NCBI RefSeq assembly: GCF_904061905.1
Contig: NZ_CAJFCI010000073.1
Location: 1 to 64,000, forward strand
Length of the DNA: 64,000 nt
Direction: 5' to 3'
DNA from: Zestomonas carbonaria
GTDB taxonomy: Bacteria > Pseudomonadota > Gammaproteobacteria > Pseudomonadales > Pseudomonadaceae
Made by a program: the position numbers and the translations under genes. The notes below the pieces were generated by a model. It ran no database searches, was not told the DNA's origin, and saw only the letters and a list, made by a program, of their open reading frames with translations. Positions 1 to 64,000 of this stretch are shown piece after piece. Each line of letters starts with the position of its first letter. Positions within the stretch are counted from its first letter, which is position 1.

Positions 1-155
1 TGGGCGCCCGGATGCAATCCGGGGAGATGCGTCCACCCACAGACCCCTCTCCCCCGGCCCCTCTCCCATGAATGGGAGAGGGGTGACTGGGGGACGAAGC
101 CTCGGCGTTTCAGGCGCGCACGAACGGCTCCCTCTCCCATTCATGGGAGAGGGCT
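1..155. repeat. Palindromic intergenic repeats
   Basis: Two near-identical 24-bp palindromes built on CCCTCTCCCAT / ATGGGAGAGGG occur at 59-82 and 130-153. A partial copy of another palindromic family, CCCGGATGCAATCCGGG, lies near positions 7-24. These are REP-like elements. The second palindrome overlaps the last codons and stop of the glycosidase gene on the minus strand. Confidence 0.75.
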
Positions 156-1736
156 GGGGAGAGGGTCAAGGTCGGCAGCAGCCTTCCGCACGGAAACACG
201 CAGACTACGCCACAGCGCAGCCGTCATCAGCGCACTCACCAGCGCCCAGCCGATGGCCTGCAGGTTGCCCAGGGTTTCCTGCACCAGTTGCGGGACGATG
301 CCGGCGGCGATGAAGGCGGTCAGCAGGACGACTTCGCGACGCGGCGCGGCGACCGGGCGGCACAGGTAGACCAGTGCCGGCAGCAGCAAGGCCGCGCTGG
401 GGAAACTGCGGTAGCGTGGGTCGAACACCAGGGCGAGCATCGACACCGCCGTGGCGAAGCCCGCCGCGCAGAGCCACCAGCCGCCGCGGGCGTCGAGCCA
501 GGCGAACAGCCGTTCGCGCCAGCCGTTCCGCTGGGCCAGGGCCAACGCGCCGTGGGCCAGGACGATCAGGTTGAGCCCGGCCAGCGCCGCCGCCCACAGC
601 CATTCGCCGGCATAGCGGCTGGAGACCAGCGCCAGTTCGCCCCACAGACCGAGGCAGGCGGCACCCAGCGCGGCCAGCAGCGGCAGCGCCAGTGCGGCGC
701 GCGAAGAGGCCGGACGGCCGGCGAGCAGCAGGGCGGAGAGGGCGACCAGGCCGCTGGCCGCCAGCCACCAGGGCCAGTGCGGCAGGTTGCTGACCGGCCC
801 GGCGAGCACGCCCTTGTCCTGGCGGTCGGCGTCGAACAGACCCCAGTAGCCGCCCACCGCGCCTTCGCTCTCGCGCTTCCAGGGCTGGTCGAAGGCTTCG
901 ATCAGGTTGTAGCGCCAGCCGTTCTGCTCGGCCATGGCGACGAAGCCACGGATGAACCTGGCCTCGTTGACCCGGCTGGGCAGGGCGGTTTCGCGCTGGC
1001 GGCCTTCGCTCGGCCAGCCGGTCTCGCCGATCAGGATGTCCTTGGGCGCGAAGCGGTTGCCGAACACCCGGCGGACTTCGGCGACATGCGCCAGCGCCGC
1101 GTCGATGCCGGCCGGGTCGTCCTCCCAGTAAGGCAACAGGTGGATGGTCAGGAAGTCCGCCACCGGGGCGATTTCCGGGTGCTTCAGCCAGAACTCCCAG
1201 ACATCGGCGTAGGTGACGGGCTGGTCGACCCTGGCCTTCACCTCGCCGATCAGCCTGGCCAGTTGCTTGCCGGTGACTTCCTTGCGAAGCAGGGTCTCGT
1301 TGCCGACGATCACCGCCTGCACCACGTCCGGGTAGTCATTGGCGGCCTTGACCAGCGCGTCGATTTCCCGGCGGGTTTCCACGGGATCGGCATTGACCCA
1401 GGCGCCGAGCAGCATCTTCAGGCCGTGCTTGCGGGCCAGTTCGGGAATGCCTTCGAGGCCGAGCATCGAGTAGGTGCGAATGCAATGGAAGCGCGTGGCG
1501 AGCAGGGCGAGATCGGAATCCATGCGCTCGGGGCGCAGCTCGAAGGGCTGCTCGAGCGGCGACTGGTCCTTGTCGAACGGCGTGTAGGACGCGCATTGCA
1601 GTTTGTGCGTCGGGGTTGCCGCATCGGGCAGGATCACCGGCCTGCCGAGTCCGTACCAGAGCCCGGCGAGGGCCAGGACGGCGAGCAGGCAGGCGAGGAA
1701 GTAGGCTGGAATCGGGAAGCGTGTGGAGTCTGTCAT
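141..1736 (-). CDS. Membrane-anchored glycoside hydrolase family 17 protein
   Basis: This 531-aa protein is a family-17 beta-1,3-glucanase/transglycosylase joined to a membrane domain. Residues about 10-30 form a signal anchor. The GH17 barrel spans about 45-310, with GNE at 145-147 (putative acid/base Glu147) and GETGWPSEG at 237-245 (putative nucleophile Glu238). Residues about 325-505 carry roughly seven hydrophobic segments. In Proteobacteria such proteins are linked to periplasmic beta-glucan synthesis or remodelling (NdvB-like systems), which is inferred here, not shown. No glucan synthase lies beside it in the window. The last residues, DPLPSPLP, and the stop codon are encoded by a palindromic repeat, so the natural C-terminus has probably been altered by repeat insertion. 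Confidence 0.85.
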   Translation of the reverse strand: MTDSTRFPIPAYFLACLLAVLALAGLWYGLGRPVILPDAATPTHKLQCASYTPFDKDQSPLEQPFELRPERMDSDLALLATRFHCIRTYSMLGLEGIPELARKHGLKMLLGAWVNADPVETRREIDALVKAANDYPDVVQAVIVGNETLLRKEVTGKQLARLIGEVKARVDQPVTYADVWEFWLKHPEIAPVADFLTIHLLPYWEDDPAGIDAALAHVAEVRRVFGNRFAPKDILIGETGWPSEGRQRETALPSRVNEARFIRGFVAMAEQNGWRYNLIEAFDQPWKRESEGAVGGYWGLFDADRQDKGVLAGPVSNLPHWPWWLAASGLVALSALLLAGRPASSRAALALPLLAALGAACLGLWGELALVSSRYAGEWLWAAALAGLNLIVLAHGALALAQRNGWRERLFAWLDARGGWWLCAAGFATAVSMLALVFDPRYRSFPSAALLLPALVYLCRPVAAPRREVVLLTAFIAAGIVPQLVQETLGNLQAIGWALVSALMTAALWRSLRVSVRKAAADLDPLPSPLP

Positions 1737-1795
1737 GGGGGCTGCGCGGCCGATGTAGCGGAGCCGCGCATGTTAGCGGAATGGCCCGCGGCGCG

Positions 1796-2020
1796 TCAGG
1801 CGTGATGATGCAGCCAGGCGTGCTTGGGGATTTCCTTCCGCTGCGGCTGGTTTTTCTCGAAGCGCTTCCAGATCTTCTCGTGGAAGTAGAAGCCCACCGA
1901 GTTGCACAGCGGCTCCACCGCCGCAACCAGGCCGCCCACGGCAACGCTTCCGGTCAACGCATAGGTAACGGCGAAGGCAATGCAGAAGTGCATCACGGTG
2001 AAGGTTACGGTCTTGAGCAT
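1796..2020 (-). CDS. DUF2061 small membrane protein
   Basis: A 74-aa protein beginning MLKTVTFTVMHFC. It has one or two hydrophobic stretches (residues about 5-35), the pattern GSVAVGGLVAAVEP, and a C-terminal FYFHEKIWKRF motif typical of the DUF2061 family of predicted membrane proteins. The start at 2020 is preferred over longer in-frame options because GGAGA lies just upstream and the upstream residues are unconserved-looking and rich in repeat sequence. The function is unknown. It lies alone on the minus strand, back to back with the acetate uptake operon. Confidence 0.75.
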   Translation of the reverse strand: MLKTVTFTVMHFCIAFAVTYALTGSVAVGGLVAAVEPLCNSVGFYFHEKIWKRFEKNQPQRKEIPKHAWLHHHA

Positions 2021-2138
2021 GATCGCTTCTCCAGAATGAGAATGCTTCTTGGATGTGCTCAGGTTAGTCAGGCCGTCGTCAGGGCGAAAGCAATCGAAGT
2101 GCATGGCTTCGATAGCCGTGCTCAATCGAGTCTCTATC

Positions 2139-2207
2139 CGTAGGGTGGGCTTCAGCCCACCAAACAAGACCTGCCTCCGATCGCTGGGCTGAAGCCCACC
2201 CTACGGG
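2139..2207. repeat. Inverted repeat pair (GTAGGGTGGGCTTCAGCCCACC family)
   Basis: Two copies in opposite orientation, each itself palindromic (GGTGGGCTTCAGCCCACC), separated by about 20 bp. The same family recurs near 12450 and 28065. The arms could fold into a large hairpin between the divergent DUF2061 gene and the yjcH operon. Confidence 0.7.
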
Positions 2208-2243
2208 GTCTGGATCCTTCCGGGAGGCTCTATCGCGGGCCTA

Positions 2244-2284
2244 CGACCTTAGTCGCGAACGGCCGCTGAATACGACTAAGGTCG
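2244..2284 (+). promoter_or_regulatory. Inverted repeat, candidate activator site for yjcH-actP
   Basis: A perfect 12-bp inverted repeat: CGACCTTAGTCG at 2244-2255 and CGACTAAGGTCG at 2273-2284. It lies about 75-115 bp upstream of the yjcH start. The half-site GACCTTAGTCG reappears, slightly varied, twice upstream of acsA (57039 and 57062). A shared regulator of acetate uptake and activation, such as the CrbR/ErdR response regulator known to control acs genes in pseudomonads, is a reasonable inference. Confidence 0.5.
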
Positions 2285-2357
2285 TCTGTCGTGCGTTGAC
2301 CGTCGCTCTAGAGTTGGCTCACCAGCAACCCATGCTGCTGTGGAGGACAACAACAAA

Positions 2358-2669
2358 ATGAACGACAGCACCTACAAGCGGATCGAACAGAATCCGCGCT
2401 TCCAAGAACTGGTGGCCAAGCGAGATCGATTCGCCTGGACACTGTCCTTTCTCATGCTCGGCCTGTACGTCGCCTTCATCCTGCTGATCGCTTTCGAGCC
2501 GCAGGTGCTCGGCACGCGCATCAGCGACACCTCGCCCATCACCTGGGGTATCCCGATCGGTGTCGGCCTGATCATCTCCGCCTTCATCCTGACCGGTATC
2601 TACGTCAAGCGCGCCAACGGCGAGTTCGACGAGATGAACAAGCAAATCCTCAAGGAGGCGCAACAATGA
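2358..2669 (+). CDS. yjcH: DUF485 inner membrane protein YjcH
   Basis: A 103-aa protein of the DUF485 family with two transmembrane segments (about residues 25-50 and 60-82). It is almost always the first gene of the actP acetate permease operon. The ATG at 2358 is chosen because GGAGGA at 2342-2347 gives good ribosome-binding spacing. An in-frame GTG at 2340 overlaps that site. The stop overlaps the actP start (ATGA), indicating translational coupling. The exact role is unknown, presumably an accessory to ActP. Confidence 0.9.
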
Positions 2670-4324
2670 TCGGGCGTGTTCTCACCGGCCTCGGCCTGCT
2701 GGCCCTGGCCCCGACCCTCTGGGCGGCTGGCGCGATCGAAGGCGAAGTACAGCGCCAGCCGCTGAACGCCTCCGCCATCGTGATGTTCGTCCTGTTCGTC
2801 GCGGCGACCCTGGGCATCACCTACTGGGCCGCCAAGCGCAGCAAGTCGACTTCCGACTTCTATTCGGCCGGCGGCCGTATCACCGGCTTCCAGAACGGCC
2901 TGGCAATCGCTGGCGACTACATGTCGGCGGCCTCCTTCCTGGGTATTTCCGCCCTGGTGTTCACCTCTGGCTACGACGGCCTGATCTACTCGATCGGCTT
3001 CCTGGTCGGCTGGCCGATCATTCTGTTCCTGATCGCGGAGCGCCTGCGCAACCTCGGCAAGTACACCTTCGCCGACGTGGCGTCCTACCGCCTCGGCCAG
3101 AAGCAGATCCGTACCCTGTCGGCCAGCGGCACCCTGGTGGTGGTGGCCTTCTACCTGATTGCGCAGATGGTCGGCGCCGGCAAGCTCATCGAGTTGCTGT
3201 TCGGCCTCAACTATCACGTCGCGGTGGTCCTGGTGGGCGTGCTGATGGTGCTCTACGTGCTGTTCGGCGGCATGCTGGCGACCACCTGGGTACAGATCAT
3301 CAAGGCTGTTCTGCTGCTCTCCGGCGCTTCCTTCATGGCGCTGATGGTGCTCAAGCACGTCAACTTCGACTTCGCCGCGCTGTTCAGCGAAGCGATCAAG
3401 GTGCACCCGAAAGGCGAGGCGATCATGAGCCCCGGCGGCCTGGTCAAGGATCCGATCTCGGCGATCTCCCTGGGCCTGGCGCTGATGTTCGGTACCGCTG
3501 GCCTGCCGCACATCCTGATGCGCTTCTTCACCGTCGGCGACGCCAAGGAAGCCCGCAAATCGGTGTTCTACGCCACCGGCTTCATCGGCTACTTCTACAT
3601 CCTGACCTTCATCATCGGTTTTGGCGCGATCCTGCTGGTCAGCACCAACCCGGACTTCAAGGATGCGGCAGGCGCCCTGCTGGGCGGCAACAACATGGCC
3701 GCCGTGCACCTGGCCGACGCCGTGGGTGGCAGCCTGTTCCTCGGCTTCATCTCGGCCGTGGCCTTCGCCACCATCCTCGCGGTGGTTGCCGGCCTGACCC
3801 TGTCCGGCGCTTCGGCGGTGTCCCACGACCTTTACGCCAGCGTGATCAAGAAGGGCAAGGCCAACGAGAAGGATGAGTTGCGCGTATCGAAGGTCACCAC
3901 CCTGGTCCTCGGTGTGCTGGCCATCGGCCTGGGCATCCTGTTCGAGAAGCAGAACATCGCCTTCATGGTCGGCCTGGCCTTCTCCATCGCGGCGAGCTGC
4001 AACTTCCCGGTGCTGATCCTCTCCATGTACTGGAAGCGCCTGACCACCCGTGGCGCGATGATCGGCGGCTGGCTCGGCCTGATCACTGCTGTGGGGCTGA
4101 TGGTGCTCGGCCCGACCATCTGGGTGCAGATCCTCGGCCACGAGAAAGCCATCTACCCGTACGAGTACCCGGCACTGTTCTCGATGATCGTTGCCTTCGT
4201 CGGTATCTGGTTCTTCTCCATCACCGACAAGTCCACCGCGGCCAGCGAAGAGCAGAGCAGGTTCTACTCCCAGTTCGTCCGTTCGCAGACCGGTCTGGGA
4301 GCCAGTGGCGCGGTAGCCCACTGA
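2666..4324 (+). CDS. actP: Cation/acetate symporter ActP
   Basis: A 552-aa sodium:solute symporter (SSS family) that imports acetate and similar short monocarboxylates. It begins with a signal-like segment ([14 protein letters not shown]), followed by about 13 transmembrane helices. The conserved segments [21 protein letters not shown] (about 66-86) and [15 protein letters not shown] (about 275-289) match ActP/YjcG. It is coupled to yjcH by a 4-bp overlap and followed by a strong terminator. Together with acsA at 57146, it covers acetate uptake and activation in this window. Confidence 0.95.
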
Positions 4325-4345
4325 CGATCGACCCGCTGAGCAATT

Positions 4346-4371
4346 GGGCGGCCTTCGGGCCGCCCTTTTTT
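4346..4371 (+). terminator. Rho-independent terminator of yjcH-actP
   Basis: An 8-bp stem GGGCGGCC / GGCCGCCC with a TTCG tetraloop, followed by six T residues. It begins 22 bp after the actP stop. Confidence 0.92.
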
Positions 4372-4534
4372 GTTTTCTACACTAGGCTGAACCGGCTTCG
4401 GTTCCATCTCGCAGGCAAGACGCCGTTTCCGGGCAGGAGCGAGGGGGACGCCATGGTCCTTTGCTCGTGAAGTTTTTGAGGAGCCGACATTCGCGAGCAG
4501 AGCTCGCTCCTACAGTTACAGGCACGTCTGGGCC

Positions 4535-4612
4535 AACCGTCATTCCCGCGCACGCGGGGGCCCAATGACCACAGCGCTTTTTTGGATCCCCGCGTGCGCG
4601 GGAATGACGAGA
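4535..4612. repeat. Inverted repeat TCATTCCCGCG...CGCGGGAATGA
   Basis: Two oppositely oriented copies of a TCATTCCCGCGCACGCGGG-type element separated by about 25 bp. Related copies lie near 24721, 24885, 46815 and 48385. The rest of 4372-4623 holds no gene that I can support. Confidence 0.65.
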
Positions 4613-4623
4613 GGAGGCAGATC

Positions 4624-4782
4624 CTAGAGCTTGCCGAGCAGGACGAGGATCAACAGCACGATCACGACCATGCCGAGGATGCCCGATGGCCCGTAACCCC
4701 AGCTCCGCGAGTGGGGGAACAGCGGCAGGCCGCCGATCAGCAGCAGGATCAGGACGATGATGAGAAGGGTGGTCAGGCTCAT
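4624..4782 (-). CDS. DUF3309 small hydrophobic protein
   Basis: A 52-aa protein starting MSLTTLLIIVLILLLIGGLP and ending LGKL. Two hydrophobic helices (about 4-21 and 36-50) flank the loop FPHSRSWGYGPSG. The length, the GGLP motif and the WGYGPSG loop match DUF3309 (YqaE-like tiny membrane proteins, often stress induced). GGAGT lies seven bases before the start. The function is unknown. Confidence 0.82.
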   Translation of the reverse strand: MSLTTLLIIVLILLLIGGLPLFPHSRSWGYGPSGILGMVVIVLLILVLLGKL

Positions 4783-4923
4783 GGTGGAACTCCTTTTTCA
4801 CGATCCGGGGATGGCGTGTTGCGGCAGTGCCGTTCCGTCTTGCCAGTGGATGGCCGGCCTATGGATTCCGACTGCCCGTGCCGGCAAAGATTCAGCTTAT
4901 CGGCCGTATCGCGGGCCGTGACG

Positions 4924-5301
4924 ATGGACGCTGGGTTGCTTTATCGCCTGCTGGCCGATGCGGTGGTGCTGGTCCACGGGCTCTTCATCCTCTTCGTGAT
5001 CGCCGGTGGCCTGCTGGCGCTGCGCTGGCCGCGCCTGGCCTGGCTGCACCTGCCGGCGGCGGCCTGGGGCGCGCTGGTAGAGTTGCGTCACTGGATCTGC
5101 CCGCTGACGCCGCTGGAAAACCATCTGCGCCGGGCTGCCGGTGAGGCGGGCTATGCTGGCGGTTTCGTCGAGCAGTACCTGATCCCGCTGATCTACCCGG
5201 CTGGGCTGACGCCGCAGGTGCAGGTCTGGCTGGGCATCGCGGTGCTGCTGATCAACGCCCTGGTCTATCTGGCGGTACTGCTGCGCTGGCGACGCCGCTG
5301 A
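4924..5301 (+). CDS. DUF2784 membrane protein
   Basis: A 125-aa protein with an N-terminal helix (LLADAVVLVHGLFILFVIAGG), a middle helix and a C-terminal helix ending LRWRRR. The motifs VHGLFILFV, WGALVEL and CPLTPLEN are the signature of DUF2784. No clear ribosome-binding site is seen for the ATG at 4924, and a GTG two codons earlier is also possible. The function is unknown. Confidence 0.85.
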   Translation: MDAGLLYRLLADAVVLVHGLFILFVIAGGLLALRWPRLAWLHLPAAAWGALVELRHWICPLTPLENHLRRAAGEAGYAGGFVEQYLIPLIYPAGLTPQVQVWLGIAVLLINALVYLAVLLRWRRR

Positions 5302-5423
5302 GGCTTATTTCCCGATGCTTTCGGGGCAATCGCGAAGCGCTCTAACACGGGGTTTCTGCACGCCTAGCTTTTACAGTATCCGGAGGCCGATCCACCGGGC
5401 GTGCGCAGGCGAGGGACATTGCC

Positions 5424-6221
5424 ATGCAGGCTTCGATGATTCTGTTGCTCCTGGCGCTGGGCATCGTGCTGGTGGCCGCCTCGGTGCTGTTGCGGGTGTT
5501 CTCCGCCGGCAAGTACGAGATCAAGACCATCGACCTGGTGTTCCTGGTGATTCCCCTGGTGGTGGTCGCCCTGGCCACCGGCAAGCTCAAGGGCATCGAC
5601 ATCTTCGGCGTCAAGGCCGACCTCTCCGAACTGTGGGCCGCCGCCGCGGAAACCAAGATCAAGGACCAGGTGCAGTCCTCCCCGCAGCTCACCGTGGAGG
5701 ATGCCGTGCAGGTGGTGCAGATGGCCGGCAAGGGCGGGCTGGGCGAGTTGCGCGTGCTGATCGAGCGGCGCATCGAGGCGCTGGAGTTTCGCCTCGGCCA
5801 GGGCAACTACTACGGCCCGGCGATCAGGACCTATTTCGAGGCGCTGTCCGGCAGTTCCTACCTGCGCGTGGTGGTGCTCAACAGGCCGGACGGCAAGCTG
5901 TTCGGCATATTCGACGCGGCCAACCTGATCGCCTACCTGCGGGTTGCCGGCGATTCCGGCTACGGGCAGTTCCAGCAACTGCTCAACAGCACGGACGAGA
6001 GCCACTGGACGGAACTGACCAAGCTGCCCGGTTTCGTCGGCGCGGAGGCTTCGGTGGGCTCGACGACCAGCAAGCGCGAAGCCTTGGCGCGCATGGAAGC
6101 GCTGGGTACCGACAGCTTGCCGGTGATCAACCAGGACGGTTTCTTCATGGGCACGGTGGAGCGTTCCAAGCTGACCGCCAGCCTGATTCTTGCCGTCACC
6201 GAGAAGCTGGAGAGCCGTTGA
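5424..6221 (+). CDS. Membrane-anchored protein with possible C-terminal CBS-like domain
   Basis: A 265-aa protein. Residues 4-24 and about 36-54 are hydrophobic and probably span the membrane. The rest is soluble and predicted cytoplasmic. Residues about 115-265 resemble a CBS/Bateman-type ligand domain: VVVLNRPDGKLFGIFDAANLIAYL and SLPVINQDGFFMGTVERSKL fit the usual 'V-D-G-G-hydrophobic' strands. I do not recognise a named family. It lies 64 bp upstream of the muramidase on the same strand, so the two may be cotranscribed. Confidence 0.6.
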   Translation: MQASMILLLLALGIVLVAASVLLRVFSAGKYEIKTIDLVFLVIPLVVVALATGKLKGIDIFGVKADLSELWAAAAETKIKDQVQSSPQLTVEDAVQVVQMAGKGGLGELRVLIERRIEALEFRLGQGNYYGPAIRTYFEALSGSSYLRVVVLNRPDGKLFGIFDAANLIAYLRVAGDSGYGQFQQLLNSTDESHWTELTKLPGFVGAEASVGSTTSKREALARMEALGTDSLPVINQDGFFMGTVERSKLTASLILAVTEKLESR

Positions 6222-6285
6222 ATCCCAGGGGCGACGCCCCACGCAGAGCCATGTCGTCCTGCCTGCAAACGGAAAAGGAGGAGAC

Positions 6286-7098
6286 ATGATGAAGTTCGCC
6301 GAGAAAGCCATACCGCTTACCCGCCAGGGACTCGCCGAGGCACTGGAGCGCCTGGAGCTGGCCAGCGGACAGACCGCCGTCCTCTGGGCGGTGTTCGAGG
6401 TGGAGACCTCGGGGATCACCCAGGGTTTCGGCTTCCGGCCCGACCGGCGGCCGCAGATCCTTTTCGAGCGGCACAAGTTCCGCGATGCCACCGGTGGCCG
6501 CTTCAACGGTAGCGATCCGGACATCTCCGGTCCGCAGGGCGGTTACGGCAGCCTCGCCAGCCAGTACTCCAAGCTCGAGCGCGCCCTGGCACTGTGCGAG
6601 GGCGCCGGGCTGGGCGTCGAGCCGGCCCTGTGCTCGGCGTCTTGGGGATTGGGGCAGGTGATGGGCTTCAACCACAAGAGCGCCGGCTTCCCCACGGCGA
6701 AGGCGATGGTCGAGGCCATGGTGCGCAGCGAGGACGCCCAGCTCATGGGCATGGTCGGCTTCCTCGGCAGCGCGGGCCTGACCCGGCACCTCAAGAACCA
6801 GAACTGGGAAGCCTTCGCCCGTGGCTACAACGGCAGGAACTACGCTCAGAACCACTATCACATCAAGCTGGAGGAGCAGTACGCACGCTTCGCCAGCGGC
6901 TCGATGCCGAACATCGAGGTGCGCACCGCCCAGGCGGCCCTGCTGGTGCTCGGTTTCGCCCCGGGCAAGATCGATGGGGTGGTCGGCCAGCGCACCCGGG
7001 GTGCGCTGAGCAACTTCCAGATAGGCCATGGCCTGGGCGCCAACGGCGAACTGGACGCGGCGACCTACGAGAAGCTGTTCAACGTCGCCTTCGGCTGA
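6286..7098 (+). CDS. N-acetylmuramidase (DUF3380) with peptidoglycan-binding domain
   Basis: A 270-aa endolysin-like enzyme predicted to cleave the glycan strand of peptidoglycan. Residues about 20-195 match the N-acetylmuramidase domain (FEVETSG at 37-43 holds the likely catalytic Glu; ILFERHKF; GYGSLASQY; GLGQVMGFN). Residues about 205-270 are a PG_binding_1 repeat (AQAALLVLGF...GKIDGVVG...TRGALSNFQ). The ATG at 6286 follows AAGGAGGAG. There is no signal peptide and no holin, spanin or other phage gene nearby, so it is either a lone phage-derived lysin or a domesticated one. Confidence 0.85.
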   Translation: MMKFAEKAIPLTRQGLAEALERLELASGQTAVLWAVFEVETSGITQGFGFRPDRRPQILFERHKFRDATGGRFNGSDPDISGPQGGYGSLASQYSKLERALALCEGAGLGVEPALCSASWGLGQVMGFNHKSAGFPTAKAMVEAMVRSEDAQLMGMVGFLGSAGLTRHLKNQNWEAFARGYNGRNYAQNHYHIKLEEQYARFASGSMPNIEVRTAQAALLVLGFAPGKIDGVVGQRTRGALSNFQIGHGLGANGELDAATYEKLFNVAFG

Positions 7099-7243
7099 GC
7101 GGACAGGGCGTGCCTCCGCGCCGCCCGGGAGGCCGCCGCACTTTTGCACTGGTCATTCAGCGTTTTGATATTGAGGTGGGCGGTTCATTGCCTTCGCTAC
7201 ACTGCGGCTCATCTACCCGCACATGAAAAAGGCAGCTCCATCC

Positions 7244-8047
7244 ATGCAAAATCGAATCATGATTACCGGTGCCGGCTCCGGCCTCGGTCGCGAAATCGCC
7301 CTGCGCTGGGCGCGTGAAGGCAGCCGCCTGGCACTGGCCGACGTCAACGAGGCCGGCCTGGCGGAAACCCTGAAACTGGTCCGCGAGGCCGGTGGCGACG
7401 GTTTCACCCAGCGCTGCGACGTGCGCGACTACAGCCAGCTCACCGCCCTGGCCCAGGCCTGCGAAGAGAAGCTCGGCGGCATCGACGTCATCGTCAACAA
7501 CGCCGGCGTGGCTTCGGGCGGTTTCTTCGAGGACCTGTCCCTGGAGGACTGGGACTGGCAGATCTCGATCAACCTGATGGGCGTGGTCAAGGGCTGCAAG
7601 GCGTTCCTGCCACTGCTCGAGCGCAGCAAGGGCAAGATCATCAACATCGCCTCGATGGCGGCGCTGATGCAGGGCCCGGCGATGGCCAACTACAACGTCG
7701 CCAAGGCCGGCGTGGTGGCCCTGTCGGAAAGTCTGCTGGCGGAACTGAGGCAGCGCGAGGTCGGCGTCCACGTGGTCTGTCCGTCGTTCTTCCAGACCAA
7801 CCTGCTGGACTCCTACCGTGGCCCGAACCCGGAGATGAAGGAGCAGACCAGCAAGCTGCTGGAGAGCTCGCCGATCAGCGCTGCGGATATCGCCGAGTAC
7901 ATCTACCAGGAAGTCGCCAAGGGCGCGTTCATGATCCTCCCGCACGAGCTGGGCCGGGCCGCTTGGCAGCTCAAGCGGCAGAATCCGCAGGCGCTCTACG
8001 ACGAGATGGCGACCATGGCCGAGAAGATGCGCGCGAAGAGCCGCTGA
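7244..8047 (+). CDS. Short-chain dehydrogenase/reductase
   Basis: A 267-aa classical SDR. It has the cofactor-binding TGAGSGLG at 8-15, NNAG at 85-88, and the catalytic Ser137 and YNVAK (Tyr150, Lys154). The substrate cannot be told from sequence. The start at 7244 places the glycine motif at the usual distance from the N-terminus. An in-frame ATG seven codons earlier (7223) is possible. A terminator follows. Confidence 0.85.
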   Translation: MQNRIMITGAGSGLGREIALRWAREGSRLALADVNEAGLAETLKLVREAGGDGFTQRCDVRDYSQLTALAQACEEKLGGIDVIVNNAGVASGGFFEDLSLEDWDWQISINLMGVVKGCKAFLPLLERSKGKIINIASMAALMQGPAMANYNVAKAGVVALSESLLAELRQREVGVHVVCPSFFQTNLLDSYRGPNPEMKEQTSKLLESSPISAADIAEYIYQEVAKGAFMILPHELGRAAWQLKRQNPQALYDEMATMAEKMRAKSR

Positions 8048-8053
8048 GGCGTG

Positions 8054-8083
8054 CCTGGCCGCTGTCCGGGCGGTCAGGTTTTT
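8054..8083 (+). terminator. Rho-independent terminator after the SDR gene
   Basis: A stem CCTGGCCGC / GCGGTCAGG (one G-U pair) with a seven-base loop, followed by five T residues. It starts 7 bp after the stop. Confidence 0.7.
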
Positions 8084-8215
8084 CCCTGCGCGGGGTTGCC
8101 CGCCGGCGCGGGGGCGGGGTAGGGTGGCAGGCCCGGTCCGGATGACCGAGTCGTGGGGCTTTCGGCATTTCGTCACGGCCGCGACGGAGCGCCGACAGCC
8201 CCTATAGGAGCTGCC

Positions 8216-9373
8216 GTGAAACCCCTGTCCCGTATCGCGCTGCTGGCTGCCCTGCTGCTGGCGGCGATCAACCTGCGTCCCGGCATCACTTCGCTGGCGC
8301 CGCTGATCGAGCGGATCGCCGAAGAACTGTCCCTGAGCCGTGGCCTTATCAGCCTGACCACCGCCTTGCCGGTGCTGTGCATGGGCCTCCTGGCCCCGCT
8401 GGCCCCGCGCCTGGCGCTGCGTTTCGGCCTGGAGCGCACCATCCTCGTCTGCCTGGGTCTGATCGCCGGCGCCCTGGCGATGCGCCTGGCCGGCCACTCC
8501 AGCGCGATCCTGATCGGCAGCGCGGCGCTGGTCGGCATGGGCATCGCGGTGGCCGGGCCGTTGCTGTCCGGCTTCATCAAGCGGCACTTCGTCGGTCATG
8601 TCGGCCGCATCGTCGGCTGGTATTCCCTGGGCATGACCATCGGCGGCGCCGGCGGCGCGGTGCTGACCCTGCCGGCGACCCAGGCCCTGGGCGATGACTG
8701 GGCCTTCGGCCTGGCCTTCTGGGCATTGCCCGCGCTGCTCGCCATGATCCTCTGGCTGCGCGTGCCCAACGTCCGCGAAAGCGCCGACGAAGTCATGGGC
8801 GGTGGCCTGCCCTGGCGCGAACCGCGGGCCTGGCTGGTCACCGGTTTCTTCGCCATCCAGGCCGGCCTGTTCTACGCCCTGGCCACCTGGCTGGTGGCGC
8901 GCTATCACGAGGGTGGGCTGAGCATGCTGCGCAGCAATGCGCTGTTCAGCACCTTCATGATGGTCGGCCTGCCCAGCGCCTACGCGCTACCCTGGCTGGC
9001 GCAGCGCTTCGACAACCGCTACCAGTTGCTGATGATCTGCGGCCTGTCCTCGACCCTGTGCCTGGGGATGATCACCTTTGCGCCGGCTTTCCTGCCCGAG
9101 CTGTGGGCGGTGCTGCTGGGCTTCGGCCTGAGCGGCTCGTTCGCGCTGTCCCTGGTGCTGCCTCTATATGAGGCGGACACGCCGCTGGAGGTGAGCCGCT
9201 GGACGGCGATGATGCTGTTCGCCGGCTACTGCCTGGGCAGTTGCGCTCCGGTGCTCGCCGGGCTGGGGCGCGACCTGGCCGGGAGCTACGCGCTGCCGTT
9301 CATGGTGCTCACCACGCTGGCCCTGCTGATGAGCGTCCTGGCCTGGCGGTTGAGACCGCGCACGGGGCATTGA
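8216..9373 (+). CDS. MFS transporter, CynX/NimT-like
   Basis: A 385-aa major facilitator protein with about 12 transmembrane helices. The N-terminal AAINLRPGITSLAPLI and the GWYSLGMTIGGAGGA segment are characteristic of the CynX/YeaN (cyanate/2-nitroimidazole) subfamily. The GTG start at 8216 follows TAGGAG with ideal spacing, whereas upstream in-frame sequence reads through untranslated leader. The substrate is unknown. Confidence 0.85.
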   Translation: MKPLSRIALLAALLLAAINLRPGITSLAPLIERIAEELSLSRGLISLTTALPVLCMGLLAPLAPRLALRFGLERTILVCLGLIAGALAMRLAGHSSAILIGSAALVGMGIAVAGPLLSGFIKRHFVGHVGRIVGWYSLGMTIGGAGGAVLTLPATQALGDDWAFGLAFWALPALLAMILWLRVPNVRESADEVMGGGLPWREPRAWLVTGFFAIQAGLFYALATWLVARYHEGGLSMLRSNALFSTFMMVGLPSAYALPWLAQRFDNRYQLLMICGLSSTLCLGMITFAPAFLPELWAVLLGFGLSGSFALSLVLPLYEADTPLEVSRWTAMMLFAGYCLGSCAPVLAGLGRDLAGSYALPFMVLTTLALLMSVLAWRLRPRTGH

Positions 9374-9483
9374 GTGTTGCACTTTGTTGCCCGGAAAGCC
9401 GCGAATCACGGCCTTCGGGCGCTCGCGCCACGAGGCGGGCATATGACCGATCGGCAATTCGAGAGGATGTTTGCAATCTTAAT

Positions 9484-9493
9484 CTGGCATAAT
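9484..9493 (+). promoter_or_regulatory. Possible extended -10 promoter of the phosphate transporter gene
   Basis: CTGGCATAAT, a TGN-extended -10 box, sits about 33 bp upstream of the ATG. No good -35 hexamer is present. This is a weak prediction from sequence only. Confidence 0.35.
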
Positions 9494-9525
9494 CGCGCCC
9501 CCTTTTGACATGCTGTGAAAACCTC

Positions 9526-10998
9526 ATGTTCGATCTTCTCATCGGGCTCGATGCCTGGGTGCTGGTGAGCCTCGTGCTCGCTCTGGCTTTCGTGCTCTTC
9601 TTCGAATTCATCAACGGCTTCCATGACACCGCCAACGCGGTGGCCACAGTTATCTATACCAAGGCCATGTCCGCCTACACGGCGGTCATCCTCTCCGGCA
9701 TCTTCAACTTCCTCGGTGTATTGCTCGGCGGCGTCGGCGTGGCCTACGCCATCGTCCACCTGCTGCCGGTGGAACTGCTGATCAACGTCAACACCGGCCA
9801 CGGCCTGGCCATGGTGTTCTCGCTGCTGGCGGCGGCGATCACCTGGAACCTCGGGACTTGGTACTTCGGCATTCCGGCGTCCAGCTCGCACACCCTGATC
9901 GGCTCGATCCTCGGCGTCGGCCTGGGCAACGCATTGATCACCGACGTGTCCATGGCCGACGGGGTCAACTGGCAGAAGGCGATCGACATCGGCATTTCCC
10001 TGATCGTCTCGCCGATGGCCGGCTTCGCCGTCGCCGCGCTGCTGCTGCTGGGCCTGAAGTGGTGGCTGCCGGCCTCGAAGATGCACAACACCCCCGAGAC
10101 CCGCAAGGAGGTCAAGGGCAAGAAGCACCCGCCGTTCTGGAACCGCCTGGTGCTGGTGCTCTCGGCCATGGCGGTGAGCTTCGTGCACGGTTCCAACGAC
10201 GGCCAGAAGGGCATCGGCATGATCATGCTGGTGCTGATCGGTATCGTTCCCGGCCTGTTCGTGCTCGATCTCAACAGCACCACCTACCAGATCGAACGTA
10301 CCCGCGACGCCACCCTGCACCTCAGCCAGTTCTACCAGCGCAACAGCGACACCCTCAGCGAATACCTGGCCCTCGGCAAGAGCAATGGCAGCGAGATGCC
10401 GGCGCTGTTCCGCTGCGACCCGAAGCAGACCGAGATCACCATCGCCGCCCTGCTGGAAGACCTGCAAGGCGTCACCGACTACAACATGCTGGACTCCGAG
10501 AAGCGCATCGAGGTGCGTCGCTACCTGCTGTGCCTGGACGACACCGCGAAGAAGGTCGGCAAGCTGGACGGCCTGCCGTTCCGCGAACGCGCCGACCTCG
10601 ACAAGCTGCGAAAGGACCTGACCGGCACCACCGAATACGCGCCGTTCTGGGTGATCCTCGCCGTCGCCCTGGCCCTCGGCATCGGCACCATGATCGGTTG
10701 GAAACGCGTGGTGCTGACCGTCGGCGAGAAGATCGGCAAGCAAGGCATGACCTACGCCCAGGGCATGTCCGCGCAGATCACCGCGGCCTGCGCGATCGGC
10801 ATGGCCAACGTGTTCAGCCTGCCGGTGTCGACCACCCACGTACTGTCCTCGGGTGTCGCCGGTACCATGGTCGCCAACAAGAGCGGCCTGCAGGCCGGCA
10901 CCGTGCGCACCATCCTGATGGCCTGGGTGCTGACCCTGCCGATCTCGATGGGCCTGGCGGCAGGCATGTTCTGGATCGCCACCCGGTTCGTCGGCTGA
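9526..10998 (+). CDS. Inorganic phosphate transporter, PiT family
   Basis: A 490-aa low-affinity phosphate/metal-phosphate permease. The duplicated PHO4 signature is visible: [14 protein letters not shown] in the first half and [13 protein letters not shown] in the second. Between the halves, a soluble loop of about 120 residues (roughly 255-375) carries charged residues and two cysteines. It ends with membrane segments containing [17 protein letters not shown]. It appears monocistronic. Confidence 0.93.
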
Positions 10999-11106
10999 TG
11001 ATGGCTGGAAGCGGGAAGCAAAAAGCTTGATGGAGTAGGTGGTTTTTCCGCTGATTTACTTCCAGCTTACGGCTTCCAGCTTCCTGCCCTCGGATGGAGT
11101 GACCGC

Positions 11107-11532
11107 GTGGAGTCCGAATCCCTCGTCTATGGCTGTATCCGCGATTGGCCCTCGGCCGATCCGGAGCAGCGGCGTCTACGGCGTGCCAGCAACCGGCGTG
11201 AGCTGGACGCCCTGCCGCAGGGCGATGCCTGGCCGTTCCTCGGCCGTGAGATGTTTTCCTTCTGCGAGACGCCTGGCCAGGGGCTGTACCAGACCCAGCT
11301 CATCCACTTCGGCGCCAGCTACCTGGCGGTGGAGTACGAATGGAAGCTGTGGGTCGAACAGTTCGAGGCGCTGCTGCGGCGCCTGTATTGGGCCAGCGCG
11401 GTGGTGCACCTGGAGACCGAGCTGAACGGCACCCACACCTTCCGCTGGGAGTCGGAAAAAGGCTTCCACAGCCCGCAAGACAGCCTCCGCGTGCGTTGCG
11501 CCTGGGAGCGCGAAGGCAACCTGCACGGCTGA
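11107..11532 (+). CDS. Conserved hypothetical protein
   Basis: A 141-aa soluble, acidic protein rich in Trp and Glu (WPSADPEQRR, WPFLGREMFSFCETPGQGLYQTQLIHFGASY, TFRWESEKGF). I do not recognise a family. The GTG start at 11107 follows GGAG at about 11094. It has no signal peptide or membrane segment. Normal codon use and RBS support it as a real gene. The leader between the phosphate transporter and this gene contains a palindromic GCTGGAAGC / GCTTCCAGC pair. Confidence 0.7.
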   Translation: MESESLVYGCIRDWPSADPEQRRLRRASNRRELDALPQGDAWPFLGREMFSFCETPGQGLYQTQLIHFGASYLAVEYEWKLWVEQFEALLRRLYWASAVVHLETELNGTHTFRWESEKGFHSPQDSLRVRCAWEREGNLHG

Positions 11533-11544
11533 TCCCGCCTTTTG

Positions 11545-11660
11545 TAGGGACGTAGCCCGGATTGCATCCGGGCTACGGCAGGTGGGGATGACGCTCTTGT
11601 AGGGTGCGCCGCGCGCACCGTTCACCCGGCGGAGCGCACAGTGTTTCCTCGTCGGCTACG
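11545..11660. repeat. Palindromic repeats (GTAGCCCGGAT... and GTAGGGTGCGCC... families)
   Basis: A copy of GTAGCCCGGATTGCATCCGGGCTAC-type sequence lies near 11551-11575. It is followed by GTAGGGTGCGCC near 11600 with its inverted partner GGCGGAGCGCAC. No gene is supported from 11533 to 11917. Confidence 0.65.
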
Positions 11661-11661
11661 T

Positions 11662-11850
11662 TTGTAGGAGCGGCCCATGGCCGCGAATTGCGCGCATGGC
11701 GCGCTCCTACAGGTCGGCATCGGGGGAGTTGTTGTAGGAGCGGCCCATGGCCGCGAATCGCGCGCGTGGCGCGCTCCTACAGGTCGGCATCGGGGGAGTT
11801 GTTGTAGGAGCGGCCCATGGCCGCGAATCGCGCGCATGGCGCGCTCCTAC
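11662..11850. repeat. Tandem array, 70-bp period, of a palindromic repeat
   Basis: Three head-to-tail copies begin at 11662, 11732 and 11802. Each has a palindromic core (GTAGGAGCGGCCCATGGCC... to ...GGCGCGCTCCTAC, about 47 bp) and the linker AGGTCGGCATCGGGGGAGTT. The third copy lacks the linker. Copies differ by only one or two bases, so the array is recent. Confidence 0.9.
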
Positions 11851-11917
11851 GGGAGGCGTCGTCATATCTCCAGGCAGGGTCGTTGGGGGGGGCGTGCGCA
11901 CCGGGAGGGTGTGGCCC

Positions 11918-12148
11918 TCAATCCTCCAGCCATTCCTTCGGCACGTCGCGTTTCAGCGCCAGTTGGCACTGGCTGCTGTCCGGATCGTAGATGATCACCG
12001 CTTCGCCCTTGTCCAGCGCCCGGCGTACCCGTTCGACGCGGGTGGCCAGCGGCGTCTCGTCGCCGTTGTCGGTGCCGTCGCGGGTGACGAAGTCTTCGAT
12101 CAGGCGGGTCAGGGTTTCGGCTTCCAGCAGATGGTAGGGGATCAGCAT
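11918..12148 (-). CDS. UPF0270 (YheU) family protein
   Basis: A 76-aa soluble protein beginning MLIPYHLLEAETLTRLIEDF, containing VTRDGTD and ending KEWLED. The length and the MLIPY, EDFVTRDGTD and VIIYD motifs match UPF0270. The function is unknown. It lies downstream of the hybrid kinase on the same strand, with about 330 bp of repeat-filled DNA between. Confidence 0.9.
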   Translation of the reverse strand: MLIPYHLLEAETLTRLIEDFVTRDGTDNGDETPLATRVERVRRALDKGEAVIIYDPDSSQCQLALKRDVPKEWLED

Positions 12149-12479
12149 GGCGGTGGTCTCCGGAACAGGGCGCGGATACTAGCAGGTAGCAGAGGGTTGG
12201 GGGGCTGAGGCCCAGCCTACGGTGTGAGCGTGTAGCCGGGTGCAAGTAGATCGACTCCGCCCCTCACCCTAGCCCTCTCCCGAGGGGAGAGGGGACTGAC
12301 CCGTGCCGCAGCCAGGCCACGATGTCAGATCCAAACCTCGTCCTCCCGCTCCCGCCGGGAGAGGGTTGGGGTGAGGGAGCGCGCCATCGATTCACCTCCG
12401 AGTTGCCCCTGTAGGAGCCAGCTTGCTGGCGACCCGGACGCACGGTTTGCCCAGGTGGGCTTCAGCCCACCAAATATCG
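12149..12479. repeat. Repeat-rich intergenic stretch
   Basis: No gene is supported here. It holds a CCCTCACCCTAGCCCTCTCCC / GGGGAGAGG hairpin near 12260-12292, a second CTCTCCC-type copy near 12345-12378, TGTAGGAGCCAGCTTGCTGGC near 12410, and GGTGGGCTTCAGCCCACC near 12455. Each belongs to a palindromic family found elsewhere in the window. Confidence 0.65.
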
Positions 12480-15224
<2,745 letters not shown>

Positions 15225-15278
15225 CCCTGCACCTCAGCGGCATGTTTAGTGGCACTTTGCTCTTCTGCTCGCCGGGCT

Positions 15279-16469
15279 TCAAGTCTCCTGGTCGCGTTGC
15301 CCGACCACACTTTCGACTGGTGGGACGCGGGTCTCGCTTTCCATCTGCGCGTCGTGTTCGAGCTGGTGGCTGAAGCTTTCCAGAGAGTCCTGGGTCGCCT
15401 GCGCATCGCTGGCGAATACCGGCGGGCTGAGCAGGTAGCGCGCGAGCAGGCGGGCGAGGGCGGCCAGGCTGTCGATGTGGGTGCGTTCGTAGCCGTGGGT
15501 GGCGTCGCAGCCGAAGGCCAGCAGCGCGGTGCGGATGTCGTGGCCGGCGGTGACCGCCGACTGGGCGTCGCTGTGGTAGTAGCGGAACAGGTCGCGGCGC
15601 ACCGGGATCTCGTGCTGGGCGGCGAGCTTCAGCAGGTGTCGCGACAGGTGGTAGTCGTAGGGGCCGCCGGAGTCCTGCAAGGCGACCGTGACGGTGTGCT
15701 CGCTGGATTGCTGGCCGGCGGCGACCGGGGCGATGTCGACACCGACGAACTCGCTGACGTCCCAGGGCAGCGTCGCCGCCGCGCCGGAGCCGACCTCCTC
15801 GGTGATGGTGAAGATCGGATGACAGTCGATCAGCGGTTCCTGGCCGGAGTCCACGAGCATCTTCAGGGCGGCGAGCAGGGCGGCGACGCCGGCCTTGTCG
15901 TCCAGGTGACGGGCGCTGATGTGGCCGCTCTCGGTGAATTCCGGCAGCGGGTCGAAGGCCACGAAATCGCCCACCGAGATGCCCAGTGCCTCGCAGTCGG
16001 CGCGGGTGCTGCAATAGGCGTCGACGCGCAGCTCGACGTGGTCCCAGCTCACCGGCAGGGCGTCCACCTGGGTATTGAAGGCGTGCCCGGAGGCCAGCAG
16101 GGGGAGCACGCTGCCGCGCAATACGCCGTCATCGGTGAACAGGCTGACCCGGCTGCCCTCGGCGAAGCGGCTCGACCAGCAGCCCACCGGCGCCAGGCCG
16201 AGGCGGCCGTTGTCCTTCAGCTCGCGGACGATGGCGCCGATGGTGTCGAGGTGCGCGGACACCGCGCGGTCGGGGCTGGACTGGCGACCCTTGAGGGTGG
16301 CGCGGATGTTGCCCCGGCGGGTCAGCTCGAAGGGCACGCCGAGTTCGTCGAGGCGCTCGGCGACGTAGCGCACGATGGTGTCGGTGAAGCCGGTCGGGCT
16401 GGGGATGGCGAGCATTTCCAGCAGGACGCGCTTGAGGTAGTCGAGGTCGGGTTCGGGGTGTCGGGGCAT
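15279..16469 (-). CDS. NAGGN-system M42 family peptidase
   Basis: A 396-aa zinc aminopeptidase-like protein encoded with the N-acetylglutaminylglutamine amide genes. The metal-ligand patterns of M42/M20-type enzymes are visible: AHLDTIG, HLDDKAG, the catalytic TEEVGSGAA and a late THGYERTH. The start at 16469 follows GGAG; a longer reading would extend into a palindromic repeat. It may hydrolyse the osmolyte dipeptide, which is inferred from context only. The C-terminal tail of about 40 residues is rich in Gln and Glu. Confidence 0.88.
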   Translation of the reverse strand: MPRHPEPDLDYLKRVLLEMLAIPSPTGFTDTIVRYVAERLDELGVPFELTRRGNIRATLKGRQSSPDRAVSAHLDTIGAIVRELKDNGRLGLAPVGCWSSRFAEGSRVSLFTDDGVLRGSVLPLLASGHAFNTQVDALPVSWDHVELRVDAYCSTRADCEALGISVGDFVAFDPLPEFTESGHISARHLDDKAGVAALLAALKMLVDSGQEPLIDCHPIFTITEEVGSGAAATLPWDVSEFVGVDIAPVAAGQQSSEHTVTVALQDSGGPYDYHLSRHLLKLAAQHEIPVRRDLFRYYHSDAQSAVTAGHDIRTALLAFGCDATHGYERTHIDSLAALARLLARYLLSPPVFASDAQATQDSLESFSHQLEHDAQMESETRVPPVESVVGQRDQET

Positions 16470-16484
16470 GGAGGCTCCTGTCTT

Positions 16485-16555
16485 GCGTAGCCCGGATGCG
16501 ATCCGGGAGGACCGGTGTTGTTCCATTCCCGGATTGCATCCGGGCCAGGGTGAGG
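16485..16555. repeat. Palindromic repeat pair (GTAGCCCGGATGCGATCCGGG)
   Basis: Two copies of the CCCGGATTGCATCCGGG family, near 16489-16507 and 16531-16548, fill the gap between ngg and the peptidase gene. Confidence 0.6.
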
Positions 16556-16565
16556 GGCGGACTCG

Positions 16566-18308
16566 TCAGCCCACCCCCTGGCTCAACGGAAACAGCAGGT
16601 CGATGAACCGTTCGGCGGTCGGCTGCGGCTCGTGGTTGGCCAGGCCGGCGCGTTCGTTGGCCTCGATGAACACGTAGTCCGGCTGGTCGGGCGCCGGGAC
16701 CAGCAGGTCGACGCCGACCACCGGGATGTCCAGCGCCCGTGCGGCGGTGATCGCCGCCTCGGCCAGCGCCGGGTGGAGGATCGCGGTGACGTCCTCCAGG
16801 CTGCCGCCGGTGTGCAGGTTGGCGGTGCGCCGCACGGCCAGGCGTTCGCCGGCGGGCAGCACGCTGTCGTAGTCATGGCCGGCGACCCGCAGGGTGCGCT
16901 GGGTCTCGGCGTCCAGCGGGATGCGGCTTTCACCCCCGGTGGCGGCCTGCCGGCGGCGGCTCAGCGCCTCGATCAGCGCGCCGACGCTGTGGTGGCCGTC
17001 GCCGACGATCTCCGGCGGCCGACGCAGCGCCGCGGCGACCACTTCGAAGCCGATCACCACGATGCGCAGGTCAGCGCCGTCGTGGCAGCTTTCCAGCAGC
17101 ACCCGGCTGTCGAAGCGGCTGGCCCGCTCGATGGCGGCCTGCATTTCCTCCTCGGTGCGCAGGTCGACGGCCACTCCCTGGCCCTGTTCGCCATCCACCG
17201 GCTTGACCACCACGCGGCGGTGCTCGGCGAGGAACGCCGCGTTTTCCTCCGCCGTGCCGGCCAGCCGCTGGGCCGGCAGCTTGAGCCCGGCGCGCGCCAG
17301 GGTGCGGTGGGTGAGGCGCTTGTCCTGGCAGAGGGTCATGCTCACCGCGCTGGTCAGGTCCGACAGCGATTCCCGGCAACGCAGGCGGCGGCCGCCGTGG
17401 CTGAGGGTGAAGATGCCGCCCTCGGCGTCGTCGATCTGCACCTCGATGCCGCGCCGGCGCGCCTCGTCGATGATGATCCGCGCGTAGGGGTTGAGCTCGG
17501 CTTCCGGGCCGGGACCGAGGAACAGCACCTCGTTGATGACGTTCTTGCGCTTGACCGCGAAGGTCGGCAGTTCGCGGAAGCCGAGCTTGGCGTACAGCGC
17601 CTTGGCCTGGCGGTTGTCGTGCATCACCGAGAGGTCGAGGTAGGCGAGGCCGCGCCCCATGAAGTGCTCGACCAGATGGCGCACCAGCACCTCTCCGACG
17701 CCCGGCCGCGTGCATTGCGGATCGACCGCCAGGCACCACAGGCTGCTGCCGGCCTCGGGATCGTTGAACGCCTTGCGGTGGTCGAGGCCCATCACGCTGC
17801 CGATCACCGCGCCGCTGTCCTCGTCCTCGGCCAGCCAGTACACCGGCCCGCCTTCGGGGCGCGGGGTCAGCAGCTCCGGGTTGACCGGCAGCATGCCGCG
17901 GGCCTGGTACAGGCAGTTGATCGCCTGCCAGTCGCTGTCCTGGTGTGCGCGGCGGATGCGGAAGCCGCGGAAAGTGCGGGCCGCCGTGCGGTAGTCGCTG
18001 AACCACAGGCGCAGGGTGTCCGATGGGTCGAGGAACAGTTGTTGCGGCGCGTAGGACAGCACCTTCTGCGGCGAAGCGACGTACAGGGCGATATCACGCT
18101 CGCCGTGCTGCTCGTTGAGCAGTTCGGCGGCCAGGCTGCGCGAATCGGGGAAGGTGTGGCCGACCAGCAGGCGGCCCCAGCCGCAATGCAGGGCCACCGG
18201 TTCGTCGGGTTGCGCGGAGCCCCCTTCCGCGAAGCGGGCCTGCAGGCGGGCGTAGGAGGGCGTCTGGCCGCGCAGCAGGCGTTGGCTGATCTGATGATGG
18301 GCACGCAT
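16566..18308 (-). CDS. ngg: N-acetylglutaminylglutamine synthetase
   Basis: A 580-aa two-domain enzyme that builds N-acetylglutaminylglutamine, precursor of the osmoprotectant NAGGN. A GNAT acetyltransferase domain occupies about 90-260 (LAVDPQCTRPGVGEVLVRHL is the acetyl-CoA loop; DLSVMHDNRQAKALYAKLGF). An ATP-grasp ligase domain follows at about 290-575 (VVKPVDGEQGQGVAVDL; FIEANERAGLANHEP). The start at 18308 overlaps the asnO stop by one base (TGATG), with AGGAG upstream, showing tight coupling. Confidence 0.93.
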   Translation of the reverse strand: MRAHHQISQRLLRGQTPSYARLQARFAEGGSAQPDEPVALHCGWGRLLVGHTFPDSRSLAAELLNEQHGERDIALYVASPQKVLSYAPQQLFLDPSDTLRLWFSDYRTAARTFRGFRIRRAHQDSDWQAINCLYQARGMLPVNPELLTPRPEGGPVYWLAEDEDSGAVIGSVMGLDHRKAFNDPEAGSSLWCLAVDPQCTRPGVGEVLVRHLVEHFMGRGLAYLDLSVMHDNRQAKALYAKLGFRELPTFAVKRKNVINEVLFLGPGPEAELNPYARIIIDEARRRGIEVQIDDAEGGIFTLSHGGRRLRCRESLSDLTSAVSMTLCQDKRLTHRTLARAGLKLPAQRLAGTAEENAAFLAEHRRVVVKPVDGEQGQGVAVDLRTEEEMQAAIERASRFDSRVLLESCHDGADLRIVVIGFEVVAAALRRPPEIVGDGHHSVGALIEALSRRRQAATGGESRIPLDAETQRTLRVAGHDYDSVLPAGERLAVRRTANLHTGGSLEDVTAILHPALAEAAITAARALDIPVVGVDLLVPAPDQPDYVFIEANERAGLANHEPQPTAERFIDLLFPLSQGVG

Positions 18309-20080
18309 CAGTGGACTCCTTGTTCGCTGAGCCACAGGTTGAGGGCGGCGAGCTGCCACAGCTTGGAGCCGCGCAGCGGAGTGAGCTGGCCATGCGGGTC
18401 GCTGAGCAGGCGGTCGAGCATGGCCGGGTCGAACAACCCGCGATCCTGGCTGGGGTCGAGCAGCAGGTCGCGCACCCAGTCGAGGGTGGCGCCTTCCAGG
18501 TGCTTGAGGCCGGGCACCGGGAAGTAGCCTTTCGGACGGTCGATCACTTCGTGGGGAATGACCTGCCGGGCCGCTTCCTTGAGCACCTGCTTGCCGCCGT
18601 CAGGCAGCTTGAAGCGTGCCGGGATGCGCGCCGAAAGCTCCGCCAGGCGGTAGTCGAGGAACGGCGTGCGTGCTTCCAGGCCCCAGGCCATGGTCATGTT
18701 GTCGACCCGTTTTACCGGGTCGTCGACCAGCATCACCGTGCTGTCCAGGCGCAGCGCCTTGTCCACCGCCGCTGAGGCGCCGGGGCGGGCGAAGTGCTCG
18801 CGGACGAACTCGCCGGCGTGGTCGTCGGTGAGCCAGGCCGGCTGCACGCAGGCGGCGTAGTCGTCGTGGCCGCGGTCGAAGAAGGCCGCGCGATAGGCGG
18901 CGAAGGCATCCTCGGCGCCATCGACCTGCGGATACCAGTGATAGCCGGCGAACAGTTCGTCGGCGCCCTGGCCGCTCTGCACCACCTTGCAGTGCTTCGA
19001 GACTTCCCGCGACAGCAGGTAGAAGGCGATGCAGTCGTGGCTGACCATCGGCTCGCTCATGGCCCGGAAGGCCGCCGGCAACTGCTCGATGATCTCGCTC
19101 TCGGCGATGCGTAGCTGGTGGTGGCGGGTGGCGTAGTGGTTGGCGATCAGGTCCGAATAGCGGAACTCGTCGCCGCGCTCGCCGCCGGCATCCTGGAAGC
19201 CGATGGAGAAGGTCGACAGGTGCTCGACGCCGACCTCGCGCAGCAGGCCGACCAGCAGGCTGGAATCCACCCCGCCGGACAGCAGCACGCCGACCTCCAC
19301 CGCCGCGCGCTGGCGGATCGCCACGGCTTCGCGCAGGCTGTCGAGGGTCATGTCGCGCCAGTCTTCCAGGCCGAACTGGCGTTCGTTTTCGCGCGGGCCG
19401 TAGGTCAGTTCCCACCAGGTGTGCTGCTCGCGGCGGCCCTGGGCGTCGATGCGTATCCAGGTGGCCGGCGGCAGCTTCTCGACGCCGGCGAGAATGGTGC
19501 GCGGCGCCGGCACCACGGAGTGGAAGTTCAGGTAGAAGTTGAGCGCCACCGGGTCGAGCCGGGTGTCGATGCCGCCGCCGGCCAGCAGCGCCGGCAGGCT
19601 GGAGGCGAAGCGCAGGCGCTCGCCGGTCTGCGACAGGTACAGCGGCTTCACGCCGAGACGGTCGCGGGCGATGAACAGGGTCTGGGTGTCGCGCTCCCAG
19701 ATGGCGAAGGCGAACATGCCGTTGAGTTTCGGCAGCAGCTCGGCGCCCCAGGCGTGGTAGCCCTTGAGCAACACCTCGGTGTCGCCGTCGGAGTGGAAGC
19801 GGTAGCCGAGTTCCTGCAGTTCGGCGCGCAGCTCGGGGTAGTTGTAGATGGCGCCGTTGAAGGCCAGGGCGAGGCCGTGATCGCTGTCGATCATCGGCTG
19901 CGCCGAGGCATCGGACAACTCCATGATCTTCAGCCGGCGATGGCCCAGGGCAACCGGGCCCTGGCTGTGGAAGCCCCAGGCGTCGGGTCCGCGTGGGGCC
20001 ATGTGGTGGGTGATTTTTTCAAGAGTGGCCAGGTCGGCCGGTTGATGGTCGAAGCGTATTTCTCCAGCGATTCCGCACAT
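18308..20080 (-). CDS. asnO: N-acetylglutaminylglutamine amidotransferase (asparagine synthase-like)
   Basis: A 590-aa glutamine amidotransferase that amidates N-acetylglutaminylglutamine to NAGGN. Cys2 (MCGIAGEIRFDH) is the class II glutaminase nucleophile. The PP-loop LLSGGVDSSLLVGLL (about residue 270) marks the synthetase domain. First gene of a minus-strand operon asnO-ngg-peptidase. NAGGN accumulates under hyperosmotic stress in P. aeruginosa and relatives. The promoter should lie in 20081-20183, a short gap in which I see no clear binding site. Confidence 0.94.
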   Translation of the reverse strand: MCGIAGEIRFDHQPADLATLEKITHHMAPRGPDAWGFHSQGPVALGHRRLKIMELSDASAQPMIDSDHGLALAFNGAIYNYPELRAELQELGYRFHSDGDTEVLLKGYHAWGAELLPKLNGMFAFAIWERDTQTLFIARDRLGVKPLYLSQTGERLRFASSLPALLAGGGIDTRLDPVALNFYLNFHSVVPAPRTILAGVEKLPPATWIRIDAQGRREQHTWWELTYGPRENERQFGLEDWRDMTLDSLREAVAIRQRAAVEVGVLLSGGVDSSLLVGLLREVGVEHLSTFSIGFQDAGGERGDEFRYSDLIANHYATRHHQLRIAESEIIEQLPAAFRAMSEPMVSHDCIAFYLLSREVSKHCKVVQSGQGADELFAGYHWYPQVDGAEDAFAAYRAAFFDRGHDDYAACVQPAWLTDDHAGEFVREHFARPGASAAVDKALRLDSTVMLVDDPVKRVDNMTMAWGLEARTPFLDYRLAELSARIPARFKLPDGGKQVLKEAARQVIPHEVIDRPKGYFPVPGLKHLEGATLDWVRDLLLDPSQDRGLFDPAMLDRLLSDPHGQLTPLRGSKLWQLAALNLWLSEQGVH

Positions 20081-20183
20081 AGTTCCTTACCGGTTTTGCC
20101 GTTGGGGAGGCTGACACCATAACAGTCTCAGGTTGTTTGGGACCCCCATAAGTCGGGAACGTTTAGATCAATCCGTTATAAGT

Positions 20184-20876
20184 CTACGGATTGCCACAGG
20201 CCCGGTTGGCCGGCACGGCGATGTCCATCAGCCTGGGATTGGGCATCTTCAGATTGGCCATCAACTCGGCGTAGGCCTCGGCGCCCGGTACTTGCAGGCG
20301 TGGATTGTGCGTTGCCTCTTCGGCGATGCTGGAGCGGGTCCAGCCCTTGTAGTCGTGGCCGGGCCATACCTCCGTGTCGCCGGGCAGGGCCAGCAGGCGT
20401 TGCAGGCTGGCCCACTGGGCGTGGGCGTCGCCGTTCTGGAAGTCGGTGCGGCCGGTGCCGCGGATCAGCAGGGTGTCGCCGGAGAACAGCTTCGCCGGTT
20501 CCCGGTCGCTGCCTGGCAGCAGGAAGCAGTAGGAATCGTCGGTGTGCCCCGGCGTGTACCAGGCGACCAGTTCGCGTCCGCCGAAGGCCAGGCGCTGGTC
20601 TTCGGCGAAGGTGAAGCTGGCGCAGGCGCTGCCGCTCTGCGCGCCGATGCCGGCGCGGCAGCCGGTGGCATCGCGCAGGTCGCCAAGGGCGGTGATGTGG
20701 TCGGCGTGGGTGTGGGTGTCCAGCGCCAGCAGCAGGCTCAGGTCCAGTTCGCGGAGCAGCCGCAGGTAGTCGTCCAGCTTGTCCTTGACCGGATCGATCA
20801 ACAACGCCTCGCCCCGGTCGGCGAGCAGGTAGGTGTAGGTCGAACTGGTGCTGTCGAAGAGTTGGCGGAACAACAT
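20184..20876 (-). CDS. ETHE1-type persulfide dioxygenase (MBL fold)
   Basis: A 230-aa metallo-beta-lactamase-fold protein. The HTHADH motif at 55-60, His111 (PGHTDDS), Asp134 (FSGDTLL) and His174 (GHDY) form the mononuclear iron site of ETHE1/Blh persulfide dioxygenases, which oxidise glutathione persulfide to sulfite. GRTDFQ after the Asp is the usual ETHE1 signature. It is the last gene of an operon with a CsoR-family repressor, a rhodanese and a TauE-type exporter, which supports a role in sulfide/persulfide detoxification. Confidence 0.9.
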   Translation of the reverse strand: MLFRQLFDSTSSTYTYLLADRGEALLIDPVKDKLDDYLRLLRELDLSLLLALDTHTHADHITALGDLRDATGCRAGIGAQSGSACASFTFAEDQRLAFGGRELVAWYTPGHTDDSYCFLLPGSDREPAKLFSGDTLLIRGTGRTDFQNGDAHAQWASLQRLLALPGDTEVWPGHDYKGWTRSSIAEEATHNPRLQVPGAEAYAELMANLKMPNPRLMDIAVPANRACGNP

Positions 20877-20904
20877 GTCGAATCCCTCCCAGGCTCTGCG
20901 GAGC

Positions 20905-21651
20905 CTAGAGTAGTTTCTGCCCGGCCAGCGTCAGGCTGGTGGCCGCCAGCAGCAGGGCGAAGATACGTTGCAGCAGCGGGCCGCCGAGGCGTAGCGCCAA
21001 CTGGTTGCCGAGCAGCACACCGAGCGCGCCACCGGCTGCCAGGCCGCCGAGCAGTGATGGCGAAGGGTGCGCATGGCTCAGGTAGAGCAGGAAGCCGCCG
21101 CCGGAAACCAGGGCGATCACCGCCATCGAGGTGGCCACCGCCGCGAGCATCGACAGCGGGGTGAACCACAGTAGCGCCGGTACGACCAGGAAACCGCCGC
21201 CGACACCCATCAGTCCCGACATTACGCCGACGCCCAGGCCGATGGCGAGCAGTGGCAGGCTGCGCAGCGGCCCGCCGCCTGCACGCGGCAGCTCGGCGCT
21301 GCGCCACAGGCGCCATGCCGACCACAGCACCAGGATGCAGAACGCCACCAGCAGCGCGGCCTCGGGGACGAAGCGTCCCAGCCACTGGCCGAAGGCGTTG
21401 CCGGGCAGGCCGGCGAGGCTGAGCAGCAGCACCGGTAGCCAGGCCACCTGGCCCTGGCGGGCGCGTGGAATGGCGCCGACCAGGGCGGTGAGGGCCACCG
21501 CGCCGAGACTGACGCCGATGGCATCGCGCAGCGGCAGGTGCAGGCTGAGCAGCAGCGGCAGGGCAACCAGCGAACCGCCGGCGCCGGTGAGGCCGAGCAG
21601 CAGGCCGAGCAGTGAACCAATGCCGAGGGCTTCGAGGAGCAGCAGCGACAT
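20905..21651 (-). CDS. TauE/SafE family sulfite exporter-like permease
   Basis: A 248-aa protein with about eight transmembrane helices. GLLLGLTGAGGSLVALPLL and, in the second half, GVGVMSGLMGVGGGFLVVPALL are the duplicated TauE/SafE (DUF81) motifs. The start codon overlaps the rhodanese stop (ATGA). Given its neighbours, it probably exports sulfite or thiosulfate produced from persulfide. The substrate is inferred. Confidence 0.9.
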   Translation of the reverse strand: MSLLLLEALGIGSLLGLLLGLTGAGGSLVALPLLLSLHLPLRDAIGVSLGAVALTALVGAIPRARQGQVAWLPVLLLSLAGLPGNAFGQWLGRFVPEAALLVAFCILVLWSAWRLWRSAELPRAGGGPLRSLPLLAIGLGVGVMSGLMGVGGGFLVVPALLWFTPLSMLAAVATSMAVIALVSGGGFLLYLSHAHPSPSLLGGLAAGGALGVLLGNQLALRLGGPLLQRIFALLLAATSLTLAGQKLL

Positions 21652-22193
21652 CAGCGGTTCCAGGGCATGCGCGCCAGCAGCAGGGCCAGGCCGCAGGTGC
21701 CGCTGAGGCCGGCGAAGGTCAAGCCGGCGCCGACGAAGGCGGCGAGGCCGTACCAGCCGGGGTGCAGCCAGGTGCCGAGGATCACGCCGAGCAACACCAG
21801 GCTGCCGGCGGCGATCTGTACCTGGCGCTGCAACTCGATCACGCCGCCACCGCTGCCTTCGCCCGGCAACCCGCAGGCCAGGCAAGCCTCGGTGCCACCC
21901 TCGATCACCTGTACGCCCGGTAACAGGCTGTGCAGGCGTTCGGCGGCCTGGCGGGCGCGCTGGCCCTTCTGGCAGACCAGGTACAGCTCGTCGCCGGCTT
22001 GCAGGCCCTCGGCGCGGAGCTGGGCGACCAGCCGCGCCGGATCGAGGCGATCCAGGGGTTCGTTGCGGGCGCCGGCAACGTGCCCGGCACGGAATTCCGC
22101 CGGGCTGCGCACGTCGATCAGGAAGCGCACGTGGCCCTCCTGGCGGGCGGTGGCGAAGCGCGGGGCGTCGATCAGGCGGATGTCGTCGTTCAT
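21651..22193 (-). CDS. Membrane-bound rhodanese with YgaP-like DUF2892 tail
   Basis: A 180-aa protein. Residues about 1-115 form a rhodanese domain with active Cys74 in VCQKGQRA. Residues about 120-180 form a two-helix membrane tail (IAAGSLVLLGVILGTWLHPGWYGLAAFVGAGLTFAGLSGTCG is the DUF2892 pattern). YgaP-type proteins transfer sulfane sulfur at the inner membrane. A perfect palindrome lies between the upstream repressor stop and this start, overlapping its ribosome-binding region. Confidence 0.9.
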   Translation of the reverse strand: MNDDIRLIDAPRFATARQEGHVRFLIDVRSPAEFRAGHVAGARNEPLDRLDPARLVAQLRAEGLQAGDELYLVCQKGQRARQAAERLHSLLPGVQVIEGGTEACLACGLPGEGSGGGVIELQRQVQIAAGSLVLLGVILGTWLHPGWYGLAAFVGAGLTFAGLSGTCGLALLLARMPWNR

Positions 22194-22200
22194 CTTCGGG

Positions 22201-22215
22201 TACTCCCTGGGAGTA
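22201..22215 (-). promoter_or_regulatory. Palindrome TACTCCC-T-GGGAGTA, candidate operator or RNA hairpin
   Basis: A perfect 15-bp odd palindrome fills the gap between the CsoR-family gene stop and the rhodanese start. Its GGGAG arm is also the only Shine-Dalgarno candidate for the rhodanese. It is the same sequence class as two copies upstream of the regulator. Confidence 0.6.
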
Positions 22216-22482
22216 TCAGGTGTATTTGGTGAAGATCGCCCGGACCCGGGCGAGGGTTTCGGCGTCGTCGCGCTCGGGGTCCATCACGGTCTCTTCCAGC
22301 AGGCATGCCAGCAGTTCCTGGTAGGCTCGGTCCAGCGCCTTGCGAGCGGCGGAGAACTGCTGGGCGATGGCTTCGCAGTCCTCGCCACGGCGGATCATCG
22401 ACTGGATGCCGCGAATCTGCCCCTCGACGCGGGCCAGGCGCTTGAGCATGGCGTCCTGGCGTTCGGGTGTGGGGCCGCTCAT
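22216..22482 (-). CDS. CsoR/RcnR/FrmR-family repressor, probable per/polysulfide sensor
   Basis: An 88-aa all-helical regulator. RLARVEGQIRGIQSMI is the family signature. Cys36 aligns with the universal first Cys. By hand alignment, the metal-ligand His of CsoR/FrmR (His60/61) is Leu61 and the third ligand is Thr65, so copper, nickel or formaldehyde sensing is unlikely. A second Cys at 60 could form a Cys36-Cys60' di- or trisulfide as in CstR, although CstR's second Cys is four residues further on. The start at 22482 follows AAGGCAG. It heads the rhodanese-TauE-dioxygenase operon and probably represses it. Confidence 0.85.
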   Translation of the reverse strand: MSGPTPERQDAMLKRLARVEGQIRGIQSMIRRGEDCEAIAQQFSAARKALDRAYQELLACLLEETVMDPERDDAETLARVRAIFTKYT

Positions 22483-22551
22483 CGCACTGCCTTCGCGGGA
22501 GTGGTGGGAGGTACCACGGTTTCTGTGGATAACGGGATGTGCATGGCTGGG

Positions 22552-22583
22552 TACTCCTTGGAGTATATACCCTGGGGAGTATA
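22552..22583 (-). promoter_or_regulatory. Two adjacent CsoR-type operator candidates upstream of the repressor gene
   Basis: TACTCC-TT-GGAGTA at 22552-22565 is followed immediately by TATACCC-TG-GGGAGTATA at 22566-22583. Both are near-perfect inverted repeats with C-tract/G-tract arms as in CsoR/CstR operators. They lie 70-100 bp upstream of the repressor start, in the promoter zone, consistent with autoregulation. Confidence 0.7.
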
Positions 22584-22659
22584 GTTTCGGGATCGAGCGC
22601 TTGTCACCCGCGACTGGTTGTCGCGGCATGGCTCGCGTATCGATGTGTCGGTCGCTCCG

Positions 22660-24636
22660 CTACTGGCCGCGAATGAGCTGGCGCAGGATGAAGCGATTGG
22701 GGTGGCAGGCTTCGGCCACGTCGCGCGGCAGGGGCAGCGGTTCGTCGTCGAGCCAGGCGGCCAGCAGTTCGCCGGACAGCGGCGCGGTGATCAGCCCGCG
22801 CGAGCCGTGGCCACTGTTGATGTACAGGCCGTCGAGCCAGGGGCAGGGCGTGTCCGGCACCTGGCGGGCGTCCTTGCCGAGCACCGCGTAGGCCTCGGCG
22901 AAGGCGGCCGTGTCGGCGAGCGGGCCGACGATAGGTAGGTAGTCCGGGCTGGTGCAGCGGAACGCGGCGCGGCCCTCCAGTCGTTCGGCATCGAGTTGGC
23001 CGACCTGCAGGCGCTCGGCCAGGTCGGTGGAGATTTCCTCCAGCAGGGCGAGGTTGCCACGGTGCTCGGCGGCGGTCGGCGCGAGGTCGTCGCTGGTGAA
23101 GTCGAAGCTGGCGCCGAGGGTATGTTCGCCGTTGCGCACCGGGGCCACGTAGCCTTCGGCGCAGACCACGCTGCGCAGCGCCACGGAGGTTCCGGTCTGC
23201 GGCAGGCGGGTGATCTGCCCACGGATGCGCTTCAGCGGCAGCTCGGTGGTCTGGGCGAAGCGGCGTACCTCGGCGGCGCCGGCGAGTATCGCCACCGGCG
23301 CTTCGGCGAGCAGCCGTTCGCCGTCCAGGGCCTGCCAGCGGTCGCCGTCTCGGCGCAGCTCCAGCGCTTCCTGGTGGGGCAGCAGGCGGATGTTCGGATG
23401 CCTCGCCAGCAACCGGCACAGCGCCGGCGGATGTACCCAGCCGGCCTCGGGGAAGAACAGTCCGCCGCTGGCCAGACCGATGCCGGCCAGGGTTTCGGCT
23501 TCGTCGCGTTCGACCGGGCGCAGCAGGTCGGCGGGGAAAGCGGCAGCCAGCTTGGCCTGACGCCCGGCTTCCTTGGCGTCGAAGGCCAGTTGCAGCACGC
23601 CGCAGGCATCCCAGTCGCGGCCGCGCTCCAGGCGTTCGAGCAGCCGGCGGGTATGGCCGAATCCGCTGACGATCAGCCGCGACAGCGCGGTGCCATGGGC
23701 CGACAGCTTGAGGTAGAGCACGCCCTGCGGGTTGCCGGAGGCCTCTTCGGCCAGCCCGGCGTGGCGTTCCAGCAGGCTCACCTGCCAGCCGCGCGCGGCC
23801 AGGCTGGCGGCCGTGGCGCAACCGGCCAGCCCGGCGCCGATCACCAGCGCTTCGCGGCGGGCCGGCATATAGGTCGGACGGGCGAACCAGGGCTTGCCGG
23901 CCGCTGCGGGAGCTCCGGTGAAGCGCCCGCGCATCACTTCCCACTTCTTGCCGGTGCCCTTGACCCGCTGCATGTCGAAGCCGACGGCGATCAGGCCCCG
24001 GCGCACGAAGCCGGCGCTGGTGAACGTGCCCAAGGTGGCGCCGGGCGCCGACAGCCGGGCCAGTTCGGCGAACAGCGCGTCGTTCCACATCTGCGGGTTC
24101 TTGGACGGGGCGAAACCGTCGAGGAACCAGGCGTCGATGCGTGCGTCGAGCTGCGGCAGGCGCTCCAGGGCATCGCCGACCAGCAGCGTCAGCACTACCC
24201 GGCCAGCGTCCAGCACCAGGCGCTGGAAGCCGGGGTGGATGGCCCGGTACTGGGCCAGCAGCCGCTCCGAGTAGGGCGCCAGGTGCGGCCAGAGGGCCAG
24301 GGCGCGTTCGAGGTCGGCATGGGTCAGCGGGTATTTCTCGACGCTGACGAAATGCAGCCGCGCCCCGGCCGGCGCGGTCCGCTCGAACAGCTCCCAGGCG
24401 CACAGGAAGTTCATCCCGGTACCGAAACCGGTCTCGCCGATCACCAGCCGTCCACCGTCCGGCAGCGCGGCGAAGCGCTCGGCCAGGTCGTTGCCCGCGA
24501 GGAACACATGACGGGTTTCCTCCAGGCCGTCGAGGCTGGAGAAATACACGTCGTCGAACAGGCGCGAGCGCGGCAGGCCCTGTTCGTCCCAATCGATGCG
24601 GGCGTGGCTGAAGGTGTCGGATGGTGTATCGGGCAT
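22660..24636 (-). CDS. mnmC: Bifunctional tRNA mnm5s2U methyltransferase/FAD oxidoreductase
   Basis: A 658-aa enzyme that completes 5-methylaminomethyl-2-thiouridine at the tRNA wobble base. The N-terminal methyltransferase (about 1-240) shows the SAM loop IGETGFGTGMNFLCAWELF and DAWFLDGFAPSKNPQMW. The C-terminal DAO-type oxidase (about 260-650) has the FAD motif VIGAGLAGCATAASLAARGW and a late NSGHGSRGL. The ATG at 24636 matches the usual MnmC start (MPDTPSDTFSHARIDWDEQG). It is monocistronic. Confidence 0.95.
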   Translation of the reverse strand: MPDTPSDTFSHARIDWDEQGLPRSRLFDDVYFSSLDGLEETRHVFLAGNDLAERFAALPDGGRLVIGETGFGTGMNFLCAWELFERTAPAGARLHFVSVEKYPLTHADLERALALWPHLAPYSERLLAQYRAIHPGFQRLVLDAGRVVLTLLVGDALERLPQLDARIDAWFLDGFAPSKNPQMWNDALFAELARLSAPGATLGTFTSAGFVRRGLIAVGFDMQRVKGTGKKWEVMRGRFTGAPAAAGKPWFARPTYMPARREALVIGAGLAGCATAASLAARGWQVSLLERHAGLAEEASGNPQGVLYLKLSAHGTALSRLIVSGFGHTRRLLERLERGRDWDACGVLQLAFDAKEAGRQAKLAAAFPADLLRPVERDEAETLAGIGLASGGLFFPEAGWVHPPALCRLLARHPNIRLLPHQEALELRRDGDRWQALDGERLLAEAPVAILAGAAEVRRFAQTTELPLKRIRGQITRLPQTGTSVALRSVVCAEGYVAPVRNGEHTLGASFDFTSDDLAPTAAEHRGNLALLEEISTDLAERLQVGQLDAERLEGRAAFRCTSPDYLPIVGPLADTAAFAEAYAVLGKDARQVPDTPCPWLDGLYINSGHGSRGLITAPLSGELLAAWLDDEPLPLPRDVAEACHPNRFILRQLIRGQ

Positions 24637-25051
24637 GGCTGGTCTCGTGGGCAGGAGGCGCATTCTAGCCGATCCGTGCAGCGGTCTGATCCACGGGGGG
24701 AGCAGTGGTTTGTTCATTGGTTCCCCGCGTGCGCGGGGATGACGGGTGATAGCCCGTAGCCCGGATGAAATCCGGGGCAACCGGCAATGAATTTCTCCGA
24801 ACCACTCCCTGTAGGAGCGGCCCATGGCCGCGAATCGCGGGCATGGCCCGCTACATCCCGTTACGCTCTCTTGCGATATCCCCCGTCATTCCCGTGAGCG
24901 CGGGATGGTGCCTGCGCTGAACGCCCTCCGGGCGGCCCGAAGGGCGAGCGGAGCGACTAACCCAGTGAACAGGCAGCTCCATGAGGCTCTACCCCGCGCA
25001 GTCCTCAGCCATCTCCGCTAGGCTGAACGGATTCAGTCAGGGAGCGTTGTT
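24637..25051. repeat. Repeat-rich intergenic stretch upstream of pap
   Basis: Over 400 bp without a gene. It contains CCCCGCGTGCGCGGGGATGACG (24723-24744), CCCGGATGAAATCCGGG near 24760, a GTAGGAGCGGCCCATGGCC palindrome near 24811-24855, and TCATTCCCGTGAGCGCGGGA near 24885. The pap ribosome-binding site (AGGGAG) follows at about 25038. Confidence 0.65.
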
Positions 25052-26539
25052 ATGTTCGAATCAGCGGAAATCGGCCACTCCATCGATAAGGAAACCTACG
25101 AGGCGGCGGTCAGTGAGTTGCGTGAGGCGTTGCTGGATGCGCAGTTCGAGCTGAAGCAGCAGGCGCGTTTTCCCGTGCTCATCCTCATCAATGGCATCGA
25201 GGGGGCGGGGAAGGGGGAGACGGTCAAGCTGCTCAACGAGTGGATGGACCCGCGCCTGATCCAGGTGGAGAGTTTCCTGCTGCCCACCGACGAGGAGCTG
25301 TCGCGGCCGCCGCAGTGGCGCTACTGGCGCCGGCTGCCGCCGAAGGGCAAGACCGGCATCTTCTTCGGCAACTGGTACAGCCAGGTGCTCGTCAACCGGG
25401 CGCTCGGCAGTATGAAGCTGAGCGAGCTGGAGCAGGCCGTCGACGAGGTGGCGCGTACCGAGAAGATGCTCAGCGACGAGGGCGCGCTGATCCTCAAGTT
25501 CTGGTTCCACCTCTCGAAGAAGCAGCTCAAGAAGCGCCTCAAGGAACTGCGGGACGATCCGCAGCGCAGTTGGCAGATCAACGTGCTGGACTGGCAGCAG
25601 GCCAAGGTCTACGACAAGATCGTCAGCAGCGCCGAACTGGTCCTGCGGCGGACCAACCGCGACTATGCGCCCTGGTACGTGATCGAGGGCGTTGACCCGC
25701 GCTATCGCAGCCTGAGCGTCGGGCGCATCCTGCTCGAAAGCCTGCAGGCCGCGCTCAAGGTGGACAACGGGCGCGAGGTCAATCCGCATGCCGCGCCGCT
25801 GACTTCCAGCCTGGACAACCGGGGCCTGCTCGACAGCCTCGACCTGAGCCTCAGCCTGAGCAAGGACGCCTACAAGAAGCAACTGGCCGACGAGCAGATG
25901 CGCCTGAACCGGCTGGTCCGCGACAAGCGCTTCCGCCGCCATGCGCTGATGGCGGTGTTCGAGGGCAACGACGCGGCGGGCAAGGGTGGCGCCATCCGCC
26001 GGGTGACCGGAGCGCTCGATCCGCGCCAGTACCATATCGTGCCGATCGCCGCGCCGACCGAGGAAGAGCGCGCGCAGCCCTACCTGTGGCGCTTCTGGCG
26101 GTACGCGCCGGGCAGGCGCCAGTTCACCATCTTCGATCGTTCCTGGTATGGCCGGGTGCTGGTGGAGCGGGTCGAGGGCTTCTGCTCCGAGGCCGACTGG
26201 ATGCGCGCCTACAGCGAGATCAACGACTTCGAGGAGCAGTTGCACAACCACGGCGTGGTGGTGGTGAAGTTCTGGCTGTCGATCGACAAGGAAACCCAGT
26301 ACCAGCGCTTCAAGGAGCGCGAGCAGGTGCCCTTCAAACGCTACAAGATCACCGAGGAGGACTGGCGTAACCGCGACAAGTGGGACCAGTACGTGGACGC
26401 GGTGGGCGACATGGTGGACCGCACCAGCACGGTGGTCGCGCCCTGGACGCTGGTCGAGGCCAACGACAAGCGCTACGCCCGGGTCAAGGTGCTGCGCACC
26501 ATCAACGATGCGCTGGAGGCGGCCTTCGCGCGCGACTGA
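25052..26539 (+). CDS. pap: Polyphosphate:AMP phosphotransferase (PPK2 class II)
   Basis: A 495-aa tandem-domain PPK2 enzyme that phosphorylates AMP to ADP using polyphosphate. Two Walker A motifs are visible, GIEGAGKGE (about 48-56) and GNDAAGKGG (about 307-315). Each domain has a lid motif (RYWRRLPPKGKTGIFFGNWY; RFWRYAPGRRQFTIFDRSWY). The length and duplicated architecture match Pseudomonas and Acinetobacter PAP. The start has AGGGAG upstream. Confidence 0.94.
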   Translation: MFESAEIGHSIDKETYEAAVSELREALLDAQFELKQQARFPVLILINGIEGAGKGETVKLLNEWMDPRLIQVESFLLPTDEELSRPPQWRYWRRLPPKGKTGIFFGNWYSQVLVNRALGSMKLSELEQAVDEVARTEKMLSDEGALILKFWFHLSKKQLKKRLKELRDDPQRSWQINVLDWQQAKVYDKIVSSAELVLRRTNRDYAPWYVIEGVDPRYRSLSVGRILLESLQAALKVDNGREVNPHAAPLTSSLDNRGLLDSLDLSLSLSKDAYKKQLADEQMRLNRLVRDKRFRRHALMAVFEGNDAAGKGGAIRRVTGALDPRQYHIVPIAAPTEEERAQPYLWRFWRYAPGRRQFTIFDRSWYGRVLVERVEGFCSEADWMRAYSEINDFEEQLHNHGVVVVKFWLSIDKETQYQRFKEREQVPFKRYKITEEDWRNRDKWDQYVDAVGDMVDRTSTVVAPWTLVEANDKRYARVKVLRTINDALEAAFARD

Positions 26540-26660
26540 GCGGGGAGCGGATGGAGCCGCATACGCGTGGTGAATGATCGTCGAAGCCGATAAGTCGCTG
26601 GGCTTATTCTCGTCGCCGATTTCCAACCATCGGCTCCAAATGACAACAACGAGGTGTGCC

Positions 26661-27845
26661 ATGCGTGAAGTGGTTATAGTCGACAGCGTACGGACCGGCC
26701 TGGCCAAGTCCTTTCGCGGCAAGTTCAACCTGACCCGTCCCGACGACATGGCGGCGCACTGCGTCAACGCCCTGCTGGCCCGCAACAACCTGGACCCGGC
26801 GCTGGTCGACGACTGCATCGTCGGCGCCGGTTCCAACGAGGGCGCCCAGGGCCACAACATCGGCCGCAACGTCGCGGTGCTGTCGGGGCTGGGCATCGGC
26901 GTGTCGGGCATGACCCTCAACCGCTACTGCTCGTCCGGCCTGCAGGCCATCGCCATCGCCGCCAACCAGGTGGCTTCCGGCTGCAGCGACGTGATCGTCG
27001 CTGGCGGGGTGGAGTCCATCACCCTGACCATGAAGAGCATCAACAAGGACAATCTCGTCAACCCGCGCCTGCAACTGGAACACCCCGGCATCTACTACCC
27101 GATGGGGCAGACCGCCGAGATCGTTGCCCGTCGCTACAACGTCACCCGCGAGCAGCAGGACCTGTACGCCCTGCAAAGCCAGCAGCGCACCGCGCGCGCC
27201 CAGGCCGAGGGCCTGTTCGACGACGAAATCGCGCCGATGAACGTGAAGTACCAGGTCGAGGACAAGGCCACCGGCGAGCAGAAGATTCTCGAAGGCGTGG
27301 TCGACCGCGACGACTGCAACCGTCCGGACACCACCATCGAAAGCCTCAACGGCCTGAAGCCGGTGTTCGCCGAGGATGGCTCGGTGACCGCCGGCAACGC
27401 CTCGCAGCTCTCCGACGGCGCCTCCATGACCCTGGTGATGACCTTGGAGAAAGCGCTGGAGCTGGGCCTCAAGCCCAAGGCGTTCTTCCGTGGCTTCACC
27501 GTCGCCGGCTGCGAGCCGGACGAGATGGGCATCGGCCCGGTGTTCTCGGTGCCCAAGCTGCTCAAGGCCCGGGGCCTGAAGGTCGACGACATCGACCTGT
27601 GGGAACTCAACGAGGCTTTCGCTTCGCAGTGCCTGTACTGCCGCGATCGCCTGGAGATCGACAACGAGAAGTACAACGTCAACGGCGGCTCGATCTCCAT
27701 CGGCCACCCGTTCGGCATGACCGGCTCGCGCCAGGTCGGCCACCTGGTCCGCGAACTGCAGCGGCGCAACCTGCGTTATGGCGTCGTGACCATGTGCGTG
27801 GGCGGCGGCATGGGCGCTACCGGGTTGTTCGAAGCCGTGCGCTGA
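26661..27845 (+). CDS. Thiolase (acetyl-CoA C-acyltransferase)
   Basis: A 394-aa thiolase. The nucleophilic Cys90 lies in NRYCSSGLQAIA. The C-terminal GGSISIGHPFGMTG and TMCVGGGMGATG provide the His and second Cys. Start at 26661 (MREVVIVDSVRTG), 11 bases after GAGGTG. It is not paired with a hydratase/dehydrogenase gene here, so degradative versus biosynthetic use cannot be decided. A strong terminator follows. Confidence 0.92.
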   Translation: MREVVIVDSVRTGLAKSFRGKFNLTRPDDMAAHCVNALLARNNLDPALVDDCIVGAGSNEGAQGHNIGRNVAVLSGLGIGVSGMTLNRYCSSGLQAIAIAANQVASGCSDVIVAGGVESITLTMKSINKDNLVNPRLQLEHPGIYYPMGQTAEIVARRYNVTREQQDLYALQSQQRTARAQAEGLFDDEIAPMNVKYQVEDKATGEQKILEGVVDRDDCNRPDTTIESLNGLKPVFAEDGSVTAGNASQLSDGASMTLVMTLEKALELGLKPKAFFRGFTVAGCEPDEMGIGPVFSVPKLLKARGLKVDDIDLWELNEAFASQCLYCRDRLEIDNEKYNVNGGSISIGHPFGMTGSRQVGHLVRELQRRNLRYGVVTMCVGGGMGATGLFEAVR

Positions 27846-27863
27846 TTTTTTCGGCTCCAACAA

Positions 27864-27894
27864 GAAACCGCGCTTAGGCGCGGTTTCTTTTTTT
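27864..27894 (+). terminator. Rho-independent terminator of the thiolase gene
   Basis: A 10-bp stem GAAACCGCGC / GCGCGGTTTC with a TTAG loop and seven T residues. Confidence 0.95.
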
Positions 27895-27911
27895 GGAGGG
27901 GAGCAGGTTTT

Positions 27912-28090
27912 TGGATCGCCAGCAAGCTGGCTCCTACAGAGTGGCTGAGTCGGGTCATGGAGCAGGTCTGATAGATCGCTCCCTCACCCTAGCCCTCTCC
28001 CTCAGGGAGAGGGCTAGGGTGAGGGGCGGAGTTGATCTACTTGCACCCAGCCACACGCCCACTCCGTAGGGTGGGCTTCAGCCCACCAAT
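27912..28090. repeat. Palindromic repeats
   Basis: ATCGCCAGCAAGCTGGCTCCTACA near 27915-27938 belongs to the GTAGGAGCCAGCTTGCTGGCGAT family. It is followed by a long hairpin CCTCACCCTAGCCCTCTCCC / GGGAGAGGGCTAGGGTGAGG at 27983-28024, then GTAGGGTGGGCTTCAGCCCACC at 28067-28088. Confidence 0.75.
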
Positions 28091-28108
28091 ACAAACACAG
28101 ACACCAAC

Positions 28109-28318
28109 CTAGAAACTCCGACTCTCCAGCAAGCCGTTCGCCTGGCGCTGGCGCAGGATGTAGCGCTGGATTTCCCGCTCCGCGTCCACTCGGGTGAAGT
28201 AGGGGCCTTCCAGGGTGCCCTCGCGGGTGGAGAAGAAGTACTGCCCGTTGACCGAGCTCACCCGGTCGCTACGGTAGTACGTGTCCGGGCCGAAGTCGGC
28301 CTCACGCTGTCCGTACAT
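28109..28318 (-). CDS. Small conserved protein, DUF6316-like
   Basis: A 69-aa soluble protein. It contains YYRSDRVSSVNGQYFFSTREGTLEGPYF and a basic helical C-terminal half (EREIQRYILRQRQANGLL). The pattern resembles the DUF6316 family of short Pseudomonas proteins. The identification is tentative and the function unknown. It stands alone between repeats and a gene-free divergent region. Confidence 0.65.
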   Translation of the reverse strand: MYGQREADFGPDTYYRSDRVSSVNGQYFFSTREGTLEGPYFTRVDAEREIQRYILRQRQANGLLESRSF

Positions 28319-28596
28319 GGCTTTACCCCGTACTGAAAATCTTCATTCATGTGTTGCAGTCTAACGGGGCTGTATCGGGTCGCCGGGCTGGGCGACAAGT
28401 GGTTGATTTTTCCCGTTTTATTCCGGTTTTTCGGCGGTTTTTACGTAAATTTGGCGCCGGTTTCGTGGCGAGTCGGCCGTGGACCGGTACAGTTGCCTGG
28501 GGCGCGGGGCGGGAACTGTCCCTGTGCCGGTCTCCGGGCCCCGCCTAGAATGCCCTTTTCCCGGCTTTTGCCGGACCTGCCTTGTCGAGACCCACC

Positions 28597-29562
28597 ATGC
28601 ACATCTCTTCCGGCCGTTGGCTCTACGGCCTGTTCCTTGCCCTGGTCACCGCCGTGCTCTGGGGCATCCTGCCGATCAAGCTCAAGGAAGTCCTGCAGGT
28701 CATGGACCCGGTGACCGTGACCTGGTACCGCCTGCTGGTGGCCGGCTCGATCCTGCTCGGCTACCTGGCGGCGAGCCGGCGTTTGCCCAGTCTCTCCGCG
28801 CTCGGCCGCAACGGGCGCTGGTTGCTGCTGCTGGCCGTCGCCGGGCTGACCGGCAACTACGTGCTCTACCTGTTCGGCCTGAACATGCTCAGCCCCGGCA
28901 CCACGCAACTGGTGATCCAGGTCGCGCCGGTGCTGTTCCTGATCAGCAGCCTGTTCGTGTTCCGCGAGCGCTTCAGCATCGGCCAGGGCATCGGCCTGGC
29001 GGTGATGCTGGGTGGCTTCGCGCTGTTCTTCAACCAGCGCCTGGGCGAACTGCTCACGTCGCTGACGACCTACACCGCCGGCGTGCTGGTGGTGCTGGCG
29101 GCGGCCTTCGTGTGGACCTTCTACGGGCTGGCGCAGAAGCAGTTGCTGACGGTGTGGAACTCGGTGCAGGTCATGATGGTGATCTACCTGGCCTGCGCCG
29201 CGCTGCTGACGCCCTGGGCGCACCCGTTGCAGGTGTTCGAGCTGAGCCCCCTGCAAGGCTGGCTGCTGCTGGCCTGCTGCCTGAACACCCTGGTCGCCTA
29301 CGGCGCCTTCGCCGAGGCATTGGCGCACTGGGAAGCCTCGCGGGTCAGCGCGACCCTGGCGATCACGCCGCTGGTGACCTTCGCCTCGGTGGCGCTGGCC
29401 GCCAGCCTGTGGCCCGATCACGTGCTGCCGGAGCAGGTCAATCTCCTGGCCTATGGCGGCGCGGTGCTGGTGGTGTTCGGTTCGGCGTTCGTCGCCATCG
29501 GCCCGTCGCTGCTGAACGGCTACCGGGCACGCAGGGCGCGTTGGATGGCGCAGCGCCAGTAG
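28597..29562 (+). CDS. EamA/DMT family transporter, RarD-like
   Basis: A 321-aa inner membrane protein with ten predicted helices. Two EamA repeats are visible, ALVTAVLWGILPIKLKEVLQ at the start and a second beginning about residue 155 (TYTAGVLVVLAAAFVWTFYG). The ATG at 28597 is chosen; an in-frame TTG at 28582 is possible, and neither has a strong ribosome-binding site. The substrate is unknown; some relatives export amino acids or metabolites. A palindrome follows. Confidence 0.85.
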   Translation: MHISSGRWLYGLFLALVTAVLWGILPIKLKEVLQVMDPVTVTWYRLLVAGSILLGYLAASRRLPSLSALGRNGRWLLLLAVAGLTGNYVLYLFGLNMLSPGTTQLVIQVAPVLFLISSLFVFRERFSIGQGIGLAVMLGGFALFFNQRLGELLTSLTTYTAGVLVVLAAAFVWTFYGLAQKQLLTVWNSVQVMMVIYLACAALLTPWAHPLQVFELSPLQGWLLLACCLNTLVAYGAFAEALAHWEASRVSATLAITPLVTFASVALAASLWPDHVLPEQVNLLAYGGAVLVVFGSAFVAIGPSLLNGYRARRARWMAQRQ

Positions 29563-29570
29563 GATGGATG

Positions 29571-29597
29571 ACGACCCATCGCTGGACGATGGGTCGT
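29571..29597. terminator. Palindrome between convergent genes, possible bidirectional terminator
   Basis: An 11-bp perfect stem ACGACCCATCG / CGATGGGTCGT with a five-base loop lies between the EamA transporter stop and the quinone reductase stop. There is no T tract. Confidence 0.5.
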
Positions 29598-29606
29598 AGG
29601 TGCCGA

Positions 29607-30225
29607 TCAGGCCCGGCCGCCGAGCTGCTCCGCATGCCTGAGCCAGTTCTGCCGCTGCGCCTCGGAGGACGGGCGCACCGGCGAGAACTCCGTCAGGCGC
29701 TGGGTCTTGATCCCGCAGAAGCCGAGGATGGTGCGCACCATCTGGCGGTGCGCCGGGGCGCCGTAGATCCAGCGGAAGTACCAGCGCGGCGTGTCGAGGG
29801 TCACCAGCAGGTCGGCGGTGCGGCCGGTCAATAGCTTGTCCCAGAGCTGCGAACGGCCATGGTCGCGATAGCGGAAGGCGAAGCCGGGCAGGAACACCCG
29901 GTCGAAGAAGCCCTTGAGCAGCGCCGGCAGGCCGCCCCACCAGACCGGGTAGACGAACACCAGGTGCTCCGCCCAGTGGATCTGCCGCTGCGCTTCCAGC
30001 AGGTCGGGCTCGAGGTTCTGGTTATGGTCGTAGCCGCCGCGCAGCACCGGGTCGAACTGCAGTTCGCCGAGCTTCAACTGGCGCACCACGTGTCCTTCGC
30101 GGCGGGCGCCCTGGGCGTAGGCTTCGCCGAGCGCATGGCACAGGCTGTCGGTCTTGGGAGTGCCGAGGATCATCAGGATGCGCTTGCCGTCGCCTTCCAG
30201 CGGGGTGGCGCCACTCTTTGCCGCT

Positions 30226-30233
<8 letters not shown>
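29607..30233 (-). CDS. Flavodoxin-fold NAD(P)H dehydrogenase (quinone), KefF/MdaB-like
   Basis: A 208-aa FMN/FAD flavodoxin-like oxidoreductase. [17 protein letters not shown] is the phosphate-binding loop. [23 protein letters not shown] is the diagnostic quinone reductase motif. The 3' end of fumC overlaps its start by 8 bp, so the two are cotranscribed. A role in protecting against quinones is inferred from the family. Confidence 0.88.
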
Positions 30234-31620
<1,387 letters not shown>

Positions 31621-31701
31621 GGCATTTCTCCGGAGTGTCTTCCGGCAGTTTAGGCCGCTTGTCCGGTCAGGGGTTCCTCGCGAGGGTGAGCGGACGACGG
31701 A

Positions 31702-32709
31702 TTACCAGCGCGCGTGGGTGCTGCCCAGCCAGCCGAGGGCACTGCGCACCGGCACGCGCTCGCCGGACGGGTCGCGCAGCACGCCGTCGAAGTGACCGAA
31801 CCACTGGCCGGTCGAGGCATGGAACGGGCCGACCTTGGGCTGTGCCAGGTGGTACTGGCGGGGGGTGAAGACAAGGTCGACGCGCTGGTCGTCGGAGCTC
31901 AGGCGCCAGGGCGCCAGGGAGTCGTGCTGGGACTGTTCGAGGTGGACCGGGCAGTCCAGGTGCAGCAGCTCGCCGCCGAACCACAGGGCGTTTTCCGACA
32001 GGCCGCTGGCATCGGTCCAGCCGGAGCCGAAGTTGCCGGCGATGCCGCCCGGCGCGGCGAAGGCGGCGCGCATCCAGTGGCTGCGGAGCGGCCAGACGCC
32101 CCGGCCGAAGTCCAGCGAGGCGAAGCTCTGGCCGGGTTCGCATTCGTACTGCCGGTCGCCCAGTTGCAGGCCGCCGTTGGTGGGCAGGCCCAACTGCCGG
32201 GAGGTGGCGTGGAAGCCCTTGCGGCCGAGCGGCACCACCAGGTTGACCGACTCCAGGTGCGCCGGACGCTGGATGTCCAGCGCCACGTTGAGCGGCCGCC
32301 CGCCGATGTCCGGGGCCAGCGCGGTCAGGCGCAGGCGCCCCGGCTGGGCATCGGCCCGCAGGTGCAGGTGCGGGTGGCGGAATTCATGGCTTTCCAGGGG
32401 CGTGTCGGGCAGCTTGCAGCCGTAGCCGAACGGCCGGAACTGGGTGCGCGAGATGACTTCGCCACTTTCCATGTCGAGGAAGTAGGCTGCGCCGTAGCCG
32501 ACGTAGTCGAGGTCGGCGAGGGTCAGCGAGAGCATCCAGCGCGGGGTGGTGATGCACCAGTGGTTCCAGCGCTTGCGACGGCCGAAGTGGCCGGGCAGGG
32601 CGCAGTGCACGCGGGGGCGGGGCGACCAGCCGACGGCCGCCGGCAGCAGGTTGCCCTGTGCGTCGCACAGGGCCTGGAAGGTCGGGGAGGCGGAAGTGAA
32701 GCTGGTCAT
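31702..32709 (-). CDS. DUF2804 family protein
   Basis: A 335-aa protein. RKRWNHWCITTPRWMLSLTLADLDYVGYGAAYF, NEALWFGGELLHLDCP-like segments and FGHFDGVLRDPSGERV near the C-terminus match DUF2804. No signal peptide or membrane helix is seen. The start at 32709 (MTSFTSASPTF) is chosen; an ATG three codons upstream is equally possible. The function is unknown. Confidence 0.85.
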   Translation of the reverse strand: MTSFTSASPTFQALCDAQGNLLPAAVGWSPRPRVHCALPGHFGRRKRWNHWCITTPRWMLSLTLADLDYVGYGAAYFLDMESGEVISRTQFRPFGYGCKLPDTPLESHEFRHPHLHLRADAQPGRLRLTALAPDIGGRPLNVALDIQRPAHLESVNLVVPLGRKGFHATSRQLGLPTNGGLQLGDRQYECEPGQSFASLDFGRGVWPLRSHWMRAAFAAPGGIAGNFGSGWTDASGLSENALWFGGELLHLDCPVHLEQSQHDSLAPWRLSSDDQRVDLVFTPRQYHLAQPKVGPFHASTGQWFGHFDGVLRDPSGERVPVRSALGWLGSTHARW

Positions 32710-32981
32710 CGGACACATCCATGTGCGCGTTGCAATACTGACGGGCGGTGCAACTTGAGGCTCGTCACAGGGTCGATTCAGGTGAGCGGGCCGACTGAAA
32801 GGTCATGAAGCATGCCGACCCAATCAAAGGATGGGCAAGTACTGGCCATTTGACAACGAGCGATTTCCGGCGCCAAGAGCCTGTCACGGACGCCCGCTTG
32901 AGCGGCGTCCGGCGTCGGCGCAGAATGGCCTTCCGCAACACAAGTCCGCCGTTCATTCTCCCCCAACAGCAAGGAATTTCC

Positions 32982-33494
32982 ATGACTCCTATTCGCGCGC
33001 TTTGCACTGCCGTTCTCCTCGTGGGGATGAGTGGCCAGGTTCTGGCGGATGCGGCCAGCCACGCTGCCAATGCCGAACGTTTCCTCAAGCTGGCGCATGC
33101 CGACAAGCTGACCGTACCGGTCTACGCGCAGGTCCAGCAGATGTTCGCCCAGCGCTTCGCCCAGGCCCAGGCACCCGAGAGCAAGAAGGCCCTGCTCGAG
33201 GGCTACCAGGCCAAGGCCAACGCGGCCCTGGACAAGGCGGTCGGCTGGGACAAGGTCAAGCCCGACATGATCAAGCTGTACACCGGCGCCTTCACCGAGC
33301 AGGAACTGAAGGACCTGCTGGCCTTCTACGAATCGCCGCTGGGCAAGAAGGTGCTGGCCAAGATGCCGGAACTCACCGCCCAGTCTGCGCAACTGACCCA
33401 GGCCAAGCTGGAGACCGCCGTGCCGGAGGTCAACAAGCTGCTCTCCGACATGACTGCCGAGCTGGAGCCGAAAACCGCTCCGGCCAAGAAGTAA
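32982..33494 (+). CDS. DUF2059 secreted protein
   Basis: A 170-aa protein with a signal peptide (cleavage about VLA-DA at residue 22-23). A mature helical domain follows (KPDMIKLYTGAFTEQELKDLLAFYESPLGKKVLAKMPEL), which is the core of DUF2059. Likely periplasmic. AAGGAA lies upstream of the ATG at 32982. It is 15 bp upstream of bolA and on the same strand, probably cotranscribed. Confidence 0.9.
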   Translation: MTPIRALCTAVLLVGMSGQVLADAASHAANAERFLKLAHADKLTVPVYAQVQQMFAQRFAQAQAPESKKALLEGYQAKANAALDKAVGWDKVKPDMIKLYTGAFTEQELKDLLAFYESPLGKKVLAKMPELTAQSAQLTQAKLETAVPEVNKLLSDMTAELEPKTAPAKK

Positions 33495-33509
33495 CGGGTA
33501 GGACCCTGC

Positions 33510-33812
33510 ATGAGCATGAGTGAACGCATCCAGGCGGCGCTGGTCGCCCTGGAGCCTGAATACCTCGATGTGCTGGACGAAAGCCACATGCACAGCCGTG
33601 GTCTGGAAACCCACTTCAAGGCGGTGGTGGTCAGCCCGGTGTTCGCCGGCCTGAACCTCGTCAAGCGCCACCAGAAGGTCTACGCCGCCCTCGGCGAGCT
33701 GATGGGCCAGTTCCACGCCCTGGCCCTGCACACCTACACCCCCGAGGAATGGGCGGTGCAGGGCGCCGCCCCGGACTCCCCGACCTGTCGCGGTGGCAGC
33801 AAGCACGGCTAG
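33510..33812 (+). CDS. bolA: BolA family protein
   Basis: A 100-aa BolA-fold protein. DESHMHSRGLETHFKAVVVSPVF and LVKRHQKVYAALGELM match the BolA core; HALALHTYTPEEW is the conserved C-terminal strand/helix. BolA proteins work with monothiol glutaredoxins in iron-sulfur trafficking and act as stress regulators. The C-terminal extension (QGAAPDSPTCRGGSKHG) carries an extra Cys. Confidence 0.93.
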   Translation: MSMSERIQAALVALEPEYLDVLDESHMHSRGLETHFKAVVVSPVFAGLNLVKRHQKVYAALGELMGQFHALALHTYTPEEWAVQGAAPDSPTCRGGSKHG

Positions 33813-33840
33813 CCTTCCTGTAGGAGACCCAGGCTTCCCT

Positions 33841-33930
33841 CGTAGGAGCGGCCCATGGCCGCGAAGGGAGCATTGCGTTCAAGCCATCCGGGCTACGGGG
33901 GCCGGCCTGCGCCGCTCGGCCGCAGGCCGG
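33841..33930. repeat. Palindromic repeat and hairpin between bolA and trhO
   Basis: A single GTAGGAGCGGCCCATGGCCGC copy lies at 33842-33862. Further on is a 10-bp hairpin CCGGCCTGCG (33902-33911) / CGCAGGCCGG (33921-33930). The hairpin has no T tract but could end bolA transcripts. Confidence 0.5.
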
Positions 33931-34039
33931 GTTTCCCGGCTTTCTGGTAGACTGCGCGGCGCGTCGGCCTGGCGGCCGGCGTCGCTGTCTGTCACCGGTC
34001 CGCCCTTTACGCGGGCGACCACTGGAAGGAAGTACCCCC

Positions 34040-34975
34040 ATGACCCAGAAGATCGTCGTGGCGGCGCTGTACAAGTTCGTCACCCTGACGGACTACGTCG
34101 CCCTGCGTGAACCCCTATTGCAAACCCTGCTCGACAACGGCATCAAGGGCACCCTGCTGCTCGCCGAGGAGGGCATCAACGGCACTGTCTCCGGCAGTCG
34201 CGAAGCCATCGACGCGCTGCTCGCCTGGCTCAGGAGCGACCCCCGTCTCGTCGACATCGACCACAAGGAGTCGTACTGCGACGAGCAGCCCTTCTACCGC
34301 ACCAAGGTCAAGCTGAAGAAGGAAATCGTCACCCTCGGCGTGCCCGGCGTCGATCCCAATCGGCAGGTCGGCACCTATGTCGAGCCCCAGGACTGGAACG
34401 CGCTGATCAGCGACCCCGAGGTGCTGCTGATCGACACCCGCAACGACTACGAAGTGGCGATCGGCACCTTCGAAGGCGCCATCGACCCGAAGACCAGGTC
34501 GTTCCGCGAATTCCCCGAGTACATCAAGGAGCACTTCGACCCATCGAAGCACAAGAAGGTGGCGATGTTCTGCACCGGCGGCATCCGTTGCGAGAAGGCC
34601 TCCAGCTACATGCTCGGCGCGGGATTCGAGGAGGTCTTCCACCTCAAGGGCGGCATCCTCAAGTACCTGGAAGAAGTGCCCGAGACCGAGAGCAAGTGGC
34701 GCGGCGACTGCTTCGTGTTCGACAACCGGGTCACCGTGCGCCACGATCTGTCCGAGGGCGACTACGACCAGTGCCATGCCTGCCGCAACCCGATTTCCGT
34801 CGAGGATCGCCAGTCCGAGCACTATGCTCCGGGCATCAGTTGCCCGCATTGCTGGGACTCGCTGTCCGAGAAGACCCGCGCCAGCGCCCGCGAGCGGCAG
34901 AAGCAGATCGAGCTGGCCAAGGCGCGCAACCTGCCGCACCCCATTGGCCGGGACCCGCGCCAGCAGGTGGTGTGA
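34040..34975 (+). CDS. trhO: tRNA uridine(34) hydroxylase TrhO (rhodanese family)
   Basis: A 311-aa protein of the YceA/TrhO family, which makes 5-hydroxyuridine at the tRNA wobble position. An N-terminal ferredoxin-like region ([32 protein letters not shown]) precedes a rhodanese domain with [16 protein letters not shown] (Cys178, Cys184). The C-terminal part has paired Cys motifs (CHAC at about 252 and CPHC at about 278) that may bind zinc. AAGGAAG lies upstream of the ATG. Confidence 0.93.
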
Positions 34976-35025
34976 CAGCCGGGGCGAGCCCCAGCGCCAG
35001 AACCTTTGATTTGGAGTAACAGTCT

Positions 35026-35664
35026 TTGGCTCATTCCCGCCTGCTGTACGTGATGGATCCGATGTGTTCCTGGTGCTGGGGTTTCACCCCGGTGGTCGAG
35101 GCCCTTGCCGAGCAGGCGCGGGAGGCCGGGGTGCCGACGCAACTGATCGCCGGCGGCCTGCGCACCGGCGGTGGCGCGGCGCTCGATCTGGCCACCCGGG
35201 ACTACATCCTCGAACACTGGCGCGAAGTGCAGCGCACCACCGGCCAGCCGTTCCGCTTCGAAGGCGCCATGGCGGATGGTTTCGTCTACGACACCGAGCC
35301 GGCCTGCCGGGCCCTGGTGGCCGCGCGCAGCCTCGATGCGGAAAGCGCCTGGTCGCTGGTCAAGGGCATCCAGCACGCGTTCTACGCCGAGGGCCGCGAT
35401 GTCGGTCAACCCTGCGTGCTGGCCGAGCTGGCGGAAACCGCTGGCCTGCCGCGCATGGTGTTCGTCGAGGCGTTCGACAGCACGGAGCAGCGCGCCGCCA
35501 CGGTCGCCGACTTCTCCTGGGTGCAGGACCTCGGCATTGCCGGCTTTCCCACCCTGCTGGCCGAGCGCGATGGCCAGTTGGCGCTGCTGACCAACGGCTA
35601 CCAACCCCTGGAGCGACTGGCGCCGCTGCTGGCCCGCTGGCTGGAGCGCGGCGCTCATGCATGA
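35026..35664 (+). CDS. DsbA-like thioredoxin-fold protein
   Basis: A 212-aa protein with the active-site motif MCSWCWGF near residue 13, followed by the DsbA helical insertion and a cis-Pro loop GIAGFPTLL (about 180). The start is a TTG with TTGGAG about 13 bases upstream. No signal peptide, so it acts in the cytoplasm, like FrnE/HCCA-isomerase-like relatives. The last 8 bp overlap the following ABC transporter gene. Confidence 0.85.
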   Translation: MAHSRLLYVMDPMCSWCWGFTPVVEALAEQAREAGVPTQLIAGGLRTGGGAALDLATRDYILEHWREVQRTTGQPFRFEGAMADGFVYDTEPACRALVAARSLDAESAWSLVKGIQHAFYAEGRDVGQPCVLAELAETAGLPRMVFVEAFDSTEQRAATVADFSWVQDLGIAGFPTLLAERDGQLALLTNGYQPLERLAPLLARWLERGAHA

Positions 35665-37435
35665 CCGGCTGAGCTGGGCGGAAATCCGTCGTCTGGCCCT
35701 GCGCCATCGAAAAGCCCTGATCCTCGCCAACGCGGTGGCCGTCCTGGCGACCCTGTGCAGCGTACCGATTCCCCTGCTGTTGCCGTTGCTGGTCGACGAG
35801 GTGCTGCTCGGCCATGGCGATGCGGCGCTCAAGGTCATGGGCCTCTTCCTGCCCACGACCTGGCAGAACGCGGTCGGCTACATCGGCCTGATGGTGGCGC
35901 TGACCCTGCTGCTGCGCAGCGCCGCCCTGGTCTTCAACGTGCTGCAGGCGCGGCTGTTCGCGGGGTTGTCCAAGGACATCGTCTATCGCATCCGCGTCCG
36001 CCTGATCGAGCGCCTCAAGCGCATTTCCCTCGGCGAATACGAGAGCCTGGGTGGCGGCACGGTGACCACCCACCTGGTCACCGACCTGGACACCATCGAC
36101 AAGTTCGTCGGCGAAACCCTGAGCAAATTCCTGGTCGCCGTGCTGACCCTGGCCGGCACCGCCGCCATCCTGCTGTGGATGCACTGGCAACTGGCGCTGC
36201 TGATCCTGCTGTTCAACCCGCTGGTGATCTTCGCCACGGTGCAACTGGGCAAGCGCGTCAAGCACCTGAAGAAGCTGGAGAACGACAGCACTTCGCGCTT
36301 CACTCAGGCGCTCACCGAAACCCTGGAGGCGATCCAGGAAGTACGCGCCGGCAACCGCCAGGGCTTCTTCCTCGGCCGTCTCGGCCTGCGTGCCCGGGAA
36401 GTGCGCGACTATGCCGTGGCTTCGCAATGGAAGAGCGACGCGGCGGGGCGGACCAGCGGCCTGCTGTTCCAGTTCGGTATCGACGTGTTCCGCGCCGCGG
36501 CGATGCTCACCGTGCTGTTCTCCGATCTTTCCATCGGCCAGATGCTCGCGGTGTTCAGCTACCTGTGGTTCATGATCGGCCCGGTCGAGCAACTGCTCGG
36601 TCTGCAATACGCCTTCTACGCCGCCGGCGGTGCGCTGACCCGGATCAACGAGCTGCTGGCGCGCGCCGACGAGCCGCAGCACGAAGGCCGCGTCGATCCG
36701 TTCAAGGGCCGCGAGACCGTGGGCATCGAGGTACGCGGGCTGACCTTCGGCTACAGCGACGAACCGGTGTTGTCGGGGCTCGACCTGTCCATCGCGCCGG
36801 GCGAGAAGGTCGCCATCGTCGGCGCCAGCGGCGGCGGCAAGAGCACCCTGGTACAACTGCTGCTCGGCCTCTACACGCCGCAGGCCGGCAGCATCCGCTT
36901 CGGTGGCAGCAGCCTCGAAGAAATCGGCCTGGAGCGGGTGCGCGACAACGTCGCGGTGGTCCTCCAGCATCCGGCGCTGTTCAACGACAGCGTGCGCGCC
37001 AACCTGACCCTGGGCCGCGAACGCAGCGACGAGGCCTGCTGGCACGCGCTGGAGATCGCCCAGTTGGCGGACACCATCCGCGCCCTGCCGCAGGGCCTGG
37101 ACAGCGTGGTCGGCCGTTCTGGCGTGCGTCTCTCCGGCGGTCAGCGCCAGCGCCTGGCGATCGCCCGCATGGTGCTCGCCGAGCCCAAGGTGGTGATCCT
37201 CGACGAAGCCACCTCGGCCCTCGACGCCGCCACCGAATACGCCCTGCACCAGGCGCTCGGCCGCTTCCTCAACGGCCGCACCACGCTGATCATCGCCCAC
37301 CGCCTGAGCGCGGTGAAACAGGCCGACCGCGTGCTGGTGTTCGACGGCGGGCACATCGCCGAGGACGGCGACCACCAGCAACTGATCGCCGAGGGCGGCC
37401 TGTATGCCAAGCTGTACGGGCACCTGCAACACTGA
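35657..37435 (+). CDS. ABC exporter, fused permease/ATPase
   Basis: A 592-aa half-transporter. A six-helix exporter membrane domain occupies about 15-310. The nucleotide-binding domain (about 340-590) has Walker A GASGGGKST, signature LSGGQRQRLAIARM, Walker B VVILDEATSALD and the H-loop IIAHRLS. MsbA/multidrug type; the substrate is unknown. It overlaps the DsbA-like gene by 8 bp, so the two are translationally coupled. Confidence 0.92.
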   Translation: MHDRLSWAEIRRLALRHRKALILANAVAVLATLCSVPIPLLLPLLVDEVLLGHGDAALKVMGLFLPTTWQNAVGYIGLMVALTLLLRSAALVFNVLQARLFAGLSKDIVYRIRVRLIERLKRISLGEYESLGGGTVTTHLVTDLDTIDKFVGETLSKFLVAVLTLAGTAAILLWMHWQLALLILLFNPLVIFATVQLGKRVKHLKKLENDSTSRFTQALTETLEAIQEVRAGNRQGFFLGRLGLRAREVRDYAVASQWKSDAAGRTSGLLFQFGIDVFRAAAMLTVLFSDLSIGQMLAVFSYLWFMIGPVEQLLGLQYAFYAAGGALTRINELLARADEPQHEGRVDPFKGRETVGIEVRGLTFGYSDEPVLSGLDLSIAPGEKVAIVGASGGGKSTLVQLLLGLYTPQAGSIRFGGSSLEEIGLERVRDNVAVVLQHPALFNDSVRANLTLGRERSDEACWHALEIAQLADTIRALPQGLDSVVGRSGVRLSGGQRQRLAIARMVLAEPKVVILDEATSALDAATEYALHQALGRFLNGRTTLIIAHRLSAVKQADRVLVFDGGHIAEDGDHQQLIAEGGLYAKLYGHLQH

Positions 37436-37440
37436 ACGGG

Positions 37441-37505
37441 TGTAGGAGCCAGCTTGCTGGCGATTAGCCGTGGGGAGCAGGATCGCCAGCAAGCTGGCTC
37501 CTACA
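37441..37505. repeat. Perfect 24-bp inverted repeat between convergent genes
   Basis: Arms at 37441-37464 and 37482-37505 (TGTAGGAGCCAGCTTGCTGG plus CGAT, and its exact complement) flank a 17-bp loop. It sits between the ABC exporter and the fimbrial adhesin gene and probably ends transcription from both sides. Confidence 0.85.
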
Positions 37506-37526
37506 GGAAGCGTCCAAAGGGCGGAA

Positions 37527-38525
37527 TCACTGGTAGGCGGTGTTGTAGAGCAGGACGAATTCGGCCAGCCCGGGCTTCACATTGCCCTGGTCGTACAGCT
37601 CGGCCTGGAACGAGATGTTGAAGCCCAGGGCCTGCCTGGCGTCGATGACGTGGGCCACGGGCTGGCCGAACTGCACGTACTGTCCGCCGGCGATGTCCTT
37701 GACCTTCAGCAGCAGGTCGTTGGATTCGTGCACGATGCCGGTATTGCCGTCGATGAGCTGGCCGGCGGTGGGCGTCAGGGTGGTTTCGATCGTGGCGCCG
37801 CCATCGCAGGTCCACTGGAAGTCGAAGGTTCTTGCCTGGGGCAGGGCCGACTTGGCGAAGGTGCCGAAGTCGACGCGGTTGGGCGCCTCGGACAGCTCGC
37901 AGGTGGTGGGCAGGAAGCTGATGGACACGTTCGGGAAGGGGGCGATGTCGTACGACGGTCCATTGTCGTTCCAGCGGGCGCCGACGAACTGGCTGGGGTT
38001 GCGGAAGTTGACGGGGTAGGTGCCGGGCGCCTGGATGGGGCCGTTCTTCACCAGTTCCATGAAGGTGGGCGACAGCGAGCCGCTGACGCATTGGCTGGGC
38101 CCGGGCGTTCTGTCGCCGTCGACTTCCAACTGAATCCGGTTCGCCACCCCGCCGACCTGCCTGACCCCGACTCCGTTCATGTCGCCGCTGGGGATGATCC
38201 GGTAGACCAGGCCATCGACAGTTGTGGCGAAGGTTCGCTCCTGCAGGTGGCTGCTCTCGGCGGCGATGCCCAGCACGATATGGCGCCCGGCCTCTCCGGC
38301 GAGGTTTTCCTGCAAGCGGCAGTCGTAGTCCAGCGACAGGTTGAGCGTGCCCAGCACGCTGCCGACGGGCAGGGCGCTGCTGATGCTGGTTTCGCCATCG
38401 TAGGCGAGGGCCTGGTTGGTGAAGTAGCACTGGTTGGGCTCCACGGGGCACTCGTCGGCGAGGGCCGGGAAGGCCAGGAGGGCGGCGAGTGCGAGGGGGA
38501 GCTTGCTAGCGGCTTGCGTTTCCAT
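37527..38525 (-). CDS. Fimbrial tip adhesin-like protein
   Basis: A 332-aa secreted protein with a signal peptide (KLPLALAALLAFPALADE). Two immunoglobulin-like domains are suggested by its length and cysteine pairs: an N-terminal candidate lectin/adhesin domain (about 25-195) and a C-terminal pilin domain (about 200-332). The pilin domain has FNISFQAELYDQGNVKPGLAEFVLLYNTAYQ, ending in the donor-strand pattern with a penultimate Tyr. Last gene of the chaperone-usher operon. The receptor is unknown. Confidence 0.82.
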   Translation of the reverse strand: METQAASKLPLALAALLAFPALADECPVEPNQCYFTNQALAYDGETSISSALPVGSVLGTLNLSLDYDCRLQENLAGEAGRHIVLGIAAESSHLQERTFATTVDGLVYRIIPSGDMNGVGVRQVGGVANRIQLEVDGDRTPGPSQCVSGSLSPTFMELVKNGPIQAPGTYPVNFRNPSQFVGARWNDNGPSYDIAPFPNVSISFLPTTCELSEAPNRVDFGTFAKSALPQARTFDFQWTCDGGATIETTLTPTAGQLIDGNTGIVHESNDLLLKVKDIAGGQYVQFGQPVAHVIDARQALGFNISFQAELYDQGNVKPGLAEFVLLYNTAYQ

Positions 38526-38542
38526 ACGTCTATCCAGGTAGG

Positions 38543-41071
38543 TCAGGGGCTGTCCTGCTCGACGGAGCAGGTGACAGGCGTTTTGCGGTAGGTCTCATGA
38601 GCCTCTTCGGGCGGTGCGTAGGTGAAGCTGCAGCTTTCCCGCTCGCCCCACGACACCCTGTAGGTGGTCGGCGCCTGGCTGGTGCGGATGAACACCAGTT
38701 GGCCCTGGGCGACATGGGTGACGATTTCCCCGTTGGCGTCCGAGACCGCCGCGCCGAACGGAATGGGCTGCCCGTCGGCATGAGCGATATCCAGCAGCGA
38801 TGGCTGCCCGATCGTGGTCTCGTAGAGCACGCGGACGATGGCGCCGTAGCGGGGTGCGATGCGCTGGATGTTCTCCTTGATCTCGACGCTGTCCGAGGCG
38901 TCCTTGGAATCGAGGACGATGTCGTTGTTCCGGTAGGGCGTCAGGCCGGTCACCAGGGCCTTGCCACTGCCGCCGATGCGCACCTGGTTGCGTCGCAGTT
39001 GCGCGCCGGCGGCGCCTTCGGCCTCGACGATCGCCATGGTTTCCCCCTGGGTGGGCGAAAACACCACGCCGCCGCTGTAGGTCGCGATGCTGCCCCGCGC
39101 CGAGAGCGACTCGCGGGCGAAGCCGTCGCCCCGCGAGACGCTGGTGCCAAGGGTCGAGACTGGGGTCCGGTGCCGCAGGTTGACGCCATAGGCGTTGCTC
39201 CGCTCACCGGTGCTGAGCCCGCTGTTCGCGTACAGGTTGTAGTTGGTCTGCATCTGTTCGCCGACGACCCCGCTGACGCTGGTCTGCAGGGTGTTGTTGT
39301 CGTTGTCCTGGTAGGTCGCGGTGGTGTTCAGGAGCGGCGCGCCGGCTGTCTGGCCGAGCGGAATGCTGAGGGTCGCCAGGTACTGGACGTCATAGTCATC
39401 GCCGCTCCTGAAGCGGGACGCGGACAGGCTCAGGCTTCCCCAGGAGAATGAGCTGGTGAAACCGCCGCCGAAAGTGACGTTGTCCGGCTCGCCGGTCCAG
39501 TAGGACTGGGCCACGCCGGAGAGGAAGAGACTGCTCCGGCTACCCAGCATCTGGTTGACGTTGAGGGTCAGGCGATCCCGCTCGCGGAGCAGATTCGCCA
39601 GGCCGGTATCGACCGCCCCGGCCGCGGCGGAAAGGCCGAGGTAGCCCTCGTCCGAGCGGCTGTAGACGGTCTGCACGGTGGTGCCGGTGTGGCCGAAGGT
39701 CTTGTTGTAGGCGAGACGGTAGCTCTGGCCACGGGTCGGCATGTCGATGCCGAGGGCGTTCGGGTTTGGCTCGAAGTCCGCGAAGGTGATGTCCGTGGTG
39801 ATGGCGCCAAGGGGCGTGTTGAAGCCGCTGCCGATCAGCGCGGCCATGTAGCTGTCGGCGGCGATGGCCCCGGCGTAGAGGGTCAGGGTATTGGTGACCC
39901 CTCGGCGATAGCCGCCCTGGAGGAATTCCAGTTCCCGCCTGACTTCTTCGCCACGGTAGCGGCCGGCGGTGAGGAAATAGCGCGAGCTGTTCGGGCGGAG
40001 CAACTCGGCGGCGTAGGAATAGGGCACGGCGAAGGTCTTTTCCCGGCCGTCGGCCTCGGTGATGGTGACCTCCAGGTTTTCCGTGAAGCCGGTGTTGTAC
40101 AGGTCGTCGATCAGGAACGGGCCGGGCGGCACCGTCGTCTCGTGGATCACCTGGTTGCCCTGGCGGATCGTGACGGTGGCGTTGCTCTCGGCCACGCCGC
40201 GCACCTGCGGGGCGAAGCCGCGCTCGTTGTCGGGCAGCATGCGCTCGTCGCTCTCCATCTGCACGCCGGTGAACGGGATGCTGTCGAACAGGTCGCCACG
40301 GGTGAAGTGCTCGCCCAGGGTCAACTGGGACGACAGCGAAGTCAGGTCGCGCTGCAGGTAGTTGTTGAGGGTCTGGTAGGTGCTGCCCTTGTCGGTGTTG
40401 TCGCCGCTGAGGAACGAACCGTTGTGGCGAAAGCGCCAGCCGAACAGGTTCAGCCCGCCGTTGAGGCCGAGGAAGTAGTTGTTGCGGGTGTCCTGGTCGT
40501 CGCTGCGGGCGTGGTCGAAGTTGGTGTTGTAGCTGAGGAAGCCGGCATTCAGGCCGGAGTCCCAGCTTTGCGGCGGCGCGTAGTGGCGCGGCCTTTTCTT
40601 CACATAGAGCTGGGGGACCGTCACGTTGAGCGAACCGACGGCCATGTCCAGTTCGAGCTTGGCCTGGGGGATCAGCGCGATCAGGTCCACGCAGTCCCGT
40701 TCGAGCGCTTCCTGCCGGTCGTCGGGCAACTCCTCGAAGGCCGTGCCCCAGTTGGTGAGCTGTTCCCGGGTGAAGCAGTAGATCTGCCGCCGACCCTCGG
40801 GGGTATGGGTGATGCGGATGTCCTGCCGCCCGTAGGAGGTGCCGTTGAGGTTCAGGATGAACTGGTAGGTGCCGGCGGGAAGGGCGTCCGGCGTGCGCTC
40901 GAATGCCGAGACGTCGACGTCCAGGCCCAGGCTGCGCAGGGTGTCGCGGTCGAAATGGACGTCACCCGGCGACGGCGACTGGTCCGCGAAGGTCCATCCG
41001 GTTTGAACGAGCGTCAGCAGGCCGGCCAGGCAGGCGCCATGGCCGGTTCGGGACCGGGATTGGGTTCGCAT
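38543..41071 (-). CDS. Fimbrial outer membrane usher protein
   Basis: An 842-aa FimD/PapC-type usher. A signal peptide (about 1-30) is followed by an N-terminal chaperone-binding domain (FDRDTLRSLGLDVDVSAFE). A long beta-barrel contains an intervening plug domain (RGVAESNATVTIRQGNQVIHETTVPPGPFLIDDLY is the usher signature). C-terminal beta domains end with a Cys pair (SCSFTY...PVTCSV). It assembles and exports pilin subunits. It lies between the chaperone and adhesin genes with short gaps. Confidence 0.95.
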   Translation of the reverse strand: MRTQSRSRTGHGACLAGLLTLVQTGWTFADQSPSPGDVHFDRDTLRSLGLDVDVSAFERTPDALPAGTYQFILNLNGTSYGRQDIRITHTPEGRRQIYCFTREQLTNWGTAFEELPDDRQEALERDCVDLIALIPQAKLELDMAVGSLNVTVPQLYVKKRPRHYAPPQSWDSGLNAGFLSYNTNFDHARSDDQDTRNNYFLGLNGGLNLFGWRFRHNGSFLSGDNTDKGSTYQTLNNYLQRDLTSLSSQLTLGEHFTRGDLFDSIPFTGVQMESDERMLPDNERGFAPQVRGVAESNATVTIRQGNQVIHETTVPPGPFLIDDLYNTGFTENLEVTITEADGREKTFAVPYSYAAELLRPNSSRYFLTAGRYRGEEVRRELEFLQGGYRRGVTNTLTLYAGAIAADSYMAALIGSGFNTPLGAITTDITFADFEPNPNALGIDMPTRGQSYRLAYNKTFGHTGTTVQTVYSRSDEGYLGLSAAAGAVDTGLANLLRERDRLTLNVNQMLGSRSSLFLSGVAQSYWTGEPDNVTFGGGFTSSFSWGSLSLSASRFRSGDDYDVQYLATLSIPLGQTAGAPLLNTTATYQDNDNNTLQTSVSGVVGEQMQTNYNLYANSGLSTGERSNAYGVNLRHRTPVSTLGTSVSRGDGFARESLSARGSIATYSGGVVFSPTQGETMAIVEAEGAAGAQLRRNQVRIGGSGKALVTGLTPYRNNDIVLDSKDASDSVEIKENIQRIAPRYGAIVRVLYETTIGQPSLLDIAHADGQPIPFGAAVSDANGEIVTHVAQGQLVFIRTSQAPTTYRVSWGERESCSFTYAPPEEAHETYRKTPVTCSVEQDSP

Positions 41072-41083
41072 GCACGGGGCTCG

Positions 41084-41836
41084 TTACTGGACGGAAACTT
41101 CTGTCTCGATCGCGCCGCCGAAGTCGTTGATCCAGGTGTAGCGAACCTGCGCGCCGCTCTTCGCCCAGCCGGCCACGTTATCGGGCAGGGCGATGTCGTG
41201 GTTCCCCAGCGGCGGAATCATGTCCAGCTCGTTGTAGGTATGACTGTTTCCGCCGAGAGCCAACTGAAGCTTGCTGAGGGAGATGTGGTAGGGCGAGTCG
41301 TTGATGGCACGCAGGACGGGCCGCCCGTCGCTGGAGGCGATGGTCCATTCGAGGTTCTGCGCCGCGTCGCTGGGCGAGCCCTTCAGGGCAGTGGGGCGGT
41401 AGAACAGCTTGATCTGCGAGCGGAAGGCGATTTGCAGGCTGCCGCTGGTGTCGCTCTCTTCGTCGGCATCCTTCTTCGACGGTTGGGAGGGAATTTCCAG
41501 GACATTCAGCCAGAACACCGATTCGCGATCCTGGGGCAACGGTTCGTTGAGATAGGCCACCTTGAGGAGCAGGCCTTTCTCGGGGTCGAGGCGGGAGACG
41601 GGCGGAGTGACCAGAAACGGCGACCCGGCGGTGCGGTCCTGGTTGATCGCGCCGCCCTTGTCCACCCAGGCCTGGATCAGGGAGGGCGTCTTGCCGGTAT
41701 TGCGGAGAGTGATGCTGATGCTTTTCTCGGTGGCGGGATAGATGGCCCGGGTGCCGGTGATGACGATGCTGGCATGGGCCGGAGCCATGACGAGACAGAT
41801 GATCAGGGCAAGGATGGTTCGAGAAAGAAAACGCAT
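41084..41836 (-). CDS. Periplasmic fimbrial chaperone
   Basis: A 250-aa PapD/FimC-like chaperone. It has a signal peptide (LILALIICLVMAPAHA type, cleavage about residue 22), the first beta strand with VITGTRAIYPATEKSISITLRN, and domain-2 features (FYRPTALKGSPSDAAQNLEW). The start at 41836 is chosen because the signal peptide begins there; upstream codons are not signal-like. It stabilises pilin subunits for delivery to the usher. Confidence 0.93.
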   Translation of the reverse strand: MRFLSRTILALIICLVMAPAHASIVITGTRAIYPATEKSISITLRNTGKTPSLIQAWVDKGGAINQDRTAGSPFLVTPPVSRLDPEKGLLLKVAYLNEPLPQDRESVFWLNVLEIPSQPSKKDADEESDTSGSLQIAFRSQIKLFYRPTALKGSPSDAAQNLEWTIASSDGRPVLRAINDSPYHISLSKLQLALGGNSHTYNELDMIPPLGNHDIALPDNVAGWAKSGAQVRYTWINDFGGAIETEVSVQ

Positions 41837-42119
41837 TACCGCTGGTCTCCACGGAGAGGTGCATTCGGTTTTGGGCTGGTCTTGCTGAGGGAAGTAGTGC
41901 GCGCAGCCCTTGGCCTCGATGTCCTGGATGCGGGAAGTCACCAGTGAACAGGAGGAAGGCCCGGGTCGAGGTTTGCGACGAATCTGTTATCGGACAGGAG
42001 AAGAGGGGGCTTCTTCTGCGGAGTGCTGGTTGCCTGGCAAGTAGTGAGGGCATCGCCACCGCGAAAGCGGGGAGCGGATGAGGCGACTCTTCCGCGGTGA
42101 CGATGGTTTCTCAGGTGGA
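41837..42119 (-). other. Gap between fimbrial subunit and chaperone genes
   Basis: About 280 bp with no supported gene and no clear terminator. A gap here is common in chaperone-usher operons, where it lets the major subunit be made in excess. The only small feature seen is GAGACC-rich leader sequence before the chaperone. Confidence 0.4.
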
Positions 42120-42653
42120 TCAGTTATACGAGAGCGTATAGGTCAGGACCGAGCTGAAGTTGCCGGTGGAGAAGTCGTCGTCCGTCCTGATGAGCTGGCC
42201 GACGTAACGAAACTCCGAAACGCCATCCTTGATCTCTTGCAGCGGGTTGTTTTCGTTGGTCCGCAGGTCGATCGGCTCGAGGCTGTTGTTGAGGATCCGG
42301 GCCTCGAGTCCATTGGTGGGGTCCATGCTCGCGGTGTTGGCGAGGTTCCCGGTGGACGGGTTGACGCTGGTCATTTCGAACTTCGGACGCATGAAGATGC
42401 CATCGCCACAGTTCGTGATGGCAATGCTGAACGGCATGTCCCCGGCGGTATCGCCAGCGTTCTTGAAGGCACTGGAAGGAATGAGGTTGAAGTTCAGGAC
42501 GCCGTCTGCGCCGCCTTGATCCACACTGGCCTCACAGGTCGAGTCCGAGATCATCGCAGAGAGGGTCACGGAACCGCTGGATGCCTGCGCGCTGGTTGCG
42601 AACAGCGCGGTCAGTGCAGTGAACAGACTGCCGGCAATCACGGTTTTTTTCAT
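42120..42653 (-). CDS. Major fimbrial subunit-like protein
   Basis: A 177-aa pilin. It has a signal peptide (MKKTVIAGSLFTALTALFAT then SAQA). The first mature strand has SDSTCEASV; a second Cys lies in ITNCGDGIF, giving the usual intramolecular disulfide. The C-terminus VLTYTLSYN is the donor-strand motif with a penultimate Tyr. AGGAG lies upstream of the ATG at 42653. First gene of the operon, pilin-chaperone-usher-adhesin. Confidence 0.9.
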   Translation of the reverse strand: MKKTVIAGSLFTALTALFATSAQASSGSVTLSAMISDSTCEASVDQGGADGVLNFNLIPSSAFKNAGDTAGDMPFSIAITNCGDGIFMRPKFEMTSVNPSTGNLANTASMDPTNGLEARILNNSLEPIDLRTNENNPLQEIKDGVSEFRYVGQLIRTDDDFSTGNFSSVLTYTLSYN

Positions 42654-43523
42654 TGTGGATACTCCTAGTGGATTGAGAGGCGGAAAATTCTGACGACCAG
42701 TGCGCACTTTTTCTGTAAGAAAAGTCTGAATGGCGGTTCAGTGTTACCGGGGGCCAACTTCTGGTCGCCGGGTTTTTGCTTTTGGAAAGAGAAAGGCCGG
42801 GGGCTGTCATCGATCCATGGGCAGCGATGGTTCAGGCGTGAAGCTGTTTTGTACTGAAGATTCAGCTTTTGGCGGCGGAGGCTGCTCCTGATGAGATGGG
42901 GCAGACCGTACTGGCTCATCCCGCGACAACAACCTCAACCCCGCCGAGGCATGGATTGAGCGCAGACTTGAGCGCTGCACGCACCAATCCCCTCTCCCTC
43001 TGGGAGAGGGGGCGGACCGTGCCGGCCTATCCCACGACGACAACCTCAACCTCGCTGAGGCACGGATTGAGCACAGACTGTGGAATGCTGCACGTACCAA
43101 TCCCCTCTCCCTCTGGGAGAGGGATAGGGTGAGGGGCGGACCATGGGCCGGCACAACGTCTTCGGCCGCAAGCTGGAAGCCGCTTTTCACTCGCACTGCA
43201 CAGTCAAGGCGATGGCCTGGGGGCAGAACGAGACACCGCCCCTCACCCCAACCCTCTCCCAGGGGGAGAGGGGGCGGACCGTGCCGGCCTATCCCGCGAC
43301 GACAACCTCAACCTCGCCGAGGCACGGATTGGGCACAGACTGGAATGCTGCACGTACCAATCCCCTCTCCCCCTGGGAGAGGGGGCGGAATCGGCGTGGC
43401 GGGAGGGGGCGGAGTCCGGCGGCATGCACAGATTGTCCCCTCTCCCTCAGTAGCAGGCAGGCCGAGCAGCGGCGGTTGGCGATTTCGAGACACCGATATT
43501 CGCGGGCAGAGAAAAAAAGCGCC
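42654..43523. repeat. Large repeat-filled gene-free region
   Basis: Three copies of a repeat of about 110-120 bp begin at 42901, 43012 and 43274. Each starts GCGGACCGTGCCGGCCTATCCC or similar, contains ACAACCTCAACC, AGGCACGGATTGRGCRCAGACT and GCTGCACGTACCAATCCCC, and ends in a CCTCTCCCTCTGGGAGAGG hairpin. The first two copies are adjacent (111 bp period). Additional CCTCTCCC/GGGAGAGG hairpins occur near 43115, 43250 and 43370. No gene is supported; the fimbrial promoter should lie near 42660-42850. Confidence 0.8.
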
Positions 43524-44621
43524 TCAACCCTGCCCAACACGAATGAACAGGCTCACCAGCTCCGTCTGCCTGTCGGTCTCGGTCTTGCGGAACAGTGCGC
43601 GCAACTGGCTGCGCACGGTGTTGATGGTCACGCCCAGTCCCGCTGCGCATTGCTCCGGGCTCAGGCCCTGGGTCAGGAGTTCGGCCAGCCGGCGTTCGGC
43701 CGGGGTGAGTTGGAAGATTTCCGCCAGCAGTTCGCCACGCGGCTCGTTGCGCAGCAGGGCGAGCAGCGCCAGGGGCCGCTGCCGCACGTGGCGGAAGGCG
43801 ACATGCTCGGGGACCGGGGTGATCAGCAGTTCGGCCGGCGGCTGGCCGGACAGCGGCAGCCAACTGGCGTGGGCAGCCCCCTTGCGTTCGCAGGCGCGCC
43901 GCAGAAGGGGTGCCAGGACGTTCTCCCGGCCCTTGATCCGCAGCACGCCGTGGCGGGCCTGCATGGGACTGTCGGCATCGAGCAGGTAGCGCTCGGCGGC
44001 GGGGCTGTGGTGGAGCATCCGGCCATTCTCGTCGACCAGCCAGAGCGGCGTGCGGTTCTGTTCCAGCAGCAGGTCGCGCTTGTCGAGTTCGAGTTCCAGG
44101 CTGCGAATCTTCTCCGACAGCCGCCCCGCGAGGATCAGGTGGCCGGACAGGCGCTGCAGCAGTTGCTGCCGTTCGGCGTCATGGGGCTCGGCGCCATATT
44201 CGGCGAGCAGCGACAGGTAGGCGCCGGCGCGCTGGTTTTCGTACAGCTTGAGGCAGGAGATGCTTCCCATGCCGAACGAACGGTGGAACTCCTGGTAATA
44301 AGGATCGCGGCGGATGTTCTGCGGGCCGTACTCGGCGAAGTCGTGGTACCAGACGCCGGGCGCGCGGTCGGTCATGAATGAGCGGGTGGGGTCGAACTCG
44401 CAATAGTGCGAGTTGTAGGCCTCGACCATCGCCGGCTCGCAGAGAGTCAGGGATGCGACTCGCGGGTCGCCGTGCTGTTGGTCCCAGAACAGCAGTGTGC
44501 TGGTGGTGCCGCCGGTGGCGGGGCCGATGCGCTCGAGCAGCGACTGCCAGCTATCCGGGGCCAGCACACATTCATAGCTCAATCCGACCAGTTCGTCGTA
44601 CAGCTTTTCCTGGTGACTCAT
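43524..44621 (-). CDS. LuxR-family transcriptional regulator
   Basis: A 365-aa regulator. The N-terminal part (about 1-290) is a sensor region without the classic autoinducer-binding signature; it includes a PAS-like segment around LWLVDENGRMLHHSPAAERYLL. The C-terminal 60 residues form a LuxR-type helix-turn-helix (LTPAERRLAELLTQGLSPEQCAAGLGVTINTVRSQLRALFRKT). The start at 44621 is chosen over an ATG six codons upstream because AGGA lies before it. It is divergent from hpd, which it may control; this is inferred from position. Confidence 0.88.
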   Translation of the reverse strand: MSHQEKLYDELVGLSYECVLAPDSWQSLLERIGPATGGTTSTLLFWDQQHGDPRVASLTLCEPAMVEAYNSHYCEFDPTRSFMTDRAPGVWYHDFAEYGPQNIRRDPYYQEFHRSFGMGSISCLKLYENQRAGAYLSLLAEYGAEPHDAERQQLLQRLSGHLILAGRLSEKIRSLELELDKRDLLLEQNRTPLWLVDENGRMLHHSPAAERYLLDADSPMQARHGVLRIKGRENVLAPLLRRACERKGAAHASWLPLSGQPPAELLITPVPEHVAFRHVRQRPLALLALLRNEPRGELLAEIFQLTPAERRLAELLTQGLSPEQCAAGLGVTINTVRSQLRALFRKTETDRQTELVSLFIRVGQG

Positions 44622-44998
44622 GCGCAATGTCCTGCTCATCCATGGGCTGTCATGGCTATCTGATGGCTAGCATTGTCGAGCCCGCCGGGAGCTGCAAGCG
44701 ACGGGCGACCATGGAACGGCTTTCGGCGGCATCGGACCGGACTTTAGGCCGGCCATCCGGATACCCGCCGGCAACGGGGCGCACCATGCTGTAAGGAAAA
44801 CGTTACGGATTTGCAGGCGGGAAATGGCCTGGAGATGCACTTGGTCCGGCTGTAAGGAAAAGCTGCCAGTGGCGGGCGATTGTCTCCGGCAAGAGGGCGG
44901 GAGAGCGTCTTGAGGGCGTCCGGCGGCTCGGTTGTCATGAAGCCATCCACGCGCCACCGACTCGGGTGGCGAGCCAATAAAGACAATGAGGAGGCTGA
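44622..44998 (+). promoter_or_regulatory. Divergent control region of the LuxR-type gene and hpd
   Basis: About 377 bp without a gene. It contains a TyrR/PhhR-box-like sequence at 44790-44807 (TGTAAG-GAAAAC-GTTACG, against the consensus TGTAAA-N6-TTTACA) and a second half-site TGTAAG at 44851. Both fit PhhR control of hpd. GAGGAGG immediately before hpd is its ribosome-binding site. Confidence 0.55.
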
Positions 44999-46072
44999 AT
45001 GAACGCCGTGGCCAAGATCGAGCAGCACAATCCCATCGGTACCGACGGTTTCGAGTTCGTCGAATACACCGCGCCTACGCCGGAAGGCATCGAGCAGTTG
45101 CGCCAACTGTTCACCGCCATGGGGTTCACCGAGACCGCCAAGCACCGCTCCAAGGAAGTCTGGCTGTTCCAGCAGAACGGCATCAACTTCGTGCTCAACG
45201 GCAGCCCCACCGGGCATGTCCGCGAGTTCGGTCTCAAGCACGGACCGAGTGCCTGCGCCATGGCCTTCCGGGTGAAGAACGCCGCCCAGGCCGCGGCCTA
45301 TGTCGAGTCCCAGGGCGCCAAGCTGGTGGGCAGCCACGCCAACTTCGGCGAGCTGAACATCCCCTGCGTCGAGGGTATCGGCGGTTCGCTGCTGTATCTG
45401 GTCGACCGCTATGGCGACAAGACCATCTACGACGTCGACTTCGAATACATCGAAGGCCGCTCGGCGAACGACAACGCCGTGGGCCTGCAGTGCATCGACC
45501 ACCTGACCCACAACGTGCGTCGCGGTCAGATGGACGTCTGGTCCGGCTTCTACGAGCGCATCGCCAACTTCCGCGAGATCCGTTATTTCGACATCGAAGG
45601 CAAGCTCACCGGCCTGCTGTCCCGCGCCATGACCGCGCCTTGCGGCAAGATTCGTATCCCGATCAACGAGTCGGCCGACGACAAGTCGCAGATCGAGGAA
45701 TTCATCCGTGAGTACCACGGCGAAGGCATCCAGCACATCGCCCTGTCCACCGACGACATCTACGCCACCGTGCGCCAGTTGCGCGCCAACGGCGTGGACT
45801 TCATGACCACTCCGGACACCTACTACGAGAAGGTCGATACCCGCGTCGCCGGTCACGGCGAGCCCACCGACGTGCTGCGCGAACTGAACATCCTGATCGA
45901 TGGCGCGCCGGGCGACGACGGCATCCTGCTGCAGATCTTCACCAACACGGTGATCGGCCCGATCTTCTTCGAGATCATCCAGCGCAAGGGCAACCAGGGT
46001 TTCGGCGAGGGCAACTTCAAGGCTCTGTTCGAGTCCATCGAGGAAGACCAGCTCCGCCGTGGCGTGATCTAG
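44999..46072 (+). CDS. hpd: 4-hydroxyphenylpyruvate dioxygenase
   Basis: A 357-aa enzyme that converts 4-hydroxyphenylpyruvate to homogentisate in tyrosine catabolism. Iron ligands are His168 (CIDHLTHNV), His246 (IQHIALST) and Glu325 (PIFFEIIQRKGNQGFGEGNF). A strong ribosome-binding site precedes the ATG. It is followed 82 bp later by a maleylacetoacetate isomerase-like gene and aromatic amino-acid permeases. Confidence 0.96.
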   Translation: MNAVAKIEQHNPIGTDGFEFVEYTAPTPEGIEQLRQLFTAMGFTETAKHRSKEVWLFQQNGINFVLNGSPTGHVREFGLKHGPSACAMAFRVKNAAQAAAYVESQGAKLVGSHANFGELNIPCVEGIGGSLLYLVDRYGDKTIYDVDFEYIEGRSANDNAVGLQCIDHLTHNVRRGQMDVWSGFYERIANFREIRYFDIEGKLTGLLSRAMTAPCGKIRIPINESADDKSQIEEFIREYHGEGIQHIALSTDDIYATVRQLRANGVDFMTTPDTYYEKVDTRVAGHGEPTDVLRELNILIDGAPGDDGILLQIFTNTVIGPIFFEIIQRKGNQGFGEGNFKALFESIEEDQLRRGVI

Positions 46073-46154
46073 GCTGACGGGAATAACCGCAAGCCGGAGC
46101 CACCGGCCGGCTGCCGCCACAGGTAGCCGGCCGCCCACGCCCAGGGAGCCCCCC

Positions 46155-46805
46155 ATGCTGACCTTGTATTCCTACTGGCGCTCCAGCGCCGCCTATCGGG
46201 TGCGTATCGCGCTGAACCTGAAGGGCCTGGCCTACCGGCAGGTGCCGGTCCACCTGGTCAAGGATGGCGGCCAGCAGCACGCCTCCGACTACCTGGCACT
46301 CAATCCGCAGGGCCTCGTTCCGCTGTTGGTGGACGAGGAGGGCGGCGGGGTGCACATCTCCCAGTCGCTGGCCATCCTCGAATACCTCGACGAGGTGTTC
46401 CCGGTGCCGGCGCTGCTGCCCGTCGAGCCGCCGCAGCGCGCCCTGGTGCGTGCCCTGGCCCTGCACATTGCCTGCGACGTCCACCCGCTGAACAACCTGC
46501 GCGTGCTGCAATACCTGTCCGGCGAACTGGGCGTCGATGACGAGGCGAAGAATGCCTGGTATCTCCACTGGGTACGGAATGGCCTGGCCGCCGTGGAGCA
46601 GGGCCTGGCCGTATTCGGCGGGCGTCTGTCCCTGGGCCAGCGGCCGGGCTACCTGGAGGCCTGCCTGATTCCGCAGTTGTACAACGCCCGACGCTTCGCC
46701 TGCGATCTCTCCGCCTATCCGCGCCTGCTCGACATGGAGGCGCGCTGCCAGGACCTCGAAGCCTTCCAGCAAGCCGCTCCGGAGGTGCAGCCAGACGCGC
46801 AGTGA
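46155..46805 (+). CDS. maiA: Maleylacetoacetate isomerase (zeta-class GST)
   Basis: A 216-aa glutathione transferase-fold enzyme. SSAAYRVRIALNLKG (about 10-24) is the zeta-class active-site loop with glutathione-binding serines. NPQGLVPLLVDEEG and SQSLAILEYLDE complete the thioredoxin-like domain. It isomerises maleylacetoacetate downstream of homogentisate dioxygenase. Neither hmgA nor fahA is in the window, so the gene is separated from its usual partners or is a second copy. The CGGCTGCCGCC-type palindromic spacer to hpd leaves cotranscription open. Confidence 0.85.
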   Translation: MLTLYSYWRSSAAYRVRIALNLKGLAYRQVPVHLVKDGGQQHASDYLALNPQGLVPLLVDEEGGGVHISQSLAILEYLDEVFPVPALLPVEPPQRALVRALALHIACDVHPLNNLRVLQYLSGELGVDDEAKNAWYLHWVRNGLAAVEQGLAVFGGRLSLGQRPGYLEACLIPQLYNARRFACDLSAYPRLLDMEARCQDLEAFQQAAPEVQPDAQ

Positions 46806-46811
46806 GGGGGG

Positions 46812-46848
46812 CTTATTGGGTCCCCGCGAACGCGGGGGCCCAGAAACA
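46812..46848. repeat. Palindromic repeat ATTGGGTCCCCGCG...CGCGGG
   Basis: TTATTGGGTCCCCGCGAACG continues into CGGGGGCCC. A nearly identical element lies after this permease gene at 48382-48416. Both permease genes are therefore preceded by the same palindrome. Confidence 0.7.
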
Positions 46849-46950
46849 ATCACCAGCCCCGGAAGAAGAACCAACCGCCTTGCCATTCCGTTGCGCCACA
46901 AGCGCGGCGGGTCCGATCCGTCACAGACAACAACAACAGGTGACGTAACA

Positions 46951-48372
46951 ATGATGAGTGACCACCAGTCCTCGGGCACGCTCAAGCGCGGCCTGAAGAA
47001 CCGCCACATCCAACTGATCGCCCTCGGCGGCGCCATCGGCACCGGGCTGTTCCTCGGCTCGGCCGGGGTGCTCAAGTCGGCCGGGCCGTCGATGATCCTC
47101 GGCTACGCCATTGCCGGCTTCATCGCCTTCCTGATCATGCGCCAGCTCGGCGAGATGATCGTCGAGGAGCCGGTGGCCGGCTCCTTCAGCCACTTCGCAC
47201 ACAAGTACTGGGGCGGTTTCGCCGGCTTCCTGTCCGGCTGGAACTGCTGGGTGCTGTACATCCTGGTGGGCATGGCCGAACTGACCGCGGTCGGCAAGTA
47301 CATCAACTACTGGTGGCCGGAAGTGCCCACCTGGGCCAGCGCCGCGCTGTTCTTCGTGGCGGTCAACGCCATCAACCTGGCCAACGTCAAGCTGTTCGGC
47401 GAGACGGAGTTCTGGTTCGCGATGATCAAGGTGGTGGCCATCATCGGCATGATCCTGCTCGGCTGCTGGCTGCTGTTCAGCGGTAACGGCGGCGAACAGG
47501 CCGCGGTCAGCAACCTGTGGGAGCACGGCGGCTTCTTCCCCAACGGCATTACAGGGCTGGTGATGGCGATGGCCTTCATCATGTTCTCCTTCGGCGGCCT
47601 GGAGATGCTCGGCTTCACCGCCGCCGAGGCGGACAAGCCGAAGACGGTGATCCCCAAGGCGATCAACCAGGTGATTTGGCGCATCCTGATCTTCTACATC
47701 GGTGCGCTGGCCGTACTGCTTTCGCTGAGCCCCTGGGACGCCCTGCTGCAGAGCATCAACAGCGCCGGCGACCCGTACAGCGGCAGCCCGTTCGTGAAGG
47801 TCTTCGCGCTGCTCGGCAGCGACACCGCCGCGCACATCCTCAACTTCGTGGTGCTCACCGCCGCGCTGTCGGTCTACAACAGCGGCACCTACTGCAACGG
47901 CCGCATGCTGCTCGGCCTGGCCGAGCAGGGCGACGCGCCCCGCGCCCTGGCCAAGGTGGACAAGCGCGGCGTGCCGGTGCGCTCGCTGCTGGTGTCGGCG
48001 CTGGTGACCTTCATCGCCGTGGTGATCAACTACCTGATCCCGCACCAGGCCCTGGAGTTGCTGATGTCGCTGGTGGTCGCCGCCCTGGTGATCAACTGGG
48101 CGATGATCAGCTACTCGCACCTGAAGTTCCGCCGCAGCATGGATCGCGACGGCGTACGCGCCAGCTTCCGCGCGCTGTGGTTCCCGATGGGCAACTACCT
48201 GTGCCTGGCCTGGGTGGCGTTCATCCTCGGGGTGATGCTGCTGATCCCGGGCATCCAGGTGTCGGTGTACGCGATCCCGGTGTGGCTGCTGGTGATGTGG
48301 GGCTGCTATCGCCTGAAGCTGGCCGGCCACCAGGACGGGGCGGGTGTCGCCACGGGCTACGAGGCGGGGTAG
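46951..48372 (+). CDS. aroP: Aromatic amino-acid permease (APC family), copy 1
   Basis: A 473-aa permease with 12 transmembrane helices, importing phenylalanine, tyrosine or tryptophan. LKRGLKNRHIQLIALGGAIGTGLFLGSAG is the APC/AroP N-terminal signature. FSFGGLEMLGFTAAEADKPKTVIPKAINQV follows in helix 6-7. The start at 46951 is preceded by AGGTGA. It is close in sequence to the next gene and evidently a tandem duplicate of it. AroP paralogues can differ in substrate range, so exact specificity is not certain. Confidence 0.9.
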   Translation: MMSDHQSSGTLKRGLKNRHIQLIALGGAIGTGLFLGSAGVLKSAGPSMILGYAIAGFIAFLIMRQLGEMIVEEPVAGSFSHFAHKYWGGFAGFLSGWNCWVLYILVGMAELTAVGKYINYWWPEVPTWASAALFFVAVNAINLANVKLFGETEFWFAMIKVVAIIGMILLGCWLLFSGNGGEQAAVSNLWEHGGFFPNGITGLVMAMAFIMFSFGGLEMLGFTAAEADKPKTVIPKAINQVIWRILIFYIGALAVLLSLSPWDALLQSINSAGDPYSGSPFVKVFALLGSDTAAHILNFVVLTAALSVYNSGTYCNGRMLLGLAEQGDAPRALAKVDKRGVPVRSLLVSALVTFIAVVINYLIPHQALELLMSLVVAALVINWAMISYSHLKFRRSMDRDGVRASFRALWFPMGNYLCLAWVAFILGVMLLIPGIQVSVYAIPVWLLVMWGCYRLKLAGHQDGAGVATGYEAG

Positions 48373-48381
48373 GGCGCGCTG

Positions 48382-48417
48382 TTTATTGGGTCCCCGCGAA
48401 CGCGGGGACCCAATAGA
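48382..48417. repeat. Palindromic repeat between aroP paralogues
   Basis: ATTGGGTCCCCGCG / CGCGGGGACCCAAT, a near-perfect hairpin just after copy 1. The remaining 240 bp up to copy 2 hold no gene; a direct repeat CGACGTCTCC occurs twice at about 48519-48539, upstream of copy 2. Confidence 0.75.
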
Positions 48418-48662
48418 CAAACACCACCAGAAACCACCCATTGGCCCGGTAGCGGCATCCGCCGGCTGGCCGGGCCCTGGCCGGGCTTATATACTCCCGG
48501 CGTTTCCGTGACCCGACGTCTCCCCGACGTCTCCATTCCGGCCAAACGCCAGTAATTCCGCAGATCACGAGTCCGCGGGTATGTTCCCGTCACGGAACGG
48601 ACCACAGGTGAACCCATGTCCTGCCATTGCCCGTCCCGTCGCCAGCCCCGGAGCGTTCGCTG

Positions 48663-50075
48663 ATGTCCTCGCATCTGCACACCGGACCGCTCACCCGCGG
48701 CTTGAAAAACCGTCATATCCAGTTGATCGCCCTCGGCGGCGCCATCGGCACCGGGCTGTTCCTCGGCTCGGCCGGGGTGCTCAAGTCGGCCGGGCCATCG
48801 ATGATCCTCGGCTATGCCGTCGCCGGCTTCATCGCCTTCCTGATCATGCGCCAGCTCGGCGAGATGATCGTCGAGGAGCCGGTGGCCGGTTCCTTCAGCC
48901 ACTTCGCGCACAAGTACTGGGGTGGCTACGCGGGCTTCCTGTCCGGCTGGAACTACTGGGTGCTCTATGTGCTGGTGGGCATGGCCGAGCTGACCGCGGT
49001 CGGCAAGTACATCCAGTTCTGGTGGCCGGAGGTGCCCACCTGGGCCAGCGCGGCCGCCTTCTTCGTGCTGGTCAACGCCATCAACCTGGCCAACGTGAAG
49101 GTATTCGGCGAGGCCGAGTTCTGGTTCGCGATCATCAAGGTGCTGGCGATCATCGGCATGATCGTGCTCGGCTGCTGGTTGCTGGCCAGTGGCAGCGGCG
49201 GACCGCAGGCGTCGGTGAGCAACCTGTGGGAGCACGGCGGTTTCTTCCCCAACGGTCTGACCGGGCTGGTGATGGCGATGGCCTTCATCATGTTTTCCTT
49301 CGGCGGCCTGGAGCTGGTCGGCATCACCGCCGCCGAGGCCAGCGAGCCGAAGACGGTGATCCCCAAGGCGATCAACCAGGTGGTCTACCGCATCCTGATC
49401 TTCTATGTCGGTGCGCTGGCCGTGCTGCTTTCGCTGTATCCCTGGGACCAGTTGCTGGAGACCCTGGGCGCCGCCGGCGACCCGTACAGCGGCAGCCCGT
49501 TCGTACAGATCTTCGCGCTGATCGGTAGCGACACCGCCGCGCACATCCTCAACTTCGTGGTGCTCACCGCCGCGCTGTCGGTCTACAACAGCGGTGTCTA
49601 CTGCAACAGCCGCATGCTCTACGGCCTGGCCGAGCAGGGCGATGCGCCGAAGGCGCTGATGAAGCTGAACAAGCGCGGCGTTCCGGTGCTGGCCATCGGG
49701 CTGTCGGCGCTGATCACCCTGTTGTGCGTGGTGGTCAACTACGTGGCGCCGGCCGAGGCGCTGGAGTTGCTGATGGCGCTGGTGGTGGCGGCCCTGGTGA
49801 TCAACTGGGCGATGATCAGCTATTCGCACCTGAAGTTCCGCAAGGCCATGCAGGCCAAGGGCGTGGTGCCGTCGTTCAAGGCCTTCTGGCATCCGTTCTC
49901 CAACTACCTGTGCCTGGCCTGGGTGGCGTTCATCCTCGGCGTGATGCTGCTGATCCCGGGTATCCAGGTGTCGGTGTACGCGATCCCGGTGTGGTTGCTG
50001 GTGATCTGGGCCTGCTACCGCCTGCGCCTGGCGCGCGGCGGCGCACTGGCCGGCGATCGTTCGCTCGCCGAGTAG
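48663..50075 (+). CDS. aroP: Aromatic amino-acid permease (APC family), copy 2
   Basis: A 470-aa APC permease, highly similar to copy 1 along its whole length (long identical stretches around residues 15-75, 215-240 and near the C-terminus). Differences cluster in helix 10 loops and the C-terminal tail. The start at 48663 follows GGAG. It imports aromatic amino acids for the phh/hpd pathway on either side. The tandem arrangement points to a local duplication followed by divergence. Confidence 0.9.
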   Translation: MSSHLHTGPLTRGLKNRHIQLIALGGAIGTGLFLGSAGVLKSAGPSMILGYAVAGFIAFLIMRQLGEMIVEEPVAGSFSHFAHKYWGGYAGFLSGWNYWVLYVLVGMAELTAVGKYIQFWWPEVPTWASAAAFFVLVNAINLANVKVFGEAEFWFAIIKVLAIIGMIVLGCWLLASGSGGPQASVSNLWEHGGFFPNGLTGLVMAMAFIMFSFGGLELVGITAAEASEPKTVIPKAINQVVYRILIFYVGALAVLLSLYPWDQLLETLGAAGDPYSGSPFVQIFALIGSDTAAHILNFVVLTAALSVYNSGVYCNSRMLYGLAEQGDAPKALMKLNKRGVPVLAIGLSALITLLCVVVNYVAPAEALELLMALVVAALVINWAMISYSHLKFRKAMQAKGVVPSFKAFWHPFSNYLCLAWVAFILGVMLLIPGIQVSVYAIPVWLLVIWACYRLRLARGGALAGDRSLAE

Positions 50076-50395
50076 GGTGGATGGCCGCCCCGTGGTGGAA
50101 AACGCTTCGCGGTTTTCCACCCTACGGTTGAGCCAGCTCCTGCGCCCAGCCGGCAGGTGCGCTTCCGTAGGGTGGATGTCGCTTTTCACATCCACCGGCG
50201 TTGGGTGGATGGCCGCCCCGTGGTGGAAAACGCTTCGCGGTTTTCCACCCTACGATTGAGCCAGCTCCTGCGCCCAGCCGGCAGGTGCGCTTCCGTAGGG
50301 TGGATGTCGCTTTTCACATCCACCGGCATTGGGTGGATGGCCGCCCTGGTGGTGGAAAACGCTTCGCGGTTTTCCACCCTACGGTTTGGCCAGTT
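50075..50395. repeat. Tandem repeat, 128-bp period, about 2.5 copies
   Basis: Copies begin at 50075, 50203 and 50331 (GGGTGGATGGCCGCC). Each contains GTGGTGGAAAACGCTTCGCG / TTTTCCACCCTAC and AGGGTGGATGTCGCTTTTCA / CATCCACC hairpins. The first two copies also carry GAGCCAGCTCCTGCGCCCAG, which resembles the 3' end of the adjacent minus-strand gene (TGGCCAGTTCCTGCGCCCAC at 50388-50407). No gene is supported here. Confidence 0.9.
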
Positions 50396-51419
50396 CCTGC
50401 GCCCACTGCGCCAGGGGTAGCGGTTTCCGTTCGTCCCAGATACGTGCCAGCAACTGCCGGAGATGCGCCAGGTCGCCACGGCGTGCCGGCAGGCGCTCGA
50501 CCCATTCGACCAACTTCCACTGATCGCCTTCCCGTTCCGCCATCGTGAAGCGGAACGGATGGAAGCCGGTCATGCCCAGGCGCAGGTCGGTGACGATCAA
50601 CCGGTCGCCGATCTGGTCGTAGCGCAGGATGCCGTGGGTGAACCACATCAGCCGCTGGTGCTGGGGCGAGTCCCGCAGCACGCTGGCCAGTTCGCCGCCA
50701 CGGGGAATGCGTTCCAGACGCGGCGGATCACGGTCGAACCAACCCACCAGCGCTTCGTGATAGTCGTTCCCTTCCACGATGATCACCCGCCAGAGCAGCA
50801 CGTTGAACGGCGTCGGCGCGACGAACACCGCCTGCGGCTGGATGCGCTCGACGGCCAGCGCCTGCTCCACCCGTTGTTCGGCCATCCACTTGCCAGCCAC
50901 GCTGAAGGCCATGTACAGGCAGGCCAGCGCCAGGGCCACGGCGGGCAGGTGGGTGGTCCGGTCCTTCAGGCCGCCGATCAGTCCGGAGCCCACCGCCACC
51001 AGCAGCGGCAGTGTGTACAACGGATCGATGATGAACAGGGTCGACCAGGCGATCGGCGGTGGCGTCAGCGGCCAGAACAACTGGGTGCCGTAGCTGGTGA
51101 AGGCGTCCAGCAGCGGATGGGTGATCAGCACCAGCCAGAGGGTCAGCGTCAGGCGGGAGGCGGAGTAGCCGGCGCCGGGATGCAGGCGGCGCACCAGCCA
51201 GGCGAGCAGCAGCGCCACGCCGGTGAGCACCGCCAGCGAGTGGCTGAAGCCGCGATGGTGGGTCATCCAGGCCACCGCGTCGCCATAGTCGATCACCACG
51301 TCCAGGTCCGGCAGGGTGCCGAGCAGCGCGCCGTAGAGCAGCGCCTTGCGACCCTGCCAGCGGCCGAGCAGGGCGCCCTGGATGGTGGCGCCGAGCGCCA
51401 TCTGGGTGATCGAGTCCAT
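50379..51419 (-). CDS. YdjM-like membrane-bound metal-dependent hydrolase
   Basis: A 346-aa inner membrane protein (DUF457/YdjM family). It has several transmembrane helices. The metal-binding pattern GTLPDLDVVIDYGD (about 34-47), HHRGFSHSL (about 54-62) and ITHPLLDAFTSYG (about 99-111) is visible. The substrate is unknown. The C-terminal WAQELAKP is encoded where the neighbouring tandem repeat begins, so gene end and repeat share sequence. Confidence 0.88.
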   Translation of the reverse strand: MDSITQMALGATIQGALLGRWQGRKALLYGALLGTLPDLDVVIDYGDAVAWMTHHRGFSHSLAVLTGVALLLAWLVRRLHPGAGYSASRLTLTLWLVLITHPLLDAFTSYGTQLFWPLTPPPIAWSTLFIIDPLYTLPLLVAVGSGLIGGLKDRTTHLPAVALALACLYMAFSVAGKWMAEQRVEQALAVERIQPQAVFVAPTPFNVLLWRVIIVEGNDYHEALVGWFDRDPPRLERIPRGGELASVLRDSPQHQRLMWFTHGILRYDQIGDRLIVTDLRLGMTGFHPFRFTMAEREGDQWKLVEWVERLPARRGDLAHLRQLLARIWDERKPLPLAQWAQELAKP

Positions 51420-51546
51420 TTCGTTCCCTCGCGAGTCGAGGCGGCTAAGTTAACCGAGAGGCGTGGCGGGGGCGGCAGGCAAATTTTCACCGAGGATTTC
51501 AAACCGGCCGCGCTATCCTGTGCGCTCGATATCCATAGGTCCGACC

Positions 51547-51960
51547 ATGCTGGCGATTTCCAACAGCGTCCACCTGCCCGACGACGAGATCGAGCTGACC
51601 TTCATCCGCGCCCAGGGCGCCGGCGGACAGAACGTCAACAAGGTATCCAGCGCCGTGCACCTGCGCTTCGACAGCCAGGCCTCGTCGCTGCCACCGTTCT
51701 ACAAGGAGCGCCTGCTGGCCCTGCGCGACAACCGCATCACCGCCGACGGGGTGATCGTCATCAAGGCCCAGCAGTACCGCACCCAGGAGCAGAACCGCGC
51801 CGACGCCCTGGAGCGCCTGGCCGAGCTGATCCGCAATGCGGTGAAGACCGACAAGGCACGCCGCCCGACCAAGCCGACCCTCGGCTCGAAGAAGCGCCGC
51901 CTGGAGGGCAAGGCCAGGCGTGGGGCGATCAAGGCCGGGCGGGGCAGGGTGGATTTCTAG
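51547..51960 (+). CDS. arfB: Alternative ribosome-rescue factor ArfB (YaeJ)
   Basis: A 137-aa peptidyl-tRNA hydrolase that frees stalled ribosomes. [22 protein letters not shown] carries the catalytic GGQ. The basic C-terminal tail ([22 protein letters not shown]) enters the empty mRNA channel. The start at 51547 ([19 protein letters not shown]) matches the family's length. Downstream is the convergent phhC gene, 34 bp away. Confidence 0.94.
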
Positions 51961-51994
51961 TTGGCGTAGCGGCCCGGATCGTGGGCCGCTGCGG

Positions 51995-53191
51995 TCAGTC
52001 GCACACTCGGGCGATGGCCTCGGCCAGGTAGGCCAGGCGTTCTTCGGCCATGCCGGCCACGTTGGCCCGGCCGCTGCTCACCATGTAGATGCTGAACTCC
52101 TCGCGCAGGCGTTGCACCTGGGTGGGGTTCAGGCCGGTGTAGGAGAACATGCCGCGCTGCGTGGCGATGTGCGCGAAGCGTTCGGCCAGGCCGTGCGGGC
52201 GTAGCGCTTCGACCAGGCCGCTGCGCAGGCTGGTGACGCGCTGGCGCATGGCTTCCACCTCGTCCGCCCAGAGCGCCTTCAGTTCGGCGTCGCCGAGGAT
52301 GCCGGCGACCACCGCGGCGCCGTGGGACGGCGGGGTGGACCACAGGTTGCGGGCCAGCAGGGCCAGTTGGCTGCGCACGTCGGCGAGCTTGTCGGCCGTC
52401 TCGGCACGCACGATCAGCGCGCCGGTGCGTTCGCGGTAGAGGCCGAAGTTCTTCGAGCAGGAGCTGGTGACCAGCAGTTCGGGCAGCTCGGCGGCGAACA
52501 GGCGCACCGCCCAGGCATCCTCGTCGAGACCGTCGCCGAAGCCCTGGTAGGCGAAGTCGAGCAGCGGCAGCAGTTCGCGGGCCTTGACCACTTCCAGCAC
52601 CCGTTTCCAGTTGCGCGGGCTGAGATTGAAGCCGGTGGGGTTGTGGCAGCAGGCGTGCAGCAGCACCGCGTCGCCGACCGGCACCTGCTCCAGGGCGGCG
52701 AGCATGGCGTCCACGTCCAGGCGATTGTCGGCGCCGACGTAGGGGTAGTGGCCGACCTTCAGGCCGCAGGTGGCGAACAGCGTTTCGTGGATCGGCCAGG
52801 TCGGGTCGCTCAACCAGATGCCGCGCCCCGGCAGGTTGCGGGCGATGAAGTCGCCGGCCAGGCGCAGCGCGCCGGTGCCGCCGGGTGTCTGGGTGGCGCC
52901 GGCGAGATCGTCATGGAGCAGGGCCGAGCCTGCGCCGAGCACCAGTTCCAGCAGGTGCCGGGCGAAGGCCGGGTCGCCATGGCCGCCGATGTAGCTCTTG
53001 GTCTGCTCGGTCTCGATCAGGCGCTGCTCTGCCAGTTTCACGGCGCGCGGGATGGGCGTCAGGCCGCTGGCGTCCTTGTACACGCCGACGCCGAGGTCGA
53101 GCCTGGCCGGGTTGGGATCGGCACGGAAGGCGTCCATCAGGCCGAGGATCGGGTCGCCCGGCACTCGGGCGACGTCAGCGAAATGTTTCAC
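51995..53191 (-). CDS. phhC: Aromatic amino-acid aminotransferase
   Basis: A 398-aa class I PLP aminotransferase that converts tyrosine and phenylalanine to the phenylpyruvates. The PLP lysine is in [15 protein letters not shown] (about 244-258). [12 protein letters not shown] supplies the Asp that pairs with the PLP ring. The start codon overlaps the phhB stop by 4 bp (ATGA). Third gene of the phhABC cluster; it feeds Hpd at 44999. Confidence 0.94.
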
Positions 53192-53541
53192 TTGCGGCCC
53201 TCGGCGCTGGCGGCGACCGCGTCGGTGCGCGCGGCCATGATGAAGTCGTTGCGGTGCAGGCCCTTCATCTCATGGCTCCACCAGGTGACGGTGACCTTGC
53301 CCCATTCGGTGAGCAGGGCCGGGTGATGGCCGACTTCCTCGGCGATCGCGCCGACCGCGTTGGTGAAGGCCAGGGCGTGGCGGAAGTTCTTGAACAGGAA
53401 CACCCGCTCCAGCTCCATGTGGTCGTCGCGCACTTCGATGTTCCAGTCGGGAATCTCGCGGATCAGCTCGGCCAGCTCCTCGTCGCTCACATGGGGCGCG
53501 TCGGCGCGGCAGGCTTCGCATTGGGCTTGGGCAAGGGACAT
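53188..53541 (-). CDS. phhB: Pterin-4a-carbinolamine dehydratase
   Basis: A 117-aa PCD/DCoH enzyme that regenerates the pterin cofactor for PhhA. The catalytic motif [23 protein letters not shown] (two His plus a later His) is clear. GAGGAA precedes the ATG at 53541, which begins [14 protein letters not shown]. Longer in-frame reading would run through palindromic repeat and is rejected. Followed without gap by phhC. Confidence 0.95.
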
Positions 53542-53572
53542 GAAGGTTTCCTCGATGATGTTCTTGGTTCGT

Positions 53573-53663
53573 GTAGGAGCGGCCCATGGCCGCGATCGCG
53601 GCCATGGGCCGCTCCTACGGTCAGAGCCGTAGGATGGGTCGAGCGTAGCGATACCCATCCTAC
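53573..53663. repeat. Perfect 46-bp palindrome plus second hairpin between phhA and phhB
   Basis: 53573-53618 is an uninterrupted perfect palindrome of the GTAGGAGCGGCCCATGGCC family with no loop. A second hairpin follows, GTAGGATGGGT (53629-53639) / ACCCATCCTAC (53653-53663). Both would form strong RNA hairpins in a phhABC transcript. Confidence 0.9.
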
Positions 53664-53672
53664 AAAAGCGCA

Positions 53673-54458
53673 TTACGCCGCTTTCGGCGGGAACTTCGGC
53701 GCGTGCAGGCCGAGGCGCATGGCCTGGTGGACCAGACCCATGATGTCCTCATGGGCCAGGTCGAACAGGCGCTTGAGTTCGGGCAGCACGAAGTACAGCG
53801 GCTGCAGGATGTCGATGCGGTAGGGGGTGCGCATCGCTTCGAGCGGGTCGAACGGCTGGTGCTCGGGCTGCCCGGACAGGCAGTAGACGGTTTCCTTCGG
53901 CGAGGAGAGGATGCCGCCGCCGTAGATGCGCCGGCCTTGCGGGGTATCGACCAGGCCGAACTCGATGGTCATCCAGTACAGCCGCGCCAGGTAGACGCGC
54001 TCTTCCTTGCTGGCCGCGAGGCCGAGCTTGCCGTAGGTATGGGTGAATTCGGCGAACCAGGGGTTGGTCAGCAGCGGGCAGTGGCCGAAGATCTCGTGGA
54101 AGATGTCCGGTTCCTGCAAGTAGTCCAGTTCTTCCGGGGTTCGGATGAAGGTGGCCACCGGAAACTGCTTGCTGGCCAGCAGTTCGAAGAAGGTCTGGAA
54201 GGGGATCAGCGCCGGTACGCGCGCGACGCGCCAACCGGTGGTGCTTTCGAGTACGCGGTTGATCTCGCCGAGTTGCGGGATGCGCTCGTGGGGCAGGGCG
54301 AGTTGCTCGATGCCGTCCAGGTATTCCTGGCAGGCGCGCCCCTCGATCACCTTCAACTGGCGAGTGATCAGCGTATTCCAGACCGCGTGCTCGGCATCCG
54401 GATAGTGAATGAAGCCGTTCTCGTCGGGTTGGCGAGCTACGTACTGCGTATTTTTCAT
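53673..54458 (-). CDS. phhA: Phenylalanine 4-monooxygenase
   Basis: A 261-aa pterin-dependent hydroxylase, phenylalanine to tyrosine. Iron ligands are His121 and His126 ([11 protein letters not shown]) and Glu166 (MTIEFGLV). The length matches bacterial monofunctional enzymes without the regulatory domain of the animal ones. First gene of the phhABC cluster, divergent from its activator gene phhR. Confidence 0.96.
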
Positions 54459-54569
54459 CGCGCCTCCTCAAGCGGAGCCTTGTTGTTGTATTTGGTGCTG
54501 TTGTAACGCGACGTAGTGAGCCGGGGCAGATGCCGACAAGCGCCGGAAGCCGGATTTCCGGGTGTTTTC

Positions 54570-54587
54570 CGTAAAGAAAGAGTTACA
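54570..54587. promoter_or_regulatory. TyrR/PhhR box in the phhA-phhR divergent region
   Basis: CGTAAA-GAAAGA-GTTACA, matching the consensus TGTAAA-N6-TTTACA with the correct 6-base spacing. It lies 112 bp upstream of both phhA and phhR. A weaker second site CGTCAC-ATATTC-TTTACG is at 54632-54649. Established knowledge: PhhR binds such boxes; its use here is inferred. Confidence 0.7.
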
Positions 54588-54698
54588 ACCTGGTGGCAGT
54601 CGCCAATGATCGCCTTGCTGGGCTGTCGATTCGTCACATATTCTTTACGAAAGAATCGAGCCGGGCACAAAAATCCGGCCACCAGCCGAGTCCTTGCC

Positions 54699-56252
<1,554 letters not shown>

Positions 56253-56258
56253 CGGGCG

Positions 56259-56414
56259 TCAGCCCTTGTTCTTGCGCTTGGGTTTGGGCCGCCCCTGCAC
56301 GCACTTGAAGCGCGGCGCGGTCTTGCAGATGACGTAGAGGCGGCCGCGGCGCTTGACGATCTGGCAGTCGCGATGACGCAGCTTGGCCTGCTTCAGGGAG
56401 GCGACGACCTTCAT
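56259..56414 (-). CDS. ykgO: Ribosomal protein L36, type B (zinc-independent)
   Basis: A 51-aa basic protein, [20 protein letters not shown] and then [10 protein letters not shown]...PKPKRKNKG. It aligns with bL36 but lacks the CxxC zinc motif of the housekeeping form (only isolated Cys17, Cys30 and Cys38). Such paralogues replace the zinc-containing protein when zinc is scarce. The start overlaps the L31B stop (ATGA), and a Zur-like box lies upstream. Confidence 0.92.
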
Positions 56415-56668
56415 GCGCCACCCCCGACGAAACCGGCGAAACGCTTGTTGAAGCCGGCCACGCGGCCCTCGCTCTTGGTCTGCCGTTGCTTGCCGGTGTA
56501 CACCGGGTGCGAGGCGCTGGACACGTCCAGGGCCACGTAGGGGTAGGTCTTGCCTTCGTATTCGCGGGTCTTGTCGGTGGCGACGGTGGAACCGATGAGG
56601 AAGTAGGCGTCGGCCGCCACGTCGTGGAACAGCACGGGGCGGTAGTCGGGATGGATGCCGGGTTTCAT
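56411..56668 (-). CDS. ykgM: Ribosomal protein L31, type B (zinc-independent)
   Basis: An 85-aa bL31 type B protein. [20 protein letters not shown] and [17 protein letters not shown] are family signatures. The zinc-binding cysteines of type A are absent. It is produced under zinc starvation so that zinc can be recycled. First gene of a two-gene operon with ykgO; a Zur-like box lies 18-32 bp upstream. Confidence 0.94.
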
Positions 56669-56685
56669 GAGGAAGGTCTCTTTAA

Positions 56686-56700
56686 TGTTATAAAGTAACA
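56686..56700 (-). promoter_or_regulatory. Zur-box-like palindrome upstream of ykgM
   Basis: TGTTA-TAAAG-TAACA, matching the TGTTATA..TATAACA core of Zur sites, 18-32 bp upstream of the L31B start. Zur repression of ykgM-ykgO is established in other bacteria. Confidence 0.75.
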
Positions 56701-56705
56701 ATAAA

Positions 56706-56722
56706 GATGATAATGATTCTCG
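56706..56722 (-). promoter_or_regulatory. Fur-box-like half sequence
   Basis: GATGATAATGATTCTCG resembles the first half of the Fur consensus (GATAATGATAATCATTATC; nine or ten bases match). It is adjacent to the Zur-like palindrome. The assignment is tentative. Confidence 0.4.
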
Positions 56723-56855
56723 CTGGATGGTCAAGTGCCAGGGAGTCGCCTGCCGATCCATCCAGGCTGGTCATGGCCTTGCGCGGCGAACCATGGAAGC
56801 TCGGCCGTGTCCCGTGGTCCGCGCTCGTGCGCCCCGGTAGGCGCCGACGCGTCGT

Positions 56856-56998
56856 ACGACCTTGGTGGTATAGGCGTGTGTCGCCCGGTCGGCGTAAAAA
56901 GCGTCATCCAGCTCCTGCGTGTGGTTCCTGGATGTTGTGTTTTCCCATTCCTCTCCCGGAATGTCTGTACAGGCGGCCTGTTTGGGCCGCCTTTTTTA
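56856..56998 (+). ncRNA. Candidate small RNA with orphan terminator upstream of acsA
   Basis: No plus-strand gene precedes the terminator at 56972-56997. Upstream is ACGACCTTGGTGG (56856-56868), similar to the actP/acsA motif, then TATAGG. A hairpin ATCCAG...CTGGAT lies near 56908-56936. A transcript of about 110-130 nt starting near 56880 would fit. No open reading frame with a ribosome-binding site is seen inside it. Hypothesis from sequence only; no known sRNA family is recognised. Confidence 0.35.
56972..56997 (+). terminator. Rho-independent terminator without an upstream gene
   Basis: A stem GGCGGCC / GGCCGCC with a short loop (TGTTTG), followed by six T residues. It is on the plus strand. 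phhR ends more than 700 bp upstream, and the ribosomal genes between run on the other strand. Confidence 0.85.
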
Positions 56999-57036
56999 TG
57001 CGCGGCGTTTCTTCCCCGGGAGTGTGAACAGCCTCT

Positions 57037-57072
57037 AAGACCTTAGTAGCCGTAGGGTTAAGACCTTTGTCG
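57037..57072 (+). promoter_or_regulatory. Two direct-repeat motifs upstream of acsA
   Basis: AAGACCTTAGTAG at 57037-57049 and AAGACCTTTGTCG at 57060-57072, spaced 23 bp. They lie 75-110 bp upstream of acsA and match the inverted repeat upstream of yjcH-actP (CGACCTTAGTCG). A candidate binding site for an acetate-responsive activator such as CrbR/ErdR. Confidence 0.6.
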
Positions 57073-57145
57073 TATGGTTGCTGGAGGGGGTGGTGGTTAC
57101 AAATGTGCCCAGTCACAAGAACAACTGTCACCGAGGTCGAATCCC

Positions 57146-59107
57146 ATGAGTGCCGCTTCCCTGTATCCCGTTCGTCCCGAGGTCGCCGCCAATACGCTGA
57201 CCGACGAGGCTACCTACAAAGCCATGTATCAGCAGTCGGTGATCAACCCCGATGGATTCTGGCGCGAGCAGGCCAAGCGCATCGATTGGATCAAGCCGTT
57301 CACCAAGGTCAAGCAGACCTCCTTCGACGACCACCACGTCGATATCAAGTGGTTCGCCGACGGCACCCTGAACCTCTCCTACAACTGCCTGGACCGTCAC
57401 CTCGCCGAACGCGGCGACCAGGTGGCGATCATCTGGGAAGGCGACGATCCGTCCGAGCATCGCGAGATCACCTACCGCGAACTCCACGAGCAGGTCTGCA
57501 AGTTCGCCAACGCCCTGCGCGGCCAGGACGTGCACCGTGGCGACGTGGTGACCATCTACATGCCGATGATCCCCGAGGCCGTGGTCGCCATGCTGGCCTG
57601 CGCCCGTATCGGCGCCATCCACTCCGTGGTGTTCGGCGGCTTCTCGCCGGAAGCCCTGGCCGGCCGCATCATCGACTGCAAGTCCAAGGTGGTGATCACC
57701 GCCGACGAAGGCGTGCGCGGTGGCAAGAAAACCCCGCTCAAGGCCAACGTCGACGACGCCCTGGCCAACCCGGAAACCGCCAGCGTGCAGAAGATCATCG
57801 TCTGCAAGCGCACCGGTTCCGACATCAAGTGGCACCCGCACCGCGACGTCTGGTTCGAAGACCTGATGGCGGTGGCCGGCAGCACCTGCGCGCCGAAGGA
57901 AATGGGCGCCGAGGAGCCGCTGTTCATCCTCTACACCTCCGGTTCCACCGGCAAGCCGAAGGGCGTGCTGCACACTACCGGCGGCTACCTGGTGTATGCC
58001 TCGCTGACCCATGAGCGGGTGTTCGACTACCGTCCGGGCGAGGTCTTCTGGTGCACCGCCGACATCGGCTGGGTTACCGGTCACACCTACCTGGTCTATG
58101 GCCCGCTGTCCAACGGCGCCACCACCGTGATGTTCGAAGGCGTGCCGAACTACCCGGACGTGACCCGCGTGTCGAAGATCGTCGACAAGCACAAGGTCAA
58201 CATCCTCTACACCGCGCCGACCGCCATCCGCGCCATGATGGCCGAGGGCAAGGCGGCGGTCGAAGGCGCAGATGGCTCCAGCCTGCGCCTGCTCGGTTCG
58301 GTGGGCGAACCGATCAACCCGGAAGCCTGGCAGTGGTACTACGAGACCGTCGGCCAATCGCGCTGCCCGATCGTCGACACCTGGTGGCAGACCGAAACCG
58401 GCGCCTGCCTGATGACGCCGCTGCCGGGCGCCCACGGCCTCAAGCCGGGCTCCGCCGCGCGGCCGTTCTTCGGCGTGCAGCCGGCGCTGGTCGACAACCT
58501 GGGCAACCTCCTGGAAGGCGCCACCGAGGGCAACCTGGTGATCATCGACTCCTGGCCGGGCCAGGCGCGCACCCTGTACGGCGACCACGATCGCTTCGTC
58601 GACACCTACTTCAAGACCTTCAAGGGCATGTACTTCACCGGCGACGGCGCGCGCCGCGATGAAGACGGCTACTGGTGGATCACCGGCCGCGTCGACGATG
58701 TGCTCAACGTCTCCGGCCACCGCATGGGCACCGCCGAGATCGAGAGCGCCATGGTCGCCCACCCGAAGGTCGCCGAGGCCGCGGTGGTCGGCGTGCCGCA
58801 CGACATCAAGGGCCAGGGCATCTACGTCTACGTGACCCTGAACGCCGGCGTGGAAGCTTCCGAGCAACTGCGCCAGGAACTGAAGAACTGGGTCCGCAAG
58901 GAGATCGGTCCGATCGCCAGCCCGGACGTCATCCAGTGGGCTCCGGGATTGCCGAAGACCCGCTCGGGCAAGATCATGCGCCGCATCCTGCGCAAGATCG
59001 CCGTCGCCGAATACGATGCCCTCGGCGACATCTCCACGCTGGCCGATCCTGGCGTGGTGCAACATCTCATCGAGACTCACCGCAGCATGCAAGCCGCCTG
59101 CGCCTGA
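57146..59107 (+). CDS. acsA: Acetyl-CoA synthetase
   Basis: A 653-aa AMP-forming acetate:CoA ligase. The AMP-binding motif [20 protein letters not shown] (about 264-283), [10 protein letters not shown] (about 411-420) and the C-terminal [13 protein letters not shown] with the regulatory Lys (acetylated in related enzymes) are present. The start at 57146 follows CCGAGG and matches the family N-terminus ([20 protein letters not shown]). It uses acetate brought in by ActP. A hairpin terminator follows. Confidence 0.96.
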
Positions 59108-59126
59108 CCGGCTACGGCAAACCAGA

Positions 59127-59158
59127 GCCCCGCCCGGCCACAAGCCGGGCGGGGCTTC
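59127..59158 (+). terminator. Hairpin terminator after acsA
   Basis: A 12-bp perfect stem GCCCCGCCCGGC / GCCGGGCGGGGC with the loop CACAA, followed by a weak T-rich tail (TTCGTCATT). Confidence 0.75.
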
Positions 59159-59177
59159 GTCATTCCAGGGGCTCTGG

Positions 59178-59250
59178 GTAGGGTGCGCCGTGTGCACCTT
59201 ACCGTGGGGCGCCGCCAATCCATCGGTGCGCACGGCGCACCCTGTGGTCT
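59178..59250. repeat. Palindromic repeat GTAGGGTGCGCCGTG...
   Basis: Inverted copies GTAGGGTGCGCCGTGTGCACC (59178-59198) and GGTGCGCACGGCGCACCCTG (59224-59243) between acsA and the convergent phosphopantetheinyl transferase gene. Confidence 0.7.
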
Positions 59251-59965
59251 ATTCGCCCTGATTCGAGGGAACGGCGACCAGGCTGAGCAGGCTGCCGTCG
59301 AACAGGCTGAACTGCCCCTCCAGCTCCCGGCCGCTGTGCCACTCCGGCGACAGGTCGATGAGCAGGCGCAGGCGCGCGCTGCCGTCGTCCGAGCATTCCA
59401 GCAGTTCGGCGTGTTCGAAGTAGAAACGCTTGTGCACCAGCGGGTAGAGCGCCTTGAACAGGCTTTCCTTGAGCGAGAAGGTCAGGGTGACCAGTCGTGC
59501 CTGTCGTTCGGCGGATTGCTGCGCCAGTCGTCGCAGTTCGGCGGGGGTGAGGATCTCGCCGGCCAGGCGGTTCGCGCGCTCGGCGCCCAGCAGCCTTTCC
59601 ATGTCCAGGCCGAGGCCGCGCCAGTCGGCGTGCCGGGCCACCACGGCGGCGGCCCAGCCGTGGCTGTGGGTGATCGAGCCGCTGATGCCGCCCGGCCATT
59701 GCGGGGCGCGGTCTTCGCCGACGGCGGGAACCGTGCCGGTGCCGGTGAGCTGGTGCAACGCCGCGTGGGCGCAGAGGCGGCCGGCGAGGAACTCCGCCTG
59801 GCGCTTGTCGACGCCTCTCGGGCGGGGAATGCCGGTCAGGGTGAAGTCGTCGGCCGTCAGCAAGGCGGGATCGAAGCGGGTGCTGATCAGCCGCACGCCC
59901 GCCAGTGGGCGCGGCAGTGGCCAGTGGTCGAGCAGGGGTGTGCAGCAGGCGGGGAGGGCGTTCAT
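59249..59965 (-). CDS. pcpS: 4'-phosphopantetheinyl transferase
   Basis: A 238-aa Sfp/EntD-type enzyme that transfers phosphopantetheine to carrier proteins. GSITHSHGWAAAVV, LGLDMERLLG (Mg-binding Asp/Glu) and FSLKESLFKALYPL are the three PPTase motifs. In P. aeruginosa, PcpS is the only such enzyme and serves fatty acid, polyketide and siderophore carrier proteins. Convergent with acsA. Confidence 0.93.
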   Translation of the reverse strand: MNALPACCTPLLDHWPLPRPLAGVRLISTRFDPALLTADDFTLTGIPRPRGVDKRQAEFLAGRLCAHAALHQLTGTGTVPAVGEDRAPQWPGGISGSITHSHGWAAAVVARHADWRGLGLDMERLLGAERANRLAGEILTPAELRRLAQQSAERQARLVTLTFSLKESLFKALYPLVHKRFYFEHAELLECSDDGSARLRLLIDLSPEWHSGRELEGQFSLFDGSLLSLVAVPSNQGE

Positions 59966-60346
59966 CCCGATATTCTGCCGGGCGCGATGCGGCGCGACCA
60001 GCCGGGCGGGCCTTTACATTTCTTTGCAAAGGTCCAACAAAGCGCTACGGATGGGCGGCGGACCTTTTGCCAGACTGGCCGCCGCGCTTTTTCGGGAGCG
60101 CAGATGAGGTTGAAGTCCGCCACCAGTGCCGTGCTGTTGTCGATGGCGGACGTTTTTTCACGGGAGCCCCGAGAGGGGCTCCCGTTTTTTTTCGTAGGGT
60201 GCGCCGTGCGCACCGCCGATGTGCCGGCACAGGCTTTTGGTCCGGCGGGGTGTTTCTGCCGACGGGCTCCGTGTCGTGCCTGGCGCTCCGTGCCGGTTTC
60301 TTATCGGTGCGTGCGGCGCACCCTACAAGAGCCTGCCCCACAGCGA
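59966..60346. other. Gene-poor gap between pcpS and the I78-type lipoprotein
   Basis: About 380 bp. The first half holds a plus-strand terminator (60161-60192) and a hairpin GGTCC...GGACC (60032-60065). The second half carries an inverted pair of the GTAGGGTGCGCC repeat (60193-60213 and 60303-60326). A plus-strand ATG at 60104 follows GGGAGCG (MRLKSATSAVLLSMADVFSR), but it reads into the terminator and is not called as a gene. Confidence 0.6.
60161..60192 (+). terminator. Rho-independent terminator without an obvious upstream gene
   Basis: A 10-bp perfect stem CGGGAGCCCC / GGGGCTCCCG with a GAGA loop and eight T residues. The nearest upstream gene (pcpS) runs the other way, so it would end a short plus-strand RNA starting after about 60020. 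Confidence 0.85.
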
Positions 60347-60661
60347 TCAGCCGCAGGAAACGCGCGTGATGACCTGCTTGTCGTCGGTGATCAGGTTCAG
60401 GCGGCGCGAGTTGTATTCCAGGGTGACGACGTCGTGTGGTCCCAGCACGCGCGCGGTTTCGGCTCCGGAGCGCTGTTGCGCCTGTTGCAGCAACTGCGTG
60501 GTCGCCTGCTTGCCCAGCAGGTCCTGCACGGTGTTGGCGTCGCAACCGCTTCCGTGGTGGGCGGTCGGCGGCGTGGATTCTTCGCGGCTACCGCTCGTGC
60601 CGCAGCCGGCCAGAAGGGCGGCGAGCAGCGCGGTGCCGAGACTGAGTCGTTTGGTCAGCAT
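60347..60661 (-). CDS. Lipoprotein with I78 peptidase-inhibitor-like domain
   Basis: A 104-aa protein. The signal peptide ends in the lipobox LLAGC (Cys20). After a Ser/Thr-rich linker, the C-terminal part (CDANTVQDLLGKQATTQLL...VVTLEYNSRRLNLITDDKQVITRVSCG) matches the I78 inhibitor family, with terminal Cys pair Cys40 and Cys103. GAGGAAG precedes the ATG. Probable periplasmic protease inhibitor anchored in a membrane; target unknown. Divergent from oprH. Confidence 0.85.
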   Translation of the reverse strand: MLTKRLSLGTALLAALLAGCGTSGSREESTPPTAHHGSGCDANTVQDLLGKQATTQLLQQAQQRSGAETARVLGPHDVVTLEYNSRRLNLITDDKQVITRVSCG

Positions 60662-60778
60662 AAGGGCTTCCTCATGAATTGAAGCGGGCACCATAGCAGA
60701 CTTGCCGGGCGTTCCCGCGTTCCCGGCGCGCGCCCATCCCTTCCCCGGAGTGCCGGTCGCAGAGCCGACCAGGGGTTC

Positions 60779-60817
60779 GTTCAGGTGCGGTTCAGCAACG
60801 GTACAGGAGGCGTTCAG
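60779..60817 (+). promoter_or_regulatory. PhoP-box array upstream of oprH
   Basis: GTTCAG hexamers at 60779, 60790 and 60812, and a one-mismatch GTACAG at 60801, all exactly 11 bp apart. The PhoP box is a pair of such hexamers with a 5-bp spacer, and here two boxes are in one helical register. The array lies 60-100 bp upstream of oprH. Autoregulation of oprH-phoP-phoQ by PhoP is established in P. aeruginosa. Confidence 0.85.
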
Positions 60818-60877
60818 CGGGCCCTGCGTAACCTGCTCCCATCGAAACGGCAATCTTCCCTCGATAGGAGAAACACC

Positions 60878-61480
60878 ATGAAAAAGCTGAAAATGCTCGC
60901 CCTCGCCACCGCCGTACTGGGGACCAGTGTCGGTGCCCACGCCGCCGACAACTTCGTCGGCCTGACCTGGGGCCAGACCAACAACAACATCCAGAAGTCC
61001 GACGCGCTGAACGCGAACCTGGACAATCCCAAGCTGGACAAGGTCATCCACAAGACCGACACCTGGGGCCTGCGTGCCGGCCAGCAGACCGACGCCGGCC
61101 GCTACTACCTGACCTACGAGAACTTCTCGGATAGCGACAGCGGCTACAAGCTGCGCCAGCAGAACCTGCTCGGCAGCTACGATCTGTTCGTGCCGGTGGG
61201 CGACTACAACACCAAGCTGTTCGGCGGCGCCACCCTGGGCCTGGTCAAGCTGGAGCAGGAAAGCCGGGGCTTCAGCCGCGACAGCAACATCAACTACGCT
61301 GCCGGCCTGCAGGCCGGTATCCTGCAGGAACTGAACAAGAGCGCGTCCATCGAGGCCGGCTACCGTTACCTGCGCACCAATGTCAGCACCGACATGGGCG
61401 AGCACGGCGGCCCGCGCCTGGGCTCCCTGGATCTGCACAGCAGCGGCCAGGCCTACGTGGGCGCCAACTACAAGTTCTGA
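60878..61480 (+). CDS. oprH: Outer membrane protein OprH
   Basis: A 200-aa eight-stranded beta-barrel protein. The signal peptide ends HA-ADN (cleavage about residue 22). The barrel strands alternate, ending in AYVGANYKF with a C-terminal Phe typical of outer membrane proteins. OprH binds lipopolysaccharide and stabilises the outer membrane when magnesium is low. TAGGAG precedes the ATG. First gene of oprH-phoP-phoQ. Confidence 0.96.
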   Translation: MKKLKMLALATAVLGTSVGAHAADNFVGLTWGQTNNNIQKSDALNANLDNPKLDKVIHKTDTWGLRAGQQTDAGRYYLTYENFSDSDSGYKLRQQNLLGSYDLFVPVGDYNTKLFGGATLGLVKLEQESRGFSRDSNINYAAGLQAGILQELNKSASIEAGYRYLRTNVSTDMGEHGGPRLGSLDLHSSGQAYVGANYKF

Positions 61481-61542
61481 CCCCTTTACCACGACAGGCC
61501 GGGCCCGCTGCCCGGCCGCTTCATCGACAGGGAGAACAGCCC

Positions 61543-62223
61543 ATGAAACTGCTGGTCGTGGAAGACGAGGCGCTGCTGCGTCATCACCTCTACACCCGAC
61601 TGAGCGAACAGGGCCACGTGGTGGATGCCGTGCCGGACGCCGAAGAGGCGCTCTACCGTGCCGCCGAATACAACCATGACCTGGCCGTGGTGGACCTCGG
61701 CCTGCCGGGCATGGGTGGCCTGGACCTGATTCGCGAACTGCGCAACCAGGGCCGGACATTCCCGATCCTCATCCTCACCGCGCGCGGCAACTGGCAGGAC
61801 AAGGTCGAGGGCCTGGCCGTGGGGGCCGACGACTATGTCGTCAAGCCGTTCCAGTTCGAAGAGCTGGAGGCGCGCCTCAATGCCTTGCTGCGCCGCTCCA
61901 GCGGTTTCGTCCAGGCGGCCATCGAGGCCGGCCCGCTGCTGCTGGACCTCAATCGCAAGCAGGCGCTGGCCGATGGCGAGCCCCTGCCGCTGACCGCCTT
62001 CGAGTACCGCATCCTCGAATACCTGATGCGCCACCACCAGCAGGTCGTGGCCAAGGAGCGGCTGATCGAGCAACTTTACCCGGACGACGAAGAGCGCGAT
62101 CCCAACGTCATCGAAGTGCTGGTCGGTCGCCTGCGCCGCAAGCTGGAGGTGGCGATCGACGGGTTCCGCCCGATCGAGACGGTGCGCGGCCAGGGCTACC
62201 TGTTCACCGAGCGCTGCCGATGA
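61543..62223 (+). CDS. phoP: Response regulator PhoP
   Basis: A 226-aa OmpR-type regulator. The receiver domain has VVEDEALL, the phospho-acceptor Asp51 (VVDLGLPG) and Lys101 (DDYVVKPF). The C-terminal winged helix has LTAFEYRILEYLM and NVIEVLVGRLRRKL. It responds to low magnesium and cationic peptides through PhoQ. Its stop overlaps the phoQ start (ATGA). Confidence 0.96.
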   Translation: MKLLVVEDEALLRHHLYTRLSEQGHVVDAVPDAEEALYRAAEYNHDLAVVDLGLPGMGGLDLIRELRNQGRTFPILILTARGNWQDKVEGLAVGADDYVVKPFQFEELEARLNALLRRSSGFVQAAIEAGPLLLDLNRKQALADGEPLPLTAFEYRILEYLMRHHQQVVAKERLIEQLYPDDEERDPNVIEVLVGRLRRKLEVAIDGFRPIETVRGQGYLFTERCR

Positions 62224-63563
62224 TCCGCTCGTTGCGCATCCGCCTGATGATCGGCGCGGCGATCCTTGCCGTGCTGTTCATGTCGGCCCTGTTGCCGGCC
62301 TTGCAGCGCGCCTTCGGCATCGCCCTGGAGAATGCCATCCAGCAGCGCCTGGCGGCGGACGTGGCGACCCTGATCTCGGCGGCACGCATCGAGGGCGACC
62401 GCCTGAGCATGCCGGAACACCTGCCGATAGAGGACTACAACCTGCCGGAGTCGAAGCTGCTCGGCTACATCTACGACCAGAACGGGACGCTGGTCTGGCG
62501 CTCGACCTCGACGACGGACGAGAGCATTCACTACCTGCCCCGCTACGAGGGGCTGGTCGACGAGTTCACCCGGGTCCGGGACGAGAGCGGCCGCGAGTTC
62601 TTCGTCTACGACGTGGAAATCGACCTGCTCGGCGGCAAGCAGGCGGCCTACAGCATCGTCACCATGCAGCCGGTCAGCGAATACGGCGGGCTGCTGAATT
62701 ATTTCCGCGAGCAGTTGTACATCTGGCTCGGTGGGGCGTTGCTGGTGCTGCTGGGGCTGCTCTGGCTGGTCCTGGGCTGGGGGCTGCGCTCGTTGCGCGG
62801 ATTGAGGAACGAGCTGGACCAGATCGAGATCGGCGAACGCGAGCGGCTGAGCGAGGAACATCCCGAGGAGATGCGCCGCCTGACCGATTCGCTGAACCGC
62901 CTGCTCGACAGCGAACGGGCCCAGCGCGAGCGCTACCGGCATTCGCTGGGCGACCTCGCGCACAGCCTCAAGACGCCGCTGGCGGTGTTGCAGGGCGTGG
63001 CCGAGAACCTGGCGGACCAGCCGCGCAACCGCGAGCAGGTGCAGGTGCTGCGCAGCCAGATCGAGCGCATGAGCCAGCAGATCGGCTACCAGTTGCAGCG
63101 CGCCAGCCTGCGCAAGAGCGGGCTGGTTCGCCATCGAGAAGCGCTGGCCCCCTTGCTGGACACCCTGGGCGCCGCGCTGGACAAGGTCTATCGCGACAAG
63201 CAGGTGCGGCTGGAGCGGGATTTCCCGGCCGGCACCGAGTTGCCGCTGGAGCACGGCGCGTCGCTGGAGATGCTTGGCAACCTGCTGGAAAACGCCTACC
63301 GGCTGTGCCTGGGCCAGGTACGGGTGACGGCCCGGCGGATGGATGGCCGGCTGGAGCTGCGGGTCGAGGACGACGGCCCCGGCGTGCCGGCCGACCAGCG
63401 CGAGCGCATCCTCCGGCGCGGCGAGCGCCTGGACACCCAGCATCCGGGGCAGGGCATCGGCACGGCGGTGGTGATGGACATCATCGACAGCTACGGCGGC
63501 GAGCTGGAAGTGGAGGACTCGCCCCTGGGCGGCGCCTGCTTCCGGATTCTCCTGCCCTCGTAG
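62220..63563 (+). CDS. phoQ: Sensor histidine kinase PhoQ
   Basis: A 447-aa membrane kinase. TM1 (about 8-30), a periplasmic sensor domain with acidic residues (EDYNLPESKLLGYIYD), TM2 (about 168-190) and a HAMP linker are present. The phosphorylated His248 is in DLAHSLKTPLAVL. ATP-binding motifs LGNLLENAYRL, VEDDGPGVP and GQGIGTAVVMDI follow. It senses divalent cations and antimicrobial peptides. The stop lies 9 bp from the convergent AraC-type gene. Confidence 0.96.
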   Translation: MIRSLRIRLMIGAAILAVLFMSALLPALQRAFGIALENAIQQRLAADVATLISAARIEGDRLSMPEHLPIEDYNLPESKLLGYIYDQNGTLVWRSTSTTDESIHYLPRYEGLVDEFTRVRDESGREFFVYDVEIDLLGGKQAAYSIVTMQPVSEYGGLLNYFREQLYIWLGGALLVLLGLLWLVLGWGLRSLRGLRNELDQIEIGERERLSEEHPEEMRRLTDSLNRLLDSERAQRERYRHSLGDLAHSLKTPLAVLQGVAENLADQPRNREQVQVLRSQIERMSQQIGYQLQRASLRKSGLVRHREALAPLLDTLGAALDKVYRDKQVRLERDFPAGTELPLEHGASLEMLGNLLENAYRLCLGQVRVTARRMDGRLELRVEDDGPGVPADQRERILRRGERLDTQHPGQGIGTAVVMDIIDSYGGELEVEDSPLGGACFRILLPS

Positions 63564-63572
63564 GGTGATGAC

Positions 63573-64000
63573 TCAATCCGCCTGGTGGGTGCGGTAGGCC
63601 CCCGGCGTCAGCCCCGTCCACTTCTTGAACGCGCGATGGAAGGCCGAAGGCTCGGAGAAGCCGAGCTGCGCGGCGATGTCCTGGATCGCCAGGCTGTCGC
63701 GGCCGAGGTGGTAGATCGCCAGGTCGCGGCGCAGATGGTCCTTGAGCTCCTGGAAGCTGGTGCCTTCCTCGCGCAGGTGGCGGCGCAGGGTCTGCGGGCT
63801 GGTGTGCAACTGGCGGGCGACGTGTTCGAGGTCCGGCCAGTGGCTGCAGTCGCGGCCGAGCAGCCGGCGGATCTGGCTGGTCAGGCTGTCGCCGCCGTCC
63901 GGGCGGGCGAGCAGGTCGGCCGGCGAGTTCTTGAGGAACTGCTTGAGCGTGCGTTCGTCCTGTAGCAGCGGCATGTCCAGATAGCGCGCCTGGAACAGCA
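63573..64000 (-). CDS. AraC-family transcriptional regulator, 5' end beyond window
   Basis: The C-terminal 142 codons of a larger gene; the frame stays open to the window edge. The residues LFQARYLDMPLLQDERTLKQFL are typical of regulators with the arabinose-binding-like N-terminal domain (OruR/ArgR-like). Two helix-turn-helix units follow: LEHVARQLHTSPQTLRRHLREEGTSFQEL and IQDIAAQLGFSEPSAFHRAFKKWTGLTPGAYR. The regulated genes are not in view. Confidence 0.9.
   Translation of the reverse strand, partial: LFQARYLDMPLLQDERTLKQFLKNSPADLLARPDGGDSLTSQIRRLLGRDCSHWPDLEHVARQLHTSPQTLRRHLREEGTSFQELKDHLRRDLAIYHLGRDSLAIQDIAAQLGFSEPSAFHRAFKKWTGLTPGAYRTHQAD

Follow-up and report, generated by a model that had tools for sequence, protein, structure and literature searches.

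Organisation of the locus

The analysed window is a stretch of 64,000 nt from Zestomonas carbonaria (contig NZ_CAJFCI010000073.1, positions 1 to 64,000). The features of the locus are given below from the promoter downward.

22578..22607, minus strand: sigma-70-like promoter, GTGACA-18-TATACT, a consensus match only
22568..22581, minus strand: putative operator-like palindrome O1a, TACTCCCCAGGGTA, overlapping the -10 hexamer
22552..22565, minus strand: putative operator-like palindrome O1b, TACTCCAAGGAGTA, just after O1a
22479..22544, minus strand: 21-codon ORF overlapping the repressor start (ATGA)
22216..22482, minus strand: repressor gene, CsoR family (PF02583), 88 aa, with Cys36, Cys60, Leu61 and Thr65
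22375..22377, minus strand: codon of Cys36 (X position of the family fingerprint)
22303..22305, minus strand: codon of Cys60 (Y-1 position), present in 107/109 other, best-scoring loci
22201..22215, minus strand: putative operator-like palindrome O2, TACTCCCAGGGAGTA, between repressor stop and rhodanese start
21651..22193, minus strand: rhodanese domain with YgaP-like transmembrane domain, 180 aa
20905..21651, minus strand: TauE/SafE sulfite exporter family, 248 aa, its start overlapping the rhodanese stop
20184..20876, minus strand: ETHE1-like persulfide dioxygenase (MBL fold), 230 aa, named after solved-structure relatives

Rhodanese, TauE and ETHE1-like dioxygenase genes lie downstream of the repressor gene on the same strand, in agreement with the persulfide-type operon proposed in the initial annotation. 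The best solved relatives of the dioxygenase include 4ysb, BpPRF and human ETHE1 (4chl). Such dioxygenases oxidise glutathione persulfide to sulfite. No metal transporter was found among the window genes scanned. Genes for N-acetylglutaminylglutamine synthetase and amidotransferase (16566-20080) follow directly 3’ of the dioxygenase gene on the same strand.

The promoter scan yielded a single promoter-like site (shuffle mean 0.0) and none at O2. As judged by eye O2 overlaps the ribosome-binding site. Moreover, it is included in terminator-like hairpins on the opposite strand.

The repressor and its cysteines

The repressor scores 76.4 bits against the Pfam model PF02583 (Trns_repr_metal; gathering score 22.8), which places it in the CsoR family as had been annotated. 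It is the sole PF02583 match of the genome at E <= 0.001, while an NCBIfam scan of the protein returned only matches below the cut-offs. The predicted model (pLDDT 88.7) shows a three-helix fold with helices at residues 6-32, 36-66 and 73-87. Solved structures resembling it are InrS, S. pneumoniae CstR, FrmR and CsoR, with the nickel sensor InrS as the nearest fold match (TM 0.89).

The CsoR/RcnR family is characterised by a W-X-Y-Z ligand fingerprint, as laid out in PMC5146963. In the window repressor X is Cys36, Y is Leu61 and Z is Thr65. Three earlier statements on the protein are hereby borne out: Cys36 is the universal Cys of the family, the metal-binding His is replaced by Leu, and the second Cys sits at position 60. 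Cys60 therefore occupies Y-1, one residue before the family His position, five before Z and 24 residues after Cys36. The alignment is gapless through alpha2 against both S. pneumoniae CstR (PDB 7mq1; E60-N61-xxx-C65) and a Streptomyces homologue (T60-G61-xxx-C65). Cys60 aligns with the Glu of S. pneumoniae CstR and not with its second Cys, so the two-Cys arrangement is indeed atypical. The distance to the latter had been given as four residues and has to be corrected to five, the CstR Cys falling on residue 65 (Thr). An alignment gap that would shift Cys60 onto the CstR Cys is ruled out by the gapless CstR alignments and by the one model helix 36-66.

At 100 degrees per residue, residue 60 lies ~100 degrees from residue 61 and 140 degrees from residue 65, the angles being arithmetic on one continuous helix (H36-66) and not taken from a structure. 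By this helix phase Cys60 points off the His61/Cys65 face. A bridge formed by Cys60 may hence have another partner, as the residue is turned ~100 degrees away from the His position.

Fold and X-position Cys are shared with CsoR, RcnR, InrS and FrmR. These proteins keep the Y-position His, whereas the window repressor has Leu61 and Thr65 and lacks Pro2. The Cu(I) ligands of CsoR are X-Cys, Y-His and Z-Cys, of which only the first is found here (C36, but L61 and T65). FrmR needs Pro2, X-Cys for the formaldehyde bridge and Y-His, and RcnR uses His3, X-Cys, Y-His and Z-His, according to PMC5146963. In contrast, the window protein starts with MSGPTP and has L61 in place of the FrmR residues, and G3, L61 and T65 in place of those of RcnR.

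Cys60 in relatives and in Pseudomonadota

With the window protein as query we compared 109 other loci, composed of 80 from named genomes (the best 80 of 384 confirmed) and 29 from relatives (the best 29 of 123 matching genomes among 298); the set is partly redundant, some strains being present in both sub-sets. Among these best-scoring loci Cys36 is present in 109/109 and Cys60 in 107/109. The two loci without Cys60 belong to Chloroflexi and show the classic HHxxxC. A one-off mutation is ruled out by this conservation. The two-Cys arrangement is common to many related repressors and not an oddity.

A census chosen independently of similarity to the window protein covered the 150 better-scoring PF02583 matches among those listed from 398 Pseudomonadota genomes. 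Cys60 occurs in 10 of these 150, the window’s own protein included. His61 is found in 0/10 Cys60 members vs 137/140 others, and Cys65 in 0/10 vs 74/140, again among the matches listed. The Cys60/His61 contrast gives a Fisher p of 2e-13, which is nominal because the census rows are related. Moreover, 42 of 49 representatives with His61/Cys65 have Asp at position 60. The three ligand-site residues 60, 61 and 65 hence differ together. The CstR pattern (Cys36, no His61, Cys65) was found in 0/150 Pseudomonadota members among the matches listed.

Both Cys60 and His61 are kept (ACHLQ) in the repressors of a Moraxellaceae bacterium and of Perlucidibaca (L066, L067), located near YeeE-type, ETHE1-like and TauE genes of opposite orientation. 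Possibly these two represent an evolutionary intermediate.

We also looked for a close plasmid-borne relative, which is ruled out as all 81 matched plasmid records show less than 60% identity. Cys60 is absent from the three aligned plasmid homologues (H5, H8 and H37) of these 81. An Acidithiobacillus plasmid homologue carries D60-H61-C65 with no sulfur genes annotated, and a plasmid homologue from Streptomyces, which adjoins rhodanese, TauE and MBL genes, carries T60, G61 and C65, unlike the window repressor.

Ancestry of the Cys60 repressors

A tree was built with columns 60, 61 and 65 masked (58 columns used, bootstrap unsettled). In this tree 18 Cys60 representatives group with two rows lacking Cys60 (L211 and L254, support 89/49), both of which are likewise without His61. 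The strict Cys60 set requires three changes vs a shuffled mean of 16.6, and none of 200 bootstrap trees (0%) sets it apart by a single branch. One origin of the Cys60 set is not rejected by an AU test (p 0.386). A single origin of these repressors is possible judging from the tree.

The repressor itself is closest to that of L003 (93% aa identity, among the matches listed), while that of L007 (P. thermotolerans) reaches 85%. For rhodanese, TauE and ETHE1 the values are 95, 92 and 91% against L007, and 83, 76 and 80% against L003. The sequences suggest a mosaic ancestry in which the repressor segment would have been replaced at the window locus.

Genes adjoining Cys60 repressors

Counted by distinct repressor DNA there are 96 distinct Cys60 loci. 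One or more sulfur genes are found in the examined flank of 59 of these and none in that of the remaining 37, where 18 loci carry just a Tll0287-like gene and 19 carry neither. The gene sets vary: Rhod-TauE-PDO, PDO-SulP-Rhod, YeeE/DUF6691-PDO and SQR-like. In the Pseudomonas mendocina group the Cys60 repressor occurs with a Blh-like sulfur dioxygenase, SulP and rhodanese, in Rhodoferax-like bacteria with an SQR-like flavoprotein, and at other loci with YeeE-type sulfur transport/DUF6691 and dioxygenase genes. The Blh and SQR assignments come from NCBIfam matches that score under the curated cut-offs, and the Blh match spans the dioxygenase part of a two-part model.

In the census, sulfur genes appear in the examined flank of 5/10 Cys60 members vs 3/140 other members among the matches listed, whereby most flanks comprise 1.5 to 2.5 kb and the neighbour gene models were seeded from Cys60 loci.

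Three classic C36/H61/C65 members (L142, L150 and L152) also adjoin PDO and/or rhodanese genes. From their neighbours, some members with the copper-type pattern may serve sulfur too. Because of these three members, neighbours alone do not fix the signal.

A Tll0287-like gene upstream of the repressor

Many relatives carry a gene for a Tll0287-like c-type heme protein (PF11845) between promoter and repressor. It is present in 33/96 distinct Cys60 loci; relatives with the gene upstream of the repressor include L003, L005, L007, L009, L012 and L038. The protein (DUF3365, CxxCH heme) looks periplasmic, and an operator-like site precedes its gene. In the window’s genome no match to the Tll0287-like gene was obtained, while the same query was positive in 3/3 control relatives.

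The promoter side of the 21-codon ORF matches that of L003 at 73% over 97 positions. A weak likeness between the end of the ORF and the end of the L003 Tll0287-like gene is seen by eye. The ORF is possibly a deletion remnant of such a gene. In the open-licence literature no paper with both DUF3365 and CsoR was found.

Operator-like palindromes at the locus and elsewhere

The palindromes follow the pattern ATACYCC-GGRGTA. Beside the repressor gene, i.e. 130 bases before and 170 after it, the 32,230 bases examined from 108 Cys60 loci contain 49 copies of the pattern where shuffles expect 0.25; it was drawn from the same, partly redundant loci that were counted. A single copy lies in the ~247,000 bases of farther flank, and none in 28,829 bases of repressor-coding sequence. 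The region 130-900 bases upstream, including the sites before the Tll0287-like gene, lies outside both counts. Among loci bearing TauE an operator-like site is located 3’ of the repressor gene in 21/29 and absent in 8/29. Both comparisons favour the sulfur reading, since Cys60 loci served as seeds for the neighbour models and the counted loci themselves supplied the pattern.

We then searched 25 chosen whole genomes with Cys60 repressors. Operator-like sites are present in 21 and absent from four, with 48 strand matches in total (palindromes counted twice) vs 7 for the reversed control pattern. Sites away from the repressor locus are found at nine places in eight genomes. Three of the nine precede sulfur genes. 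In G025 one site is placed 26 bases upstream of a Blh-like dioxygenase gene, and a second ~175 bases upstream of where a rhodanese gene likely starts; in G086 the site lies 20 bases upstream of a Blh-like dioxygenase gene, behind which SulP is located. The other six are not placed before sulfur genes: three fall within coding sequence (G000, G127 and G141), two are upstream of an FMO-like gene (G009 and G077, the G009 neighbours being judged by eye), and one has no evident sulfur gene beside it (G246, also by eye). The off-locus match in the window’s own genome (contig C32) falls within the gene of an acyl-CoA dehydrogenase and was regarded as a chance match. In the two related genomes with the FMO-like gene (their loci being L276 and L301), the site upstream of this gene is of the type ATACTCC-N4-GGGGTA or GGGGGTA.

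Comparison with known sulfane-sulfur sensors

The closest proven case is the circuit of ScCsoR (SCO0620) from Streptomyces coelicolor (PMC7533328), which comprises the same four gene types: a CsoR-like repressor together with PDO, rhodanese and TauE genes. There, ScCsoR was shown by experiment to be a sulfane-sulfur sensor with the operator ATACCn6GGTAT. Palindromic ATACC-GGTAT operators are found at several promoters, resembling the palindromes in the window. The pairing of PDO with TauE in Streptomyces is proposed to serve sulfite export (PMC7533328). Polysulfide persulfidates Cys37, the sole Cys seen modified, and both Cys are needed for release. The cysteines of ScCsoR (Cys37 and Cys66) are 29 residues apart, whereas Cys36 and Cys60 of the window repressor are separated by 24.

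CstR from Gram-positive bacteria and B. licheniformis YrkD are CsoR-family repressors which sense persulfide or sulfane sulfur and control rhodanese, sulfite exporter, SQR or PDO genes. The gene order in the window and its operator-like sites appear to agree with such targets. In CstR the cysteines occupy X and Z, 29 apart (in S. pneumoniae CstR by alignment), in contrast to C36/C60 with Thr65 at Z. A further hallmark of CstR is a di-, tri- or tetrasulfide bridge that forms in response to per/polysulfide and goes along with a loss of affinity for DNA. The Y position is Asn in S. pneumoniae CstR (Ala in the N55A mutant 7mq3) and Leu61 in the window repressor and is thus free of His in both. YrkD binds DNA on either side of its own gene, with one region upstream and one downstream (PMC9918477). 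Both YrkD and TTHA1953 have two Cys. The latter is a CsoR-family regulator of sulfur oxidation in Thermus thermophilus, for which disulfide formation in the dimer is reported to lower DNA binding (PMC10318464). Its Cys39 and Cys68 are again 29 apart and its targets are Sox genes far from its own locus, both differing from the window repressor.

A putative sulfane-sulfur sensor with a displaced dithiol

Taken together, our data point to an autoregulated CsoR-family sensor of sulfane sulfur (per- or polysulfide), whichever way Cys60 takes part, with a probability of roughly 0.78. Of the initial interpretation, family, two-Cys arrangement, persulfide operon and per/polysulfide as the most likely signal stand, while the spacing does not. 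The reduced repressor would occupy the ATACYCC-GGRGTA operators, both at the promoter and 5’ of the rhodanese gene, and would in this way keep the operon off. Rising sulfane sulfur would persulfidate Cys36, by analogy to ScCsoR and CstR. Cys60 might then resolve or stabilise the Cys36 persulfide as a di- or polysulfide link or otherwise, whereupon the modified repressor would leave the DNA and the operon would be switched on. Finally, the sulfane sulfur would be moved, oxidised to sulfite and exported in that form by rhodanese, ETHE1-like dioxygenase and TauE.

Judged from sequence comparison, the Cys60 repressors are best read as a conserved variant of the sulfane-sulfur-sensing CsoR-family repressors, and the window repressor as CstR-like in role with a differently placed dithiol. 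The 24-residue spacing and the helix phase leave one of three options: the bridge geometry really differs, Cys60 pairs elsewhere, or Cys60 only tunes Cys36. It falls somewhat short of even odds that Cys36 and Cys60 together form the switch. They would then define a persulfide-sensor class of the Proteobacteria’s own, arisen once and using an inter-subunit sulfur bridge unlike that of CstR for the same DNA release. The classic D60-H61-xxx-C65 would have become C60-L61-xxx-T/A65 in that class, the dithiol being rebuilt at X and Y-1.

A variant inside the sulfane-sulfur reading holds that only Cys36 is modified and that Cys60 tunes or stabilises Cys36, or packs the core, with no bridge between the two. 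It is a realistic option of less than even probability. It fits the phase of residue 60 on the continuous helix, ~100 degrees from 61 and 140 from 65, and it fits the ScCsoR case (PMC7533328), in which release requires both Cys but persulfidation was observed at Cys37 only. On the other hand, Cys60 is kept across close relatives in place of the Asp of the classic CsoR type (42/49), which argues for a chemical role.

Rather improbable is a general sensor of thiol redox state or electrophiles (e.g. disulfide stress, NO or aldehyde), for which persulfide would be one inducer and the Tll0287-like heme protein the older target. The Tll0287-like gene accompanies 33/96 distinct Cys60 loci, 18 of them without sulfur genes in the examined flank, and stand-alone members of the Tll0287 family look redox-related (PMC12889525). 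TTHA1953 loses DNA affinity with Cu(II) or H2O2 and not with NaHS in vitro, as reported in PMC10318464. However, several different sulfur gene sets adjoin 59/96 distinct Cys60 loci, and in two genomes trans sites precede dioxygenase genes.

Very improbable is a metal sensor whose ligands would be a new set including Cys36 and Cys60, beside incidental sulfur genes. The scaffold is shared with Cu, Ni and Co sensors, the Ni sensor InrS being the nearest fold match, and the sequence as such would be compatible with metal binding. However, His61 and the Z ligand are gone, no metal transporter is found among the window genes scanned, and the linkage to sulfane-sulfur genes recurs with trans sites before such genes in two genomes.

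If the class with a Cys36-Cys60 switch is real, persulfide sensing would have been solved a second time, independently, on the same scaffold. CsoR-family proteins clearly exemplify how a single fold is adapted to different inducers. Here, a natural set with an erased metal site and a second Cys five residues off its CstR place allows the geometry question to be asked directly, namely what persulfide selectivity and its coupling to DNA release require. Moreover, repressors which the PF02583 model calls only metal-sensitive would be given a likely function, operator and targets. A description of the Cys36/Cys60 arrangement was not found in the open-licence literature (titles and abstract openings); the principal publication on the family (Nucleic Acids Res 2021, 49:12556) is outside that scope and could mention it.

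In addition to the sulfur gene sets, a gene for an MMPL-type exporter is located 3’ of the Cys60 repressor in two loci (L062 and L063), where a TACCCTACGGGGTA palindrome lies 5’ of the repressor. Possibly such exporters constitute another target class of Cys60 repressors.
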